Origin: Thermoplasmatota archaeon
GTDB taxonomy: Archaea > Thermoplasmatota > Thermoplasmata > Lutacidiplasmatales > JAMCUS01
Assembly (NCBI GenBank): GCA_023379385.1
Contig: JAMCUS010000028.1
Location: 41,207 to 105,206 of the forward strand
DNA length: 64,000 nucleotides
Direction of reading: 5' to 3'
A model generated the notes under the pieces. It saw only the letters and a list, made by a program, of their open reading frames with translations. It searched no databases and was not told the DNA's origin. Below, one piece after another: positions 1 through 64,000 of this stretch; the first letter of the stretch is position 1, and each line of letters starts with the position of its first letter. A program made the translations under genes and the position numbers.

Positions 1-465
1 GTAATAATCTTCCAGAACACCATAAACAAACATGGAGCCAGAACCTGTAGATACAAATTTATCCTCTATAGAACCACCCGCTGGATCTATGGAATATACA
101 TGCCCTCCGTTTTTATCTACACCACCCAACAGGACCCATGCGTAATAAGGATAATACCTGTTACTGACCAGAATATTGGACAATAAAGTGGATGCACTAT
201 CTATTGTTACCTGCTTATTCTGTTTAAGCTTGTAGAGAGCAACCTCAGCTTTTAAATATCTGACAAGAAGCTGTGCATCCCCTACCAGACCTGCTACGGT
301 CATTCCCATATTTTCATCAACTTTGAATAACTTTTGCGTAGTTTTGTGAGCTATGAAATTGCCCATTGTGGCACGATGCTCCGTGGCCATTATAACGCTA
401 TCTTTTGTAACAACACCTACCGTAGTTGTTCCCTTCTTTTGCTCTTCTATAATATTATCATTCAT
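1..465 (-). CDS. psmB: Proteasome subunit beta, 3'-truncated by window edge
   Basis: Catalytic beta subunit of the archaeal 20S proteasome, a self-processing N-terminal threonine hydrolase. I translated it by hand because the open end keeps it out of the ORF track. It starts [12 protein letters not shown] and continues [24 protein letters not shown]. The short propeptide ends in Gly before the Thr that becomes the nucleophile, and the following D and K region is the usual active-site frame. 155 codons lie in the window; about 50 more are expected past the left edge. The partner alpha subunit is in the exosome superoperon near 44.4-45.1 kb, so the two subunits are not co-transcribed. A TATA-like CTTTAAATA lies about 55 bases upstream. 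Confidence 0.95.
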
Positions 466-517
466 ACAATATCAACTCCAAAAAATAAGTTATGCCAATA
501 TCAGTAATAACAATATC

Positions 518-530
518 GTATTTAAAGATT
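518..530 (-). promoter_or_regulatory. TATA box of psmB
   Basis: On the minus strand this reads AATCTTTAAATACG, a good archaeal TATA element, upstream of the psmB start with a short leader between. The assignment rests on sequence and position only. Confidence 0.45.
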
Positions 531-684
531 GCATAAAGCTCTATGGTTACAATAAGTTAAATCTTCATTTAACTTTTTGTTATGAATATAAACCATCTAT
601 TCAGAAATATTTCAAGTTATTACGTCAAAAGCCATTACTGCGGGATAGCTTATTCTGTTGTGTTATTATTATGTAACCCATTTG

Positions 685-1314
685 TTAAAAAAATCCAAAC
701 CATAAAAGTATAATACCTATAAACTCTGCGATGTATAAAAATGCAGGGAATTTAGCTATATACAAACCACCTGCAATACTTACGATAATTGTCCCGATAA
801 TTATGCTCAACATTTTGTTATTCTTTTTCTGCCTATAGCTCTGTGCCGCAACAACGATAAGTATTAATGCCGCTGGAAAGGTAGCTAGAGATGAAGAGGC
901 AATTATACCTAAAGGCAACGGACCAAAAACCACATAGTTTGTGATAAGATTTCCAACAGGTTCAGTAATCACAAAATATAAAGTTACTGCACTTATAATG
1001 ATACAATATAACAGGTAAACCCTTTTTATATTATCTGATTTTACAAGAGATATGGATCCCAGTGCCAGCAATTCAACTATAACAACCACTACTAAAAGAT
1101 ATGTTTGGATAAGGAATTGATCTCGGATGTTAAATGCAAATAGAATTTCCAGAAATACACCGATAGCAAAAAACCACATTCCAGAACTCCAGTATAGATA
1201 TGATGTTAATTTATTTGCAACATATTTCTTTGTTAAATATCCTGCAAGAATACTACATAAGATGAATATTATAATGGTAGATAGTTCCACTGATGCCTTT
1301 ATTAAATCACTCAT
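685..1314 (-). CDS. Seven-helix membrane protein, unknown function
   Basis: A 209-residue integral membrane protein with seven clear hydrophobic segments (about residues 10-28, 40-60, 68-90, 98-116, 122-158, 167-187 and 190-209) joined by short loops. Basic stretches (KKY, SYRQKKNNK) suggest an N-out arrangement. The layout resembles small archaeal 7-TM sensor or transporter-like modules, but I recognise no family motif and assign no function. It lies tail to tail with nothing and faces away from psmB. The protein ends right at the last helix (WFGFF), so it has no soluble output domain. Start at ATG 1314 is the only reasonable one. Confidence 0.7.
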   Translation of the reverse strand: MSDLIKASVELSTIIIFILCSILAGYLTKKYVANKLTSYLYWSSGMWFFAIGVFLEILFAFNIRDQFLIQTYLLVVVVIVELLALGSISLVKSDNIKRVYLLYCIIISAVTLYFVITEPVGNLITNYVVFGPLPLGIIASSSLATFPAALILIVVAAQSYRQKKNNKMLSIIIGTIIVSIAGGLYIAKFPAFLYIAEFIGIILLWFGFF

Positions 1315-1569
1315 AGATTATAAAGATATAAAAATATCAGATATTTAAGCTCATAGATTCATTTTGCTCTATGAACTGTTCTATTTTTATATTACTTCCG
1401 GAGTCGTAAATATGTTATACAGCGATTTTCACCAAATAATTAATTGTCATATTTGATTCCTGATCGCTGCTATTATTTCAACTTCTCCATTTATAGAACG
1501 TACTCCCTCTAAGGGATTACCGCAATATAATATATTAAATCTTTGATATCGTATAATTTCACCGAAAAT

Positions 1570-2097
1570 TTATTTTGTGGTTCGTGATGTTAATTTTACT
1601 ATACTCTTTTCAGAGACTTTTCTACCTATATCGTACATTTTCTTATCTACTCTTGCAGATATCCGTAACCCTTTATTTGTAGTTGTTCCACGGATCAGGT
1701 TCACTATCGTTTCGTAATTTACCAGTGGTTTCCCTTTCCAGTTCATACTGATAAAAGAGAACATTCTATGTTCAATCTTGTTCCACTTGCTTGTACCAGG
1801 TGGATAATGACACACAGTTACGTTCAGACACATTTCATTTGAAAATTTTTGCAGATGATATCTCCACAGCCTACTACGACTTGCATTACTGCCTCCACAG
1901 TCCGCTGTGATCAACAGTTCCTGTGCACCAGGATAGTTTTCTCTGCCTATCTTCTTCCACCATTGTCTTATGCTCTCTACCGCAAATTCTGCAGTATCAT
2001 GGCTTATTCCAACATTGACAAAACCGCTGTTTGTTTCCAGTTCGTATATTCCATAGTGGACTGCTTTTCCTTCTGACTGAATATTAAAATCTCCGGG
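1570..2097 (-). pseudogene. ISAzo13-type DDE transposase, N-terminally truncated
   Basis: C-terminal part of an ISAzo13-family (Rhodopirellula-type DDE) transposase. The ORF track shows only 114 residues, but the frame stays open upstream to about 2097 and adds DFNIQSEGKAVHYGIYELE and SHDTAEFAVESIRQWW, both typical of the family. The ITADCGGSN and PPGTSKWNKIEHR(M/L)FSFI blocks carry the second catalytic Asp and the final Glu region. Upstream the frame runs into TGA at the border of a perfect hairpin (2113-2142). The N-terminal half, including the first catalytic Asp, is gone. It is therefore a dead fragment left by deletion or by insertion of another element. Confidence 0.85.
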
Positions 2098-2112
2098 CGG
2101 TCAGCCCTTCAT

Positions 2113-2142
2113 TGCGGCTCTTAGTCAGTCATAAGAGCCGCA
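2113..2142. repeat. Perfect 11-bp palindromic hairpin at the transposase breakpoint
   Basis: TGCGGCTCTTA, 8-base loop GTCAGTCA, then TAAGAGCCGCA. It is preceded by a shorter GGGC/GCCC hairpin (about 2095-2107). It sits exactly where the ISAzo13 reading frame ends. A subterminal hairpin of an IS200/IS605-type element or the end of a miniature element would look like this; a terminator is less likely because no T-run follows on either strand. Confidence 0.6.
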
Positions 2143-2575
2143 TAGGAGGTGGATTATATGTATATACGAAAAAAGAATATTGACAATAGTTTTGCATATA
2201 TATGTAAAAATAAAAATGCCATTTCTATTTATTTATTAATAACCAGATGTTGATTTTAAATATTATAAAATATTAAATATTATTTAATATTCTGTAATTC
2301 TGTGCTATCCATTGAATCAGGAGGTCAATAAATATTTTATATAATGAAACGAATGCAAAATCATTGTAAAATATATATCAATTATCACACTAATTTGCCA
2401 TACCCATGTCAATAAAATGCTGATTTTATCAAATTTATATGTGTCAGTATTTCTAAATATTATTGTAATTTTGTTATATAAAAAAATTTATTACTACCTA
2501 ACACTATTATGTTATTGGGACACTAGATATTGTGTTTGGTGTTCTTGGGATGGTGGTGTTCTTCGCCACGGTCCC
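2143..2575. other. AT-rich intergenic stretch
   Basis: About 430 bases, strongly AT-rich, between the hairpin and the DUF3800 gene. It holds a good ribosome-binding-like AGGAGGTG followed by a 31-codon reading frame (2158-2253), which I do not accept as a gene. Near the DUF3800 stop the DNA becomes G/T-rich (GTGTTCTTGGGATGGTGGTG) with a weak GGGAC/GTCCC inverted pair. I see no RNA gene. Confidence 0.4.
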
Positions 2576-3307
2576 CTAAATTTCCTTTATACCGTAGCCG
2601 TCTACTTTACTTTTATCATAGGGTGATGTATCAAATTTGTTATAGATCATATTAAAAAAAGTATTAAAGTCAAATACTCCTGTTATTGGATTTGAATATT
2701 TCTTAAATACCGAATAAGCTACTAGATCTGAGAGCTGTATGCCTACATAATCTTTTGAATCCATAAATAAAGGTCTATTTAGTATACTTCTAGATGATTT
2801 TATACTTTTAGTATAGTAACCATTTTTAATTTCATTTTTGATTGAATCCCTAATTGTTATGTCGTGACTTATTTCTGTTTCGTCTATTATCAATATTGCC
2901 ATCCCATTTATTTTATCAATATATTTTGCTATTCTTTCTATAAGGTACTGCCAGGATGTAAATTCTCTAACATTAACATATTTTTTAGAATGGTTTTGTG
3001 GACTGAGTTTATTTCTACTTATAACACTGATTATTGTACAGTCCATAGTAGATATATAGCCATAAAGTTTATTCATGAATGACTTCCTAACATTCACATC
3101 GTAACGTCTATAATCACTTTTTCCATGAACTATATAATTTGCATGTATCTCTAACCAGGGATCTACTTTGGGAAATGCATCTAACTTCATTTTCATAATA
3201 ATATTTTCAATATCAAAAAACAATGAATCCTCCATTATCAATGCAGACAAAACAAAAGGTCCTACATCGGTTGCTTTACCACTTTCATCTATAAGTGCAA
3301 AATACAT
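2576..3307 (-). CDS. DUF3800 domain protein
   Basis: A 243-residue DUF3800 protein. It opens with MYFALIDESG (acidic pair DE at residues 7-8). A second acidic block ILIIDETE lies near 140, and the family signature YVGIQLSDLVAY near 190. These acidic residues fit the RNase H-like fold proposed for this family. DUF3800 proteins occur on plasmids, prophages and defence or abortive-infection islands; their activity is poorly defined. The gene lies alone between IS debris and a dispersed repeat that starts about 40 bases upstream of its start codon, which suggests recent acquisition. The length is normal for the family and the frame is intact. Confidence 0.85.
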   Translation of the reverse strand: MYFALIDESGKATDVGPFVLSALIMEDSLFFDIENIIMKMKLDAFPKVDPWLEIHANYIVHGKSDYRRYDVNVRKSFMNKLYGYISTMDCTIISVISRNKLSPQNHSKKYVNVREFTSWQYLIERIAKYIDKINGMAILIIDETEISHDITIRDSIKNEIKNGYYTKSIKSSRSILNRPLFMDSKDYVGIQLSDLVAYSVFKKYSNPITGVFDFNTFFNMIYNKFDTSPYDKSKVDGYGIKEI

Positions 3308-3344
3308 GTTTTGTTAATATGCCTTACCTATACTTATTTTTAAC

Positions 3345-3440
3345 CTTAGGCACTGTAATTTAATTATATGATTATTTATATTTAATTTTCATAAATAAGT
3401 TCTTGTGTAAATGCTTATGTTATTTATTTACAATGCCTTA
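3345..3440. repeat. Dispersed ~96-bp repeat, copy A
   Basis: CTTAGGCACTGTAATTTAAT ... ATGCCTTA. It is closely similar over its whole length to 9911-10006, including the shared block GTAAATGCTTATGTTATTTA. The ends form an imperfect inverted pair (TTAGGCA / TGCCTTA), as in a miniature inverted-repeat element. This copy abuts the DUF3800 gene. Confidence 0.7.
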
Positions 3441-3909
3441 ACTCCTATGTCAATTATATATGATTATATGGATAATAATTTTTTATATTATTTTACATTG
3501 AACTCACAAAGCACTGAAAAGTTTATATTTGTATTACCTACACGGGTATTATGAAATGATACTTTATGAACGTTGTCGTAAGAAGACAGGACAGTATCTA
3601 AAACTGTAAAATCTCTGACTTACGGCGAGTTCACAACAGTGGAGCACATAATGTATTGCAAATTGCATCCATCGAAATTGTACAGATCTGAGGCTCTCTC
3701 ATCGCTCATAGGTCCATACTGCAAATATGCCAAATATCCGTGGATTTTTCTGGGTTCAACCATTTTCAATAAAGAATCATCTAAAATTTTATTATCCTAA
3801 CGGTATATAATCGACATAGTATGTATAGAAAGATTGATAAATCTCTTTGTTTTATCTTTATAATCTAAATAATACAACATATGATTGATTTTAGTTGCTA
3901 TTGATAAAT
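3441..3909. other. Intergenic stretch with gene debris upstream of tRNA-Lys
   Basis: About 470 bases. It holds the acetyltransferase fragment listed separately. Beyond that, AT-rich DNA with TATA-like stretches (TTTATCTTTATAATC, near 3853) could serve the tRNA. No other coding sequence is visible. Confidence 0.4.
3640..3765 (-). pseudogene. Fragment of a GNAT-like acetyltransferase
   Basis: The minus strand reads VEPRKIHGYLAYLQYGPMSDERASDLYN followed by YIMCSTVV and a stop. The YLQYGP(M/L)S block followed by a short loop and a hydrophobic strand resembles the central acetyl-CoA-binding region of small GNAT proteins. No start codon or complete domain exists, and the frame is closed on both sides, so this is a relic. 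The family call is tentative. Confidence 0.35.
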
Positions 3910-4000
3910 GGGTCTGTAGCTCAGCTAGGTAGAGCAATCGGCTCTTAACACCTAAAAGAGAGATACCGAAAGGTCAGGGGTTCGAATCCCCTCAGGCCCG
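3910..4000 (+). tRNA. tRNA-Lys(CUU) with a 17-nt intron
   Basis: The acceptor stem GGGTCTG pairs with CAGGCCC. The D arm is GCTC...GAGC and the T arm AGGGG-TTCGAAT-CCCCT. The anticodon stem is TCGG/CCGA. The loop reads CTCTTA, then 17 extra bases ACACCTAAAAGAGAGAT (3948-3964), then A. Removing these gives the loop CTCTTAA with anticodon CUU. The insert sits after position 37, the canonical archaeal intron site, and CTCTT pairs with AAGAG inside the intron to form a bulge-helix-bulge-like structure for the splicing endonuclease. The discriminator base is G and no CCA is encoded. Confidence 0.93.
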
Positions 4001-4083
4001 CTAAAATTTATAAAATACTGTCTAAAAAGAAAGATTAAAGATATAGCGTTGTATCACGTGTTATGTATAAATGGGGGATCTAA

Positions 4084-5088
4084 ATAAGGATAGTATACGT
4101 GGGTAGTGGCAGGTATTCAATTCCACCTGAAGGATACGGGGCTGTTGAAAAGCACATATGGAATTTAGCCAGTGCTATTAAAAAGAAAGGACATGAAGTA
4201 CACATTATAAACAGCGTTATGGCTTCAAATAGCATTGGAGAATACAAATTTGCTTTGAAAAGCATAAAGGAGGTAAAGAAAATAGATTATGACGTTCTCC
4301 ATATCCATACGGCACCTGTTGGTCTGGTCTATTCTCTGTTTGGATACGATATGGTATACACATCACATTCCAGGCACTGGAACGGTGTTAAATCTCTGCG
4401 TGAACTGTATGGATTGATGGTGGAGAAGCACAATGTCAAGCATGCAAAAAAGGTTGTTGCTTTGACAGAGGTTATCAAAAAAAAGATGGGTATAAACAGA
4501 AATGTGGTGGTAATTCCCAATGGTGTTGATACCTCATTGTATAAAAATAGCAACATGAAAAAAAACAGGATTGTAATGATGGGTGAAGTTTCTCCCAGAA
4601 AGGAGTTTCATTTAGCCTTGCTGGCTCTTAAAGATCTTAACTATAACGTAACTATTATAGGACCTGTTACAGACAGAGATTATGCAGATCGTCTTAGATG
4701 CATAATGCCATCTGTAGTACTTACAGGAGAGATTGAGGAAATGAAAATGACCGGTGAACTCTCTTCATCTACAATATTCATACACCCAAGCAGAAGTGAG
4801 GGTTTGAGCATGGCTGTCATAGAGGCGATGGCTTCAGGAATGGCTGTTATAGCTTCATCTGTAAATTCTATTGTGGAAGATGGAAAATCTGGTTATCTGT
4901 TTGATTCATCTCTGGACGATGCAGGTATAACCTCATTTATAAGAGACAAAACAACGATGCTCATCAATAACAATGAGCTAGCTGCAAGGTTAGGACAGTA
5001 TGGAAGAGCCATTATAGAAAGGAGTTATTCATGGGAGGTTATTGCAGATAAAATGATTGAACTCTACACAAGTTTTCTTGCCATGTAA
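4084..5088 (+). CDS. GT4-family glycosyltransferase
   Basis: A GT-B fold glycosyltransferase of family GT4, probably using a nucleotide sugar for surface glycan synthesis. The C-terminal domain carries the family signature SRSEGLSMAVIEAMASGMAVIAS, with the E-x7-E spacing, and the linker VVIPNGVDTSLY. The N-terminal glycine loop is GSGRYSIPPEGYGAVE. The ORF track starts at GTG 4099, which would remove the first beta strand. In frame, 4084-4098 encode I-R-I-V-Y, matching the family's usual MRIVYVG, so translation probably begins at ATA 4084 or the genuine start codon has mutated. An in-frame stop lies just upstream. The gene overlaps elp3 tail to tail by 25 bp. Confidence 0.85.
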   Translation: MRIVYVGSGRYSIPPEGYGAVEKHIWNLASAIKKKGHEVHIINSVMASNSIGEYKFALKSIKEVKKIDYDVLHIHTAPVGLVYSLFGYDMVYTSHSRHWNGVKSLRELYGLMVEKHNVKHAKKVVALTEVIKKKMGINRNVVVIPNGVDTSLYKNSNMKKNRIVMMGEVSPRKEFHLALLALKDLNYNVTIIGPVTDRDYADRLRCIMPSVVLTGEIEEMKMTGELSSSTIFIHPSRSEGLSMAVIEAMASGMAVIASSVNSIVEDGKSGYLFDSSLDDAGITSFIRDKTTMLINNNELAARLGQYGRAIIERSYSWEVIADKMIELYTSFLAM

Positions 5089-6584
5089 GGCTCCTTTTTA
5101 AAATATCCAATTTTTCTGAAGTATTCACGCACTCCAACACCACTGAGTACATGGATCATGTCAATACGGTTATCAATAGTTATGCGTTCAGCTTCCTCAA
5201 TAAGCCATTTGCCAAGTCCTCTATGCTGTACCTCCCTGTCCATGTAAGGGGTTCTGTTCAGTAATACCTCTGCGCCCAGTACCTTCAATTCACGAATAAT
5301 TGATGTTTTTGCATTGCTGTTTAAACGCAATCTCAAATATCCAAAAATATGCTCTTCGTTGTTCTCTATGCTGAGAAAGTATTCGGTTCCAGAGGACGCA
5401 TTATAAATAAAACGTTTCATTTGAAGGGATCTATCACTGACCACGTTTCTTGCAACCTCCCTGCATCTTATGCATCTGCATTTCATACCTTTCTCTTCCA
5501 GTTTTTTAATGGCTATTTCGTGAAGGTTGCTCTGCTTTACACCGTCAACGATTAATCTGGCAGGAATATCTCTCTGTATTCTCTGTATTCTGACGTAAGG
5601 CGGTATAATCTCCATTATTCTGGCAATGAGTTCTGCACTTACCTCTGTATCATAGGGAGTGTATGCACCATGCCTCCATAAGTCATAGAGAACCGTATTC
5701 TTTATAACCAGTGTAGGATATATTTTAAGCATATCTGGTTTAAACCGTTCATCCGAAAAGATCTTCTTTGCACCTTCAAGATCCCTTTCCGGATTCATAC
5801 CCGGTAATCCAGGCATTAAATGGTACACGATTTTAAAACCATCTTCACGTGCTCCAGATGTAGCCATTGCTATATCATTTACCGTATGGGCACGATGTGT
5901 AGCTTTCAATACAGAGTCTTCAATGCACTGGACACCCAGTTCTACTCTTGTGGCACCATATGACAGTGCAAGATCCCTATGCTCTTTCATAAACCAGTCC
6001 GGTCTGGTTTCTACAGTAATGCCGATTACCCTTCTTTCTGCTGTCTCATTTATAGCTATTGCCTCTTCAAGAGTTACAGCATCATAGCCATTCACTGCGT
6101 CAAAAGCCCTTTTTATAAAATCCTGTTGATACGATCTATCCCTTGCTGTGAATGTACCACCCATAATAATGAGATCTATTTTATCTACAGGATGTCCGGT
6201 AGCAATAAGAGTCTCCAGCCTTGATTTCGTTTGAAGGAAAGGATCGTAGCTGTTCTGCCTAGCTCTGAGTGCTGCAGGTTCTTCACCCGTATAACTCTGG
6301 GCTGTATGGTTTTCAACGCCACCAGGACAATATATACATTTTCCATGAGGGCATGCATATGGAGAAGTCATGATAGCTACAGGTGTTACACCTGATTCTG
6401 TTCTGGATGGCTTTATCTGCAGTAAGTAGTTATATTGTTTTTTGTCTGCTTCATTGAGCATAGCATATACGACAGAACTTCTTATAACAGGGCATTTATA
6501 CTTTCTTGATAAGCTTATTTTTATATTCTGTAGTTCATCTTTATTTTTTATCTCTCCTTTTTTCAGTAATTCTATAATCTCCAT
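5064..6584 (-). CDS. elp3: tRNA uridine(34) acetyltransferase Elp3
   Basis: Radical SAM/acetyltransferase that installs the carboxymethyl precursor at wobble U34 of tRNAs. It has 506 residues, normal for archaeal Elp3. The radical SAM domain has its cluster motif at about residue 85: CPHGKCIYCPGG (C-x4-C-x2-C type with an extra upstream Cys). MGGTFTARD, ITVETRPDW and YHLMPGLPG are Elp3 signatures. The C-terminal GNAT domain (about 360-506) contains QHRGLGKWLIEEAE, the acetyl-CoA loop. The stop codon is TAG, which shows that TAG terminates translation in this genome. It stands alone, convergent with the glycosyltransferase. Confidence 0.96.
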   Translation of the reverse strand: MEIIELLKKGEIKNKDELQNIKISLSRKYKCPVIRSSVVYAMLNEADKKQYNYLLQIKPSRTESGVTPVAIMTSPYACPHGKCIYCPGGVENHTAQSYTGEEPAALRARQNSYDPFLQTKSRLETLIATGHPVDKIDLIIMGGTFTARDRSYQQDFIKRAFDAVNGYDAVTLEEAIAINETAERRVIGITVETRPDWFMKEHRDLALSYGATRVELGVQCIEDSVLKATHRAHTVNDIAMATSGAREDGFKIVYHLMPGLPGMNPERDLEGAKKIFSDERFKPDMLKIYPTLVIKNTVLYDLWRHGAYTPYDTEVSAELIARIMEIIPPYVRIQRIQRDIPARLIVDGVKQSNLHEIAIKKLEEKGMKCRCIRCREVARNVVSDRSLQMKRFIYNASSGTEYFLSIENNEEHIFGYLRLRLNSNAKTSIIRELKVLGAEVLLNRTPYMDREVQHRGLGKWLIEEAERITIDNRIDMIHVLSGVGVREYFRKIGYFKKEPYMARKLV

Positions 6585-6661
6585 AGCTATTTTAGTATCA
6601 TTAATATGAACGCACCTCCATGAATATATGCTGAATTAACCACCTGTTTAATCAGGCTCCA

Positions 6662-7801
6662 TCACATCTTAATCCATTGTGAACACTCACCTTTAATAAT
6701 ATGCTCCGATCTCTTCAGCATATCAATATTTTTAGAGCCAGTAAGATACATAGATACCTTCAGCTCTTTAATAAAACCATTTAAATATTGTCTGGCATAC
6801 TCATCTCCTTTAACGACTTCCTGCAGAATTGCTCTGGCGAATCCTGCAGCGTCGGCACCCATAGAAATTGCTTTTGCGGCATCTAAACCATTTCTAATAC
6901 CACCACTTCCTATGATCTCCTTCTCTGCCAATTTTCCATTGATTATGGAAATGGGAGCTGGAACTCCCCAGCTGCCAAAGAGGTTTCCCAGGCTGTATCT
7001 CTCTGAATCATTTTCATATGCTCTGTATTTCTCCACCTTGGCGAATGAAGTCCCACCTTTACCACTTGTATCTATACCCATGATCTTGGTTTTTCTAAGC
7101 AGAAGAGCCACCTGTCTGGATATGCCTGCACCAGTCTCCTTCACTATAGTAGGAAATTTTTTGGATATCTGTTCAATTCTATCAATACAGCCAGTGCTAT
7201 TAAGATCACCCTCCGGTTGAACCACCTCCTGCAGGTAGTTAAGATGTATAGCCACGACATCAGCATTTATGAGGTCTACAAGCATGGATATATCATCATC
7301 ACTCAACGCTTTCTTATCCTTTTGGTCTACAAGTTGCGGTGCGCCAATATTGGCTATTTTTATAGGAATATCATAATCTTTTATACAGGAATAGCTCTTT
7401 TTTAAATCGTTAGACAAGAGCGCACCACGTTCACTTCCTACGCCAAGTCCTATATTAAATTCCGATGAAAGGGTAGCCAGAGCTCTGTTTATCTTTTCCC
7501 CTCCGTCGTAACCACCTGTCATGCCCGTTATTACCAGGGGATAACGGAGCATCTTCCTCAATAATCTAATTTCTGTATCAATAATATCAAAATCTATTTC
7601 CGGTAAAGAGTTATGAACCAGTTCTACATCATCCCAGTAATTGTAGGGTGACGTGACGTCGTTGCCCAGAACAATATTTACATGCTCCTCTTTTCTTTTT
7701 GCATATTTTTCAGCATTTTTATCATTGATATTATAAGATAATTTATTGATTTTACCATTCTTTTTTGAATTTTTCATTGCCTTTAACACCTCTGAAACCA
7801 C
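6662..7801 (-). CDS. fni: Isopentenyl-diphosphate delta-isomerase, type 2 (FMN)
   Basis: Interconverts IPP and DMAPP for archaeal isoprenoid lipid synthesis, using reduced FMN and Mg2+. A TIM-barrel protein with the full set of family motifs: KRKEEH near residue 37, VITGMTGGYDGG, GLGVGSERGAL, IHLNYLQEVVQPEGD (catalytic Gln and metal-binding Glu), IVKETGAGIS, GTSFAKVE and GGIRNGLDAAKAI-GADAAGFAR. About 25 residues precede the conserved start, so initiation may be at an internal Met (residue 9). The ketopantoate reductase gene ends about 35 bp upstream on the same strand, so the two may be co-transcribed. Confidence 0.95.
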   Translation of the reverse strand: MVSEVLKAMKNSKKNGKINKLSYNINDKNAEKYAKRKEEHVNIVLGNDVTSPYNYWDDVELVHNSLPEIDFDIIDTEIRLLRKMLRYPLVITGMTGGYDGGEKINRALATLSSEFNIGLGVGSERGALLSNDLKKSYSCIKDYDIPIKIANIGAPQLVDQKDKKALSDDDISMLVDLINADVVAIHLNYLQEVVQPEGDLNSTGCIDRIEQISKKFPTIVKETGAGISRQVALLLRKTKIMGIDTSGKGGTSFAKVEKYRAYENDSERYSLGNLFGSWGVPAPISIINGKLAEKEIIGSGGIRNGLDAAKAISMGADAAGFARAILQEVVKGDEYARQYLNGFIKELKVSMYLTGSKNIDMLKRSEHIIKGECSQWIKM

Positions 7802-7836
7802 CTGTTCCTACGCTACATGACAAATGTCAACAGGTC

Positions 7837-8772
7837 TTAATCACGTTTTTTATTAGCGAGCTCTTCCATTGACCTAATCAAACTATATAGTAGTGAATTA
7901 TAAATAACTTTCAATTTGACAAAATTACCTTTCTTTATGATGTATCCGTTAATCTCCTCAATCTCTGTTCTTCTTCCCATTTCTATATCCCTCAACATGC
8001 TTGATCTGTTGGTACTGCTTTTTTTTATGGTATCAAATAACATGTTACGAACTTCATCAAGAGAAATGTTAATGTTCAGCGTATTGGCAATTCCGACGCC
8101 CTCTTTCAGTAATTCATCAATTACCAACGCAAGATTCTGGTTATTGTACAGATACCCATTTTCTACATTTAATATGGCTGTCAGAGGATTTATTATTGAA
8201 TTAACAATTCCCTTCTGCCATATAATAGATTCAATGTTATCGGTAAGAATGCAATTTATACGAGAGCTGGTGAAAAGATCATAGACAATACCGGATGAAT
8301 CTGTCTTTTGATAGGATCCTATCCACATGGATCCATTTCCTGCGTGCACTAAATCTCCGTGCTGATCAATGTAAAAGCCATGGTTTGTAATACCCATAAC
8401 AATATATTTTTCAGGACTACCTTTCCAGTTTGTTTTTAAAGTTTTATTAATGGTGTCGTAATTATTCAATCCGTTCTGAATGGATACAATGATCAGGTCA
8501 CTCCATTTTTCAGATATATTCTTTATTGCCATCTCTGTGTCATAGGCCTTTGTAGTTATAAAAACAATATCTGGTTTAAAATTTAAATCATCAATATCTG
8601 TTACTGCGTTACCCTGGAGTGTTCCGGTATCTACACCAGTTACATGCATTTTTTCAGAATTTATTTTATCAACCATTAATTTCCTGCCTACAAACCATGT
8701 CTCATGATCCCTAAGCATATATCCAATACCACAGCCAAGTGCTCCTGCACCAAAAAATAACAGCTTTTTCAT
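7837..8772 (-). CDS. panE: 2-dehydropantoate 2-reductase
   Basis: NADPH-dependent reduction of ketopantoate to pantoate, an early step of coenzyme A synthesis. The N-terminal Rossmann motif is LLFFGAGALGCGIGYML. IVSIQNGLNN and MGITNHGFY follow, then IIWQKGIVNSIINPLTAILN with the catalytic Lys and Asn of the PanE family, and SSMLRDIEMGRRTEIEEINGYI near the C-terminus. I moved the start from the track's 8796 to ATG 8772 so that the Rossmann strand begins at residue 2 (MKKLLFFGAGALG). Length 311 is typical. A decayed tnpB lies directly upstream. Confidence 0.92.
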   Translation of the reverse strand: MKKLLFFGAGALGCGIGYMLRDHETWFVGRKLMVDKINSEKMHVTGVDTGTLQGNAVTDIDDLNFKPDIVFITTKAYDTEMAIKNISEKWSDLIIVSIQNGLNNYDTINKTLKTNWKGSPEKYIVMGITNHGFYIDQHGDLVHAGNGSMWIGSYQKTDSSGIVYDLFTSSRINCILTDNIESIIWQKGIVNSIINPLTAILNVENGYLYNNQNLALVIDELLKEGVGIANTLNINISLDEVRNMLFDTIKKSSTNRSSMLRDIEMGRRTEIEEINGYIIKKGNFVKLKVIYNSLLYSLIRSMEELANKKRD

Positions 8773-8879
8773 CAGAATAGGTATTGGCAGAGACATTGAT
8801 TAAGGTTTTTGTATTTATTCAGGTACAATACCTGAACATGTTATGATTTATGGATTGTAAAAAGGATTCCAAACTATCT

Positions 8880-9832
8880 AATTACAACAATATCTATTCT
8901 CAAGAGAGTTGATTTAGCCTTCAATAAATTCTTTGTTAATCTTAAATCAAACGGTAGAACTAAGACTGGATACCCGCGTTATAAATCATACGGGCAATAC
9001 AGATCTTTAACCTACACGCAATCGTGATTTAAAATAAATAATAATAAATTGATAAATTGTCTATCTCTAAAATAGTCCTGATCAAAATAATTCTGCATAG
9101 AGAATTAATCGGTAATATTAAAACATGCACTGTTAAAAGAGATAAAGCAGGCTCCTGATTCGTTTATTTTACATGCGAATTACCAGGTACAGATAAGAAA
9201 CCGTTAGAACAGATTAAAGAACAGGATATAATCGGTGTGGATGTAGGCATAAACAAATTAGCGGCCTTATCTAACGGCGTAGAGATAAAGAATCCAGAGA
9301 TATTAAGGAAATCCTAGGAATCCATTAAAATAACGCAGCGTGAACTGAGTAAGATGATGAAAGGCAGTAAGAACAGATTGAATGCAAAACAACGTATGGC
9401 TAAGAGGCAGAGGAAATCAGCAAATGAGAGAAAGGATAACCTGCACAAAGTAGCCAATGAAATAGTAAAAAATATGGTTCAGAATCATAATCTTGCGAAG
9501 AGCATAAATGATGCGTCCTGGAGTAAACTCGTAAACAGCTGTATTTACAGAGCCATTGATGTTGGTAAATACATAGAATTCGTGGATCCGAACGGTACAG
9601 GTCAGTTATGCTCACGTTGTGGAGCAGTCGTAAAGAAGAATCTGTCCGTAAGAATCCACAGTTGTAATAACTGTGGATTGGAAATGGATAGAGATCTTAA
9701 CGCTGCTCTGAACATAAGAGGGGGTACATACGGACTGTGTGGAACTCTGTAAAAAGGTCTGCGGATGCTCTGACCCCTACTCAGACAGCCGAGCAAGTCG
9801 GAACGATGAAGCAGGAAGCTCCGATGCTTTAG
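8880..9832 (+). pseudogene. Decayed IS200/IS605-type tnpB (first copy)
   Basis: Remnant of a TnpB/OrfB RNA-guided nuclease gene. Pieces in order: LKRVDLAFNKFFVNLKSNGRTKTGYPRYKSYG, then an in-frame TGA inside what should read QSGFK, then QDIIGVDVGINKLAALSNG (RuvC-I Asp), a TAG after EILRKS, then the 9354-9752 ORF with a CxxC...CxxC zinc finger and MDRDLNAALNI (RuvC-III Asp). Between EIVKN and MVQNHNLAKS the central segment with the catalytic Glu is deleted. A frameshift near 9720 diverts the C-terminus. The first ~80 residues are missing. At least five independent lesions make it non-functional. Confidence 0.9.
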
Positions 9833-9849
9833 CTAGGAGATAATGTCAC
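9815..9849 (+). repeat. Right-end motif of the IS200/IS605 relic
   Basis: GAAGCTCCGATGCTTTAGCTAGGAGATAATGTCAC follows the tnpB relic. It has the usual arrangement GAAGC - hairpin with TTTAG loop - GGAG - ATGTCAC seen at right ends of archaeal IS605-type elements. The stem (CTCC/GGAG) is partly degraded. Confidence 0.6.
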
Positions 9850-9910
9850 GTTAGTCGTGTTGATATCTACATTAGAAAGGTATCATTATCATATTGTCTA
9901 ACTTCAAATG

Positions 9911-10006
9911 CTTAGGCACCGTGATTTAATTAAATGATCGTTTATATCTAGTTTTGATAAATAAGTTTTTATGTAAATGCTTATGTTATTTATTCACAAT
10001 AACTTA
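9911..10006. repeat. Dispersed ~96-bp repeat, copy B
   Basis: CTTAGGCACCGTGATTTAAT ... CAATAACTTA, the same sequence as 3345-3440 with scattered substitutions. It lies about 60 bases past the right end of the tnpB relic and 40 bases from the next gene's stop codon. Confidence 0.7.
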
Positions 10007-10047
10007 GACATCGTGAAATGCAAATTGGCAAATGCATTTTGTATAAC

Positions 10048-10497
10048 TCAAAAATCCTCCGGTTTTAGTTGTTTTTTTAGATCTCTTACCTCATTCTCTA
10101 GAGAGGTAATCTTTTGTGTTATATTATTCAGGCAAACATCTATGTTATTATATATTCGCTCTTCCAACTCACTTAATTTTTTATCCACTACCTCTGGAGT
10201 TTGTTCAATATTTAACACGATTGATATGGTGTAATCCTTGGCATAGATGTTTTTATATTCATCTTTAGAAAACGTTACCCCATCTTTGGTATATTCTACC
10301 TTGAATTGATAGAAATCCCCTCCTAAAATTCCTGTATCTATTTTTTCAAACAGAGCTTCACCATTTGAGTTCGTTTTTACAGGACCGTATCTTTTTTTGC
10401 TTGAGTCCCATGCATTGTGATTTATAGCCATAACTTTGGCACCTTCTAAAGGGTTCTTTTTGGTACCTACAACTTTTATTTTAATGTTTGCAGCCAT
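10048..10497 (-). CDS. Small Ig-like (regulatory-domain fold) protein with C-terminal coiled coil
   Basis: About 149 residues from ATG 10497 (MAANIKIKVVG); the track's start at 10566 adds 23 residues without a domain. Residues 1-80 resemble a carboxypeptidase-regulatory/Ig-like beta sandwich (KNPLEGAKVMAINHN, VKTNSNGEALFEKIDTG). Residues 105-145 form a heptad coiled coil (LSELEERIYNNIDVCLNNITQKITSLENEVRDLKKQL). No signal peptide or membrane segment is present. The function is unknown. Its placement between a tnpB relic and an inverted-repeat element suggests accessory origin. Confidence 0.6.
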   Translation of the reverse strand: MAANIKIKVVGTKKNPLEGAKVMAINHNAWDSSKKRYGPVKTNSNGEALFEKIDTGILGGDFYQFKVEYTKDGVTFSKDEYKNIYAKDYTISIVLNIEQTPEVVDKKLSELEERIYNNIDVCLNNITQKITSLENEVRDLKKQLKPEDF

Positions 10498-10962
10498 TTT
10501 TGACACACTCTCACTTAGTGAAAATATAATATTATATAATAATGTTTTCATATATGCAATGGTCACGGTTAACGGTTAGAGCAATCACTATAAATAATCA
10601 TATATCACCTCTGTGTTTACACATATAGTAGAAGAAAAACGAGTACAATCTATTATTCGTCTCTCAGAGGGAGGCGCTGTATTGATACGCATGTGCTGCC
10701 AACCTTAATTGAGGGCTCGGCAGGCTGTAGGGATGCTAATAGAACGGCTGAAGATAGGAATGGAGGCACTCATAACCAACAAAATAATAAAACTACAATA
10801 CAATAGGGGTTAAAAGTTATCACTACAAATTAAAAGTAAAAAGTGTGCTCATTTACACACAAAATCTTGCCGAACTCGGGTTCTATTACAGCCTGTTGAA
10901 CCCTGATTACATACAAATGTTGCAATATTAGTACCAAAATATTATTCTATTTAAGGATATAT
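10498..10962. other. Intergenic stretch with an inverted-repeat element
   Basis: Non-coding stretch of about 460 bases. It contains the CAGGCTGTA...ATTACAGCCTG element listed separately and a GC-richer segment (10655-10780, GAGGGAGGCGCTG, GAGGGCTCGG) unlike its AT-rich surroundings. I find no open frame and no tRNA-like fold. Confidence 0.4.
10721..10895. repeat. Element bounded by CAGGCTGTA / ATTACAGCCTG inverted repeats (copy 1)
   Basis: Left end CAGGCTGTAGGGATG, right end GCCGAACTCGGGTTCTATTACAGCCTG, 175 bases apart. The same terminal words flank 54501-54607, and the right ends share TGCCG, a 16-17-base gap, then ATTACAGCCTG. Likely relic ends of the same IS type or a non-autonomous derivative. 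Confidence 0.5.
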
Positions 10963-11946
10963 CTATAATCCTGTTTGAGATCCATCTGTCTCTGTTTTAT
11001 AATTTTTAATATTACCAAACAGCTCCTTCAGTTCATTTTTGCCGTTGCTGAAGAATATAACTTCAATACCCATAAAAAATCGTTTAAAATGGTACTGTGG
11101 GTAATACCATATTACAGAGATTCTATCTATTCCTGTTTCTACACTGTATGGAAATATACCGGGGTCAAACATATTATGATCCATTATAACTTTTATTGAA
11201 TTATAGAATATTTTTTTATCATTTATGCTGTTCGCAGACAGATCTGTCTTTTTTATAACAGTCTCTGTTCTGTGCAGAAGGTCTATACTATAAAGTATGG
11301 ATGTATAATCATCTTTGTGTGACGCCCACTTCACTACATACCATCTGAATGGAGATGACGTTGGCTCTATTGCAATATTCATTTCCCCTGTTCTATGTTT
11401 TAAATATAATGATGAATAAATTAGAACCCTTGTCCCGTAGTTAATAACGAATATCGAATAAAGTATGTATAGCATCAGATTGAAATAGATTATGTTAATG
11501 CTATATGCCCTGAAAATAAAAAGTGTGACGGTAAAAAAGGTGGATAATAATAACATATACACATTTACAGCTCGATCTATCCCAATCCCTATTTCAATTT
11601 TGCTGAATGGTTCAAATGGAGCTATCTGGAAATCTGTTAAACCATCCATTAGCAGGTGTACCGAACCACCCAGCAGTAGTAGCATATAGTCAATTGTTAT
11701 GGTATTCATGCGATATACAGAACCTATTATTATTGATACAGGTATGAAAACAACACCTAGGAAAAGATAGGTATGAAATATACCGTGATGGCGAAGAACT
11801 TTTACCCGTTCTTTGATTGGAAAGAAGAAAATATCAAAATCAGGAAATGCACCACCTAGAATTGCAACTATAAACATGCTGTCAGAATGGATATTGACAG
11901 CATAGAGTATCAGATATACAGTTACCAGATGAGAGAGAAAATCCAT
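10963..11946 (-). CDS. DUF457-type membrane-bound metal-dependent hydrolase
   Basis: Member of the DUF457/YdjM family of membrane-associated putative metal hydrolases. The N-terminal MDFLSHLV, AFPDFDIF, LRHHGIFHTYLF and LGGSVHLLMDGLT blocks place His and Asp residues at the family's metal-binding positions. Hydrophobic segments lie at about 5-35, 55-75, 85-100, 130-150 and 155-175. The C-terminal 150 residues are soluble, with no clear domain (MNIAIEPTSSPFRWYVVKWASHKDD is the best conserved-looking piece). The substrate is unknown. The stop codon is TAG. The gene is divergent from the antiporter pair at 12019. Confidence 0.8.
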   Translation of the reverse strand: MDFLSHLVTVYLILYAVNIHSDSMFIVAILGGAFPDFDIFFFPIKERVKVLRHHGIFHTYLFLGVVFIPVSIIIGSVYRMNTITIDYMLLLLGGSVHLLMDGLTDFQIAPFEPFSKIEIGIGIDRAVNVYMLLLSTFFTVTLFIFRAYSINIIYFNLMLYILYSIFVINYGTRVLIYSSLYLKHRTGEMNIAIEPTSSPFRWYVVKWASHKDDYTSILYSIDLLHRTETVIKKTDLSANSINDKKIFYNSIKVIMDHNMFDPGIFPYSVETGIDRISVIWYYPQYHFKRFFMGIEVIFFSNGKNELKELFGNIKNYKTETDGSQTGL

Positions 11947-12018
11947 ATTTTTTTATTACCTATATGTTCTAAGATAAAATAGGTATATAAGAAGTTCTAT
12001 TCTCTATTATGTGATTCT

Positions 12019-12234
12019 ATGTACGAAGGAATAAAGATAACAGATATTCCAGGCGCTGGCAAAAAATTTGAATTTTCATTTGACGATGGTGGAATAACTG
12101 TAGTCATAACACATGACGAAAGCAGATTTGTAACAGTTAATGACGACGAAGGTCATGAAATAACAGTCAAGGTAAAGGACGAAGACTTAAGAAAAATTGC
12201 AGCTATATTCATAGCTGGTGATCTGCTCTTCTGA
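12019..12234 (+). CDS. Minimal KhtT-like antiporter regulatory subunit
   Basis: A 71-residue soluble protein. KITDIPGAGKKFEFSFDDGGITVVITHDESRFVTV matches the N-terminal domain of KhtT/YhaT-type regulators of K+/H+ antiporters, which start with a G-x-G-K-R-F-E-like strand followed by an HHDG-like turn. The usual C-terminal RCK-C (TrkA-C) ligand-binding domain is absent: the protein ends at DLLF directly before the antiporter start. It precedes the KefB-type gene with only one base between stop and the next ATG, so they are co-translated partners. Family assignment is from pattern and context. Confidence 0.7.
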   Translation: MYEGIKITDIPGAGKKFEFSFDDGGITVVITHDESRFVTVNDDEGHEITVKVKDEDLRKIAAIFIAGDLLF

Positions 12235-12235
12235 G

Positions 12236-13921
12236 ATGGGGTTAATGGATACCTACTCAATATATGGTATAGTATTCTTTCTTGCATTTTTGGGTTCATA
12301 TATAGCAGAATACCTCGGGCAATCCACAATTCTGGGATATATAATCATAGGCATGATAATAGGCCCGTTTATAGATCTTAGACCTTATGGGATACCTTAT
12401 AACGGATTAATAACCACACCATCAACCCTGCAGATATTTGGAAACATGGGGTTGATATTCATATTCTTTTTTATAGGACTTAGTTTCACTGTAAATAAGC
12501 TGTCTCATAACCGTAATGCGGCTATAATAATTGCTTTGATGGATATGTTTATTAACATGATGGTGGGCATAGCAATAGGGTTTCTGTTTCACTGGCCAAT
12601 TCTGGATACGCTTTTTCTTGCCAGTATAATAAGTTTAAGTTCCGCAGTGATAACGGTCAAGGTACTTGAGGACCTTAAAAGAATAAATACCCCTGAAACT
12701 GGATTGATTCTGAGCATAATGATTGTTGAGGATTTCATGTCCGTTATATTGCTTATACTATTGAGTTCAACCTATGTGGGTATTGCCACCACAGAATACA
12801 TTGCCTTCATAGAGATCGTGGGAATATTTACACTGATAATGTTCTATATCATTCTTACCTTTGTATTTATACCGGCCATACGTGTGAGGATAATGAAAAG
12901 GGCAAGTGACGAAGTCGTTGTACTTCTGGTTGTCGGTATAATCATGCTCTCAAGCAGTTTAGCATCCTTTTTTGAAATATCACCTATTATAGGTGCTTTT
13001 TTCATAGGTATGACCTTATCAGAGACCAATTTATCAAAAACGGTAGAAAATAAAATAAAACCTATTGGCTATCTTTTTGTATCTATTTTTTTTATTTACG
13101 TTGGTACACTTATAAACCCCATATATATTTTTAAAATTCTACCGATCATAATGGTTTCATTTATCTCAATAATTATAATAGATGTATTCATTATCAGCGC
13201 CATAACCTACCTGCTGGGATTCTGTTCCAAAGTGGCCATGGCCACCGGTACATCACTCCTTCCTAGAAGTGAGGAATCAATAGTCTTTGCCTCCTTTGCC
13301 ACTACTATCAAAAACGGTGACAATAAACCATTGCTGACACACTCGGGTGACATGTATCCCTTGGCCGGTATAATAACCTTATTCACAACTCTGCTCACGC
13401 CTTTGCTTATAAAATATTCAGGTAAAATAAACACATTTATGGAAAGGATTTTGCCGGCCCACATGAAGGTATCTGGAAATGCAATATCAAGGGTATTGAG
13501 AGGCATGATCAATTCAAGTCCCTATATGAGGAAGGTAGAAAGGCACTACCTGCTCATCCCTTTCATCATCAATGTTCTGTACGTAATCATGTTTGGATTG
13601 TTTATTAAAATGTTAATTCCACTGTATGTTATAATAATACTGTTTCCGGTAATTGTTATAATAGACTATATGATTACAGGCAGCGTATTGGACGGGACAA
13701 TTTATCCATTCACATATTCAGGATTGAGTATTCAGAAACATGACCGGTACCTTAAATCACTTATAACAGGTGTAATAACCGCAATATCAATGATCATATT
13801 CATACCGATAACCTTCTTCATTGATAATATACCACTCTTTTTGTTGTTGAACCTCGCCATATTTGCAATAATAGAGATACACCTTTATCTGTACTATAGC
13901 CAAAGCCCAGCAAACATTTAA
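12236..13921 (+). CDS. CPA2-family cation/proton antiporter (KefB-type)
   Basis: Monovalent cation:H+ antiporter with about 12-13 membrane segments, likely exchanging K+ or Na+ for protons in the cytoplasmic membrane. LGQSTILGYIIIGMIIGPF and SLSSAVITVKVLEDL are the CPA2 signatures; the second is the discontinuous-helix region that corresponds to the acidic ion-binding segment, and ...IVEDFMSVI follows. No C-terminal RCK-N domain is present, so gating may depend on the small KhtT-like protein encoded just upstream. I set the start at ATG 12236, one base after that gene's stop; the track's 12218 would overlap. An acidophile would need such a transporter for pH and potassium control (inference). 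Confidence 0.88.
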   Translation: MGLMDTYSIYGIVFFLAFLGSYIAEYLGQSTILGYIIIGMIIGPFIDLRPYGIPYNGLITTPSTLQIFGNMGLIFIFFFIGLSFTVNKLSHNRNAAIIIALMDMFINMMVGIAIGFLFHWPILDTLFLASIISLSSAVITVKVLEDLKRINTPETGLILSIMIVEDFMSVILLILLSSTYVGIATTEYIAFIEIVGIFTLIMFYIILTFVFIPAIRVRIMKRASDEVVVLLVVGIIMLSSSLASFFEISPIIGAFFIGMTLSETNLSKTVENKIKPIGYLFVSIFFIYVGTLINPIYIFKILPIIMVSFISIIIIDVFIISAITYLLGFCSKVAMATGTSLLPRSEESIVFASFATTIKNGDNKPLLTHSGDMYPLAGIITLFTTLLTPLLIKYSGKINTFMERILPAHMKVSGNAISRVLRGMINSSPYMRKVERHYLLIPFIINVLYVIMFGLFIKMLIPLYVIIILFPVIVIIDYMITGSVLDGTIYPFTYSGLSIQKHDRYLKSLITGVITAISMIIFIPITFFIDNIPLFLLLNLAIFAIIEIHLYLYYSQSPANI

Positions 13922-13966
13922 TCAGAAACATCAATTAAAAGGTTATGAATAAGATCCAGGAGCTGT

Positions 13967-14551
13967 TCAACTGGCAGTTGCTACAAAAGCTGCTGTGATC
14001 TGTACAGTATCTGTAGTCAGGCTGTTATAATTAACGAAGACAAGATAATATGTACCTGCTCCAACATTGGTATTTATACTACCACTGCTGACACTTCCAG
14101 AAGTATAAACATATGAACTGGCTGTACCACTGGGAAGTAAAGAGGCGTATTCAGACGGCGTCATTATGTAAAATGTGACTGGTGCTGACGTAGTGAATGA
14201 TCCTGTTATAGTAGCAGACTGAGATAAATTGAAACCAACAGGTTGTGCTGTACGGGGGTTTATATTAAATACCACACCATTCTGTACGATTGTTAAAGGG
14301 GCTGGTGTTGACAAACTAGCTAAAATCCCTACCACTATTATGATGACTACTACAACTACCACACCTATAATTATCCATTTTGTTTTGCTCTTCTTTGGTG
14401 CCGGTGGTTGCATAGGCTGTCCATACATAGGCTGTACAGGCTGCTGATATACAGGCTGACCGTATGGCTGCGGCTGCATTCCCTGTCCATATGGCTGCTG
14501 TGGTGGCATTTGCGGCGGTTGGGGGTTCTGCCCCTGATTTGGGTTGTACAT
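13967..14551 (-). CDS. P/Q-rich single-pass protein with extracytoplasmic beta domain
   Basis: 194 residues. Residues 1-50 are low-complexity Pro/Gln/Tyr/Gly (NPQPPQMPPQQPYGQ). One strong helix follows (WIIIGVVVVVVIIIVVGIL, about 58-78) after a KKSKTK basic patch. The remaining ~110 residues are Ser/Thr-rich and beta-like, with VGAGTYYLVFVN resembling bacterial pre-peptidase C-terminal (PPC) domains. The orientation by positive-inside is a cytoplasmic P/Q tail and an outside beta domain. GGGAGGATG lies upstream of the ATG as a ribosome binding site. The same P/Q/Y-rich style appears in the two genes at 17.2-18.7 kb. The function is unknown. Confidence 0.7.
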   Translation of the reverse strand: MYNPNQGQNPQPPQMPPQQPYGQGMQPQPYGQPVYQQPVQPMYGQPMQPPAPKKSKTKWIIIGVVVVVVIIIVVGILASLSTPAPLTIVQNGVVFNINPRTAQPVGFNLSQSATITGSFTTSAPVTFYIMTPSEYASLLPSGTASSYVYTSGSVSSGSINTNVGAGTYYLVFVNYNSLTTDTVQITAAFVATAS

Positions 14552-14804
14552 TTTTCAACATCCTCCCTACATTTACTTTAGCATCTTAAAATATTTCTCT
14601 CTAAGGTTATATCACATAACCTATTGATTTTATAAATATTGTAATAGGTATAAATATGTTACTGTATTATTTTTTTAAATCATTTATAGATTCCCTCATC
14701 CCCTTAACAATATATAAATTCTGTGGGGGTTACGCATATCATAAAAATTATTGATTACAATTTATATCAATAACTTTTTTAATCTATCTAGATTATCCAT
14801 ATTT

Positions 14805-15923
14805 GTGGCAAAGATCGATGATGATATAAAGAGAATAGACGATGAACTTAAAAAGACAATATATAACAAAAAGACTCAACATCACATAGGAAAATTAAAA
14901 GCAAAATTAGCGTTCCTTAAAATGGAGGCTGAAAGAAGGAGATCATCTCATAGCTCTTCTGGACTAAGATATGCTGTTAAAAAAAGTGGAAATGGTACAG
15001 TTGCATTGTTAGGATTTCCGTCAGTCGGTAAAAGTACAATTCTCAATAAATTAACCAATGCATTTAGTGAAATTGGCGCATACGACTTCACAACAATAAC
15101 GATAGTGCCTGGAAGCATGAGTTATAAAGGCGCAAATATTCAAATACTGGATATGCCTGGAATAATAGAGGGTGCGTCCGACGGGAGGGGTAGGGGAAAA
15201 GCCGTTATATCTGTTGCCAGAACTTCAGATCTTATTCTTCTCATCGTAGACCCGGTGAAGTCAAGCATAAGTGCACTGATAAAAGAGGCAGAAAGTGCAA
15301 ATATAAAATTGAATGGATACAAGCCGAATATAGTTATAACACCTAAAACAAAAGGTGGTGGGTTAAAGATCGTTTCTACGGTTAAACTAACACATATTGA
15401 TGAACAACTTATCGGAGAGGTTGTAAGGGAGTGGGGAATTGTTAATGGAGAAGTAATTATAAGAGAGGATGTCACGGTAGATCAGCTTATAGATGTTTTA
15501 TCAGGAAACAGGGTATATATACCTGCCATAGTTGTAGTGAACAAAAGTGATCTGTTAACTGAAGAGAATAAAGGCAGAATTATGAAGGAGATAGAAAAAT
15601 ACAACATGAGTTACATATTGACCTCTGCTGAAACAGGCCATAACATGGAGTATCTCAAAGAATTGATGTATGAAAAACTTAATTTTATATCAATTTATCT
15701 AAAACCACCTGGTAAGGAAGCAGATATGATGAATCCATTAATTATTAAAAAAGGGACTACTGTGCGAATGTTATGTGAACTTATACATAAAGAGTTTGTA
15801 AAACAGTTCAGGTATGGACAGATATGGGGTAAAAGTGCCAAATTTCCGGGACAGATCGTTGGATTTGAACATGTTTTATACGACAAGGACGTAATAACCA
15901 TACATACAAAAAGAACAGAGTAA
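14805..15923 (+). CDS. DRG/RBG-type GTPase
   Basis: Developmentally regulated GTP-binding protein family of the OBG superfamily, ribosome-associated in archaea and eukaryotes. G1 is GFPSVGKST, G3 DMPGIIEGASDGRGRGK, G4 NKSD and G5 TSAETG. The C-terminal TGS domain spans about the last 75 residues (GTTVRMLCELIHKEF...DKDVITIH). The N-terminal helix pair DDDIKRIDDELKKTIYNKKTQHHIGKLKAKLAFLK is typical. The track begins at TTG 14751; GTG 14805 (VAKIDDDIK) gives the family's normal N-terminus and I prefer it. A TnpB-type element is inserted directly after the stop codon. Confidence 0.93.
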   Translation: MAKIDDDIKRIDDELKKTIYNKKTQHHIGKLKAKLAFLKMEAERRRSSHSSSGLRYAVKKSGNGTVALLGFPSVGKSTILNKLTNAFSEIGAYDFTTITIVPGSMSYKGANIQILDMPGIIEGASDGRGRGKAVISVARTSDLILLIVDPVKSSISALIKEAESANIKLNGYKPNIVITPKTKGGGLKIVSTVKLTHIDEQLIGEVVREWGIVNGEVIIREDVTVDQLIDVLSGNRVYIPAIVVVNKSDLLTEENKGRIMKEIEKYNMSYILTSAETGHNMEYLKELMYEKLNFISIYLKPPGKEADMMNPLIIKKGTTVRMLCELIHKEFVKQFRYGQIWGKSAKFPGQIVGFEHVLYDKDVITIHTKRTE

Positions 15924-15961
15924 GTCAACTACCACACCACGAAGGATTGTAGCTTGTTGCC
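15924..15961 (-). repeat. Right end of a tnpB-carrying element, abutting the DRG stop
   Basis: The minus strand reads GGCAACAAGCTACAATCCTTCGTGGTGTGGTAGTTGAC, ending exactly at base 15924. The CTACA...TTCG...TGTGGTAG hairpin followed by GTTGAC is the common right end of archaeal TnpB elements. The preceding base is the last base of the GTPase TAA codon. Confidence 0.7.
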
Positions 15962-17067
15962 GGTCTCCACCATACCCGTAGGCATGGTTTCATTGAACCG
16001 CAACGATTGGCTGGTTGACAACAGCCTGAAGTACTCAGATTTACCGAGTACCTCAATGTTTCTTGATGCATTGAGGTCTGCATGAAGCTCGAATCCACAC
16101 TTCAGGCAATGGAATATTGTTCCTATCAACGAATCCACATTTTGAGCATTTCTGTGTTGTGTATTTGGGATTCACATATACAACCTATTTGTTCATTTCC
16201 TGCTCCTTGTATTCAATAAACTGCTCTAACTGTTGTGGAGACCATAAACCAAGTTTATGGCTAAATCTTCTTCCATTGCCCCTCTTCCTCATTTCTGCCA
16301 TCCCAGGTCTTCAAATGCAACTACGTTAAACGGATGATTTACTATCTGCTTTGAAATCACATGGTTTGTATTCTGCACTAACCGTCTCTATCTTCCGCTC
16401 AATTCCCTCAATTTACGACGGGCGTACCGAGTGCCTGCATGCTGTAATTTCTTTTTATTGTACTGGTATCCCCCTTTTACACTTCTCAATGGTTTTGAAT
16501 TAAAAAACCTATTATTTGATAATACTGTTGCATTCTTTATTCCTCTATCTATTCCTACCACTTTTACATTTTCGTCTATCTTTTTTCAACCTCCTTATCT
16601 GGCAATTCTACCTGTATCATTATAAACATTTTCCCATGCATTTTATCAATGAATACCTGTCCATTGGCATATTCTCCTCTATATTTCTCAATTACTGGTG
16701 TGTGTGCAACGGGGAATACCAGCCCGCCACTGACAATTGTCAACGATACTGTGTGGGAATCGGGATAGAACTTAAACGTTCTCCTACCATATCTAATAGT
16801 GAGGGATCTCTTCTGTATTTCCCTTTCAAGTTTGGTCTGTTTTAATGATTCAGATGCAGTATCCCTGGCTGTTCGGACAAGTGCAGAAGGCAGAGTAGGT
16901 ATTGCCTTCCTAATATCTTTACATGTTGCTCTGTTAAGCTTATTCTTATTGATTGTATGTACAGGGAATCCATAATCTAGAAACATCTGGCACGCTTCTT
17001 TGAATTTCTCACCCGTTTCCAGAAGTACCTTATCGTAGGGAAGTTTTAATTTAATGGTTACAAACAT
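15929..17067 (-). pseudogene. Decayed tnpB of a second type
   Basis: The 16576-17067 ORF is the N-terminal third (MFVTIKLKLPYDKVLLETGEKF... VELPDKEVEKR). After a stop and frame change, reading resumes as VKVVGIDRGIKNATVLSNN (RuvC-I Asp), SVKGGYQYNKKKLQ, a TAG, then VVAFEDLG (RuvC-II Glu). A further frameshift leads to RGNGRRFSHKLGLWSPQQLEQFIEY, another TAG, YTTQKCSKCGF and finally the 15929-16138 ORF with CLKCGFELHADLNASRNIEV (zinc finger and RuvC-III Asp). All catalytic residues are still recognisable, but at least three stops and two frameshifts split the gene. It is unrelated in detail to the copy at 8.9 kb. Confidence 0.9.
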
Positions 17068-17211
17068 TATTTAATGAAAGGTTATTCTTGATAACAGCAC
17101 TTTTTGTTGAGGGAAGTTCGTGTATATCCATGCCAAAGCATTGGAGTTTTACTGCTTCCATCAAACTCCCAACAAAGATTATAAAATATCAAATTTTGAA
17201 AATGAAAAAAG

Positions 17212-17901
17212 TTAATGCACTTTGTAGCCACAATACGGACAGTTTGTTGTGCTGGTCGGTACCTGTTTATTGCATGCTGGACATGTGGTTACAACAGATT
17301 GCTGATATACCGGTTGGGGTGAGGATGGTTGAGGTATATTTGGTACGTTCTGCTGGCCGTAAGGTTGTGTGTACTGCTGCTGCGGATTGAACTGCACAGG
17401 AGGTTGTTGTTGATACGTTGGCTGTGCCTGCCATGAACCAGGAGCCATGGACGGATAGGGTGATGCCATTACATTTTGTGGGCCGTATATACCCATGCCT
17501 CCATAAGGTGCGTTTGACATTTCAGCTGCCTTATCTATATGTTTCTTTGCAAAATATAATAAAATGGCGGTTATAATTCCTGAGAAAAAGAACGAAATAA
17601 TCAGGAATCCAGTAGTGTTGATGGATCTGGCCTTTATAACATCCCCAGATTCTATCGCCTCTTTGAGACTTAATAACCGTATAAGTACATAAACATCTAA
17701 AACAGCAGATACACTATAAAGTATAATAAAAAGAAGATAAAAATTGCTTAAAGCCGGATTGGACTTTCTAAGTCCTATTGACCCAATTATCGAAAGGGCA
17801 TCCAATAAAAGGACAATTATTGACCAAATTAATGCAATTAATACCAACGTTTTGGATTTATTTAGCTCATCATTCGCAGGACTTCCTCCTCCATACATCA
17901 T
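17212..17901 (-). CDS. Membrane protein with P/Q/Y-rich linker and C-terminal zinc ribbon
   Basis: 229 residues. The N-terminal ~125 residues contain four hydrophobic helices (about 16-40, 52-75, 92-118, plus a weaker one). A Pro/Gln/Tyr low-complexity stretch follows (QPTYQQQPPVQFNPQQQYTQPYGQQN). The C-terminus is a zinc ribbon CPACNKQVPTSTTNCPYCGYKVH with two CxxC knuckles. It is paralogous to the gene at 18008-18712 in the same order and orientation, about 106 bp apart. No enzyme motif is present; a scaffolding or sensing role is conceivable but unsupported. Confidence 0.75.
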   Translation of the reverse strand: MMYGGGSPANDELNKSKTLVLIALIWSIIVLLLDALSIIGSIGLRKSNPALSNFYLLFIILYSVSAVLDVYVLIRLLSLKEAIESGDVIKARSINTTGFLIISFFFSGIITAILLYFAKKHIDKAAEMSNAPYGGMGIYGPQNVMASPYPSMAPGSWQAQPTYQQQPPVQFNPQQQYTQPYGQQNVPNIPQPSSPQPVYQQSVVTTCPACNKQVPTSTTNCPYCGYKVH

Positions 17902-18007
17902 GCCACAACAACTCCTATTTTTTTACAAACCTGAAATGAACAAATCAAGTCAAAAAGTGGTAGCATAATAATAAATATATACTTTTTCATATAGAACGTT
18001 AAAAAAA

Positions 18008-18712
18008 TCATCGTATTTTGTAACCGCAATAGGGGCATACAACAACCATTGACGATACTGCTCTATGACAGGACTGACAAACAGTAACACCAGTTTGTTG
18101 CAATACGGGTTGTTGTGGTGGTGGTTGTATATACTGTATCTGGGGCTGGAGTGGTTGACTGTATTGCTGTTGTACTGCAGGATTTTGCGGGTACTGATAC
18201 TGTTGTTGATAATATTGTGAAGGGTATTGCTGTAATTGTGGTATAGCCTGCGGATATTGCTGTACGGGTTGGGCAGTGGTGGGTAAATTGTATATGCTCT
18301 GGCCTGGTTGTTGTGGTTGCATTTGATTATATACGGGAGGGTATGGAGTAGTATGTGTTATTCTGTCAATATGCTCTTTTGATATAAATAACAATATTCC
18401 AGGAATAACCCCATCAAAAATTATGGCAATTACAATAAGTTCCATATTCATAAGATTGTGAACCTTTAAGATATCACCGGCAGATAATGCAATTTTGATC
18501 TCATTTATTTTTAATACAACAAAAACACCTATAACATCAGATGCTAGTATATATGCATCAATTATTTTATATACAATGTATGGGGATAAAATAATTTCAA
18601 CAGATGCAATAATACCTGATAAAACGATAATAATTAATCCGAATATAAATGCAAGCAATACGAAAGTATTGATATCCTCCAACTCCTTCTTTACAGGGTC
18701 TGCATACATCAA
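18008..18712 (-). CDS. Paralogue: membrane protein with P/Q/Y-rich linker and zinc ribbon
   Basis: 234 residues with the architecture of its downstream neighbour: four hydrophobic helices within residues 15-120, a long Gln/Pro/Tyr stretch (QQYPSQYYQQQYQYPQNPAVQQQYSQ) and the ending CQSCHRAVSSMVVVCPYCGYKIR. The helical part shares the pattern ISKEHIDRI/FAKKHIDKA after the last helix. Tandem duplication followed by divergence explains the pair. AGGAGGTG lies upstream of ATG 18712 as a ribosome binding site. Function unknown. Confidence 0.75.
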   Translation of the reverse strand: MMYADPVKKELEDINTFVLLAFIFGLIIIVLSGIIASVEIILSPYIVYKIIDAYILASDVIGVFVVLKINEIKIALSAGDILKVHNLMNMELIVIAIIFDGVIPGILLFISKEHIDRITHTTPYPPVYNQMQPQQPGQSIYNLPTTAQPVQQYPQAIPQLQQYPSQYYQQQYQYPQNPAVQQQYSQPLQPQIQYIQPPPQQPVLQQTGVTVCQSCHRAVSSMVVVCPYCGYKIR

Positions 18713-18860
18713 TACACCTCCTTAAATAGAATGAATCTATTCATGCAAGAAACATATATAATTTTTAGTATATAATGCTTTGTTGATTAAATGCCAGATT
18801 ATATTAATATAGTGTCATATAAATTATGAATATTTATCTGGTATAAACAGATAGGTTTAG

Positions 18861-19739
18861 ATGAAATTAAAAGGTGTTATACTGGATTTATTCAACACGG
18901 AGATATTGAAAAAATATTGTCTTAAAAATAACCAAACATTATATATAAGACAGGAACTCTTAATGACTGTGAACATTAAAAAATATGATTCAGAAATAAT
19001 GGTCAAAACGGAACGCAGAAAGAGAACTGTTGAAGACAGGGATGTATGGCATCATGTATTTGATCTTCCCACTGAAAAGATTATACAGAAGATCATAAAC
19101 AGGAGAGTCATAGACACGCTTGATTATGCTATATCTTCCGGAAAGGAGAGTGGTGTATACAGGGCTACCAGTAAAAGTGGATATTACGCCGTAAAAATTT
19201 ACAGAATAACAGATTCGTCGTTTAGAAATTTACCGTATTATATTTTTGCAGAAGAGAGATTTTTACAGGTAAAAAAAAAGTGGCATCAACTGGTATTCGC
19301 ATGGGCGTTGCGTGAATACAAAAACCTCACTATAATGCATGAGTCATCAGTGCCTGTACCGAGACCCGTTATGGTACTAAAAAATATACTTATAGAGGAG
19401 TTTTTGGGAGAGGATGGTGTAGCCTATCCCATCCTGCAAAAATATAATGGTATTATAGATGTTAAGCTGTGGAATGATATTATAAATTCCGTAAAAACAA
19501 TCTACTACAAAGCCAATATGGTACATGGAGATCTGAGTGAGTACAACATAATTATTGGTAAAAACAATATGCATTATATAATTGATGTTTCGCAGGCGGT
19601 AAAAAAAGAGCATCCTGCAGCCAAGGAACTTCTTCTAAGAGATTTAAAAACAATAGGAAAATTTTTTATTAAAAAAGGTGTTAAGGTGAATATTGAAGAG
19701 ACCGTTAAAATTTTTGAAAAAGATGGTGTGAACCCATGA
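18861..19739 (+). CDS. rio1: RIO1-type serine/threonine protein kinase
   Basis: Atypical kinase/ATPase needed in late small-subunit ribosome maturation. The P-loop substitute is SSGKESGVYRA, the ATP-binding Lys is in YYAVKIYRI, the catalytic loop is VHGDLSEYNIII, and the metal-binding Asp is in IIDVSQAV. Each is a RIO signature. The first 34 residues are not conserved in style, and a second ATG at 18963 (MTVNIKKYDSE) is an alternative start; TATA-like sequences precede both. It overlaps the KH-domain gene by 4 bp (ATGA), the standard archaeal rio1-KH pairing, consistent with joint action in 40S-like subunit assembly. Confidence 0.92.
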   Translation: MKLKGVILDLFNTEILKKYCLKNNQTLYIRQELLMTVNIKKYDSEIMVKTERRKRTVEDRDVWHHVFDLPTEKIIQKIINRRVIDTLDYAISSGKESGVYRATSKSGYYAVKIYRITDSSFRNLPYYIFAEERFLQVKKKWHQLVFAWALREYKNLTIMHESSVPVPRPVMVLKNILIEEFLGEDGVAYPILQKYNGIIDVKLWNDIINSVKTIYYKANMVHGDLSEYNIIIGKNNMHYIIDVSQAVKKEHPAAKELLLRDLKTIGKFFIKKGVKVNIEETVKIFEKDGVNP

Positions 19740-20266
19740 ATATATTCTATCTCAGAGTGCCTACGGACAGGATAGGCGCACTTATAGGAATCAACGGAGA
19801 GGATAAAATGAAGATAGAAACTACTGGCAAGGTGAAATTGGATATAGATTCCAGTAGCGGAGATGTGGAGATCCTGTTTGATAACGACCCAGTACTTGGA
19901 TTAAAGGCGAGAGATGTCGTTCAGGCAATAGGCAGAGGATTTTCTCCAAAACATGCCATGAAATTATTCAATGAAAATATATACTTTATACTTATAGATA
20001 TCAATGATTTTGCCCGTAATAAAAAATCACATGTAAGGAGAATAAAGGCTAGAGTAATAGGTACCGAGGGTAAAACAAAGAAATTTATAGAAGAGGAAAC
20101 TGGCACAACACTTTCCGTTTATGGAACAACAATTGGTGTTATAGGAACTCTGGAGATGGTGGAAATCGTAAAGGAGGCCCTTACCCTGCTTCTAAGAGGT
20201 AGTGAGCATAGTACCATATACCGATATGTTACCAGAAAGGTGAGAGAGGCTGCACTTTATGGATGA
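19736..20266 (+). CDS. KH-domain ribosome assembly protein (Dim2/Pno1-like)
   Basis: 176 residues with two KH domains: the first with RIGALIGINGEDKMKIE (about 11-27), the second with RVIGTEGKTKKFIEEETG (about 99-116). This is the archaeal relative of eukaryotic Dim2/Pno1, which binds the 3' end region of small-subunit rRNA and works with Rio1. Genetic linkage with rio1 by a 4-bp overlap supports that. The end overlaps the primase start by 8 bp, so rio1, KH and priS form one transcription unit. Confidence 0.9.
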   Translation: MNIFYLRVPTDRIGALIGINGEDKMKIETTGKVKLDIDSSSGDVEILFDNDPVLGLKARDVVQAIGRGFSPKHAMKLFNENIYFILIDINDFARNKKSHVRRIKARVIGTEGKTKKFIEEETGTTLSVYGTTIGVIGTLEMVEIVKEALTLLLRGSEHSTIYRYVTRKVREAALYG

Positions 20267-21392
20267 TAAAACAGAAAAATTCATTACAAATCTTTTTAAA
20301 CAATATTATGATGGTTTAGATCTGAGTAATGAGCATTATCTGGATATAAAGGAAAGGGAATTTGCATTTACCTATCTTAACAGAGATGGAATGGATAGAC
20401 CAAGATATTTTGATAACTGTGATGAACTGCATAGATACATAATGGATAAGCTACCAGCTGCCATATTTTATTCTACAGCACATTACAGAATAGATAAGGT
20501 ATACGAGCAAAAGGAATGGATGAAGGCGGATCTTATTTTTGATCTGGATGCAGATCATCTACCGGGTGCTGAATCGATGAGTTATGCTGAAATGTTAGAC
20601 CGCATAAAGATAGAGTTTTACGATCTTGTAAAAGGGATTCTTATTGATGATTTTAGAGTGGATGAAAAGAACATTTTAATCACCTTTTCGGGGAACAGGG
20701 GATATCACGCACACATACATTCCGATGCATTTCAGAATCTGGATGCCCGCTCAAGAAGATCAATAACTACCTATCTTGGACTTTCAAAGATAACCGTAGA
20801 GCAGTATAATAGAATTGGAAATAACGGAATGAAAAAAAGGATAGACTCCGTTTTAAAAAGATTGTATGAGGACATTGGTAACGGGAAAACAGTATATAAC
20901 CTGGAGCCGGAGATTATAAAAAAATTACAGGAAAAAATAAAATTGATTGAAAAGAAAAACAGAAGCAAAGCCAGAGGAAGCAATGGTTATGAATTATTAA
21001 AGGAGTTATTGAACTCTATGAAAATACCTGATGTGGACCAAATGGCTATACTCAATACATTAATAAAAAATAGCATGGACCTGAGTGTTATACATATAGA
21101 TGCGCCTGTTACAGGCGATATTAAACGGTTAATACGCATGCCTCTTTCACTGCATCCTAAAAGTGGATTTGTTGTTAAAAAAATGGACCTGAATTCTTTT
21201 GAAAAATTTACTCCAACAAAGGATGCCATCCATAAAGGATTTACGGGCTCATCCATATCTGCCAGGGTTCTGGAGAATACTACGTACACCCTTAATGATA
21301 AAGTTTTTGATCTTAAAAAGGGTGCGCTTATAGAACTTCCTGAATATGCAGCTCTCTTTTTTGCATGCCGTAACTATATATCAATAGCGTGA
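20259..21392 (+). CDS. priS: DNA primase small (catalytic) subunit
   Basis: Archaeo-eukaryotic primase catalytic subunit, which makes the primers for DNA replication. It has 377 residues. The metal-binding acidic pair is in ADLIFDLDADHL (about residue 93), and the nucleotide-binding SGNRGYHAHIHS block follows. RLIRMPLSLHPKSGF near the C-terminus is also characteristic. The zinc-binding knob seen in several archaeal PriS proteins is not evident; only scattered Cys occur. The large subunit PriL is not in the window. The gene is embedded in the rio1-KH-priS-arfC unit. Confidence 0.94.
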   Translation: MDDKTEKFITNLFKQYYDGLDLSNEHYLDIKEREFAFTYLNRDGMDRPRYFDNCDELHRYIMDKLPAAIFYSTAHYRIDKVYEQKEWMKADLIFDLDADHLPGAESMSYAEMLDRIKIEFYDLVKGILIDDFRVDEKNILITFSGNRGYHAHIHSDAFQNLDARSRRSITTYLGLSKITVEQYNRIGNNGMKKRIDSVLKRLYEDIGNGKTVYNLEPEIIKKLQEKIKLIEKKNRSKARGSNGYELLKELLNSMKIPDVDQMAILNTLIKNSMDLSVIHIDAPVTGDIKRLIRMPLSLHPKSGFVVKKMDLNSFEKFTPTKDAIHKGFTGSSISARVLENTTYTLNDKVFDLKKGALIELPEYAALFFACRNYISIA

Positions 21393-21398
21393 TGAAAA

Positions 21399-22037
21399 AT
21401 GAGGCCCTACATACATATAAACTGTGCAATGTCGCTTGATGGAAAAATATCATATCCATCTGGCAAATCACTTGCAATATCCGATGAAGAAGATATGGCG
21501 AGGGTACATGAACTGAGAAACAGTTACGACGGAATCATTGTTGGTGCTAATACTGTTATAAATGACGATCCCTCTCTCAAGGTCAAGGATAAATATGTAA
21601 AGAGAGTAAACCACCCTGCAAGAATAGTTCTGGATAATACAGGAAGGATTCCGCTGACCGCAAGGATATTTGACGGTACTGTGAGAACCATTCTGGTTAC
21701 CAGTGGAAAAAATAACCATACCTATAGCAGAATAGAGGTTATATATGCAGGCATTGATAAAATATACCTTGAAACAGCAATGAACGAACTTGTGAATAAA
21801 GGAATAAAAAAGTTATTAGTAGAAGGGGGAGGGGATGTTATATGGAGTTTTGTGAGTAGCGGTATGTTTGATGTAATAACTGTTTTTATGGCCAATATAA
21901 TCATAGGAGGAAAGAATACACCAACAATGGCTGGTGGTCCTGGAATTATCAGTGAATCAGATATAGTGAAATTGAATTTGAAGGAGGTATCAGTAAAGAA
22001 AAATGGCATTTTGCTTACCTATGAACCCAAACAGTAA
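21399..22037 (+). CDS. 2,5-diamino-6-(ribosylamino)-pyrimidinone 5'-phosphate reductase
   Basis: RibD C-terminal-type reductase. It reduces the ribosylamino-pyrimidine intermediate to the ribitylamino form in archaeal riboflavin synthesis, using NAD(P)H. It has 212 residues. PYIHINCAMSLDGKIS at the N-terminus, DGIIVGANTVINDDPSL and KKLLVEGGGDVIWSF are the family motifs. No deaminase domain is fused, as expected in archaea. It begins 6 bp after priS and ends the unit. FMN need for the type 2 IPP isomerase in this window gives a loose metabolic connection only. Confidence 0.9.
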   Translation: MRPYIHINCAMSLDGKISYPSGKSLAISDEEDMARVHELRNSYDGIIVGANTVINDDPSLKVKDKYVKRVNHPARIVLDNTGRIPLTARIFDGTVRTILVTSGKNNHTYSRIEVIYAGIDKIYLETAMNELVNKGIKKLLVEGGGDVIWSFVSSGMFDVITVFMANIIIGGKNTPTMAGGPGIISESDIVKLNLKEVSVKKNGILLTYEPKQ

Positions 22038-22107
22038 GTTTCATATTTCAGGTAAAAGAGAAATAGAAAGAGAAACTATTTTAATAAATCATGTATTTAT
22101 AGCATAG

Positions 22108-23133
22108 ATGAGTAAAGCGGATATCATAATAAGGTGTAAATCACCTCTTAGAATAAGTTTTGCTGGTGGGGGTACGGATGTATCACCATATCCTGAAGAG
22201 AGGGGAGGAGTTACACTCAATGCTACAATAAATAGATACGCATATGCCACACTGGATAAGACGGATAGCACAGGATATGTGATAAGATCACTTGATTATG
22301 ATACAACTACAAAATTAACAGATGAGGATGATTTTATATATAATGGAGAGCTGGATCTTATAAAGGCTGTTCTTAACGTAATGACTGAACATAAAGACGG
22401 TATCAAACTATTTCTGCACAGCGATGCACCTCCTGGCAGTGGACTTGGATCCTCTTCAACAATGGCAGTTGCACTTATAGGTGTATTCAAGGAATTTTAT
22501 AATTTACCATATACCAGTTATGAGATTGCAGAACTGGCATATAAAATAGAAAGAAATGAGTTAAATATTGCAGGTGGTAGACAGGATCAGTATGCCACTA
22601 CCTTCGGCGGATTCAATTTTATAGAATTTCAGAAAGATGGTGCGATAGTAAATCCATTAAAAATAAAAAAAGAGGTAATAAACGAATTGGAGTATAGACT
22701 GATACTATGTTATACAGGTAAAACCAGACGTTCTGGCAATATACTGAATGATCAGATAGAGGGCTATACCAAAAAAAATGAAAAGGTTGTTAAGGCGCTT
22801 GATGAAACCAAAAAACTTGCCTATGAATTCAAAAAAGCGATTCTTACAGGCAACGTAGATCTGTTCGGTGAACTTCTGAGCAGGGGCTGGGAACTCAAAA
22901 AGAAATTCACAACAAATATAACAGATCAATACATAGACAGATTATACGACGTTGCTGTTAATAATGGTGCTATGGGTGGTAAGTTATTGGGGGCGGGTGG
23001 AGGTGGCCATATGCTATTTTTCTGTGATCCAGAAAAGAAAAGAGATTTGATAAAAATGCTCGAAAAAGAGGGTGGTAGAATAATACCGTTTTCCTTTGAG
23101 GAGAACGGTATGCAGACATGGAGGATTGGGTAA
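22108..23133 (+). CDS. hddA: GHMP kinase, D-glycero-D-manno-heptose 7-phosphate kinase type
   Basis: GHMP-family sugar kinase of the HddA group, which makes heptose 1,7-bisphosphate (the alpha form feeds GDP-heptose). CKSPLRISFAGGGTDVSPYPEERGG is the HddA-type N-terminus, SDAPPGSGLGSSSTMAVAL is the ATP loop, and GGKLLGAGGGGHMLFF is GHMP motif 3. It has 341 residues, as in the family. A TATA-like TTTTAATAAAT lies about 25 bases upstream, so the message may be leaderless. It is directly followed, with no gap, by the sedoheptulose 7-phosphate isomerase gene, which supplies its substrate. Confidence 0.9.
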   Translation: MSKADIIIRCKSPLRISFAGGGTDVSPYPEERGGVTLNATINRYAYATLDKTDSTGYVIRSLDYDTTTKLTDEDDFIYNGELDLIKAVLNVMTEHKDGIKLFLHSDAPPGSGLGSSSTMAVALIGVFKEFYNLPYTSYEIAELAYKIERNELNIAGGRQDQYATTFGGFNFIEFQKDGAIVNPLKIKKEVINELEYRLILCYTGKTRRSGNILNDQIEGYTKKNEKVVKALDETKKLAYEFKKAILTGNVDLFGELLSRGWELKKKFTTNITDQYIDRLYDVAVNNGAMGGKLLGAGGGGHMLFFCDPEKKRDLIKMLEKEGGRIIPFSFEENGMQTWRIG

Positions 23134-23712
23134 ATGAATATAAGAGAGTATATAAACAATGAATTCAAAACAGTTATTGATGCGCTTACAGATACAATCA
23201 ATAATGAATATGATCTGGAGATGCTGGAAAAAATAGCAACTGTAATGGCCAAGCAGCTTAATAATGGTTATAAAATTATATGGTTTGGCAACGGAGGCAG
23301 TGCCGCAGATGCTCAACATCTGGCTGCAGAACTGGTTGGACGGTTTAGAACTGAAAGAAAGGCATTGCCATCTATTGCGATAACCGTGAATAGCTCAGTA
23401 ATTACAGCGTTATCAAACGATTATGATTTTTCAATGATTTTCAGCAGGCAGATAGAGGCTTTATGTAATGAGGAGGACGTATGTGTAGGGATCTCTACAA
23501 GCGGTAAATCGGAGAACGTTATAAACGGTTTGATAAAGGCAAAGGAGAAGAAGGCCATAACGATCGGATTCACCGGTGCGAACGGAAAGTCAATGGGTGA
23601 TTTTGTTGATCATCTTTTTGTTGCCAGAGCTGCGGAAACGTCACATATACAGGAAGAGCATATAGTGGCAGGCCACATAATATGTGGCATTGTGGAAAAG
23701 CTTATCATATGA
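23134..23712 (+). CDS. gmhA: Sedoheptulose 7-phosphate isomerase
   Basis: SIS-domain isomerase that converts sedoheptulose 7-phosphate to D-glycero-D-manno-heptose 7-phosphate. It has 192 residues. WFGNGGSAADAQHLAAELVGRF carries the phosphate and metal-site residues of GmhA. ISTSGKSENVINGL is the second SIS phosphate loop, and HIQEEHIVAGHIIC has the conserved Glu/His metal ligands. It is in an operon with the kinase above, so the organism can probably make an activated heptose for cell-surface glycans. The later steps (phosphatase, nucleotidyltransferase) are not in the window. Confidence 0.94.
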   Translation: MNIREYINNEFKTVIDALTDTINNEYDLEMLEKIATVMAKQLNNGYKIIWFGNGGSAADAQHLAAELVGRFRTERKALPSIAITVNSSVITALSNDYDFSMIFSRQIEALCNEEDVCVGISTSGKSENVINGLIKAKEKKAITIGFTGANGKSMGDFVDHLFVARAAETSHIQEEHIVAGHIICGIVEKLII

Positions 23713-24455
23713 ATATATTGCTGATGTCAGTAGCATCTACATTCATATTGCTGCTTACCTTTGCAGCATATATTAAGAAGATCGTTACCAGAGAGGGTGC
23801 AATGGCTACGGCACTTTTCGGATTGATTATCAATTTCACCGGAGGATTCATATACATTCTGATATTGATGCTTTTTATCACGGTTGCGTATATCGCTACC
23901 ATGTATCAATTCTCACTCAAGAAAGCGATAGGAATCCAGGAGGGAAGTGGTGGCGAAAGGGGATGGCAGAGTGTTACAAGTCACGTTCTGGTGCCTACCA
24001 TACTGATTGTAATGTACTACACCTTGCATGCCATATCAACACCATTATTTGAAATACTTATTTTATCTGCTTTTGCATTTGCAATATCAGATGCGGTTGC
24101 ATCTGAAATGGGTGTCATATCCAATAAAACATATTCCATAATAACGTGGAAAAAGGTTGATACAGGTGTTAATGGCGGTATATCCTTGTTTGGCGAGGTA
24201 TGGGCGTTACTTGGAAGTCTGTTCATAACCTTATCCGGTTCAATTATTATGAATATTTCAGGCATGACTTTATATACATGGTACTACCCTGTAATTCTTT
24301 CGTCTGTCTCTGGTTTCATTGGATGTAACATTGATAGCATCTTGGGAGACCTTGTTGAGAATCGTGGCTTTATTTCTAAATTTTCAAACAATTTTTTATC
24401 AATGATTGCTAGTATTTTTATAGCATATGGTGCATATATAATCATGATGCGATAA
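23709..24455 (+). CDS. DUF92 family membrane protein
   Basis: 248 residues from ATG 23709, which overlaps the gmhA stop as ATGA; the track's 23682 start is too early. It has six to seven hydrophobic helices. Family landmarks are REGAMATALFG near the N-terminus, ERGWQSVTSHVLVPT, FAISDAVASEMG and VDTGVNGGISLFGEVWALLGS. DUF92 includes plant VTE6 (phytyl-phosphate kinase) and TMEM19; an archaeal member could phosphorylate or recycle a polyprenol phosphate. Translational coupling to heptose genes makes a lipid-carrier or surface-glycan role plausible, but this is inference. Confidence 0.85.
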   Translation: MNILLMSVASTFILLLTFAAYIKKIVTREGAMATALFGLIINFTGGFIYILILMLFITVAYIATMYQFSLKKAIGIQEGSGGERGWQSVTSHVLVPTILIVMYYTLHAISTPLFEILILSAFAFAISDAVASEMGVISNKTYSIITWKKVDTGVNGGISLFGEVWALLGSLFITLSGSIIMNISGMTLYTWYYPVILSSVSGFIGCNIDSILGDLVENRGFISKFSNNFLSMIASIFIAYGAYIIMMR

Positions 24456-24598
24456 TTCAAAACAGATATAGCAGAACGTACATAATTTGTTGATGTTGTG
24501 AATGCAAAACAGAATCAAAAAGTATATAGATGTTTAAATATGTATAAACAGTGATAGAACGTAAAATGGTATGCTCTGTTCAAGATGGCTGAGGTAAT

Positions 24599-25816
24599 AT
24601 GATGAATAGAAAGGCAATGGTGAAATGTCCTGTATGCAGGAAAAACTACACTGTTACAGGTGCAACCTCTTCAAAATGCCCCTATTGTCATACTTCATGG
24701 AAAATTCAGGAAAATAACAACCCTTCTGTAAAAACATATATTTTTTCTGTATCTGCTAAAAAAATAAAAAAACATAAATGGGCAGGGAGTATAATCATAG
24801 TAGCCATTGCCATTATTTTATCCATTCTTCTTTTAACGTATCCACTTATAACAATAATATCCAATGGAGTGGAGACTGGCTTTGTGACATCATCCAGATT
24901 TACAGTTTCAAGAGTAATCTCTATACAATCTCATACCAGTAACGTATCCGTGCATGTACCATTGCCTGTAAATATCTCAGGTGAACAGACCATTGATTCT
25001 ATCTACACCTCTGTGCCCTATGGTATAATTAGTAAGAATGGTACCAGCTGGTTGCTATGGAATAATAGATTATCCGGTGCATTGAGCAATATATCCATTA
25101 CATATACAATATCCGAAAATTCGGTATCATGGAATACGGAACCATCTCAATTCGGTACCCTTTCCCAGATCCCGTTCTATTATTTGAATAAATACAGTAA
25201 CAGGACAGATGAGTGGACAATAACAAGCAGGGACTCGCAGATAATCAATTTAGCAAGAATGTTGAGAGGGAATAGCACCTCTGTATATCAGATACTTGAT
25301 AATATATTTTCGTGGGAGATAACACATATACAGTATAGAATAGGGAATGAAACTTATCCACATAATGCAACCACTACACTGAATCTGGGATGGGGGAAAT
25401 GTGACGAAATGGCATTTCTTTTTGCAGCTCTTGCAAGGGACGCCGGAATTCCAACGTGGATCGCTTTTGGCCCTCTATACAATCCTTCAAGTGGCCAATG
25501 GGTAGATCATGCATGGGATATGAGCTATTTACCGCTAAAAAATGGAGGGTATACAATCGGGCAGATAGATCCGGCAAATAAACAGTTTCTTCTCAAAGAT
25601 TCATACAGATTTATAGAATACATAGACAATGGTAATGGAAGCAATATGCGCTATTATTATAATTTCATTTCATATACTTCAATAAACCCTGGCGTATCTA
25701 CAACATCAGAATATTTCGTTTCACAATCCTTCCAGATAACCTCTGTTGCCGGTGTAAAAAACTTTATTAGTACTGAAAAAATTACGTATGTAACAGATAT
25801 ATACAATAAGGTGTAA
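24599..25816 (+). CDS. Membrane-anchored transglutaminase-like protein with N-terminal zinc ribbon
   Basis: 405 residues. A cytoplasmic zinc ribbon CPVCRKNYTVTGATSSKCPYCH (about 10-31) is followed by one membrane helix (about 63-85). The extracytoplasmic part has a beta-rich region, then a transglutaminase/protease-like domain. In it GWGKCDEMAFLFAALARDAGIP gives the catalytic Cys, DHAWDMSYL the His and QIDPANKQF the Asp. The catalytic triad is intact. Such proteins may cleave or crosslink surface proteins. A GAGGT ribosome binding site precedes ATG 24599, with TATA-like GTTTAAATATG about 65 bases upstream. Confidence 0.85.
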   Translation: MMNRKAMVKCPVCRKNYTVTGATSSKCPYCHTSWKIQENNNPSVKTYIFSVSAKKIKKHKWAGSIIIVAIAIILSILLLTYPLITIISNGVETGFVTSSRFTVSRVISIQSHTSNVSVHVPLPVNISGEQTIDSIYTSVPYGIISKNGTSWLLWNNRLSGALSNISITYTISENSVSWNTEPSQFGTLSQIPFYYLNKYSNRTDEWTITSRDSQIINLARMLRGNSTSVYQILDNIFSWEITHIQYRIGNETYPHNATTTLNLGWGKCDEMAFLFAALARDAGIPTWIAFGPLYNPSSGQWVDHAWDMSYLPLKNGGYTIGQIDPANKQFLLKDSYRFIEYIDNGNGSNMRYYYNFISYTSINPGVSTTSEYFVSQSFQITSVAGVKNFISTEKITYVTDIYNKV

Positions 25817-25868
25817 ACGTCGTTTACAGTAGATAGAATATGCAATTATAAATTAAAGGTAACTGATT

Positions 25869-26477
25869 ATGGATTCAATAATAAAAAATATTAAAATAGT
25901 TAAGGAAAGCATCTCTGAAAAGAGCGAGCTATATGAGATAATAAAAAGGGAATCCTTTCACCTTATAAGAGAATCGGCAAGAACAATACAGGCTATGCAT
26001 AGAGACGAGAGGGTTGATATCAAAACGCTAAAAGAGACGTTCAGAAAGATAAAGGAACTGGTTGGGAATAGAAAGGAATTTTTATATGAATCAGTAACGG
26101 AAACGGGAATGCAGGAATATGTTGAGGCAGTACTCTTTTATCATTATAAATATGAAAAAGGTATGAAAATGCCCTCCGCAGAGGATTTGAAGGTTACTGG
26201 AGAATCGTATATTTTAGGGGTAATGGACTTTACAGGAGAGATGAAAAGAGATGCGGTGATATCCATAAAAAAAGGAGATATACAAAAAGCAGAACAGATC
26301 TTACAGTATATAGAATTGATCTACGATGAAACCATGGAATTTGATAACTATATGGTATCACCATCTATGAAAAGAAAGCAGGATGTACTCAGGAATATAA
26401 TAGAAAAGTTATCAGACCAAATATCATTCCTAGCCATGGAGAAGCTCATAATAAAAGAGATGAAAAGATCAGATTAA
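25869..26477 (+). CDS. Translin-family protein
   Basis: 202 residues, all helical. FYHYKYE, QEYVEAV and GVMDFTGEMKRDAV match the translin/TRAX fold; the acidic residues of QEYVEA and DFTGE sit at the positions of the TRAX-type catalytic Glu/Asp set. Archaeal translins form octameric RNA- or DNA-binding shells, and some have RNase activity. It is convergent with the coiled-coil gene next to it and overlaps it by 4 bp. Confidence 0.88.
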   Translation: MDSIIKNIKIVKESISEKSELYEIIKRESFHLIRESARTIQAMHRDERVDIKTLKETFRKIKELVGNRKEFLYESVTETGMQEYVEAVLFYHYKYEKGMKMPSAEDLKVTGESYILGVMDFTGEMKRDAVISIKKGDIQKAEQILQYIELIYDETMEFDNYMVSPSMKRKQDVLRNIIEKLSDQISFLAMEKLIIKEMKRSD

Positions 26478-27280
26478 CTGCTCTTGATATTTGCATCAGA
26501 TCCTTCAACAACCACTTGTTCAATCCTGTCAAGATGCTTGTTCAAACTTTTCGTGAGTGTGTTAATAGATTCTCTGAGCTCCTCAATCTGACCATGGATA
26601 TCTCTATCTATGGACCCTGTTCTGGATTCAATAGAACCTATCCTCTCCTTTATGGAACCGAGACTTTCTTCCATGGCTAGCCTTACAGCCAGTTTTATAG
26701 ATTCGTTTTCTGTTTCATCATTTGCAGATATTTCGCCAATTCTTCTATGTGTTTCGTTGAGAAGTAGCCTCATCTGTGTTATAACCTTATAACTATCAGA
26801 TACCTCTGTAATCAATTTTTCGAGATTCTCATTATTTATTGCCTGATTTGATCCAGAAACTTCTACAGGTGTGGATTTTATGGTATCCTTTACAATGTTA
26901 ATAATATCAGAAACGACTCTATCCATTCTTATGTCAATTATTTTTTCAATGGTCTGTGATAATTTCATATCCATATGTGTTATTAAATCTTTAACATCAT
27001 CCATATTGGTCCTGTTCATCTCAATAAATTCATTAAAAGTTCTACCGAAGATCTCAAATTGCTCTGTGGTATGGTTATATGTGAACTCATTAATCTCATC
27101 AAGATGTTCCCCGTTTGTGGCAAGAAGCTTTGCCAACACATATAGCATATAATGCTCCTTTCCCTTAATGATAGAAAAACTACCTCTATCCAGTGAATCT
27201 CTTACATCCCTATTTGCAGAAAGCAAATTTAATTGCTTTTCAAGTTCAGATTCAATAGCTACAGCTCCCGGTCTAGTCAT
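26474..27280 (-). CDS. Soluble coiled-coil protein, unknown function
   Basis: 268 residues from ATG 27280 (MTRPGAVAIESELEKQ), which has GGTGAT just upstream as ribosome binding site; the track start 27313 is less likely. It is acidic and helical. Residues 60-130 and 170-265 have heptad spacing (IEKIIDIRMDRVVSDIINIVKD; LKRIGSIESRTGSIDRDIHGQIEELRESINTLTKSLNKHLDRIEQ). No membrane segment or enzymatic motif is seen. Clustering with translin and fibrillarin may be coincidental. The N-terminal 60 residues could be a small DNA- or protein-binding domain, but I see no signature. Confidence 0.65.
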   Translation of the reverse strand: MTRPGAVAIESELEKQLNLLSANRDVRDSLDRGSFSIIKGKEHYMLYVLAKLLATNGEHLDEINEFTYNHTTEQFEIFGRTFNEFIEMNRTNMDDVKDLITHMDMKLSQTIEKIIDIRMDRVVSDIINIVKDTIKSTPVEVSGSNQAINNENLEKLITEVSDSYKVITQMRLLLNETHRRIGEISANDETENESIKLAVRLAMEESLGSIKERIGSIESRTGSIDRDIHGQIEELRESINTLTKSLNKHLDRIEQVVVEGSDANIKSS

Positions 27281-27364
27281 AAAATCACCTTCTTTACCAT
27301 ATAGGTATAGCAACTGATCCCCTTATATACATTATCTATCTCTTTTAACTTTAAAAATTAGATA

Positions 27365-28027
27365 CTATTTAAGTTCTAATGCATACGCTATATGATCCTT
27401 TTCATAAGGAGATAAATCCACCTTATACTTGATGTGAAAGCGATTGTTCAGATGCTCCTCAACCCTTTCGATAATTGATTCGTTGCTCTCTACAGAACTT
27501 ATACTTTTAAGTTTTGCCATGAAGATTGCAATACCCCTCTTTTTGAGAAATAATATTGCATTTTTTATAAGTATGTCTACCTGATCCATTTGAGATATAT
27601 CCTGATATAAAAAATCAACTTCTGGAATAAATTTAACATATCTTTCAGGCATAGAGGCATCCGCAAGTAATGGATAGATGTTGAGTCTGTTATTGCACAT
27701 CCTGTATAACTTAAGAAATGGAGTGCTTGATAGCTCAATCGCATATATTTCACCATTTTTTACAATATCAGATATATGACTGACGGTGGTTCCACTTCCT
27801 GCACCAAGATATAAAATCGTTGAATTATCTTTGAATGGAAGTTCGTAGCCTGTCAAAAGAAGCGATGCCAATTTGCTTCTATATGGATCCCAGAACCTGT
27901 ACTCAACATTATTGATCTTTTTAAGTTCTTCTCCATATACAGACTGATTATTAACTAAATTTCTGGTATATAGATTTTTATTAAATTTTATAACATTTGC
28001 ATTCTTTTCATCCATATCTTCATCCAT
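27365..28027 (-). CDS. flpA: Fibrillarin-like 2'-O-methyltransferase
   Basis: SAM-dependent methyltransferase of the C/D-box RNP that 2'-O-methylates rRNA and tRNA. It has 220 residues. EYRFWDPYRSKLASLLLTG is the fibrillarin signature block; ILYLGAGSGTTVSHISDI is SAM motif I, and IYAIELSSTPF motif II. FLYQDISQMDQ contains the catalytic Asp, and GIAIFMAKLKSISS the conserved Lys. The usual operon partner Nop5 is not adjacent here. The N-terminus MDEDMDEKNANVIKF is acidic and variable, with several possible starts. Confidence 0.93.
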   Translation of the reverse strand: MDEDMDEKNANVIKFNKNLYTRNLVNNQSVYGEELKKINNVEYRFWDPYRSKLASLLLTGYELPFKDNSTILYLGAGSGTTVSHISDIVKNGEIYAIELSSTPFLKLYRMCNNRLNIYPLLADASMPERYVKFIPEVDFLYQDISQMDQVDILIKNAILFLKKRGIAIFMAKLKSISSVESNESIIERVEEHLNNRFHIKYKVDLSPYEKDHIAYALELK

Positions 28028-28489
28028 ATCTATAAGATTGCGTATCTATACAATATATTTTTGGTATTTGTTTTGCTTGAAGTCAGATTATAAACAACAC
28101 CTTAAAGAAAGACAGGTTGATAATAAACTAATAGAACCGTTTAAGAGTAAGGACAATCTATTGACCAGCTATGCAAAAATAATTCCAATAGTTGATAATA
28201 ATTGGAAAATAAATGATGCAATAACATATTTTAATAATATACACTGGCACATAGCTAAATGGATACAAATTTTATTAAAATTGTCAAAAACACACACCCG
28301 AAAAGTAATTTTTTTAACATTCTCCTGCAACCTGTTGAAATGGAAAATCAGTATTTTTGAAAAATTTTCAGAATGTCTACAGTAAAGTAGAACTATGTTA
28401 TTAGAAATTCTTACAAAGATGAAATTTTAAAGAAAGAATATATAATGATGCAAAGCAATACACTTCCATTAAAGGAGCAGTGTGTTATT
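28028..28489. other. Intergenic stretch upstream of malic enzyme
   Basis: About 460 bases of AT-rich DNA. The ORF track offers a 115-residue frame (28038-28385) with composition unlike a real protein and no ribosome binding site; I do not accept it. A TATA-like GAATATATAATG near 28433-28445 precedes the malic enzyme. Confidence 0.4.
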
Positions 28490-29830
28490 ATGAGTGAAGA
28501 GGAGGATTCAAAAAAACTTGGTGAACTTTCACTTAAATATGCCTCATCTTTTAAAGGAAAGATTCACACATTGCCAAAAGTTCCAATAACCAAACTTTCT
28601 GATTTTGCAATATGGTATACGCCAGGTATAGCACGTGTATCGAAAGAAATTGAAAAAGATAAAGATACAGTATTTACACTGACAGGAAGGTGGAATACAA
28701 TAGCAATCCTTACAGATGGAAGCAGGGTTCTTGGATTGGGCAATATAGGACCGTTGGCCTCTACACCTGTTATGGAGGGAAAAGCACTTATTTTCAAATA
28801 TCTAGGTGGTGTAGATGCAATTCCATTGCCTGTAGTGGCGCATACAAAGGATGACCTTGTAAATATAGGAAAGGCAATAGAACCTGCATTTGGAGGAATA
28901 AATCTGGAAGATATAGAATCTCCAAAATGTTTTGAAGTGCTGAAAGACCTATCCAATAATCTGAACATACCGGTCTGGCATGACGATCAGTTGGGGACTG
29001 CAAGTGCATCACTGGCAGCATTTATAAATGCAACTAGACTTACTGGAAGAAAGATAAATGAAACGAAGGTAGTGTTATTTGGTGCAGGTGCAGCAAATCT
29101 AGCTACGGCTAAAATGTTTATCAAAGCAGGTGTGAATGCTAAATACATGATAATAATTGATTCTAAAGGGATACTGAATGCAGAAAGAGAGGATATGGAT
29201 CACATAATGCTTACCAATCCTGAAAAGTATAAATTGGCACTTGAAACAAATAAAGAGCATTGTACGGGAGACATAAATAACTGCATAGATGGTGCAGATG
29301 TGCTTATATCTGCGTCTAAACCCGTACCTGGCCTCATAAAGAAAAAAGATATACAAAAGATGAATAAAGAGGCAATTGTTTTTGCGCTGGCAAATCCACT
29401 TCCTGAAATATGGCCTAAAGATGCAAAAGAGGCGGGAGCAAAGATCGTTGGTACAGGTAGATCTGACTTCCCCAACCAGATAAATAATAGTCTGATATTT
29501 CCTGCTGTATTTAGAGGAGCTCTTGATGCAAGATCCAGAAAAATAAATATGGAGATGGCTATAGAGGCCGCATTCGCCCTTGCTGATTCTATAAAAGATA
29601 AAATAAATGTGGATTATATAATACCAAACATGACTGATCACGAAGTATTTCCCATGATAGCTGCAAGAGTTGCAATGAAATCGGTAGAAATGGGTATGGC
29701 AAGACGCACTGCAACCTATAATCAATTTTATGATGAGGCTAAAAGTATAATAGAGGATAGCAGAAAAGAGTTTAACTTACTTCTTTCAAATCATTTGATT
29801 AAAGGATTGAATGAAATAGGTGGTGTATGA
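28490..29830 (+). CDS. Malic enzyme (NAD(P)-dependent, short form)
   Basis: Oxidative decarboxylation of malate to pyruvate and CO2. It is the short malic enzyme without the phosphotransacetylase domain of MaeB. FAIWYTPGIARVSKEI has the catalytic Tyr, PVMEGKALIFKYLGGVDAIPL the catalytic Lys, and ECxx-VWHDDQLGTAS-type residues CFEVL...VWHDDQLGTAS bind the metal. FGAGAANLATAKMF is the NAD(P) Rossmann loop. I chose ATG 28490 (446 aa) because the track's 28445 sits on the TATA-like element. With the malate dehydrogenase at 58.1 kb it gives two exits from malate. The GNAT gene begins right at its stop. Confidence 0.92.
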   Translation: MSEEEDSKKLGELSLKYASSFKGKIHTLPKVPITKLSDFAIWYTPGIARVSKEIEKDKDTVFTLTGRWNTIAILTDGSRVLGLGNIGPLASTPVMEGKALIFKYLGGVDAIPLPVVAHTKDDLVNIGKAIEPAFGGINLEDIESPKCFEVLKDLSNNLNIPVWHDDQLGTASASLAAFINATRLTGRKINETKVVLFGAGAANLATAKMFIKAGVNAKYMIIIDSKGILNAEREDMDHIMLTNPEKYKLALETNKEHCTGDINNCIDGADVLISASKPVPGLIKKKDIQKMNKEAIVFALANPLPEIWPKDAKEAGAKIVGTGRSDFPNQINNSLIFPAVFRGALDARSRKINMEMAIEAAFALADSIKDKINVDYIIPNMTDHEVFPMIAARVAMKSVEMGMARRTATYNQFYDEAKSIIEDSRKEFNLLLSNHLIKGLNEIGGV

Positions 29831-29831
29831 A

Positions 29832-30299
29832 ATGACTATGGAAATAAAGAATGCGAATATAAAAGATTTTAAGGAACTGGCACGTTTACTCGTAAGGCTC
29901 AAGCGCTTAAACAGTGAGTTTGACCCGCTTTATGCTACAGGAAACGATACAGAGGATGAAGCTGAAGAGTATCTAAAAAAATCGTTCGATGATGAAAATA
30001 CATACATTCTTAAAGCAGTCATAAATGATAAAATAGTGGGTATGCTGAAGGCAGTAATTGAGAGGAGATCGTGCTACATACCCAAGCTTAAATGCGTTAT
30101 AAAGGAACTATATGTTCTACCAGAGCATAGACGTACAGGAGCAGGTATAAAGATGATTGACGAAATTGTAAAGATGATGAAAACAAAGGATGTGGGTATG
30201 GTGGTAGCAGAGTTTCCAACACATAATGAAATTGCCAGAAAATTCTATGAAGGTCTGGGATACAGAGCAATAAGTTCTCAATACGGTAAGTTAATATAA
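29832..30299 (+). CDS. GNAT-family N-acetyltransferase
   Basis: 155 residues from ATG 29832, two bases after the malic-enzyme stop. It is a single GNAT domain: VGMLKAVIERRSCYIPKLKCVIKELYVLPEHRRTGAGIKMIDEIVKM carries strands 4-5 and the acetyl-CoA loop (RRTGAG), and EIARKFYEGLGYRAIS is the C-terminal motif. The substrate is not deducible. The tight spacing indicates translation from the malic-enzyme message. Confidence 0.85.
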   Translation: MTMEIKNANIKDFKELARLLVRLKRLNSEFDPLYATGNDTEDEAEEYLKKSFDDENTYILKAVINDKIVGMLKAVIERRSCYIPKLKCVIKELYVLPEHRRTGAGIKMIDEIVKMMKTKDVGMVVAEFPTHNEIARKFYEGLGYRAISSQYGKLI

Positions 30300-30393
30300 A
30301 TACAGTTACAGAACCGACATATTTCAAAATCATGACAGTCAAAGTGGTTACTATGTACTCTTCCAGAATAGATCATCCGGTTGTTCCATCTGA

Positions 30394-30930
30394 CTATATA
30401 GCATGGACAAAGGTTTCATAGGTAATGTATCCATTTACACTCATTTCTACCCTCTCTATAACCAGAATAACACCGGATATGACTGTGACATTGTTGTATT
30501 CTGAATCCATATTTTTTAATACTGAAGAATTAGCAGATACAAGACCGGAACCCAGTAGCGATAGATTCCACGGATGTATTTGGTTTGAGAGTGGATAATA
30601 TGCATTTTCACCCTGCCACGTAAGTATGACCGACTTATTCTGGATGGTTATTGTATAATGAGAGGATACCATTATAAATGGAAGGGTAAATTTCGTGATT
30701 GTTTTGGGTATTACAAGACCCCTTTGTGATGATGTATAAACAATATATTCAGTATAATTTGATTGCATGGTAGAAATGGAATTGATAGTTTGTCCAATAC
30801 TGGTAGCTGTCTGAACAAGCACGGAATTACTTTCGTTATTGTATATCAATACATATACACCCATAACGGATACTATTAACACAATCACGGTTATAGCTAT
30901 CCATACCTTTGATAATATCCAGTCAATCAT
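30394..30930 (-). CDS. Single-pass secreted-domain protein of the giant-protein operon (gene 5)
   Basis: 178 residues. One N-terminal helix (IAITVIVLIVSVMGVYVLIY, residues 11-30) anchors an outside domain with several N-x-S/T sites and beta-strand patterns (LPFIMVSSHYTITIQNKSVILTWQ). No charged pilin signal peptide precedes the helix, so it is a plain anchor or a pilin-like minor subunit. It is the last gene of a five-gene minus-strand operon, 12 bp after its neighbour. No homologue is recognised by eye. Confidence 0.7.
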   Translation of the reverse strand: MIDWILSKVWIAITVIVLIVSVMGVYVLIYNNESNSVLVQTATSIGQTINSISTMQSNYTEYIVYTSSQRGLVIPKTITKFTLPFIMVSSHYTITIQNKSVILTWQGENAYYPLSNQIHPWNLSLLGSGLVSANSSVLKNMDSEYNNVTVISGVILVIERVEMSVNGYITYETFVHAI

Positions 30931-30942
30931 ATATACACCTCT

Positions 30943-31524
30943 CTAAACTGTTGTTGGCCACACGTATAGCCATATATAACCCTCACCACCATTAACATAT
31001 ACAAGATCAAAGGAAGCTGTTTTTGTATTTGGCAGTTGTGTATAGCTGGTTATATGTGTGGCAGAATCGGTAAAAAATAAAGATGCTTTAGGGCTGGTTG
31101 CCGACGGGTAGTATGCATACATGGCGTAATGATATGGGGGTACAAGACCTAAATTGAAATATCTGTGTATAATGCCGGATATATTTGCCAACCCAGATGG
31201 TGATATGCCCATCATACTGAGATTTAAGTACTCACCAATCATGTACTGTATGGTGAAGGTTCCGTTGATATATATCTGTGTACCACCATTAATATAATGT
31301 GTTGAATTTACAGTACTCTGAAGTACTGAACTCAGGAATCTGTTTGTATATTGCTGCTGATAGTAAAAATTCACGGATGGTGAGACTCTGAGAAAAAAAG
31401 AGGTAAAGGTTACAAGTATTACAGAGGCTATCAGCATCAGCATGAAGAATATAACAGAGTCTATAAGAGCAGTCTGCCCATGTTTCTTTATGAATCTATA
31501 CCTGGGATGATGTCTGCCATACAT
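30943..31524 (-). CDS. Pilin-like protein (gene 4)
   Basis: 193 residues. The N-terminus is basic (RHHPRYRFIKKHGQTALID) and runs directly into a ~23-residue helix SVIFFMLMLIASVILVTFTSFF. The KKHGQTALIDSVIF pattern, basic residues, Gly-Gln, then a hydrophobic helix with an early acidic residue, resembles archaeal type IV pilin-like signal regions. The C-terminal part is Thr/Asn/Tyr-rich and beta-like. It overlaps the upstream gene by 29 bp. Likely a structural or minor pilin-type subunit; this is inference from the N-terminus. Confidence 0.7.
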   Translation of the reverse strand: MYGRHHPRYRFIKKHGQTALIDSVIFFMLMLIASVILVTFTSFFLRVSPSVNFYYQQQYTNRFLSSVLQSTVNSTHYINGGTQIYINGTFTIQYMIGEYLNLSMMGISPSGLANISGIIHRYFNLGLVPPYHYAMYAYYPSATSPKASLFFTDSATHITSYTQLPNTKTASFDLVYVNGGEGYIWLYVWPTTV

Positions 31525-32011
31525 AAATTTCCATAACCCCTACGTCAATTACATTATTCTTTATCTGTATATCTACAGGTGTTGTAAGCGTTACAACTGT
31601 TATAAGATTATTGGTGTATGTCAATTTGTCTCCGAAAGTCCATGAAACATTTGTTACCTTATCCGTAATATTTATAAAAAAGTTGCCGGGTGGTTGAAGA
31701 TCCTTTGTAATTACCTCCGTACTATAGACATTATTTTCAAAGGATACTAACTTGGACATATTGAATTCTCCGGATATCAACGAGCCATTATAGGTTCCAT
31801 TCACTACTAGTAAATCGTATGTTCTAACGCTGCTTTCAAAATTATTGGCTGCATTGAGAAGATTGTTATACTTTTGGAAGGATATGTACACAGATAACGT
31901 ATGAATCATTGCAATCATGAAAATTGTGATGGATACAATAACAATAACTGCAGTCGGTAATTCTTCAAAAAAACCTGTAACGCCATGCTTTCTCTTTCTC
32001 CTTTTTATCAT
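31496..32011 (-). CDS. Pilin-like protein (gene 3)
   Basis: 171 residues. It starts MIKRRKRKHGVTGFFEELPTAVIVIVSITIFMIAMIHTL: a strongly basic head, Gly, an acidic residue and then a helix, as in archaeal pilin-like proteins of Tad/type IV pilus loci. The outside domain has N-x-S/T sites and ends with an aromatic strand (MEIYVWQTSSQV). GTGAT lies just upstream of the ATG. It is placed 73 bp after the giant gene and overlaps the next gene, so it belongs to the same transcript. Confidence 0.7.
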   Translation of the reverse strand: MIKRRKRKHGVTGFFEELPTAVIVIVSITIFMIAMIHTLSVYISFQKYNNLLNAANNFESSVRTYDLLVVNGTYNGSLISGEFNMSKLVSFENNVYSTEVITKDLQPPGNFFINITDKVTNVSWTFGDKLTYTNNLITVVTLTTPVDIQIKNNVIDVGVMEIYVWQTSSQV

Positions 32012-32084
32012 AAAATCACTTTAACCAAAAATAGATAATAAATATGTATAAAAAAGGTTATGGATGTTAAAATTTTTGCTGTTT

Positions 32085-35000
32085 TCAGTACTGTGTCCAT
32101 GCATATGGACTGTTTGGAGTGTACTGCCATTTGACCAACCATGGGGGTACAGTTCCGTATAGGCCACCACTGTTATCACCTGAGTAGTAGTTTACAAATA
32201 GCGTATAGTGCATTGCGCTGGGCGGGTTGTATGGGTTTATATCCTTGTAGGTATCTATGGACATATTGCCGAATGCCACGTACTTGAAGTAGCTATTATA
32301 AAAGCCTGTAGAGTAGTTACCGCTCATGTTAATTTCGTATGATATGTATATCATCGGTGGCTGTACCGGTTTCTGCTGATAGCTGTACGGTATCTGGTAT
32401 GCATCTGCCGGTATCGTTACGTTGCCAGGCAGTGATGTGGCGTTTATCACCGTTACATACTTGCCATTGACCAGTGCCGTATAATTGAAGTGCGCACCTG
32501 TTGTATTGAATACACCTGTGTAGTTTATTAAGGTAATGTTCGCTTTGGTGTATGGATCGTAGTACATTACCGATATTTTATCCGACTGCTTGTAGCCATA
32601 TGTGGTATAAGGTATATAACTTGGTGTTACGTACGGTGTTATCATATCATCTACACTGAAGGTATAGTTGATATTTACATCCACACCAATACTTACTGTA
32701 CTTGTAGAGTTAAAGAAGTTGGATGAGCTGAACGGATATAGCGTAACTGTCTTTACATTGGGCACCGTCAGTATTGCACTTGCCGGTTCAGGTGAGTTCC
32801 ACGATACCACATACTGGCCAGGTGTAAGGTATATATAAAATGGCAGCTGCTGTACGTTCTGGGCAGTCATTGTCACCACGCCATTTGACGCATAGCCGTT
32901 GTACCCCTTACTGTAGTTATGGAGGTAATAGAATCCAGCACCTGTAGTAGATTTAACTGTCAATTGAACTGAAGTTAACTGTGGAGCGATGTATACAGGC
33001 AGCATACCCATGCCCTCTGTATAGTTACTGCTGTTTCCAAAGTTCTGCACATATGATAACCTTGCCTTTGCTCTGACCAGCATGGAGTTCCAGTGTGATA
33101 AGTCATTTCCAGCTACATTCAGTTCCTTGGCCCATGTTGTTAATCCATGATTCTTGGTTGCTATCACGTTGCCAGCACCATTTGGACCCGTATTGATTAT
33201 GAAGTTTACGGAGATGTTCTTTGCAATAGACATATTCATGTTGTTAAGGAAGTTTGCCACATCGTTTGTATTTTCCTTCAGGAATGGGTCAGATGGTATT
33301 GGTGTAAAGAAGGAGGCAGCAGACCCGCTAGCCGTCAGGTAATCCTTTGAATTCGCCAGTGATTTGGCAACATAGTTAGTACTGTTTGTAGAGTTGGCAA
33401 TTAGATATATATTGCCCGCATACTGATGCGTATAGGTCTTGGTACACGAACTTATCAATCCACTGCTGTGTACTGTTACGTAGTCCTGGAAGCCATATGA
33501 GACCTTACCGAAAAACTCAGAGGTTATTGCAGAGTTTCTGGATTCCAGATCCAGAGCGGATTCCCAGAAATTCATCACACTCCACTTGGTGGACTGTGCA
33601 TACACTGCGTAGGAGAACAGGGTATAGCTGTAATCCTGCTGCCACATCGAGGTGTGGTTATACTGGTATGCAACGGTAGGACTCAGGGTAAACGTTGCAA
33701 CGTTGGACATTGTGAACATTTCAGCTGCTGCCTGCGCAGAACTCTCAAACATCGCTGCCGGTGGCTGACCGTTTATACCTGCATCGATGTAGAGAGTCTT
33801 CTGCAGTACAGAACTGATCTCTTGCTGTAGATTGACTATTGCCGAACTGCCTATGGATGGCGATGGATCACTGCAGTCACCGAACAGCATATCAATAAAC
33901 TGCTGTGGATCAAGTATGATCCATATAACAAGCACTGCTACACCCACCCATAACAATACTGTGGACAGTGTGGCAAGTACCGATGCAATTGCCGATAAGG
34001 TAGCGCTGCTACCAAACAGAGCCGTAAACATTGTGGATGTCAGCAATGTACTTATAGCGCCGAAGGCACCACTCAACGCAAAGTACCACATAGCCGAGTT
34101 AAGGTTAAACCCTAAGAATAACTGATATAATGCCTCACCTACATTTCCATGATCAATAGCCAGTTGCTGCTGGAACATTTCTATGACCGTTGCCACAGAC
34201 GCTACCACATCCGCAATCTGTGCCACATCTGCAGCTACCTTCTCCATTACCTGTACGGCGTCAGAGAGTTCACCGCTCAATACCTTCAAATTGAGGAAGT
34301 TAGCTATCTCCTCAAGGAATTTAGCATCCTGTATCATCACATCCAGTGTGTTCTTTATCAGGGTAAGAACCTGTGTCGGGTTGGTCCAGTTGGTGAAACT
34401 CTTCCATGATTCTATCAAATTGAGCGTTGCTGTATAGGCAGACAACCCATCCTGAACTATATTTATAACCTGTATAACGTTTGACAGATAGGTCTGTATG
34501 AAGTTGTGAATATCGCTCCACCATGAGGTAGGCAGTATTGAGAATACACCGTTACCGCTATTTTTCATGAAGTACATGGCGATATTATTGACTAAATTCA
34601 CCACGTCCCTTGCCTTGAACATTAACTGATAGATCTCGGGCAAATTGCCGTAGTTCTTGAAAATACCTATGAAACTCTGTACCTGCGTAAACCAGTAAGT
34701 AGCACTCTTCATGACCATTGATGCAAAGCTACCTATAGACTCATTCGGATAGAAATATTCTCTTGCAAGATATAGACCACCAACTATAGCTGCGGCTCCA
34801 AGGAGAACAGCACCTGTTCCGTATTTCGCAGACAGCATCTTGTAAAGCGATATTCCCTGCTCAATATCTGTTTGATACTGCTTTATAAGACCTAAATAAG
34901 ACGTCCAGCTATCATTTCTTGCAAACAGATATTTAGCTACAACCAGCGCTGCAAATCCGATGTATTCGTTAATTCCTACCTGTCTGAAATCGCTTTCCAG

Positions 35001-38000
35001 AGTGGATAATGGCCCAAGTATATTGTTATTAAGATTGGACAGATACTGCGTCCAGCTCTCATTTGCATCAAACACGAATTTGGCTATTACTAAAGCACCC
35101 AGTCCTACCAGGCCATTGATTCCAAGATTCTCCAGTTCACCCTTTATAGCTGCCAGATTGGATAACACAGACGTAGCACTGTTCAGATACTGCGTCCATG
35201 TCTCATTGGCTCCGAATATAAACTTACCCAGTACAACTGCCGCCAGTCCCCAAGTATCAGGAACACCCAGACTGCTCAAGCTGTTCATCATACTGTTGAT
35301 ATCGTTTAATCCCTGGTTGGTTATCCATGAAAAGTATCCAGCCCATGAAGCATCAGGCATAAGTACGAATTTGCCCAGTAGCACTGCTGCAAATCCAACA
35401 ATTCTGTTGATACCCCAGTGCTCGAACTGTGCGTTCAACTTCATTATTCCAGGCATCCAGAAGGTTGTAACGTTCTGGGTAAAGTTGAACCACGAAATAT
35501 CAGATGCCAGTGTAAATTTGGCCAGTATCAGTATACCGAATCCCCATACATTGCTTATACCCAGTGTTTTGAAATCATTTTCCAGGGTCAGTACGTTCTT
35601 CAACATACCATTGAGACCAGTTAAATATTCAGACCATCCACTGTTAGGTGCCAGAACAAACTTGCCAATGATAACAGCTGCCGCAGCCACCCATATATTG
35701 GTAACGCCCAGCTGTCCCAGTTCCGTTTTTATTTGGCTTATAGTCCCGAGCAGACCATTTGCTTCATTCAGGTAAGTGAGCCATGATACATTCTGGGCAA
35801 ACATAAATTTATACAGGGCTACTGCTGCCAGTCCTACTATAGAGTTTACACCTATATTGTTCAAATCACCGATTATACCCTTTATTGGTGTGGCATATGC
35901 GGATAAGGTCGTTATGTACTGCGCCCAGCTCATATTCGCTGCAAAGGCAAACTTGCCTATCAGTACAGCTGCAAAAGCGGCGAGGTTACTCACGCCAAGT
36001 TCATTTAACGTTGACACAATATTCTCTGTCTGTGTATAATAGAACGCAACATTACCCGGTAGAACCTTCAACAGGAATGTCTGTACCGGTATGGATTGTC
36101 CACCTGCGTACAGATCCAGCGCAAAGGCATCCATACCTATCACACTATCAGGAATACCGATGTTATTCAGGACAGGTATTATCTGTGCTATGATGTTCTT
36201 CCACGTAGTTACGTTGTGAGCCATCGAATACCCTATACTGGTGATTGAATCATTTTCATAATTCATTATCCAGTTAATGGTAAATGCCATTGGTGATAGC
36301 GATGAACCGTACAGGTTCTCCATTTGAGTTGTGTGATTGTTGATCCAATCAGACATCTGCTGGAACATGTAAGTGTATTGTGGCAGTACGTTTAATGTAC
36401 CGCTGACGGAGGTTATTAATCCACCCGGTCCTGCAAATCCCTCCATGTATGCCAGTCCAATATCAACTGATTCTGTATTAGGATAGTATACAGGCACATT
36501 TTCAAATGTAAAGTTGAGATCGTTAAGAACTATTGGTACTCCTGACTGTCCCTCTTTATGTAATATTGTTATCATGCCCTGTGCTATCTGAGACCATGTC
36601 GCAACAGAGGCATATATTCCCTGAGTCATAGAATAGCTCTGGAAATCCAGCTCAAATGAGGTGGATAGTGCATTCTTATTGATGTATTGTTCAAATCCAG
36701 TTGCCCATGTAACATAGGAAGAGAGGGTATTGTTCATCTGTGTATAATTGGTATTGTTATTGAAGGAGAATCCCACCATTCCAGGTGGGAATGGATAACC
36801 TAACAGGGTAGCGTAGAACTGCGATAGCTTGGATAACCACATATCTCTGGGCACATTCTGCAGGTAACTCATATCCAGAGTCCATAATGTTTCCGTATTT
36901 ATTCCCTCCGTAGTATTGATGTATAAATTGGTGAAGCCATCTGCAGTAACATTTACATAACCCTTACCTTCCTCCATTGCACCATTTGGATATTTTATTG
37001 TCACCGCTATGAGATTGGATCCCTGACCAAGGTTATAGAGTGTTATTGGCTGTGACGCAGAAAAGATGCCTTCTTCCATATTGTTTACAGATACGCTAAG
37101 GTAGGTCTGATTGTTGAACAGATTCTGTGCTATCCCTGTACTGTTGTGTATAGTTATATGTACTGTTTCATACGGATCAAGTATCCCTGCAAACAGTGTA
37201 GTGAATATTGATGGATTGTGAATGCTTGGATACTGTGTAATCTGCGAATTCAACGCTCCTGATACAGCATTGGCTGATGATGCCCATACTCTTGTTAACC
37301 CCTTTATGTTGTAGTTAGAACCATACGACGCACCATTCAGCTGATTCAGTTCATTGACTTTTATATTGAATGAAAAGTTATAGAAGTTAATATCATACAC
37401 GTACGCACCTTCAGTGGGAGCAGCACCAGTACTACCGCTGCTACCTCCGCCACCTCTGCTGCCTCCTCCTGTTATCACTCCGTTGCCAAGCCCGCCACTG
37501 CTTGCATAATAACTTGCTGGATTTGTGTATGGCGCAGAATAGACATTCTTATCCACTCTTACATTGAAGTTGGATAGTAAAAATGACGTAGCAACATTGT
37601 AACTTCTTGTAGTGGTTTGCAGATTAACCTGCTGACCATTGAAAACAAACGGTACATTGAAATACTCCAGATTCAGGAAGTATTGATCATATGGCACAAG
37701 TTTCTGGAGAGACGGGTTTGTAGCACCGTTTACAGCTTTATATATTTCTACAGGATTTATGTGAGATCTGGCTGCAGTGCTTAAACTGTTTAAATAATTA
37801 TTCAGTGCACTATCACTTGATGTCCTGTACAACGCCGCCTCATCCAGATATACAGCAAACTCCAGTGCATTCATAACTTCACTTTCTGATGGAGCTACGC
37901 CAGGGTTTGCCATCATTTCACTCTGCAGTATGGCATGGGCTATTGCCATACCCATTCCCTGTTCAGTAAAATCAAAATTAACTCTGTTAGCAGAGGTCAT

Positions 38001-38609
38001 TAAAAATGCTATGGTTGTTGGTACCACCTGGTCTATTGATATCGTTGTATCCATTTTTTGACCGGTTGTGGGATTCAATATCGTTACTGGAACAGTACCT
38101 GTCACCCTTATATATGTAGGTGTCGTCATGGAGGTAGCCATACCCAACGAATTTACACCAGTATATTCAAATGGCACAGCACTGGTATTGAGTGAAACGC
38201 TACCTGGATAACCGCGTATTGTAACAACATACTGGCCCACAGTGGCACCCTGCCCTGCAACGCCATTTTGCCCCATACCGAAGTTGGTTGACAAAGATGA
38301 GAGAAAATTCTCATACGTTAATCTGTTTATGGTGAAGAGGGATGAACTATTGGCAAGATCCGATAATGACTGGATTGCTGCCTGAGTAGCAAGCGATGTT
38401 ATGAATGTAGATTCAGTATTCACCATACCTGTAAAACTCAGGGAAGAATTATTATTGTTAGCCTGCCACCAGTGATCCTGCATTGCACCAATGTAAACTA
38501 TGGCGAAGGCAGATAAAATCAGGATTATTACTGCTATCAGCGAAAAGGGTATTGCTCCTTTTCTAACCTTTTTTTTATTTCCTATATTTTCTATACCTTT
38601 TTTATCCAT
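32085..38609 (-). CDS. Giant membrane-anchored surface protein with eight tandem ~48-residue repeats
   Basis: 2174 residues. The N-terminus NKKKVRKGAIPFSLIAVIILILSAFAIVYIG is a pilin-like or signal-anchor helix. Residues ~60-400 are mixed, with a Gly/Ser linker (GGGSRGGGGSSGSTG, ~390); ~430-860 are Asn/Thr/Tyr-rich beta-like outside regions. From ~866 to ~1250 eight repeats follow the pattern LGI-x2-hydrophobic-GFAAVLLGKFVFA-x-N-x-SW-x2-YL. Then helical segments (1270-1560) lead to a hydrophobic hairpin cluster (~1550-1600) and a C-terminal beta-rich region with many N-x-S/T sites. A related gene lies at 48.4-53.3 kb. The N-terminus recalls the large DUF7286-type proteins of haloarchaeal pilus loci (from memory). 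No enzyme motif seen. Confidence 0.85.
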   Translation of the reverse strand: MDKKGIENIGNKKKVRKGAIPFSLIAVIILILSAFAIVYIGAMQDHWWQANNNNSSLSFTGMVNTESTFITSLATQAAIQSLSDLANSSSLFTINRLTYENFLSSLSTNFGMGQNGVAGQGATVGQYVVTIRGYPGSVSLNTSAVPFEYTGVNSLGMATSMTTPTYIRVTGTVPVTILNPTTGQKMDTTISIDQVVPTTIAFLMTSANRVNFDFTEQGMGMAIAHAILQSEMMANPGVAPSESEVMNALEFAVYLDEAALYRTSSDSALNNYLNSLSTAARSHINPVEIYKAVNGATNPSLQKLVPYDQYFLNLEYFNVPFVFNGQQVNLQTTTRSYNVATSFLLSNFNVRVDKNVYSAPYTNPASYYASSGGLGNGVITGGGSRGGGGSSGSTGAAPTEGAYVYDINFYNFSFNIKVNELNQLNGASYGSNYNIKGLTRVWASSANAVSGALNSQITQYPSIHNPSIFTTLFAGILDPYETVHITIHNSTGIAQNLFNNQTYLSVSVNNMEEGIFSASQPITLYNLGQGSNLIAVTIKYPNGAMEEGKGYVNVTADGFTNLYINTTEGINTETLWTLDMSYLQNVPRDMWLSKLSQFYATLLGYPFPPGMVGFSFNNNTNYTQMNNTLSSYVTWATGFEQYINKNALSTSFELDFQSYSMTQGIYASVATWSQIAQGMITILHKEGQSGVPIVLNDLNFTFENVPVYYPNTESVDIGLAYMEGFAGPGGLITSVSGTLNVLPQYTYMFQQMSDWINNHTTQMENLYGSSLSPMAFTINWIMNYENDSITSIGYSMAHNVTTWKNIIAQIIPVLNNIGIPDSVIGMDAFALDLYAGGQSIPVQTFLLKVLPGNVAFYYTQTENIVSTLNELGVSNLAAFAAVLIGKFAFAANMSWAQYITTLSAYATPIKGIIGDLNNIGVNSIVGLAAVALYKFMFAQNVSWLTYLNEANGLLGTISQIKTELGQLGVTNIWVAAAAVIIGKFVLAPNSGWSEYLTGLNGMLKNVLTLENDFKTLGISNVWGFGILILAKFTLASDISWFNFTQNVTTFWMPGIMKLNAQFEHWGINRIVGFAAVLLGKFVLMPDASWAGYFSWITNQGLNDINSMMNSLSSLGVPDTWGLAAVVLGKFIFGANETWTQYLNSATSVLSNLAAIKGELENLGINGLVGLGALVIAKFVFDANESWTQYLSNLNNNILGPLSTLESDFRQVGINEYIGFAALVVAKYLFARNDSWTSYLGLIKQYQTDIEQGISLYKMLSAKYGTGAVLLGAAAIVGGLYLAREYFYPNESIGSFASMVMKSATYWFTQVQSFIGIFKNYGNLPEIYQLMFKARDVVNLVNNIAMYFMKNSGNGVFSILPTSWWSDIHNFIQTYLSNVIQVINIVQDGLSAYTATLNLIESWKSFTNWTNPTQVLTLIKNTLDVMIQDAKFLEEIANFLNLKVLSGELSDAVQVMEKVAADVAQIADVVASVATVIEMFQQQLAIDHGNVGEALYQLFLGFNLNSAMWYFALSGAFGAISTLLTSTMFTALFGSSATLSAIASVLATLSTVLLWVGVAVLVIWIILDPQQFIDMLFGDCSDPSPSIGSSAIVNLQQEISSVLQKTLYIDAGINGQPPAAMFESSAQAAAEMFTMSNVATFTLSPTVAYQYNHTSMWQQDYSYTLFSYAVYAQSTKWSVMNFWESALDLESRNSAITSEFFGKVSYGFQDYVTVHSSGLISSCTKTYTHQYAGNIYLIANSTNSTNYVAKSLANSKDYLTASGSAASFFTPIPSDPFLKENTNDVANFLNNMNMSIAKNISVNFIINTGPNGAGNVIATKNHGLTTWAKELNVAGNDLSHWNSMLVRAKARLSYVQNFGNSSNYTEGMGMLPVYIAPQLTSVQLTVKSTTGAGFYYLHNYSKGYNGYASNGVVTMTAQNVQQLPFYIYLTPGQYVVSWNSPEPASAILTVPNVKTVTLYPFSSSNFFNSTSTVSIGVDVNINYTFSVDDMITPYVTPSYIPYTTYGYKQSDKISVMYYDPYTKANITLINYTGVFNTTGAHFNYTALVNGKYVTVINATSLPGNVTIPADAYQIPYSYQQKPVQPPMIYISYEINMSGNYSTGFYNSYFKYVAFGNMSIDTYKDINPYNPPSAMHYTLFVNYYSGDNSGGLYGTVPPWLVKWQYTPNSPYAWTQY
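34865..36012 (-). repeat. Coding tandem repeat array, eight units of ~145 bp
   Basis: Eight consecutive units of 48-49 codons inside the giant gene. Examples: NELGVSNLAAFAAVLIGKFAFAANMSWAQY; ELENLGINGLVGLGALVIAKFVFDANESWTQYL; DFRQVGINEYIGFAALVVAKYLFARNDSWTSYL. Fixed positions are LG(I/V), G-F/L-A-A, K-F/Y, N/D-x-S/T/G-W and Y. Units differ a lot at both DNA and protein level, so the array is old, not a recent slippage product. Confidence 0.85.
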
Positions 38610-38632
38610 ATTTTCACCTTTTTTTTATCACC

Positions 38633-39154
38633 TTAACTATCCTCAATTATAAAATTAGATGTAATGGTGTTTGATACAACACCAGTATATGATACAGTAA
38701 TTGACAGTGTATAGGTAGACCCATGCCCTGGTATACTGTAGTATTTAACAGTAAAAAGGGCTGCAGGTGCACCACCTAATGATCCTGTACCACTACTCGT
38801 TGGCAATGTTGTTGATGTAGATGTCGTACCTGCCTGCGATGGCCCATATCCACTTATGGTTACAGTAGCACCTACAATGGGTTTACTGTTTGACCCTATC
38901 GCTACCACATACAGTGTAAATGAACCACTTGTACCTGTAAAAGTGTAGGTACTTTCTTGAGACAGACCCCCCGTGGGTGCTGGCGCATAGGTTGTAACCG
39001 TCGATAAATTGGGTTTCTGGAGAGGCAGCATAAAGCCAACCAGAATAGCTATGGCGATAGCTGCAATTATCACTAGTATTATTAAATATAGCGGCATGCC
39101 TTCCAATCCACCTTTCTTCCTGATGCTCAATCCTTTCCTCAACGTTTTATACAT
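38633..39154 (-). CDS. Pilin-like protein (gene 1 of the giant-protein operon)
   Basis: 173 residues. The head SIRKKGGLEGMPLYLIILVIIAAIAIAILVGFM has the basic KKGGLEG motif with an acidic residue before a helix, as in archaeal class III (prepilin) signal sequences; cleavage after Gly is plausible. The outside part is Ser/Thr/Gly-rich and contains an Ig-like segment (YVVAIGSNSKPIVGATVTISGYG...TYTLSITVSYTG). GGAGG lies 9 bases upstream of ATG 39154. It is the first gene of the operon, 23 bp before the giant gene. Confidence 0.75.
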   Translation of the reverse strand: MYKTLRKGLSIRKKGGLEGMPLYLIILVIIAAIAIAILVGFMLPLQKPNLSTVTTYAPAPTGGLSQESTYTFTGTSGSFTLYVVAIGSNSKPIVGATVTISGYGPSQAGTTSTSTTLPTSSGTGSLGGAPAALFTVKYYSIPGHGSTYTLSITVSYTGVVSNTITSNFIIEDS

Positions 39155-39187
39155 ACAGAGTATTCCTCCAATTTACTATAACAAACA

Positions 39188-39216
39188 TATATAGTATTTC
39201 TAATTAGTATTATTTA
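39188..39216 (-). promoter_or_regulatory. TATA region of the pilin-like/giant operon
   Basis: On the minus strand two TATA-like words occur, CTTTAAATAATAC and ACTATATATG, 35-60 bases before the first start codon. Either could position transcription; the ribosome binding site GGAGG is at about 39164-39168. Confidence 0.35.
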
Positions 39217-39523
39217 AAGGTTATGTGGTAATCACCTTTACCTATCTGCATGCTTACTGCATGATGAAAATGTGGGTATGTGAATACAATTAATATTAAT
39301 AGAATAGATAGCAGTGTAGCAGTAGCAATAATCAATGCGTTAACATCAGTCAATATATGACCGATAACTTATTGATTTTAATAATAAATTTTTATTGATG
39401 CATTTAATATTTTATTTAATTTTACACGTAATTCATCTAAAAACAGAAATCATTGCAACTACTATGAAATCGTAAAAGGTGTAATGCATGGAGAAAGGAA
39501 TGGAGATGCAAAACTACAAAAAA
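39217..39523. other. AT-rich intergenic stretch between divergent units
   Basis: About 300 bases between the pilin-like operon and eL41. It is AT-rich with short direct words (TAATATTAAT, TTTTATTGATGCATTTAATATTTTATTTAATTT), but has no open frame or RNA fold that I can support. Confidence 0.35.
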
Positions 39524-39535
39524 GATTATAAATAA
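39524..39535 (+). promoter_or_regulatory. TATA box of eL41
   Basis: GATTATAAATAA, about 30-35 bases before the eL41 ATG, with GAGGT just ahead of the start as ribosome binding site. Confidence 0.5.
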
Positions 39536-39563
39536 CCTAAACATCACGTTAGTGAGGTTATTA

Positions 39564-39671
39564 ATGAAAAGGAACTCACGAGCATGGAAGAAGCGTGGAA
39601 AAATGAGATGGAAATGGAGAAAGAAACGGATGAGAAGGCGAAAAAGAGAACATAGGAATAAGCGTGCCTGA
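39564..39671 (+). CDS. rpl41e: Ribosomal protein eL41
   Basis: A 35-residue, extremely basic protein absent from the ORF track because of its size. After the start MKRNSRAWKKRGK comes MRWKWRKKRMRRRKREHRNKRA, the typical eL41 peptide M-R-x-K-W-R-K-K-R-M-R-R-x-K-R. eL41 is a single alpha helix buried at the subunit interface of archaeal and eukaryotic ribosomes. The 13 extra N-terminal residues are unusual; translation could instead start at the internal ATG (39603, MRWKWRKK), which would give the standard short form. TATA and ribosome binding site support the upstream ATG. Confidence 0.85.
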   Translation: MKRNSRAWKKRGKMRWKWRKKRMRRRKREHRNKRA

Positions 39672-39700
39672 TCCCTCATTTATGATGTGTGGTACTGCTA

Positions 39701-40885
39701 ATGAGATTTAGCTTAACCTCTTACAGGTTTTATAACGCAAAATACATACTATTTGCTACCTTTTTGATAAGGTTAGGTTTTGGAGTGATGCTCTCTACAT
39801 TTCCGGAATATATACTGCACGCTCACGGCATAAAAATAGAAGAGTTCGGTCTGATATCAACGTTCAGCCCTCTGTTTGAGTTTTTAACGGTACTTTTTTT
39901 TGGAATATATATAGATAAATACGGGAAAAAAAGATCTTTAATGCTGGGGATGGTTATAGCTACAATAGCAATGTTCGGTATATCTTTGAGTAACAATCCA
40001 TACACACTCATACCTTTTGTATCTATGAATGGTATCGCTTCAGGTATTGTTGTTGCATCCTCTCTGGCAATAATTATAGAAATAACCACTGTAAAAAACA
40101 GAGGTTGGCTTACAGGAATCTTTGACTCCATGAATATTCTAGGATGGGCATTCGGCTATTTTGTTGGATTTATTTTTCTCACACTATCTACCAACTTTTC
40201 ATTGATATACATATTTGCGGGTATGTTATCCTTCTTAGGTTTTATTTCCGTATACTTCCTGAAATTTAAAGATAAGAATATGTACGGGGAAATCCCCATT
40301 TTTAAAATGTTAAAAAAACTTTTTATGAATTCAGAAATTGTATTAACCGTTATTCCATGGCTTATAATATACATATTTATAGGATCTTTTCTTATCTATC
40401 TGCCCATTGGAGTAACGGGTTTGAAAATACCTTACTGGGAAATAGGAATAACTATAGCTGTTGGAAGTATTGCCCTTATAAAAATTCAGACCTTTTTTGG
40501 GTCGTTATCTGATAGATTGGGAAGATTAACTGTAATTTTTATAGGTGGTATAGGGTTTACAGGATTGATTTTAACTTTGTTGTACATGAGGTTTTATGGC
40601 TTAAATACCCTGGCAATTATATTCATAGCCATATTTGGTTTTATGGCGTTAGCATTTGCACCCTCCTCACTGGCATCCCTGGGGGATCTTGCACCTGCTG
40701 AAATGGGAGGTACTACCATGGCGTTATACAGTTTTGTTATAAGTGGTGGTATGATTATAGGCATACCAGCTACCTCCTTTTTTTATACCGCATACGGGGA
40801 TAATGGATTGATTCTCTTTTTTTCCACCGCTGGAATAGTAATGATGCTTTTGCTTTTCCTTAAATACCTTATTTCAAAAAAGTAA
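39701..40885 (+). CDS. Major facilitator superfamily transporter
   Basis: 394 residues from ATG 39701, with 12 hydrophobic segments. The MFS loop 2-3 signature appears as GIYIDKYGKKRSLMLG, and its echo between helices 8 and 9 as GSLSDRLGRLTVIFIG. The substrate cannot be told from sequence; the overall look is of drug or sugar efflux-type permeases. The track start 39689 adds four residues from GTG. The gene ends about 65 bases before an IS605 right-end relic. Confidence 0.88.
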   Translation: MRFSLTSYRFYNAKYILFATFLIRLGFGVMLSTFPEYILHAHGIKIEEFGLISTFSPLFEFLTVLFFGIYIDKYGKKRSLMLGMVIATIAMFGISLSNNPYTLIPFVSMNGIASGIVVASSLAIIIEITTVKNRGWLTGIFDSMNILGWAFGYFVGFIFLTLSTNFSLIYIFAGMLSFLGFISVYFLKFKDKNMYGEIPIFKMLKKLFMNSEIVLTVIPWLIIYIFIGSFLIYLPIGVTGLKIPYWEIGITIAVGSIALIKIQTFFGSLSDRLGRLTVIFIGGIGFTGLILTLLYMRFYGLNTLAIIFIAIFGFMALAFAPSSLASLGDLAPAEMGGTTMALYSFVISGGMIIGIPATSFFYTAYGDNGLILFFSTAGIVMMLLLFLKYLISKK

Positions 40886-40951
40886 ATGGTTGGTTAAATG
40901 GACAGAACTTATTAAGGATTTTGATCCTTTTGCCAAAGTTCAGCTGCAACT

Positions 40952-40976
40952 GAAGTTCCGATGCTTCGGCAGGAGG
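40952..40976 (+). repeat. Right-end scar of an IS200/IS605-type element
   Basis: GAAGTTCCGATGCTTCGGCAGGAGG. It is closely similar to the right end at 9815 (GAAGCTCCGATGCTTTAGCTAGGAG), here without any transposase gene. It sits 9 bases from the end of rpo12, between it and the MFS gene. Confidence 0.6.
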
Positions 40977-40984
40977 TGTTGGGA

Positions 40985-41116
40985 TCACTTGGGATGAATT
41001 ACCCGCGTTGTGGATTGCCTTTCTTTATAAAAGATTTTGCTTCCGCAGTTAGGGCATTCCATTCTAAACCCAACATCCACTCTCAATTCCTCCTTGCATT
41101 TAACACATCTATACAT
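40985..41116 (-). CDS. rpoP: DNA-directed RNA polymerase subunit Rpo12 (P)
   Basis: 43 residues, absent from the ORF track. Translation: MYRCVKCKEELRVDVGFRMECPNCGSKIFYKERQSTTRVIHPK. It has the YRC-x2-CK...C-x2-CG zinc ribbon and the conserved KxRP/RxVxAK-type tail (TTRVIHPK) of archaeal RpoP and eukaryotic Rpb12. It starts 6 bases after the eL37 stop, in the standard archaeal order rrp42-rpl37-rpoP. In many archaea prefoldin and KEOPS genes follow; here the operon stops at an IS scar. Confidence 0.93.
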   Translation of the reverse strand: MYRCVKCKEELRVDVGFRMECPNCGSKIFYKERQSTTRVIHPK

Positions 41117-41121
41117 ATGCC

Positions 41122-41427
41122 TTATGCCTCCCTGCTACCTGCTTCTTTGGTAATGCTACCACCTGTGTCACCTTCATGACCACCTGTAACTTCTCTGTGA
41201 ATGGCTTTTGGTGTAGAAAAGAAATAGGCATTGGATGCAAACGTATGCTTACATTTTTTACATTCCCATATTCCTGCTGATACCCTTTTAACCGATTCTG
41301 CAGCACAGTTGGGGCATAAATAGGTATCTGGTAATTTTTCTACGTCCAAAATCTGTTTTCTAATTCTTACTCCGTATCTGGGACCCATTCTTCCTACAGA
41401 TCCCACCTTCCTGGTTCGTCTGCTCAT
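41122..41427 (-). CDS. rpl37ae: Ribosomal protein eL43 (L37Ae)
   Basis: 101 residues, basic head [25 protein letters not shown], then a zinc ribbon YLCPNCAAESVKRVSAGIWECKKCKHTFASNAY. This is the L37Ae/eL43 family of large-subunit proteins. The tail (GGHEGDTGGSITKEAG) is longer than usual and low in complexity. It overlaps rrp42 by 4 bp and precedes rpo12, within the exosome superoperon. Confidence 0.95.
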   Translation of the reverse strand: MSRRTRKVGSVGRMGPRYGVRIRKQILDVEKLPDTYLCPNCAAESVKRVSAGIWECKKCKHTFASNAYFFSTPKAIHREVTGGHEGDTGGSITKEAGSREA

Positions 41428-42224
41428 CTGAACACCTCTACTTTACCTTTAATAATTTCCCGTATACTTCTATTTATCTCTCTGTTATTTGCAATTATTT
41501 TATATATTTCATCTTCTTTAAAAACTCCACTAAAGCCTTTCTGCATTGCCCGTATATCACTATTTTCATCAATCGCTATTGTTAACCTTGCATCAGCAAT
41601 GGTTTCCTCTTCCAGTGAGGGATCAACCATTATTGAATTACCTATCTTTACGTATGTAGATTCGATTGGAAAATGTTCTACAGGAACGGATGGATTTGCA
41701 GATTCTTCAAGGTTGAACTTTTTGTATGGAAATTTAGCAGTTGATAGAGCTACTACGGATGCAATAAAGCAGGTATCAAACAGATTACCGTCGTAATCAA
41801 TAACATGAAGATCTATGTATATAATCCATACCTTTTCTCCTTTAACAATCGATAACTTCTCCATATTGATCATTTTTGATTCTCGAATGCCTCTATCAAC
41901 CACACGTGCAATCTCTACTGCTTCTGGCGATGGTGGACCCGATTCAAATACAGGTGATGCCATAGGTATAAGTTCTACGTTGGTAGTCATAACACCGGCA
42001 TTTGGTGTATCGGGAAATGGTTCACCTGTCTCAATCTTTATACCAGCGATAACACTTGTATTTCCAATGGATACATGTGCAGAACCATCAGCGCTTGTTA
42101 TTATACCAGGGTTTATCTCAATATTTCTGTATTCATTAAAATTCCTATTGTCAAGCCTCTTCTCATTTTTGATCATTTTTAATATTTTTTCTCTTATTAC
42201 AGTAGTAACTACTTCATCTGCCAT
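41424..42224 (-). CDS. rrp42: Exosome subunit Rrp42
   Basis: Non-catalytic RNase PH-type subunit of the archaeal exosome ring. It has 266 residues. [39 protein letters not shown] is the standard N-terminal block, and [24 protein letters not shown] the core signature. It alternates with Rrp41 in the hexamer and contributes RNA-binding surface. It overlaps rrp41 by 11 bp. Confidence 0.96.
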
Positions 42225-42987
42225 TGTTAATCACCTTATCCGTAACTGTATTATCCATATCAGCCTTATAATGTTCCTTAAGTGCTTCCACTTCCAGTTC
42301 ATAAACCCTTTTACATCCTTTCTTGGCCAGATCAATAGCCTTCTTAAACTCATCCTCATTTAGATGCCCATCCATCTGCATCAATACAATATCCTCCGTT
42401 TTAGGCACCATTGCAAATGGCAAATCCGCCTGACCAAAATTATCTTCCTCTTTTCTAAGGTCAAGAACAATCTGACCATCAATTTTTCCTACAGCACATG
42501 CAGCAATGAGGTCTTTCATTGGAATTCCTGCATCCGCGAGTGCAACAGATGCTGCTGTTAATCCTGCACATCTGGTGCCTGCATTGGCCTGCAAAACCTC
42601 AATATATACATCAATAGAGGCTCTGGGGAATTGTTCCACTATAACCGCACCCTCAATTGCCTCTGCAATAACCTTGGATATCTCAGTTGATCTTCTATCT
42701 ATACCGGGTCTTTTTCTTTCGTCAACTGAAAATGGTGCCATATTGTATTTACATTGAATAACAGCTTTGTACATATTTTGAATGTGTCTGGGTTTTGCCT
42801 CTCTCGGACCGTAAACAGCTGCTAAAATTTTATTTTCACCCCATTCTATATAGGCAGAACCAGTAGCTCTTTTCAATACCCCTACATCTATTTTTATATC
42901 TCTCAGCTGTTCTGTTGTTCTCCCATCAATTCTTAAGCCGTTTTCATTAATCAATTTAGGTATATTTACCGCTCCTTCACTACTCAT
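42214..42987 (-). CDS. rrp41: Exosome subunit Rrp41 (catalytic)
   Basis: Catalytic RNase PH-type subunit, which degrades RNA 3'-5' by phosphorolysis and can also add tails. It has 257 residues from ATG 42987 ([12 protein letters not shown]); the track's 43008 adds seven. [31 protein letters not shown] (RNA-binding Arg), [28 protein letters not shown] and the active-site region [21 protein letters not shown] are present, including the catalytic Asp in that last block. The start overlaps the rrp4 stop by 8 bp. Confidence 0.96.
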
Positions 42988-43693
42988 CAACATCACCAGA
43001 AATTCCATTTTTCCATTCCATAATCATATTTTTTATATTATCTGTTAGCCCAGATATCTGCGCATTTTTGTCTATTTTTTTTACAGCGTTAACAGCCATA
43101 GCTAAATTATCCTTCTCTCCGTTAAGCCATATAATGCCATTCATTCCTACAATTATCCTGCACCCTGTCAGGTCCTTGATCATTGAGATCATAGAGCCAT
43201 TCTTTCCTATAACTCTGGGAACTTTTGACGCAGGAATTGTCATTGTTATACCATCTTCAATCTTTCTTCCAAATTCTCTGCTTTTCATAGTAATTCGTAT
43301 GTGTTTTACCTCATCAATCTCTGATACATATGCTATGATGGCCTCACCTATATCGATGTAGTTCTGCAATTTATTGGATCCTACCCTCCATGGCACATCA
43401 CTGGCAAGCATCATTGCTGGATATATTGAATTTATGTTAACCATCCAATTAGATTGTGCAATATTTTCAACATATCCTATAACCATTTCACCAACTTTAG
43501 GATTATATTTTCCATTCAGTGGTATAACAGAGACAACATTATCTTTAACAGATTTTATTCCCAAATATTCGGAATATATCCTGTTATCAACGGAATATGC
43601 ACCGCTCCCGATCTTTAGCTTACCTTCAGCTATTAGCTCACCAGGTACAACAATTATACGTTGAGAAGTTTTATAGTTACCATCAGATTTCAT
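42980..43693 (-). CDS. rrp4: Exosome RNA-binding cap subunit Rrp4
   Basis: 237 residues with the three Rrp4 parts in order: an N-terminal domain with [19 protein letters not shown], a central S1 domain ([31 protein letters not shown]-type), and a KH domain with [23 protein letters not shown]. It forms the RNA entry cap on the Rrp41/42 ring. It is 20 bp after the SBDS gene in the superoperon. Confidence 0.95.
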
Positions 43694-43712
43694 AACACAC
43701 CAAAGCTCTACT

Positions 43713-44408
43713 CTATTTAACTATTTTTATTTCACATGCACCATGAACTTTGTTGTTAATGGCATCTATGAAACTGGTCTGTAAGCCACCTGGAATCTCG
43801 ACAACGGTACTCCATGAACCATCACTTAACCATTCATCTTTTAATATTTTTCCTGTATTTTTTATTTCATTAATAACCTTACCATAAAGATCTGCCCGTA
43901 CCTTGATAGATACCTTTACCTTTTCAAATTTAAGTGGTAACAGCACCCTTAATTCATGAATAACGGCATCAATCTGCTCTTCAGATTTTTTAAATGGATC
44001 AATTCGTATTTTTACTTCACCAAGTGCTTTTTCAATTCTTGCTGGTGGATGGGGTGCACCGGTTCTCGGGTCTATAGCATTGGTGGCTATATAATCGATA
44101 ATCTGTTTTTTCTTTTCCTCTACCAAGTCCCTTCGCTCTTCTGTAGTGAGTTGCACTTCACCATTTTTTATTATAAAATATACAACTTCCTCCAGATTAT
44201 CGGTTCCAAATACTTTAACAACATTCTCATCCGCTGCTTTATCCCCTTTCTTAGCATTTTTAAAAATAACGTCACTTGCAAGCAGGTCGTTTAGCGATAC
44301 CTTCTTACCATTCCGGACTTCCTGCACCATCTTTGGGTCTACAAGAATCTCAAAATGAAGGTCACCATGCGCGTATCTTGCTATTATAGCTTCATCAACC
44401 TTTACCAT
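43713..44408 (-). CDS. SBDS ribosome maturation protein
   Basis: 231 residues, the archaeal Shwachman-Bodian-Diamond protein, which in eukaryotes promotes release of eIF6 from the large subunit. DEAIIARYAHGDLHFEILVDP, VSLNDLLASDVIFKNAKKGDKA and TNAIDPRTGAPHPPARIEKAL are hallmark blocks; all three domains are present. It lies 18 bp downstream of psmA and 20 bp upstream of rrp4, the classic archaeal arrangement. Confidence 0.95.
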   Translation of the reverse strand: MVKVDEAIIARYAHGDLHFEILVDPKMVQEVRNGKKVSLNDLLASDVIFKNAKKGDKAADENVVKVFGTDNLEEVVYFIIKNGEVQLTTEERRDLVEEKKKQIIDYIATNAIDPRTGAPHPPARIEKALGEVKIRIDPFKKSEEQIDAVIHELRVLLPLKFEKVKVSIKVRADLYGKVINEIKNTGKILKDEWLSDGSWSTVVEIPGGLQTSFIDAINNKVHGACEIKIVK

Positions 44409-44425
44409 GCAATCCTGCGCCTCAC

Positions 44426-45148
44426 TTATTTACCTTTCTTATTTATATACTTTTCTACTTCATCTTTAGATAACTCTCTGTAGGGATGATCCTTCTCAAT
44501 AATCGCTATTTCAACATTGAGAAGGGCCTGTGAATCATCGGATGCTTTTGTAATTCCCTCAAGCCCAAGCATAATTGCGTCATCAAGACTCATACCATCC
44601 CTGTATTTTTCTTCAAAGAATTCCATGACTGCTGCTCTGTTACCACCTATACTGGTCGCTCTGTATGCACTGTATGATCCACTCGGATCTGTTTCAAATA
44701 CATGGGGGCCTTCATCATCTACACCACCAACAATAAGTGAAGTGCCAAACGGTCTCACACCACCGTACTGTGTGTATTGCTGTTCATAATCGCATATCTT
44801 TTTAATAAGAACATCAATAGGGATTTTCTCATTATACGATATTTTATTCACCTGGGATGCAGTTCTGGCATAATCAACAAGGACTCTTGCATCCGCCATT
44901 AAACCTGCTGTAGCACATCCTACATGTGTATCTATTTCAGATAATTTTTCAATAAATCTGGCATCGGCAAGTTTACTGCTTGTTCTTTTTTCTGCTACCA
45001 GTATTACACCATCTTTGAAGATGATTCCAGCAGTAGAAGACCCCCTTCTTACAGCTTCTCTAGCGTATTCGACCTGAAATAATCTACCGTCTGGTGAAAA
45101 TACAGTTATTGCCCTATCATAAGCCATTTGACCTGGTTGCATATCCAT
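44426..45148 (-). CDS. psmA: Proteasome subunit alpha
   Basis: 240 residues, the outer-ring gate subunit of the 20S proteasome. AYDRAITVFSPDGRLFQVEYAREAVRRGSSTAG is the alpha-type signature, with the N-terminal gating residues before it. VRPFGTSLIVGGVD and KVEKYINKKGK follow; the C-terminus is Lys-rich. It is first in the exosome superoperon, behind a TATA box and an AGAGGTG ribosome binding site. Its beta partner is at the left edge of the window. Confidence 0.97.
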   Translation of the reverse strand: MDMQPGQMAYDRAITVFSPDGRLFQVEYAREAVRRGSSTAGIIFKDGVILVAEKRTSSKLADARFIEKLSEIDTHVGCATAGLMADARVLVDYARTASQVNKISYNEKIPIDVLIKKICDYEQQYTQYGGVRPFGTSLIVGGVDDEGPHVFETDPSGSYSAYRATSIGGNRAAVMEFFEEKYRDGMSLDDAIMLGLEGITKASDDSQALLNVEIAIIEKDHPYRELSKDEVEKYINKKGK

Positions 45149-45186
45149 AAAATATCACACCTCTAACTATGCCTATAACGTTATTC

Positions 45187-45199
45187 TTAATATAAAGAT
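45187..45199 (-). promoter_or_regulatory. TATA box of the psmA-exosome superoperon
   Basis: On the minus strand ATCTTTATATTAA, about 40-50 bases upstream of the psmA ATG. It presumably drives the seven genes down to rpo12, which have gaps of at most 20 bp or overlaps. Confidence 0.5.
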
Positions 45200-45293
45200 T
45201 ATCCTCCTCTTTCAATGACGCAATCAAGGCTATTCTGCAATTTTTAAATCTTTGATCTTGGATAACATATTTTGTCTCTCTACTGGGAAACAC

Positions 45294-47021
45294 CTATGCC
45301 ATATATGATTGGTAGTTCACCGCATATATGGACGCACCATTACATGAATAAAGCAGTACAAAAGGTGACTGCATGAATTTTTTAGGGTTCTTTAATGGCA
45401 GTGCAGGTGCATTTGGATTTATATCCACTCCATTTATTATATATTGATCTATTACAACAAGCTCTACATGTCTCTTTACAAATGGGGCGCCGGTGTTATT
45501 CAGTGATTGGAGGATTGCTGTTGTATTTTCTGAAAAAAATAGAGCTTTGGTATCGCCCCAAGTGGCATAATTTCCTGTAAATCCCCAGATAACAGAACTC
45601 AATCTGTGATCCGTTGCAATTGTGTCACCATGTATATTATAATGCATCCATGATATGGCCCCGAAATCGCTGTAACTATATGATTCATTAAATCCATTCA
45701 TTATTTTTTGCGGTGGATAATCAATAACTGCATTGGATATTAATAATGCTGCAATGAAAAAAACAAATATTAATTTCAATTTTTTAGAGAAAGATATGTT
45801 GTAATAAATTATCCATACGGAAGCACCAAAAAAGATTCCTGCTGGGTAAAGAAGGTATTCTATGTGCCTGTACGGCATCAATACAGGACTGTCTGTTACA
45901 GCACCAATGAAGGCAGATCCCACTATGGCTGTTAACCACCCCAGCGTATAGTTGCCATATTTAAAAAAGTCCATTACTCTGGATCCTACAAGAGTCATTG
46001 AGAGGATTATGATCATGGGAATAAAAAATATAAATGATGCAACAGGTACCTCCATTGTTGTGCCTGGTATATCTACCAGAGTCAATAAATAGACCCCTGT
46101 AATTACCAGAACGAAAAGTGATAGGCTCCTTACCGTTATTTTTTTAATGGATAACGGGTGCAATCTCATTTTGAAGGGTAGATATTCCCTTCTGATCTTA
46201 ACGATGAGAGGTACTGCAAGAATGGATATTCCAGCAATAATAAATAACATATAAGAACCAATATGTATTGAAAATGCGGTTCCCACTATTTTTTTTTCAA
46301 ATTTATATGCATAGGTAAACCAGTAGGTTGTCATAAAGAGCAAATATATCTCCAGGAAGGCAACTTTCCCCCATGAAAATTTTTTATCTTTTTTAGCTAT
46401 CAATAATTCTGAAATGAATAGGGCACCCAGAGCAGATATAAAAAACATATATGTAGATAGATTATCCGTAGGAATCAGACAAATAGACACAATAAAAAGT
46501 ATTAACCAGTATCTTTCGTCATCATCCACTTTTATGAAAAGGTATAAAGAGGTAATAAAAAGAAAATCACCTACAGTACTTGGGATGGAATGGGAGGTTA
46601 CAAACACAATCGGCATAACCACCGTTATAAACAGAGCAGAGCTTATGGATGCTATGAATGAGGAGGTTATTCTATCAGCAATAAGGTATACAGTTACAGC
46701 TGCAAATGCATCTATAACCGGAATCAAAAAATTGATAGAATAAAACAGAGGTACACCTGAAATTAAGGTGAACGATGATACGATTACAAACATACCTGGA
46801 AAATAGGGATAACCAAATCCCCATCCACCGTAATTATTCAATAATAAATGGTGGTTTGATATCAGATAAGAGGATAGGTAGTAATATTCCCCGTAATCAG
46901 AACCCCACATGGGACTGTAAATAAGTGGTTCAAGTCTTAAAAACATTGAAAATAGAAATATACCCACAATAGATAGGTATACGCTATAGACCTCGTTTAA
47001 CTTAATTTTTAAATCTACCAT
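45294..47021 (-). CDS. GT-C-type membrane glycosyltransferase (putative)
   Basis: 575 residues with about 11-13 membrane helices followed by a ~110-residue outside domain. The first loop contains MWGSDYGEYYYLSSYL, an acidic D-x-x/E motif in the place where GT-C enzymes (PMT, STT3, ArnT types) carry the catalytic Asp. The C-terminal DFGAISWMHYNIHGDTIATDHRLSSVIWGFTGN resembles the outside domain of such enzymes. It probably transfers a sugar from a lipid-linked donor at the outer face of the membrane. It is not the canonical AglB: no WWDYG motif is seen. Confidence 0.75.
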   Translation of the reverse strand: MVDLKIKLNEVYSVYLSIVGIFLFSMFLRLEPLIYSPMWGSDYGEYYYLSSYLISNHHLLLNNYGGWGFGYPYFPGMFVIVSSFTLISGVPLFYSINFLIPVIDAFAAVTVYLIADRITSSFIASISSALFITVVMPIVFVTSHSIPSTVGDFLFITSLYLFIKVDDDERYWLILFIVSICLIPTDNLSTYMFFISALGALFISELLIAKKDKKFSWGKVAFLEIYLLFMTTYWFTYAYKFEKKIVGTAFSIHIGSYMLFIIAGISILAVPLIVKIRREYLPFKMRLHPLSIKKITVRSLSLFVLVITGVYLLTLVDIPGTTMEVPVASFIFFIPMIIILSMTLVGSRVMDFFKYGNYTLGWLTAIVGSAFIGAVTDSPVLMPYRHIEYLLYPAGIFFGASVWIIYYNISFSKKLKLIFVFFIAALLISNAVIDYPPQKIMNGFNESYSYSDFGAISWMHYNIHGDTIATDHRLSSVIWGFTGNYATWGDTKALFFSENTTAILQSLNNTGAPFVKRHVELVVIDQYIINGVDINPNAPALPLKNPKKFMQSPFVLLYSCNGASIYAVNYQSYMA

Positions 47022-47032
47022 TTGATGATTAT

Positions 47033-47068
47033 ATGTTTATTATGCTTATTATGTTTATTATGTTTATT
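47033..47068. repeat. Tandem 9-bp repeat, four units
   Basis: ATGTTTATT ATGCTTATT ATGTTTATT ATGTTTATT between the GT-C gene start and the end of the hydroxyacyl-CoA dehydrogenase gene. The last unit runs into the dehydrogenase stop codon. It is a short slippage-prone microsatellite that fills most of the 42-bp spacer. Confidence 0.85.
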
Positions 47069-48035
47069 TTTTAACATTGTATGCAAAGAACCCTCTGCCA
47101 GTTTTTCTGCCAAGCCATCCTGCTCTCACCATTTTTTTAAGAAGAGGTGCTGGCCCATACATGGGATTGTTGTATTCTCTGTACAGTATCTCCATGACAT
47201 CCAGTACAATATCTAGACCAATCATATCGGCAAGTTCAAGTGGGCCCATGGGCATGCCTGCACCAGTCTTCATTGCTGTATCGATCTCTTTTGATCCAGA
47301 AACATTTTCATCAAGCATGTATATTGCATTGTTGATCATGGGTATCAGCAATCTATTCACCAGGAATCCAGGTACCTCCTTTATTTTTACTGGTACCATA
47401 CTGGTGCGATGATTTTTCAATGAGGATATAAAGCCATAAACTGTTTTTTCCGTCTCTTCAGAGGTCTGCAAAGCAGGTACAACCTCTACCAATGGCAATA
47501 TGTAGGGTGGATTAAAAAAATGTGTTAATATAACCTTTTCTGGTCTGCTTACAGTAGATGCAAGTTCTGTTATGGATAAGGAGGAGGTATTGGAGGCAAT
47601 TATAGTCTCCTCTTTTACTATATTATCAATAGACTTGAAAATCTCTTTTTTAAGCTCTATCTTTTCAGGTATGGCTTCTATAACCAGATCCACATCAAAT
47701 ATCTCATTCAGGTCCACGGTTTGCTTGATTCTGGACAGTACAATATCCCTGTCATGTTCTGTAAAGGCAGGCCTATATCCCAGATTAAAGGCCTCTTTCT
47801 GTGTTTCGTTCAACTCAACATTAATTTTTTTCAGTTTATCCATCTCTTTTATAGATACAGAGTAATTAAATTTAACATGTGAATCCAGAGCATTTTTTAT
47901 ATTGTTCATTCCTTTCTCAATAAATTTTTCTTCAATATCCCTGAGAATAACATTATAGCCGTTGAAAGCCATAACCTCTGCAATAGCGCTTCCCATCGTA
48001 CCAGCACCCAATACAGCAATTTTTTCAATTTTCAT
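47064..48035 (-). CDS. 3-hydroxyacyl-CoA dehydrogenase
   Basis: NAD-dependent oxidation of (S)-3-hydroxyacyl-CoA in beta-oxidation or the reverse reaction in butyrate-type pathways. It has 323 residues from ATG 48035 (MKIEKIAVLGAGTMGSAIAEV); the track's 48056 is too early. The Rossmann GAGTMG, EAIPEKIELKKEIF, ASNTSSLSI, LTHFFNPPYILPLVEVV (catalytic His), VPGFLVNRLLIPMINNA and GAGMPMGPLELADMIGLD are all present. It has no hydratase domain. The ETF-fixCX genes at 54.6-58 kb could take the electrons of the acyl-CoA dehydrogenase step of the same pathway. Confidence 0.93.
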   Translation of the reverse strand: MKIEKIAVLGAGTMGSAIAEVMAFNGYNVILRDIEEKFIEKGMNNIKNALDSHVKFNYSVSIKEMDKLKKINVELNETQKEAFNLGYRPAFTEHDRDIVLSRIKQTVDLNEIFDVDLVIEAIPEKIELKKEIFKSIDNIVKEETIIASNTSSLSITELASTVSRPEKVILTHFFNPPYILPLVEVVPALQTSEETEKTVYGFISSLKNHRTSMVPVKIKEVPGFLVNRLLIPMINNAIYMLDENVSGSKEIDTAMKTGAGMPMGPLELADMIGLDIVLDVMEILYREYNNPMYGPAPLLKKMVRAGWLGRKTGRGFFAYNVKK

Positions 48036-48442
48036 GTAAACACCAACAAATAGCATATATCATGGATGAATAAAAGGGTTTCTGGATTTTTAAATGTGGA
48101 TATGAATATGCTACCAACGTATGGAAAGTACCTGATAACGAAGATACGTTATCAAATGAATTGATGGTATCATTGTTATTCTATTTTGCTTTAATATTTA
48201 CACATTTCAATGTGAGATCTTTTATTTGCATTTTTCATTCCAGAAACCATAATAATCTTTTATTACATTTTATAAATAATAAGCGATAATTTAACCAAAG
48301 GGCAATAACAGTTAATGGTGCAAATATAGATAATGTATAAGTAGTACCTAATCAGGTATATATTTATAAAGAAGAAAAGATAGGCACGTTTAGCTTAGCT
48401 GTATATGGTTAGGGAGATGGCCTTTGGTTGGAGGTAGTAACC
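48036..48442. other. AT-rich stretch before the second giant gene, with hairpin and promoter
   Basis: About 400 bases without a gene. It holds a GATAACG-AAGATA-CGTTATC hairpin (48134-48153, 7-bp stem, 6-base loop), then AT-rich DNA, a TATA-like TATATTTATAAAG (48357-48370) and a GGAGGT ribosome binding site (about 48430-48435) ahead of the ATG at 48443. Confidence 0.45.
48357..48370 (+). promoter_or_regulatory. TATA box of the second giant gene
   Basis: GTATATATTTATAAAG, about 75-85 bases upstream of the ATG at 48443, where GGAGGT is placed 7 bases before the start. The presence of both signals suggests the locus is, or recently was, expressed. Confidence 0.4.
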
Positions 48443-51400
48443 ATGCGTTGTAATGGTGTATATGGCGAGGGACGTAGAAAGGGGGTTATTCCGTTTTCAC
48501 TTATTGCAGTTACCATGCTTGTTTTATCTTTATTTGCGACTATATACATTTTTAGTATGAACAGAGAATGGAATAAACCTGCAAATGCAAACGTCTCAAA
48601 CATTGATTCTGCTGCATCGTTTCTTAATTAGTATATAAGTTCACTGGCAGAAATGGACGCAATAAATGCAATTCAAACTGATCAAAAATCGCCGTGGTGG
48701 GCAGTTGCATTAACTGCCCATAATTATTTTTTAAATGATCTTAATAATATGGAAGGAACCTATTTTGAATCGGAGTATGTAGTGACATTTACCAATGTCT
48801 CATATACTGTTGGAACAATACCGTTTTATTATAAAAGTGTAAATATATTAGGTAATTCAACCCTTACATCCTCACCTGTATATGCAGAAACATCAGGTAG
48901 TGTATCATATATATTAAAAAATGTAATGACTGGAGAGACTATTGAAGAGACTACAGGAGTATCAATGGTCATACCCAAAACACTACCCTGGTTAATGTAT
49001 CAGGAAGGCAAAATTAGATATGATTTTGCTAACTATGGATTAATGGATAGGATTATAGAGTCATTACTGGAGCAATATTATTATAATTTGAATGGCCCGG
49101 TTATGCCTGATAAACAGATAATTGTTGATACTCTGAACTTTGCAATATATATAAACGATATAATCGTCTACAGAAGTGATCCTAATCCAGTACTCAACAC
49201 GATATTAAGCGGATATGGTGTTTCTTCGCTGAAGCATGTAAATATATATAAACTCTGGAAGATTTGGATGGTGCAGAGTAAATTCATTGTTAATTTTAAT
49301 ACACGATATAATCTCCCATCTAACTATGTACCTACATATTATTTAGATTTATCAAATTTTAATAAACCAATCTATTTCATGAATATACCGCCTTACTCCG
49401 TGGAGGATACCATGAAATCTTTCAGAGTATCAAATGGCGTGTCTATAAATATACAGAAAAATATCGTAATGGAAGCACATAATTTTTCAGATCTTTACTA
49501 TAGTTCAAATAGCCCTAATTATAGATACGGCGCAGAGGTATATGATATATATATTGAAAATGCAAGTGTGAGTTACTTTTCAAGTTCTACAAATTCTAAT
49601 TCTCCGTCTAGCTTCCAGTTCACAATTCCATTGAATTTATCTTTGAGATTATTTAATTATGTTAATAGCAAAATACCGTTGTTAGATTATCGCAACACCA
49701 TTCCAAAAAACAGTTCAGCTGGTTTTGGATTAGAAGATGTTTACCCCAATGGGCATGAGCCTGTAATCTTTCAGGATTACTTCGCTGATTTACTCTTTCA
49801 AACAGGAAATGTTACTCTTTATGTATTTAATAATACAGGCATATCTGCAAATAACCTTCCGTCAAACTGTTTGATAAGCATTATGTTGGATGGTGCACAA
49901 TTGGGTGATTATACGCCAGCCATGTTTGGTAACTATGGTAGTATAACATTTTATAACATACCAGCGGGAGAGCATTCATTCAACATTATTATTAAATATA
50001 CATACAATGTAGTAGAATATGGCAATGTAGAGATATCAATAGGAAATAGAGGTATAAATGTAGTAAATGGTAATTCTGTGTTAAGTGGTACAGATGTTCA
50101 GGGCAACAATTACATGTTAAAAAATAATATTGCACTTACTGTTAATGAAAACAATAATATTGAAATGCCAGTAATTGCCAATTCCACCTCTATAGATATA
50201 GAACCGTTTATTATATTCCAGCAATTAATATTGGTAAATGTACCACGTTCTAAGTGGTTATCAACTTTAATGGGTACATATGCTGCAATATCTGGCTATT
50301 ATGTTCCGTCATATATTTACAATGTTAACTATGGCAATCTAAATGAATTACAGCAGCTTGTTTTATGGTTAAATGGTTTTATTAGATATCTTCATTATTA
50401 TGACATACCTGGTGGTGGAAATGAAATGGCTACCCTGTCTATTTACTATGGTATAATGTCCTCTTTATACATATGGAGTAATCTAATAGATGGTTTGGTT
50501 AAAATAGAACAGTCTCCCACATGGAAAGATACTAATAATTTGCAAATAGAATTTTTTCAAAATGTTTCTATGATGCCTTCTTCTGATAATGGTGGAAGTG
50601 GCGTTGGAAATAGTGGTATTGTAACGATTATAAAATATACATTAAAATTTATAAATGGACCTACTGGCACCACTGCAACTGACGTCCCAGAGGTATCTTT
50701 TGAAGAAAGCTATGATGTAAATGCGAAAGAAATGTCATTAACATTACCGGATGGAGATTCTTTTAATTTTAATGCTGAATCCATAAGCACTCAGGAAACT
50801 TTAACAGATATTGTTCCTGGGGAAGAGGATGGAACATATACGCTGGTAACACATCAAACAACAGTTACAGAAACATCCGTAACAATATCTGTTACAGATA
50901 CTGAAGGAAATTCATATGTAATAAACTATGATTCGGTATCTTATGAATATGAAGAGGCATCTCAGGAATATTATGTTGTCGGGAATATAGACCCCCTAGA
51001 ATTGGCGTTTGTGGCGGTTGGTATAATATCTGCCGGTATAAGTATAATGGAGTTGGATTCTGAGATATATACAGATTTTACACATCCATCATTTATTGCT
51101 ATTAGTATGACGATAGAGAATATTGCTAACGTAGTTGGAGCCAGTATACAGCTTTTTAAGTTTCTTATTCCACGTATTAGTACCCTAACAAACCTTTTTG
51201 AAAGTAGTGCAGATTTGATAGACTCTATTTCATTTATCATTGCAGGTATAGGGGCCGTTGTAGCTGGAGTGATAATAATAGCTCAATTGATTCAATCAAT
51301 AATGAATAAATATAACATCCCATGGTATGATGCATTGGGAATGTTAGCCACAGGTACTGCAGGATTAAAGTACACTCTGGTTTTCTATTTAGCTATAACA

Positions 51401-53266
51401 GTTACCATATTGGGTGCTGTTATGATTGCTGCTACTGCCGTGGCATTGTTAGCAGGTGCTGCAGTTTCCGCTGCAGTACCTATAATTGGGTGGATTGTAG
51501 CAGGTATTTTGGTGGCTATATTCCTGATATTGAATTGGAATGCTGTAGTTAACTTCTTAGAAAATTTACCGTCAGAAATAGTTAATTGGATCGCGGGAGG
51601 TGATAAGGCAATAAGCATATCAGATTCGTCAATACAGACTATGGAAAGTTCTATAACATATACACTGAATCAAACACTAAAACTATCAGCATCTCTTAAT
51701 AGCCAGAATTTATCATTTAGCATATATAATGGGTATAATGGGATGGCGATGGGATTTTATGATTATGAAATATATATGTTTTCTACAGATAAGGGTATAT
51801 CATCTGAAATGAAAAATGTTAGTACATATGAATTTGATGAAGGTTCTGCATATCTCAACACCACTTATGTAAAGTATTCATTACAATGGTCAATAATTAA
51901 TGTATGGCATTCCATAGATGATCTTTTAAATTTAGTAACCACAAGTACTCCAATCTGGGGATGGAAAACAATTTATTTACCGCCATTCTTCATCTATACC
52001 ATTGTAGGTTATTCAACAGGTGAATCGCCGAATTATCTATTTGGAAAAGATAATATGGAGCCATTTACCAATACACATGTTGGAAATGGTTTATACATAT
52101 CCAGTGATTTTAGGCATAATTTCACTGGAAACATATTTGTAACTACTAACAGTTCTACCACCTATAATTATATAAATGGTGTGGTAACGGATCCATATGA
52201 TAGTGAATTCTTCTGGCCGTCATCGTACAGCAGTTACAGTCCACCATTCTCAAACATTAATGACCCGTTCTTTAACGGATATGTGCCGTATCTTATGGCT
52301 GCTACTGGTGATATAGCCAGATTATTGACTACAGTAAATATGACTAACAGTAAGGATCTGTATGTACATTATATAGTAAGTGGAGGGAGTAGTGACAAAA
52401 TTACAACTGTAGGCCTGAACGGATGGCTTACAGCAGTGAATTATACAGGACAGAATCTATCTTTGTGGAATATCAATAATGCTATAGCATCTGCTAAAAT
52501 AAATTATTTAACTGGATTTTATAACGCACTAAACTTTACTGAAAATTACTGGGGTATGGCCGAATTTAATGTAAATGTTAGTATACCATCTGCTACTTTC
52601 ACCATTACTACATCTAATGAAAATGTATTCAAATATTTTTATACAGGTATTAATGATAATTTTCATAACGGAAAAGGGAATAAGTTGATTATAAATTACG
52701 ACCCTTCTATGGGCAATAGAGGTATGCCTTTATTTGTGTATCTAACGCCTGGAAACTATATAATACAATGGACAGATAAATACAATACAAAAGAAAAAAA
52801 GTTGGTTGTATACCCATTCTCATATCCATCATTTTTTGGCAATCTTTCTTTATCTGAAGTCAATATAAATCATATCAATATAAACCCAATATATGGATAT
52901 TATCAGATAGATAATCAGTTTTCATATGAATTCAGTATTCATATAAAGGTAGTAAATAAAACAACTGGTAATATTGTTCAATCATATAATTATAACTCAT
53001 CTACCAATGTAGCCCTGGATACGTCAACAATCCCTATAAATTCCGAATATATAAATAACAATTACAACATAATAATAAATATTTCACTGAATCTCAGTAA
53101 CATAGGTATAAATGAATGGTATCATCAGAGCAATGCTACGTCCCTTGGCACTTTACAATTTCTCAGTGAATTTGGTTTATCACATACCCTAATTTTTATG
53201 ATTTTCAATAAAGCTGAAATTGATAAAAATGGTAATACCTTCTGGGGTGAAATAAAATATAAATAA
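48443..53266 (+). CDS. Second giant surface protein, anchor split from body by an in-frame TAG
   Basis: One reading frame of ~1608 codons with a single internal TAG (48629-48631). Before it: MRCNGVYGEGRRKGVIPFSLIAVTMLVLSLFATIY, almost the same anchor as the first giant (RKGAIPFSLIAVIILILSAFAIVY). After it, in the same frame, YISSLAEMDAINAIQ continues what the first giant has (ITSLATQAAIQSL). The 1537-residue body aligns with the first giant at both ends (NVPRSKWLS / NVPRDMWLS; LMYQEGKIRYDFANYGL; SLQWSIINVWHS / TKWSVMNFWES) but lacks the eight repeats, having a beta-rich insert (~residues 640-790) instead. Either a nonsense mutant that lost its anchor, or read-through. Codons are more AT-rich than in the first giant. 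Confidence 0.75.
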
Positions 53267-53331
53267 ACGGACAAATATTTATTGATGTTGAATCTATACT
53301 CATATAAATGTGATGGCTATGGTGTATTTGA

Positions 53332-54342
53332 ATGAATGATTTTTACGGTAATGGCACGATAATGGATAAAAGATATTTTGTAATTACTAGACCGGAAAAT
53401 CAAATAAGGGATTTTATGGATAGAGACAAAAATAATTTTACAACGTTACCCAATAGATCTGAATTTTTTTATCATGCGTACTGGATAAGTGAGGGTATAC
53501 CTAACAAGATTGCTACCACGGGCATTCCTCATACTTTTACAAATATGAATCCTTATGAAAATGTTTCAGTGAGTGATGCTAGAACAGGAGAATTTTTTTC
53601 AACAAATGTAATGATGGAGGACCCATACAGATGCAGTAATCCATTAGTAAAGGGTATTGACGGAGGGCAGTTCGTTGGTAAAGTATATGATGTATATCCA
53701 AAAAAAATTAGCATGTTATCATCTAGGCCACAAATACAGGAAGTTTTTAACATGGAACCACTTTCCATAGACGAGCAGAACAAATTTCAAAAAATTATAG
53801 ATGATAGGATAGGAACTATGGCTCAACAGAACCTAAATATGTCGTCTGTACTACATAATTCAGCTATTAACACTAAAATAAACAGTGGCAGAACGACAGA
53901 TACATTATTTAAAATAATATACGGAAAATATAGTCGTGTTCGTAAAATTCTTAACACTACTGGTATGGAGATAGGATCCATTAAATTAACAAGTGTGATG
54001 CACAACAATAGAACGATCTATGACGCTGCGGGGCATCTTTTATACGTGGATAATAATCTACTTCATAAAATTTTTACTAATGGAAATATGCGGGTATTGT
54101 TAGAAGTAGCATCCATTATAAATAGCATAAATCAGGAGGTGGCTATACTGCGATTTTATTATTACAGAGTTAACCCACGGTTTGTGCAATGTAATATATC
54201 AATTGCAATGGATAATAGTGTAGATCAACGTTACATTATTGCATATGCAATCGACAGACATTACAACCATCAAGGAATTTACGATCATCCGAGAGCGAGT
54301 CCTCAGGATGCAGTGCTTGGATTGACCAATAGTGTTATTTAA
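53332..54342 (+). CDS. Soluble orphan protein downstream of the second giant
   Basis: 336 residues. It has no signal peptide or membrane helix. The N-terminal third is rich in Asn, Asp and aromatic residues (MNDFYGNGTIMDKRYFVITRPENQIRDFMDRD). A mixed middle section follows, and the C-terminal part looks beta-alpha (NQEVAILRFYYYRVNPRFVQCNISIAMDNSVDQRYIIAYAIDRHY). I recognise no family. It follows the giant gene by 65 bp on the same strand with similar AT-rich codon use, so it may be a functional partner or part of the same transferred segment. Confidence 0.6.
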   Translation: MNDFYGNGTIMDKRYFVITRPENQIRDFMDRDKNNFTTLPNRSEFFYHAYWISEGIPNKIATTGIPHTFTNMNPYENVSVSDARTGEFFSTNVMMEDPYRCSNPLVKGIDGGQFVGKVYDVYPKKISMLSSRPQIQEVFNMEPLSIDEQNKFQKIIDDRIGTMAQQNLNMSSVLHNSAINTKINSGRTTDTLFKIIYGKYSRVRKILNTTGMEIGSIKLTSVMHNNRTIYDAAGHLLYVDNNLLHKIFTNGNMRVLLEVASIINSINQEVAILRFYYYRVNPRFVQCNISIAMDNSVDQRYIIAYAIDRHYNHQGIYDHPRASPQDAVLGLTNSVI

Positions 54343-54648
54343 TTATGCAAACGGAAACATACATTCCGGATGGAAGATAATAGGCTACGTTACACAACAT
54401 GCAGAGAGTTATATACAAAGCTATTGTAGGCCCATTTGTGCCGTAAATAAACACCAGCAATACAATTATTGAGAGGTTGACTGTTAAATCCCATTTTCGA
54501 CAGGCTGTAATAAAACAGGATAATTCAATAAAATATTCAAAAATTCACGAACAAAAATGTTTTTTTAGGATGAAAATATGCCGTTTTTGGTGGTCCATTA
54601 CAGCCTGCAGATTTGGGTGGGCTACTAACAGTGTTAAATAACACAAAT
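54343..54648. other. Intergenic stretch with an inverted-repeat element
   Basis: About 300 bases between the orphan gene and etfA (convergent ends). It contains the CAGGCTGTAAT...ATTACAGCCTG element. The rest shows no frame or RNA structure that I can support. Confidence 0.4.
54501..54607. repeat. Element bounded by perfect 11-bp inverted repeats (copy 2)
   Basis: CAGGCTGTAAT at 54501-54511 and ATTACAGCCTG at 54597-54607, 107 bases end to end, AT-rich inside. The same end words bound 10721-10895. It marks the right border of the AT-rich second-giant segment. Confidence 0.6.
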
Positions 54649-55704
54649 TCAGGTACGTAAAACCCCTTTTAACATTCTTTTTTCTCTGGTTTTCTCTATA
54701 AGCTTTGGTATAACCTCAAAAAGATCCCCTACAATACCGTAATTGGAATATTTGAATATAGGTGCGTTTGGGTCGGTATTTATAGCTATCACCACTTTTG
54801 ATCCTTTCATGCCTGCAATATGCTGGACAGCACCTGATATTCCACATGCTATGTACAGATCTGGAATCACAGCTTTACCTGTCTGACCAACCTGATGATC
54901 ACGTGTTATCCATCCCTCATCTACAGCTACTCTGGAGGCTGCTACAACACCCCCGAGTAGATCAGCGAGCTCATATAACAATTTAAACCCCTCTTTCCCA
55001 TTAACACCACGCCCACCTGCAACTATAACCTTTGCAGTCTGAAGGTCCACCTCACTTGCCGGAATGAATTTTATCAATTTAGTAGCAATATCCTCCTCTT
55101 TCAGAGTAAGAGATACGTTTATAGCTTCTATGGCCCCCTTCCTGCTGGTATCACGTTTAAGTGGTTTCATAACGCCAGGTCGGCCTGTTGCAATCTGTGG
55201 TCTGTGCTTATCACAGATAACCGTTGCGAGCTGTTTTCCTCCAAACGCTGGCCTCCTTGCCAAAAGCAGTCTATTATCAACATCAACATCCAGTTCAGTA
55301 CAGTCTGCTGTAGCCCCTGTTCTAACTCTTACAGCGATTCTACTGGCCAGATCCCTGCCCTCTTTTGTGGCACCTATAAGCAATATTTCTGGCTTTTTAT
55401 CATGAATAAGCTGTTCAAAGATATCGGTATAAGGTTCAGTTCTATAATCCTTTAAAACAGGATCATCTGCAAAATATACGATGTCAGCTCCATAAAAGAT
55501 TGTTTCCATAGCTATATTTTTAACGCTAGATCCGATAACGACAGCAACAAGCTTACATCCAAGTTTGTCCGCGATAGTCCTACCTGCACCCAGAAGTTCA
55601 AATCCAACTTTCGCAGGAATGCCGTATCTGTGTTCTATAAAGACCCAGACATCTCTATAATCGTTTATATTTATTGTGGGTGTAGCAGGTTTAAATTCAA
55701 TCAT
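54649..55704 (-). CDS. etfA: Electron transfer flavoprotein subunit alpha
   Basis: 351 residues, FAD-binding subunit of ETF. The N-terminal alpha/beta domain (VWVFIEHRYGIPAKVGFELLGAGRTIADKLG) is followed by the C-terminal FAD domain with GGRGVNGKEGFKLLYELADLLGG, AASRVAVDEGWITRDHQVGQTGKAVIPDLYIACGISGAVQHIAGMKGSKVVIAINTDPNAPIFKYSNYGIVGDLFEV, nearly the textbook EtfA signature. It is last in the mdh-fixC-fixX-etfB-etfA operon and overlaps etfB by 8 bp. Confidence 0.96.
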   Translation of the reverse strand: MIEFKPATPTININDYRDVWVFIEHRYGIPAKVGFELLGAGRTIADKLGCKLVAVVIGSSVKNIAMETIFYGADIVYFADDPVLKDYRTEPYTDIFEQLIHDKKPEILLIGATKEGRDLASRIAVRVRTGATADCTELDVDVDNRLLLARRPAFGGKQLATVICDKHRPQIATGRPGVMKPLKRDTSRKGAIEAINVSLTLKEEDIATKLIKFIPASEVDLQTAKVIVAGGRGVNGKEGFKLLYELADLLGGVVAASRVAVDEGWITRDHQVGQTGKAVIPDLYIACGISGAVQHIAGMKGSKVVIAINTDPNAPIFKYSNYGIVGDLFEVIPKLIEKTREKRMLKGVLRT

Positions 55705-56488
55705 TTAGATCTACCTTTTCTATAACAGCATATAAATTATCTACAATCTCTGAAATACTGCCGGAAAGAATGGTAACCTCTCTGTATTCACTTTCTTCAG
55801 TTTTAACTTCTCTTACTTTTGTGGGAGAACCAGAAAGACCCACCCATTCCTTCGGTAATTCAATGTCTTTCAAACCCCATTTAACTATAACAGCTTTTTT
55901 ACCTCTGATCCTGCCTTTCAATGTTGGAGCTCTGACAATATTCATATTAAGAGATGCCGTTACAACAGCTGGTAGAGGTATAGATAAATATTCAATACCA
56001 CCTTCTACAAGTCTTTCTGCAAGAATTTTCTTTTCATTCGGTTGATATTCCAGCGAATGTATAAAGGTGGCCTGGGGTATCTTCAAATGCTCTGCCACAC
56101 CTGGACCAACCTGAGCTGTACTGGAGTCAGTGGTCTCTTCCCCGCATATAACAAGATCAAATTTTATTTTGGATACTGTTTTTGCAACTGTTAGTGACGT
56201 TGGATATGTATCCGCACCAGCAAAGTACCTGTCTGTTATTAAAATTCCATTATCAGCCCCCATCGAAATGGCCTCTTTCAACTGGTCTTCTGCCCATGGA
56301 GGGCCCATTGTAATAACTGTGACAGTTCCACCATATTTCTCTTTGAGGGATATAGCAAGCTCAATTCCATTCCTGTCAGGCGGGTTGATAACTGATTTTG
56401 CCTGCGACCTGTTCAATGTTTTCTTTATAGGATCCACAATTATACTCTGTGAATCTGGAACTACCTTTATGGCAACTACAATTTCCAT
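55697..56488 (-). CDS. etfB: Electron transfer flavoprotein subunit beta
   Basis: 263 residues from ATG 56488 (MEIVVAIKVVPDSQSI); the track's 56539 would overlap fixX. AISMGADNGILITDRYFAGADTYPTSLTVAKTV and DLVICGEETTDSSTAQVGPGVAEHLKIP are the EtfB nucleotide-binding blocks (GEETTD...QVGP). It lies two bases after fixX. In FixB/FixA-type systems it forms the electron-accepting dimer with EtfA. Confidence 0.95.
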   Translation of the reverse strand: MEIVVAIKVVPDSQSIIVDPIKKTLNRSQAKSVINPPDRNGIELAISLKEKYGGTVTVITMGPPWAEDQLKEAISMGADNGILITDRYFAGADTYPTSLTVAKTVSKIKFDLVICGEETTDSSTAQVGPGVAEHLKIPQATFIHSLEYQPNEKKILAERLVEGGIEYLSIPLPAVVTASLNMNIVRAPTLKGRIRGKKAVIVKWGLKDIELPKEWVGLSGSPTKVREVKTEESEYREVTILSGSISEIVDNLYAVIEKVDLND

Positions 56489-56490
56489 AC

Positions 56491-56793
56491 TTAACCCTCT
56501 TTGTAAATAACGCCAAATGGCCCTCTTGGATTGTGCCATGTTACAGCACCTTGATCACATGCTATAGCACAGGTTCCACACTCAATGCAGTCTTCATAGA
56601 TAAATACCAGTTTACCACCCATAATCTTGAAGCATTGTGCAGGACACGAATAGGTACAGAAATAATGTGGGCAATGCTCACAGATAGTTGTGTCAACAGT
56701 AATGTGTGCGTACTTTTCATTGTCCGTAATATATTTAACCACCCCCAATCTGTTTTTTATTTCAATTCTTTCAATCACAACCTCCACCCCCAT
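56491..56793 (-). CDS. fixX: FixX-type ferredoxin-like protein
   Basis: 100 residues. CEHCPHYFCTYSCPAQCF and CIECGTCAIACDQGAVTWHNPRGPFGV match FixX, the small iron-sulfur partner of FixC and equivalent to the C-terminal cluster domain of eukaryotic ETF:quinone oxidoreductase. The second motif (CIECGTCAIAC) holds one 4Fe4S cluster. The first motif retains several Cys that may hold another. It overlaps fixC by 19 bp. Confidence 0.94.
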   Translation of the reverse strand: MGVEVVIERIEIKNRLGVVKYITDNEKYAHITVDTTICEHCPHYFCTYSCPAQCFKIMGGKLVFIYEDCIECGTCAIACDQGAVTWHNPRGPFGVIYKEG

Positions 56794-58088
56794 GAAAGCA
56801 TGTCACGCATCAGTGTTAAATTGGATATACCTTGCTTTTTTCTGGCTTCTTTAACAATTGTTCTGATATGTTTTTTTGGATTTCCATGCTCACCTATAAA
56901 ATTATTCAGAATGTCCGTAATAAGATAGGGATATGTGTGGTGAAGCCTTTCATTCCATGAAAATCTATCTACGTGGGATAGCATCTCTATATCCTCTAAT
57001 AGATGATTTTCTTTCAATCTGTATATATATTCCTGAAAACTTTTATCAACCCAGTTATTCTTCTTAGCATTTATCAATGTTTCCGCGGCGACCATTCCGG
57101 ACCTTATGGCATAGTTCATGCCCTGAATAACAACACCATTTGAATAACATAGAGATGCTGCATCACCCACGACAAGGTATCCATTACCAGCTAACTTAGG
57201 AACCCCGGTTGGCCCTCCTTCTGGTATTAAATGTGCACTGTATTCTACAAGTGATCCCCCCTCTATTAAAGGTGCGATGAAAGGATGTGTTTTGTAGTCT
57301 TCTATAATATCGTATGAATACAGTTTCCCCTTTTTCAAAGAGGGGAGATTGATCACTACTCCAAGAGAAATGGATTCTTTATTGGTATACAGAAACCCGC
57401 CACCCATGACACCATTCTTCAAAAATCCAAGCAGATATTCAGATGCCACGCCGTATGGATAGGTGATATTAAACCTGTCATTTATGGTCTTTTCGTCAAG
57501 TTTATAAACCTCCTTTATTCCTAATGCCATATTTTCTATGGGATACTCCGTTTTCCCCTTTATATTTACACCACCAAATTTTTCATTCAGCACTATACGT
57601 GAGTTAGCCCCGTCTGCCACAATAACGCTATTGGCAGTAGTAACCTCTCCAGATTCTATAATTCCTGTAACTCTTCCGTTATTCCATGCAAGTTTTTCTA
57701 TGGGGGAGCCATTGATAACAAATACACCGGACTCCTCTGCCTTTTTCAATAGCCACGAATCAAACTTTACTCTGAGCACAGAGTAACCTACGTTCATATT
57801 CTCCCATTGTTTGGTTCTGTAATCCATGGTAAATTGATCTGTTTCAGTAAGCATACCTATACGTTTTGCTATGATCTTCCTTTCAATCGGCGCCTCTTTA
57901 TTCCAATCCAATATGATCTTCTCTAGATCATTACCCCATAATACACCACCTGAAACGCTTTTAGTACCTTTCTGTTCAGCTCTGTCTACCAGAAGAACGT
58001 TCATACCGGATTTAGCGAGAGGTATGGCTGCGGAAACGCCTGCCGGACCACCTCCAACAACGATTACATCAAAATCTGCTGAATACAA
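56775..58088 (-). CDS. fixC: FixC-type ETF:quinone oxidoreductase flavoprotein
   Basis: 437 residues. The FAD site is DVIVVGGGPAGVSAAIPLAKSGMNVLLVDRAEQKGTKSVSGGVLWG. VIVADGANSRI and GYLVVGDAASLCYSNGVVIQGMNYAIRSGMVAAETL complete the GR2-type FAD fold with the conserved GD. It moves electrons from EtfAB to the membrane quinone (or takes part in flavin-based bifurcation). A hydrophobic patch for membrane association is plausible but not clear. It is 25 bp downstream of mdh, so malate oxidation and ETF re-oxidation are co-expressed. Confidence 0.95.
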   Translation of the reverse strand: MYSADFDVIVVGGGPAGVSAAIPLAKSGMNVLLVDRAEQKGTKSVSGGVLWGNDLEKIILDWNKEAPIERKIIAKRIGMLTETDQFTMDYRTKQWENMNVGYSVLRVKFDSWLLKKAEESGVFVINGSPIEKLAWNNGRVTGIIESGEVTTANSVIVADGANSRIVLNEKFGGVNIKGKTEYPIENMALGIKEVYKLDEKTINDRFNITYPYGVASEYLLGFLKNGVMGGGFLYTNKESISLGVVINLPSLKKGKLYSYDIIEDYKTHPFIAPLIEGGSLVEYSAHLIPEGGPTGVPKLAGNGYLVVGDAASLCYSNGVVIQGMNYAIRSGMVAAETLINAKKNNWVDKSFQEYIYRLKENHLLEDIEMLSHVDRFSWNERLHHTYPYLITDILNNFIGEHGNPKKHIRTIVKEARKKQGISNLTLMRDMLSWGWRL

Positions 58089-58113
58089 CTGAATCCCTCA
58101 GGAAATAGCTCCA

Positions 58114-59064
58114 TTAAGGAGATAAAAAGGTTTCCGGACATTCAGATATCTCCTTTCTGATCTCTGTTATAGATCTTTGCAGGGCATCTGCTTCCTCTAC
58201 CGGTAGTTTAAGTTCTATAACCCCTTCTACACCATCTTTGCCCAGTTTCGCAGGAACACCTATGAAGACCCCCTTTGCACCATATTCACCGTTAAGGTGA
58301 ACAGAACATGGTAAAATTCTTTTTTTATCATATACAATAGACTCAACCATCTCAATTATTGAGAGGGATGGAGCATAGTACGCACTTCCACTTTTTATTA
58401 AATTGACAATCTCCCCACCACCACTTCTAGTTCTGGCAACAATTTTATCAATTGCATCCCTGGATAACAGTTCCGTTAATGGCCTACCTGCAACGTTTGT
58501 ATGGCTTATGATGGGGACCATCATATCTCCGTGTCCACCCAGCAGAAATGTATGAATATCCTTTTTTGATGTTTTTAGTTCTTCGGCTATAAATGTCTTA
58601 AACCTAGCTGAATCAAGAACCCCGGCCATACCCATTATATGAGACGGTTTGAATTGTGTAACCTTATATGCGATGTATGTAGTAACATCAAGAGGATTGC
58701 TCACCATTATAACGATGGAATTGGGTGCATGGGTTCGTATTGCTCTTGATACAGACTGGATTATTTCTGCATTTTTGGATAAAAGATCCATTCGTGTCAT
58801 TCCAGGTTTTCTTGCTAAACCAGCGGTAACGATAACAATATCACTATTCTTTATTTCGGATATATCGTTGCTACCATAGGCATGTATATCTATACCACTT
58901 ATAGGTGTGGATTCCAGAATATCAAGAGCCTTTCCTTGAGGCAAACCTTCTACAACATCTGTGATAACAGCCTCATTAGCGAGTTCTCTATCCACAATTC
59001 TCTGAAACGTAGTTGCACCGACATTACCAGCGCCAATAACGGCAATTTTTTTAACATTAGCCAT
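58114..59064 (-). CDS. mdh: Malate dehydrogenase (LDH-like)
   Basis: 316 residues from ATG 59064 (MANVKKIAVIGAGNVGATTFQ), preceded by GGTGGAT; the track's 59103 is too early. The Rossmann GAGNVGATT, VTAGLARKPGMTRMDLL (substrate-binding Arg in the mobile loop; the first Arg of ARKPGMTR fits malate rather than lactate), MVSNPLDVTTYIAYK, MAGVLDSARF and FLLGGHGDMMVP with the catalytic His are all present. It is the first gene of the operon that continues into fixC, and is divergent from serA. It feeds NADH and, with the malic enzyme, completes malate interconversion. Confidence 0.95.
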   Translation of the reverse strand: MANVKKIAVIGAGNVGATTFQRIVDRELANEAVITDVVEGLPQGKALDILESTPISGIDIHAYGSNDISEIKNSDIVIVTAGLARKPGMTRMDLLSKNAEIIQSVSRAIRTHAPNSIVIMVSNPLDVTTYIAYKVTQFKPSHIMGMAGVLDSARFKTFIAEELKTSKKDIHTFLLGGHGDMMVPIISHTNVAGRPLTELLSRDAIDKIVARTRSGGGEIVNLIKSGSAYYAPSLSIIEMVESIVYDKKRILPCSVHLNGEYGAKGVFIGVPAKLGKDGVEGVIELKLPVEEADALQRSITEIRKEISECPETFLSP

Positions 59065-59103
59065 AGAAATCCACCTTTTTCTTATATCTACCTTATTACA
59101 CAT

Positions 59104-59115
59104 TACAATTTATAT
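59104..59115 (-). promoter_or_regulatory. TATA box of the mdh-fix operon
   Basis: On the minus strand GATATAAATTG, 40-50 bases upstream of the mdh ATG, with AAGGTGGAT before the start as ribosome binding site. Confidence 0.45.
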
Positions 59116-59167
59116 CTTATGTCTACAAATGCAGGAATATGTTAGTCAAATAGGTTTTCAAAGCAAA

Positions 59168-59177
59168 AAAATATAAT
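59168..59177 (+). promoter_or_regulatory. TATA box giving a leaderless serA message
   Basis: AAATATAATG, centred about 27 bases before ATG 59200. That spacing puts the transcription start at the ATG and argues against the track's start at 59176, which would lie inside the TATA element. Confidence 0.5.
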
Positions 59178-59199
59178 GACATTATGCATTACCACACCC

Positions 59200-60144
59200 A
59201 TGTACAAAATTATTGTTACAGATAAGCTAAATGCTGATGCCATTGAGATGCTGAAGGGGTTTGGAGAAGTTACCTACGATACTGAAATAAAGTCGGATGA
59301 ATTAAAGGTGATCATAAAGGATTTTGACGCCATCATCGTGAGAAGTAGAACGAAGGTCACTGCAGATATTATAAATGCAGCAACTAATTTAAAGGTGATA
59401 GGAAGAGCCGGTGTTGGTGTGGATAACATAGATGTTAAAGCTGCTACATCACGAAGGATTCCCGTCGTTTTTTCACCTGGTGGAAGTACAAGAAGTGTAG
59501 TGGAAATTGCCGTAGGGTTGATGGTAGCTATGGCAAGAGATATAGTAAACCTTGATAACGAGACTAAGAAGGGAATATGGTTAAAGGGAAAGGTAGAAGG
59601 AACTGAACTTCACGGAAAGGTTATCGGTATATACGGATTCGGAAGAATTGGCAGGGAACTGGCAAAAATATGCATGGCAATGGGAATGAAGATACATGCA
59701 TATGACCCGTATGTAAAGGATTCGGATGACGCTATACTCTATAATGATTTCAATAAATTTCTTTCGGAGATAGACATTCTATCAGTTCACGCCGTTCTCA
59801 CGTCGCAGACAAACCATAGTATCGGTACAAAGGAGTTCAACATTATGAAGAAAGGAATATACATAATAAATCTGGCACGTGGAGAAATTATAGATGAAAA
59901 TAGTCTTATTAATGCAATAGAGAGTGGAATCGTCAAGGGAGCAGCACTGGACGTATATGAACACGAACCGCCTGTCAACACCAAACTGGTAAATTTTAAG
60001 AATGTTATTGCACTTCCACATATTGGCGCTGCAACAGCAGAAGCCCAGAAAAAATCAGGTACCATGATAGTCAAAGATGTTATAGCTGTACTATCCGGTA
60101 AAAAACCAGAAAGTTGTGTAAATAGTTCCATTCTGGATGGTTGA
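59200..60144 (+). CDS. serA: D-3-phosphoglycerate dehydrogenase (SerA-type D-2-hydroxyacid dehydrogenase)
   Basis: 314 residues from ATG 59200 (MYKIIVTDKLNADAIEML). FDAIIVRSRTKVTADIINAATNLKVIGRAGVGVDNID is the family N-terminal block. GKVIGIYGFGRIGRELAKI binds NAD, NLARGEIIDENSLI has the catalytic Arg, then ALDVYEHEPP the Glu and LPHIGAATAEAQ the His. No ASB or ACT domain follows, so it is the short form; a related 2-hydroxyacid dehydrogenase activity cannot be excluded. It overlaps the track's EamA start, but the accepted EamA start lies 20 bp downstream. Confidence 0.9.
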   Translation: MYKIIVTDKLNADAIEMLKGFGEVTYDTEIKSDELKVIIKDFDAIIVRSRTKVTADIINAATNLKVIGRAGVGVDNIDVKAATSRRIPVVFSPGGSTRSVVEIAVGLMVAMARDIVNLDNETKKGIWLKGKVEGTELHGKVIGIYGFGRIGRELAKICMAMGMKIHAYDPYVKDSDDAILYNDFNKFLSEIDILSVHAVLTSQTNHSIGTKEFNIMKKGIYIINLARGEIIDENSLINAIESGIVKGAALDVYEHEPPVNTKLVNFKNVIALPHIGAATAEAQKKSGTMIVKDVIAVLSGKKPESCVNSSILDG

Positions 60145-60163
60145 AATACCCGTGAACTGGTCA

Positions 60164-61063
60164 ATGAAATTCAGAAAAACCATAATATTTGGGGTCCTTT
60201 CTTCATTTATATGGAGCAGCTATTACCCCCTTCTTTACATAGAGGGCAATTCCAGCTCGTTTCTTACAGTAGGCATTCCCTTCCTTGTAGGAGGGTTGAT
60301 CTTTCTTTTTACGTCATGGAAACGGGGAACCATTAAGAAGGATATTAAACGATCTTCAATCCCCATTCTTGTTTTATTATCCATACTAGCATATGGCATG
60401 CAGGAATCCATCGTAATTTCTGTGGTTCATAATGGATCTATAAACACCTCTCTTTTTATCATGTTAGGAGATATAATTGTGGTACCACTTCTGGTGATAA
60501 TTCTAACTGTGGATAATACCGAAAGAAACCTCCTGCTCTTTATTTTGAGCATAATTCTTCTTTTTGTAGGTGGGGATATTGTCATTGCCAATGGTATATA
60601 TCTACCACCTGCCTCAATTGATCTCCTTTATGGAATAGCTGCCATGATTTTTATGTCTGTGTATTTCATTACCACTCAGCATACAATGGGTAATAACATT
60701 AACGAGACCACCCTTGGTATGACTTTCATAGGAGTGTTCATAATATCAATAGTATCAATACCGTATTATCCATCCTGGAATGTAATAACGGCTTTTCAGT
60801 TTTTCATTTTGGTTATAATAGGGATCACCTCCTTTAACATAGCATACTGGTGTTATTTTATATCCAGTTCTGTAAAAGGTATGGCTGTAACATCAATTCT
60901 TCAGGCACTTATACCCGCCTTTACTACAGTGTTTATGGTAACACTGGGAGAACCAGTTACCTTTTATACCATTTTGGGTATATGTATAACTAGTGCCGGT
61001 GCTGTAACAGCCTCTCTAAGCACTGTAAAAAAAATTAAACGAAATATATTCAAAAATAATTAA
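60164..61063 (+). CDS. EamA/DMT-family transporter
   Basis: 299 residues from ATG 60164 with ten hydrophobic helices in two five-helix halves, the drug/metabolite transporter layout. LSSFIWSSYYPLLYIEG begins the first half; VTSILQALIPAFTTVFMVTLGEPVTFYTILGICITSAGAV near the end is the EamA signature (helices 9-10 with conserved P and E). The substrate is unknown. It follows serA by 20 bp, so co-transcription is likely. Confidence 0.87.
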   Translation: MKFRKTIIFGVLSSFIWSSYYPLLYIEGNSSSFLTVGIPFLVGGLIFLFTSWKRGTIKKDIKRSSIPILVLLSILAYGMQESIVISVVHNGSINTSLFIMLGDIIVVPLLVIILTVDNTERNLLLFILSIILLFVGGDIVIANGIYLPPASIDLLYGIAAMIFMSVYFITTQHTMGNNINETTLGMTFIGVFIISIVSIPYYPSWNVITAFQFFILVIIGITSFNIAYWCYFISSSVKGMAVTSILQALIPAFTTVFMVTLGEPVTFYTILGICITSAGAVTASLSTVKKIKRNIFKNN

Positions 61064-61107
61064 ATAATATTTAGTATATATAGATTAATAGGGTATGTAG
61101 AAACATT

Positions 61108-61653
61108 ATGATTATGAATATTAAGATTGGTATCAGCGGAATACCTGGTTCAGGAAAAACTCAGGCACTTCTGGAAATTATAAAAATGATTGAAGCAGAG
61201 GGTGTAGTTGTTGGTGGAATGTTATCAATCCCCATTATAGAAGATGGAAAAAGATCTGGATTTTATGTGGAGAACTGGACGTCGAAAGAGAAAGCCGTTT
61301 TTGCGCACATAAATTTAACAGATTCAAAAATAAAATATGAGAGGTATGGTGTGGATCTATCGGCGCTGGAGAAGGTTGGGATACCAGCTATTGAATATGC
61401 CTTAGAAAGATCAGATTTGATTGTTATTGATGAAGTCGGAAAAATAGAATTGGAAAGTGAACCCTTTATAGAGGTTGTTAAGAGGGTTATTGAATCTGAT
61501 AAACCCACAATTCTTACCTTACATAAAAAATCAAGAAATCCACTACTGCAGGAAATAAGAAGAAAAGACGATATCAGAATTCTAGAGGTTACGCCTATAA
61601 ATATTAAAATACTGCCATTTAAGGTTATAAAATTGTTGAATGGAGAACATTGA
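61108..61653 (+). CDS. THEP1-type nucleoside-triphosphatase
   Basis: 181 residues. Walker A is GIPGSGKTQ (residues ~10-18), Walker B LIVIDEVGKIEL (~111-122), and the THEP1-specific GGMLSIPIIEDGKRSGFYVEN and TLHKKSRNPLLQEIRR follow. THEP1 enzymes hydrolyse NTPs in vitro; in archaea their cellular role is open, though nucleotide or RNA-related functions are proposed. The end overlaps the Trm1 start by 14 bp, suggesting coupled translation and perhaps an RNA-related role. Confidence 0.9.
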   Translation: MIMNIKIGISGIPGSGKTQALLEIIKMIEAEGVVVGGMLSIPIIEDGKRSGFYVENWTSKEKAVFAHINLTDSKIKYERYGVDLSALEKVGIPAIEYALERSDLIVIDEVGKIELESEPFIEVVKRVIESDKPTILTLHKKSRNPLLQEIRRKDDIRILEVTPINIKILPFKVIKLLNGEH

Positions 61654-62761
61654 GTGCATACGTGATGTTATGATACTCATCAAAGAAGGCCTGGTAGAGC
61701 TCTATGTTTCGCCACATAATGTAAATAAGACTGGTCCAGGTAAAAAAACTGATGAACCTTTCTATAACAGTATCATGAAGTTTTCAAGAGACCTTACTGT
61801 TTCTGTTATAAAATCGTGGAAAAATTCCGTGAGAACACCACAAATTCTGGACGGCCTTGCTGGAACAGGCGTAAGAGGTATAAGAATTATGACAGAACTG
61901 GGTATGCCATACGAGGTTTATATTAACGATCATAATCCAGATGCGTATAAACTGATCAGAAAAAATCTTGAACATAATGGATTGCCAACTATAAACAGTT
62001 CAAATCTTGATCTGAATAAAATTTTGTTGAATTCTAACTATTCTTACGTGGATATAGACCCTTTTGGATCTCCTGTTAAATTTATGGATAACGCAATCAG
62101 ATCTGTTCACATTGGCGGTATAATTGCTATTACTGCAACGGATACTGCAGCTCTTGAGGGTGTGGCGAACAGAGCCCTTTTCAGGAGGTACTGGGCATAT
62201 AATAGCAATGGATACTGGAGCAAAGAGACTGGTATGCGTATACTCATAGCAAATAGCGTAATGAGAGCCTCCGTATATGATAAATCTTTATTACCACTGC
62301 TTTCCATAAGGAGAGACCACTATTTTCGAATATTTTTTAAGGTAGTAAAATACCACGAATGGAAAAACGAGGTTGGTTATATGTCTGTGGATGATGGAAA
62401 TATAACTATAAATTACGATAACGATAGGACAGGATATGGTCCAGTATGGCTTGGACAATTACACGATAGATCTTTTGCAGAATCAATTATAAAGGATTTT
62501 ACTAATAATAAGATAGATTATAAATTTTTAAACAGATTATATGAGGAATCAGGTATGCCACCTCTATTTTATGATATGGTATATGTATGCAGAAGATTAA
62601 AAATACCCCAGCCACCTATAGAAAAGGTGATAGATCATTTAAAGCATCATGGGTTCAGAGCGTCACGAACAATATTTTCTAAAACAGGAGTAAAGTCTGA
62701 TGCGGACAGTTCATCTTTTAAAAACATAGTAATGGAGGTATCAAATACTGGCGTAACGTAA
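61640..62761 (+). CDS. trm1: tRNA (guanine-26-N2)-dimethyltransferase Trm1
   Basis: 373 residues. It dimethylates G26 of tRNAs with SAM. ELYVSPHNVNKTGPGKKTDEPFYNSIMKFSRDLTV is the typical N-terminal segment, ILDGLAGTGVRGIRI SAM motif I, YVDIDPFGSPVKFMDNA the DPFG active-site motif, and GIIAITATDTAALEG motif V-VI. The C-terminal domain ends with HHGFRASRTIFSKTGVKSDA. It is convergent with the methyltransferase gene next door (1-bp spacing). Confidence 0.95.
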   Translation: MENIECIRDVMILIKEGLVELYVSPHNVNKTGPGKKTDEPFYNSIMKFSRDLTVSVIKSWKNSVRTPQILDGLAGTGVRGIRIMTELGMPYEVYINDHNPDAYKLIRKNLEHNGLPTINSSNLDLNKILLNSNYSYVDIDPFGSPVKFMDNAIRSVHIGGIIAITATDTAALEGVANRALFRRYWAYNSNGYWSKETGMRILIANSVMRASVYDKSLLPLLSIRRDHYFRIFFKVVKYHEWKNEVGYMSVDDGNITINYDNDRTGYGPVWLGQLHDRSFAESIIKDFTNNKIDYKFLNRLYEESGMPPLFYDMVYVCRRLKIPQPPIEKVIDHLKHHGFRASRTIFSKTGVKSDADSSSFKNIVMEVSNTGVT

Positions 62762-62762
62762 C

Positions 62763-63386
62763 TCATTTCCTTATCTGTACAATCATCACGTAACTCATAC
62801 CCATAAAAAAACTTTTGAAAAAAAGAGTTTTTAAATTTTTAAAATTTAGTATGTAACTTATCACATCCCTGCCAAAATATGTTTTTCCAATAACAATAGC
62901 TGTATATTTTATGAAAAAAAATATGAAACATGATATTTTACCAGATGGTTTTTTACCATCCATAATACCAATTTTACCTTCATTTTTAAGGATACGCATA
63001 CTCTCTTTCAATGATCCTTTGTAGTCAGGCAAGGTTGTTAATGTGAAAGCATATATAATAGAACTTATAGAATTGTCTTTGAAGGGCAGATTGTTAGCGT
63101 CACATACAATAAATTCTGCATGTGGAACGTTCCTTTTAGCTATTTTTATCATTTTCTTAGAAATGTCTATTCCGGCATAACATACATCCGGATACTTAGT
63201 CATCGCTTCCTTTATCATTATGCCAGGACCAGTTCCTATTTCAAGCACCCATTCATTATTATTAGGTACAATATATTCAATTAATTTTCTTCTCCATGCA
63301 TATTCACCTTTGCTGATGACAGGAACAGCATCCAGTAATCCATAAACGTTGCTGAGTTTGTCATATCTTTTTGATACATCTACCAT
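62763..63386 (-). CDS. Class I SAM-dependent methyltransferase
   Basis: 207 residues. VLEIGTGPGIMIKEA is motif I, YAGIDISKKMIKIAKRN motif II, FIVCDANNLPFKDNSISSIIYAFTLTTLPDYKGSLKESMRILKNEGKIGIMDG motifs IV-V, in the style of UbiE-like methyltransferases. A hydrophobic segment near the C-terminus (ISCFIFFFIKYTAIVIG) suggests membrane association, hence a lipid or quinone substrate. The exact substrate cannot be told. Quinone methylation would fit the ETF:quinone pathway, but this is only a guess. Confidence 0.85.
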   Translation of the reverse strand: MVDVSKRYDKLSNVYGLLDAVPVISKGEYAWRRKLIEYIVPNNNEWVLEIGTGPGIMIKEAMTKYPDVCYAGIDISKKMIKIAKRNVPHAEFIVCDANNLPFKDNSISSIIYAFTLTTLPDYKGSLKESMRILKNEGKIGIMDGKKPSGKISCFIFFFIKYTAIVIGKTYFGRDVISYILNFKNLKTLFFKSFFMGMSYVMIVQIRK

Positions 63387-63561
63387 AAAATTACCATTCT
63401 AACATTATAATTGCAGGTTTTATAGATTTTTATTGTACATATTCTTAAGTCAGGCTTTGATTTGAATCATAATTAAGTTCTCAGTACTCATAGGGATCAT
63501 CATGGTATTCAGTTGACCCTCTTATCATCATTGAACATATATTATCCATCTTTGCCATTTA

Positions 63562-63634
63562 TGCCGAGAGAGGGAGTTGAACCCCCAAAATGCAGATCTG
63601 CAGTCTGCCACATTTGCCGCTCTGTCATCTCGGC
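63562..63634 (-). tRNA. tRNA-Cys(GCA)
   Basis: The minus strand reads GCCGAGATGACAGAGCGGC...; the acceptor GCCGAGA pairs with TCTCGGC. The anticodon stem is GCAGA/TCTGC around the loop CTGCAGA, giving anticodon GCA. The T arm is GGGGG-TTCAACT-CCCTC, with one weak pair. No intron. The discriminator base read from the genome is A, where U73 is expected for tRNA-Cys; no CCA is encoded. Confidence 0.92.
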
Positions 63635-63696
63635 ATGTATTTCATATTACATAAAATAGATTCAACATAATCAGGTTATGATATCTGTTAAACATG

Positions 63697-63999
63697 TTAA
63701 CAACCACCTTTAGAAGTTATCATCTGCTTGATGCTTAAACTTCGTGGGTATAACCATGCACCCTCTATCCCGTTCGCAAAAGCTTCAGGGATTGCCTTTT
63801 TTATTATATTGTATGCACCGTTAAGATCTGCATGAATTATCTTCCCTAATCCTGATTGAAACGCACCTCTTTTTACTCTTTTACCCATGTAATTATCGTG
63901 ATGTTCTATGCTTTCGTTATCGAGGAAACTGCATTTACTGGTATGGCTTTCATTCGCTATTTTGACTTCTATTCCCTGCTCTTCTGCCTTGTATTGTAT
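63697..63999 (-). CDS. TnpB-family protein, C-terminal part, cut by window edge
   Basis: The track lists 63 residues from MGKRVKRG, but the frame is open to the window edge and adds YKAEEQGIEVKIANESHTSKCSFLDNESIEHHDNY. SHTSKCSF is the degenerate zinc-finger entry and IHADLNGAYNIIKKAIPEAFANGIEG the RuvC-III Asp region of a third TnpB subtype. 101 codons are visible and undamaged. GTTAACATGTTTAAC directly after the stop resembles an element end. It may be a complete gene beyond the window; no TnpA is visible. Confidence 0.8.
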   Translation of the reverse strand: MQYKAEEQGIEVKIANESHTSKCSFLDNESIEHHDNYMGKRVKRGAFQSGLGKIIHADLNGAYNIIKKAIPEAFANGIEGAWLYPRSLSIKQMITSKGGC

Positions 64000-64000
64000 T

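Follow-up and report, generated by a model that had tools for sequence, protein, structure and literature searches.

In archaea, the established cases of stop codon read-through are selenocysteine and pyrrolysine, according to a review (PMC8211752) and likewise to a 2021 study (PMC8037382). The pyrrolysine read-through genes of methanogens and their relatives carry an in-frame TAG, as does the archaeal gene described here, which encodes a giant membrane-anchored protein. However, the interrupted giant is not a methylamine methyltransferase, its genome yielded neither a PylS over the cut-off nor a tRNA with a CUA anticodon, and its stop falls in a variable alignment column; neither selenocysteine nor pyrrolysine fits it. 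A second kind of described system is the single-nonsense pseudogene or polymorphic nonsense allele. In-frame stops tend to be short-lived, lasting about as long as population polymorphisms do (PMC7918605), and the giant, with a single lesion, agrees with this, sharing with such alleles one in-frame stop, an intact body and an apparently short age. The giant differs in that its homologues are too distant for dN/dS to be measured.

An interrupted gene for a giant membrane-anchored protein

The source assembly is a draft of 1.63 Mb in 45 contigs, 93.8% complete, from an uncultured Thermoplasmata archaeon. It holds three related genes for giant membrane-anchored proteins, two of them within the 64,000-nucleotide stretch analysed here (the window) and the third on another contig. 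The features of the two window genes are as follows.

32085 to 38609, minus strand: first giant, an intact paralogue of 2174 aa (alignment)
48363 to 48370, plus strand: TATA-box-like TTTATAAA, read in the sequence, at a plausible archaeal-promoter distance to the start; a putative promoter element
48430 to 48435, plus strand: Shine-Dalgarno GGAGGT, 7 nt upstream of the ATG at 48443, read in the sequence
48443 to 48628, plus strand: anchor part, 62 codons from an ATG start, with a membrane helix at about residues 13-40 (translation, alignment)
48629 to 48631, plus strand: in-frame TAG, codon 63; T, T, D and D in this column of the homologues (translation, alignment)
48632 to 53266, plus strand: body of the giant, 1544 open codons and TAA, with a second hydrophobic stretch at about residues 994-1040
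48653 to 48655, plus strand: first ATG of the body, with no Shine-Dalgarno sequence upstream (TTCACTGGCAGAAATG)

The TAG, at codon 63, interrupts a frame of 1608 codons (48443-53266) that is open elsewhere; the frame translates as MRCNGVYGEGRRKGVIPFSLIAV...SAASFLN*YISSLAEMDAINAI..., and its next stop is the terminal TAA at 53264-53266. Dicodon coding potential in the same frame is 25.7 over the 60 codons before the TAG and 25.6 over the 60 after it. It remains high, in the normal range, throughout the interrupted giant, whose mean per 50 codons is 19.5; the first giant has 19.9 and genes at large have 22.0. A sequence-only reading of this DNA had described anchor and body as lying in one frame with a single TAG between them, no other lesion, a GGAGGT site and TATA box in place, and a join that aligns with the uninterrupted first giant; the upstream sequence, translation, coding potential and alignment bear this out. 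The anchor helix ends at about residue 40 and the stop lies some 22 residues further on, not exactly at a domain boundary. Across the genome, GGAGG is found upstream of 49 of 779 starts compared with 4 of 779 control stretches, and the Shine-Dalgarno sequence is therefore a real signal in this organism.

Uninterrupted homologues span the join in four cases, two in this genome and two from another family of the same order. All four align across it, which shows that the anchor belongs to the same gene as the body. Each of them keeps the anchor motif PF(S/A)L(I/V)(A/S)V...S.FA..., and the column of the stop holds variable, non-conserved polar residues, so that a premature in-frame stop stands where homologues have sense codons. 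It is conceivable that the body is translated alone from an internal start, such as the in-frame ATG at 48653, eight codons past the stop, and serves a cytosolic function while the anchor is a separate short peptide. We regard this as highly improbable, given that this ATG lacks a Shine-Dalgarno sequence, that anchor and body are joined in all homologues, and that proteins of the family carry 25-45 N-glycosylation sequons each, as surface proteins do.

The stop could also have arisen as an error of assembly or of consensus calling, or the consensus could have taken up the base of a minor strain, with the gene intact in the living population. The assembly is a draft and all other coding signals of the gene are intact, as such an error would leave them. 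However, no local repeat or homopolymer lies at the site, and assembled genomes seldom contain isolated substitution errors. An artefact of assembly or strain consensus is the remaining serious rival to a nonsense mutation, although we consider it unlikely.

Among the genome's three giants the interrupted one has diverged most: it is 25% identical to each paralogue, whereas the two paralogues are 42% identical to each other. Most of a central repeat block of about 600 residues is missing from it, and 119 family-invariant columns are absent there. The sequence-only reading had raised a loss of surface display resembling phase variation. A reversible switch would suit a membrane-anchored family with several copies, but point stops are not known to act as switches, and paralogues only about 25% identical make homologous switching implausible. 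At the TAG site we saw no simple-sequence repeat tract, invertible segment or recombining copy; the lesion is substitution-like. Such switching is scarcely credible here.

Searches at the level of family, order and class, and in genome and viral collections for strains and relatives, found the giant family in only two further genomes, both from the other family of the same order and one of them Thermoplasmata archaeon SKW197. The shared part of the family has no match in Pfam, NCBIfam or PDB, and a structure model of the N-terminal 729 residues of a paralogue is of low confidence (mean pLDDT 47.7). The giants of the other family carry an Amidase_6/NlpC-P60-like C-terminal domain (L148:3381-4400, also L149) and those of this genome do not. 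Four small proteins flank the first giant (window 30394-32011 and 38633-39154, minus strand). Every one has a single N-terminal membrane helix and most have a short charged N-terminus, giving them a pilin-like look; none has a library match above cut-off. Long proteins built of tandem repeats, each repeat about 78 residues in length, form a large family that is scattered over the genome (L051:87-3911 and 17 other contigs).

Decoding of TAG in this genome

Of the 1287 ORFs that reach 100 residues or more, 216 terminate in TAG, and the stretch of 30 codons that follows is on average non-coding. TAG is thus a normal terminator, which speaks against its reassignment. The release factor aRF1 is present and intact. 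A search for PylS, with a cut-off of 178 bits, gave a single match, at 22.6 bits. Since 13 of 14 well-known genomes used as controls also give matches, of which just one exceeds the cut-off, the match presumably represents an ordinary synthetase. In the 93.8% complete assembly, ARAGORN run with introns allowed detected no CUA-anticodon tRNA, and neither did a scan for anticodon stem-loops, which does recover many other isoacceptors. With no PylS over the cut-off and no CUA tRNA found, pyrrolysine is rejected, which answers the earlier suggestion that pylT and pylS be sought. That reading had judged a general recoding unlikely, and the genome-wide data on terminators, tRNA and aRF1 agree. Strictly, a suppressor tRNA could still lie in the part missing from the assembly, the genome being rich in unusual tRNA introns.

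One suppressor candidate was rejected: a "tRNA-Stop (tta)" reported by ARAGORN without introns at window 3910-4000 becomes tRNA-Lys(CTT) with a 17-nt intron when introns are allowed. Other tRNA genes of the genome appear to contain introns at unusual sites, in the T-loop and D-arm (L039, C38:6778-6878; L043, C33:434; L023, C34:13289-13373; L040, C42:3244-3321; L041, C28:9430). ARAGORN misses most tRNAs of this kind, and RF00005 finds only about 31 tRNA matches.

If a near-cognate or special tRNA read through the TAG, a low level of full-length giant would result. The body still looks fully coding, and in-frame stops with dN/dS <1 have been reported in bacteria (PMC7918605). However, this sits poorly with an intact aRF1 and the lack of a PylS over the cut-off and of a CUA tRNA, with selenocysteine and pyrrolysine being the established archaeal cases (PMC8211752; PMC8037382), with the variable polar residues that homologues have in the stop column, and with TAG being not enriched among interrupted genes beyond what mutation gives. 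Read-through, which had been listed among the early options, thus gains no positive support, and we hold it to be very unlikely. Less probable still is that an ordinary tRNA reads the TAG at low efficiency and so sets the amount of giant at the surface; if true, this would be stop read-through in an archaeon by neither selenocysteine nor pyrrolysine, and a new form of archaeal recoding.

Other single-stop genes and the age of the lesion

Other genes in the assembly are broken in a similar manner. An inositol monophosphatase (C22:46252) has a single in-frame TGA with its Pfam domain continuous through the stop, an integrase (C2:23119) has a single in-frame TGA, and the reading frame of a methylase has an in-frame TAA. 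A TnpB gene (C24:3110) reads TAG at a position that is Trp in ten sister copies, of which seven are open through the compared stretch; the comparison directly exemplifies a nonsense mutation that struck a single family copy. The phosphatase, integrase and TnpB genes resemble the interrupted giant in having one stop in an otherwise open gene, but differ in that their stops are TGA, TGA and TAG, with no shared context. Two TnpB copies carry different stops at the same Trp position, TAG at C24:3110 and TGA at C28:50362 (window 9156).

A relaxed scan had suggested an excess of TAG among interruptions (23 of 58, against 17% TAG among terminators). This was rejected: once shadow frames were removed, TAG accounted for 16 of 35 candidates, an upper bound since these include ordinary gene ends and transposon remnants, compared with 33% expected from single-step mutation of the genome's sense codons, which is the appropriate reference rather than the terminator share (p = 0.08, not significant).

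The sequence-only reading had remarked that a pseudogene normally gathers more damage. That remark holds only as a limit on age. Single substitutions that create a stop make up 4.9% of all those possible in the giant's frame, and a second lesion becomes 95% likely after about 60 neutral substitutions, or 1.2% divergence; with 5-10% extra lesions from indels, 19-29 substitutions suffice for the same chance. The absence of further damage is not odd, and needs only less than about 1% neutral divergence. A single lesion therefore speaks for recent loss rather than for a protected gene, the recency being deduced solely from the lack of damage.

A recent nonsense mutation and what it means

Taken together, the TAG is probably a recent substitution-type nonsense mutation in one gene for a giant membrane-anchored surface protein, as one of the early options had proposed. 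This reading is drawn from a single stop with coding statistics intact on both sides, four homologues uninterrupted across the site, the absence of a PylS over the cut-off and of CUA tRNA hits beside an intact aRF1, the normal use of TAG as terminator, other genes broken by single stops, stop types that match mutational opportunity, and a lesion that needs little neutral divergence. On this reading the interrupted giant is a further case of a known kind, the nonsense allele.

Translation would start at the ATG at 48443, preceded by its Shine-Dalgarno sequence, and a 62-residue anchor peptide would be made, with termination at the TAG through aRF1. Because the first ATG of the body has no Shine-Dalgarno sequence, little or no body would be expected, at most traces from internal starts, and these, having no anchor, could not reach the surface. 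The allele may be newly fixed, or may be one strain's variant caught in the assembly. The role of the interrupted giant may be taken over by its two intact paralogues.

The giant family, whose shared part has no match in these three databases (Pfam, NCBIfam and PDB), may merit study in itself. As judged here, the finding is an ordinary one, one more recently lost surface protein, and it cautions against taking a single in-frame stop as recoding.
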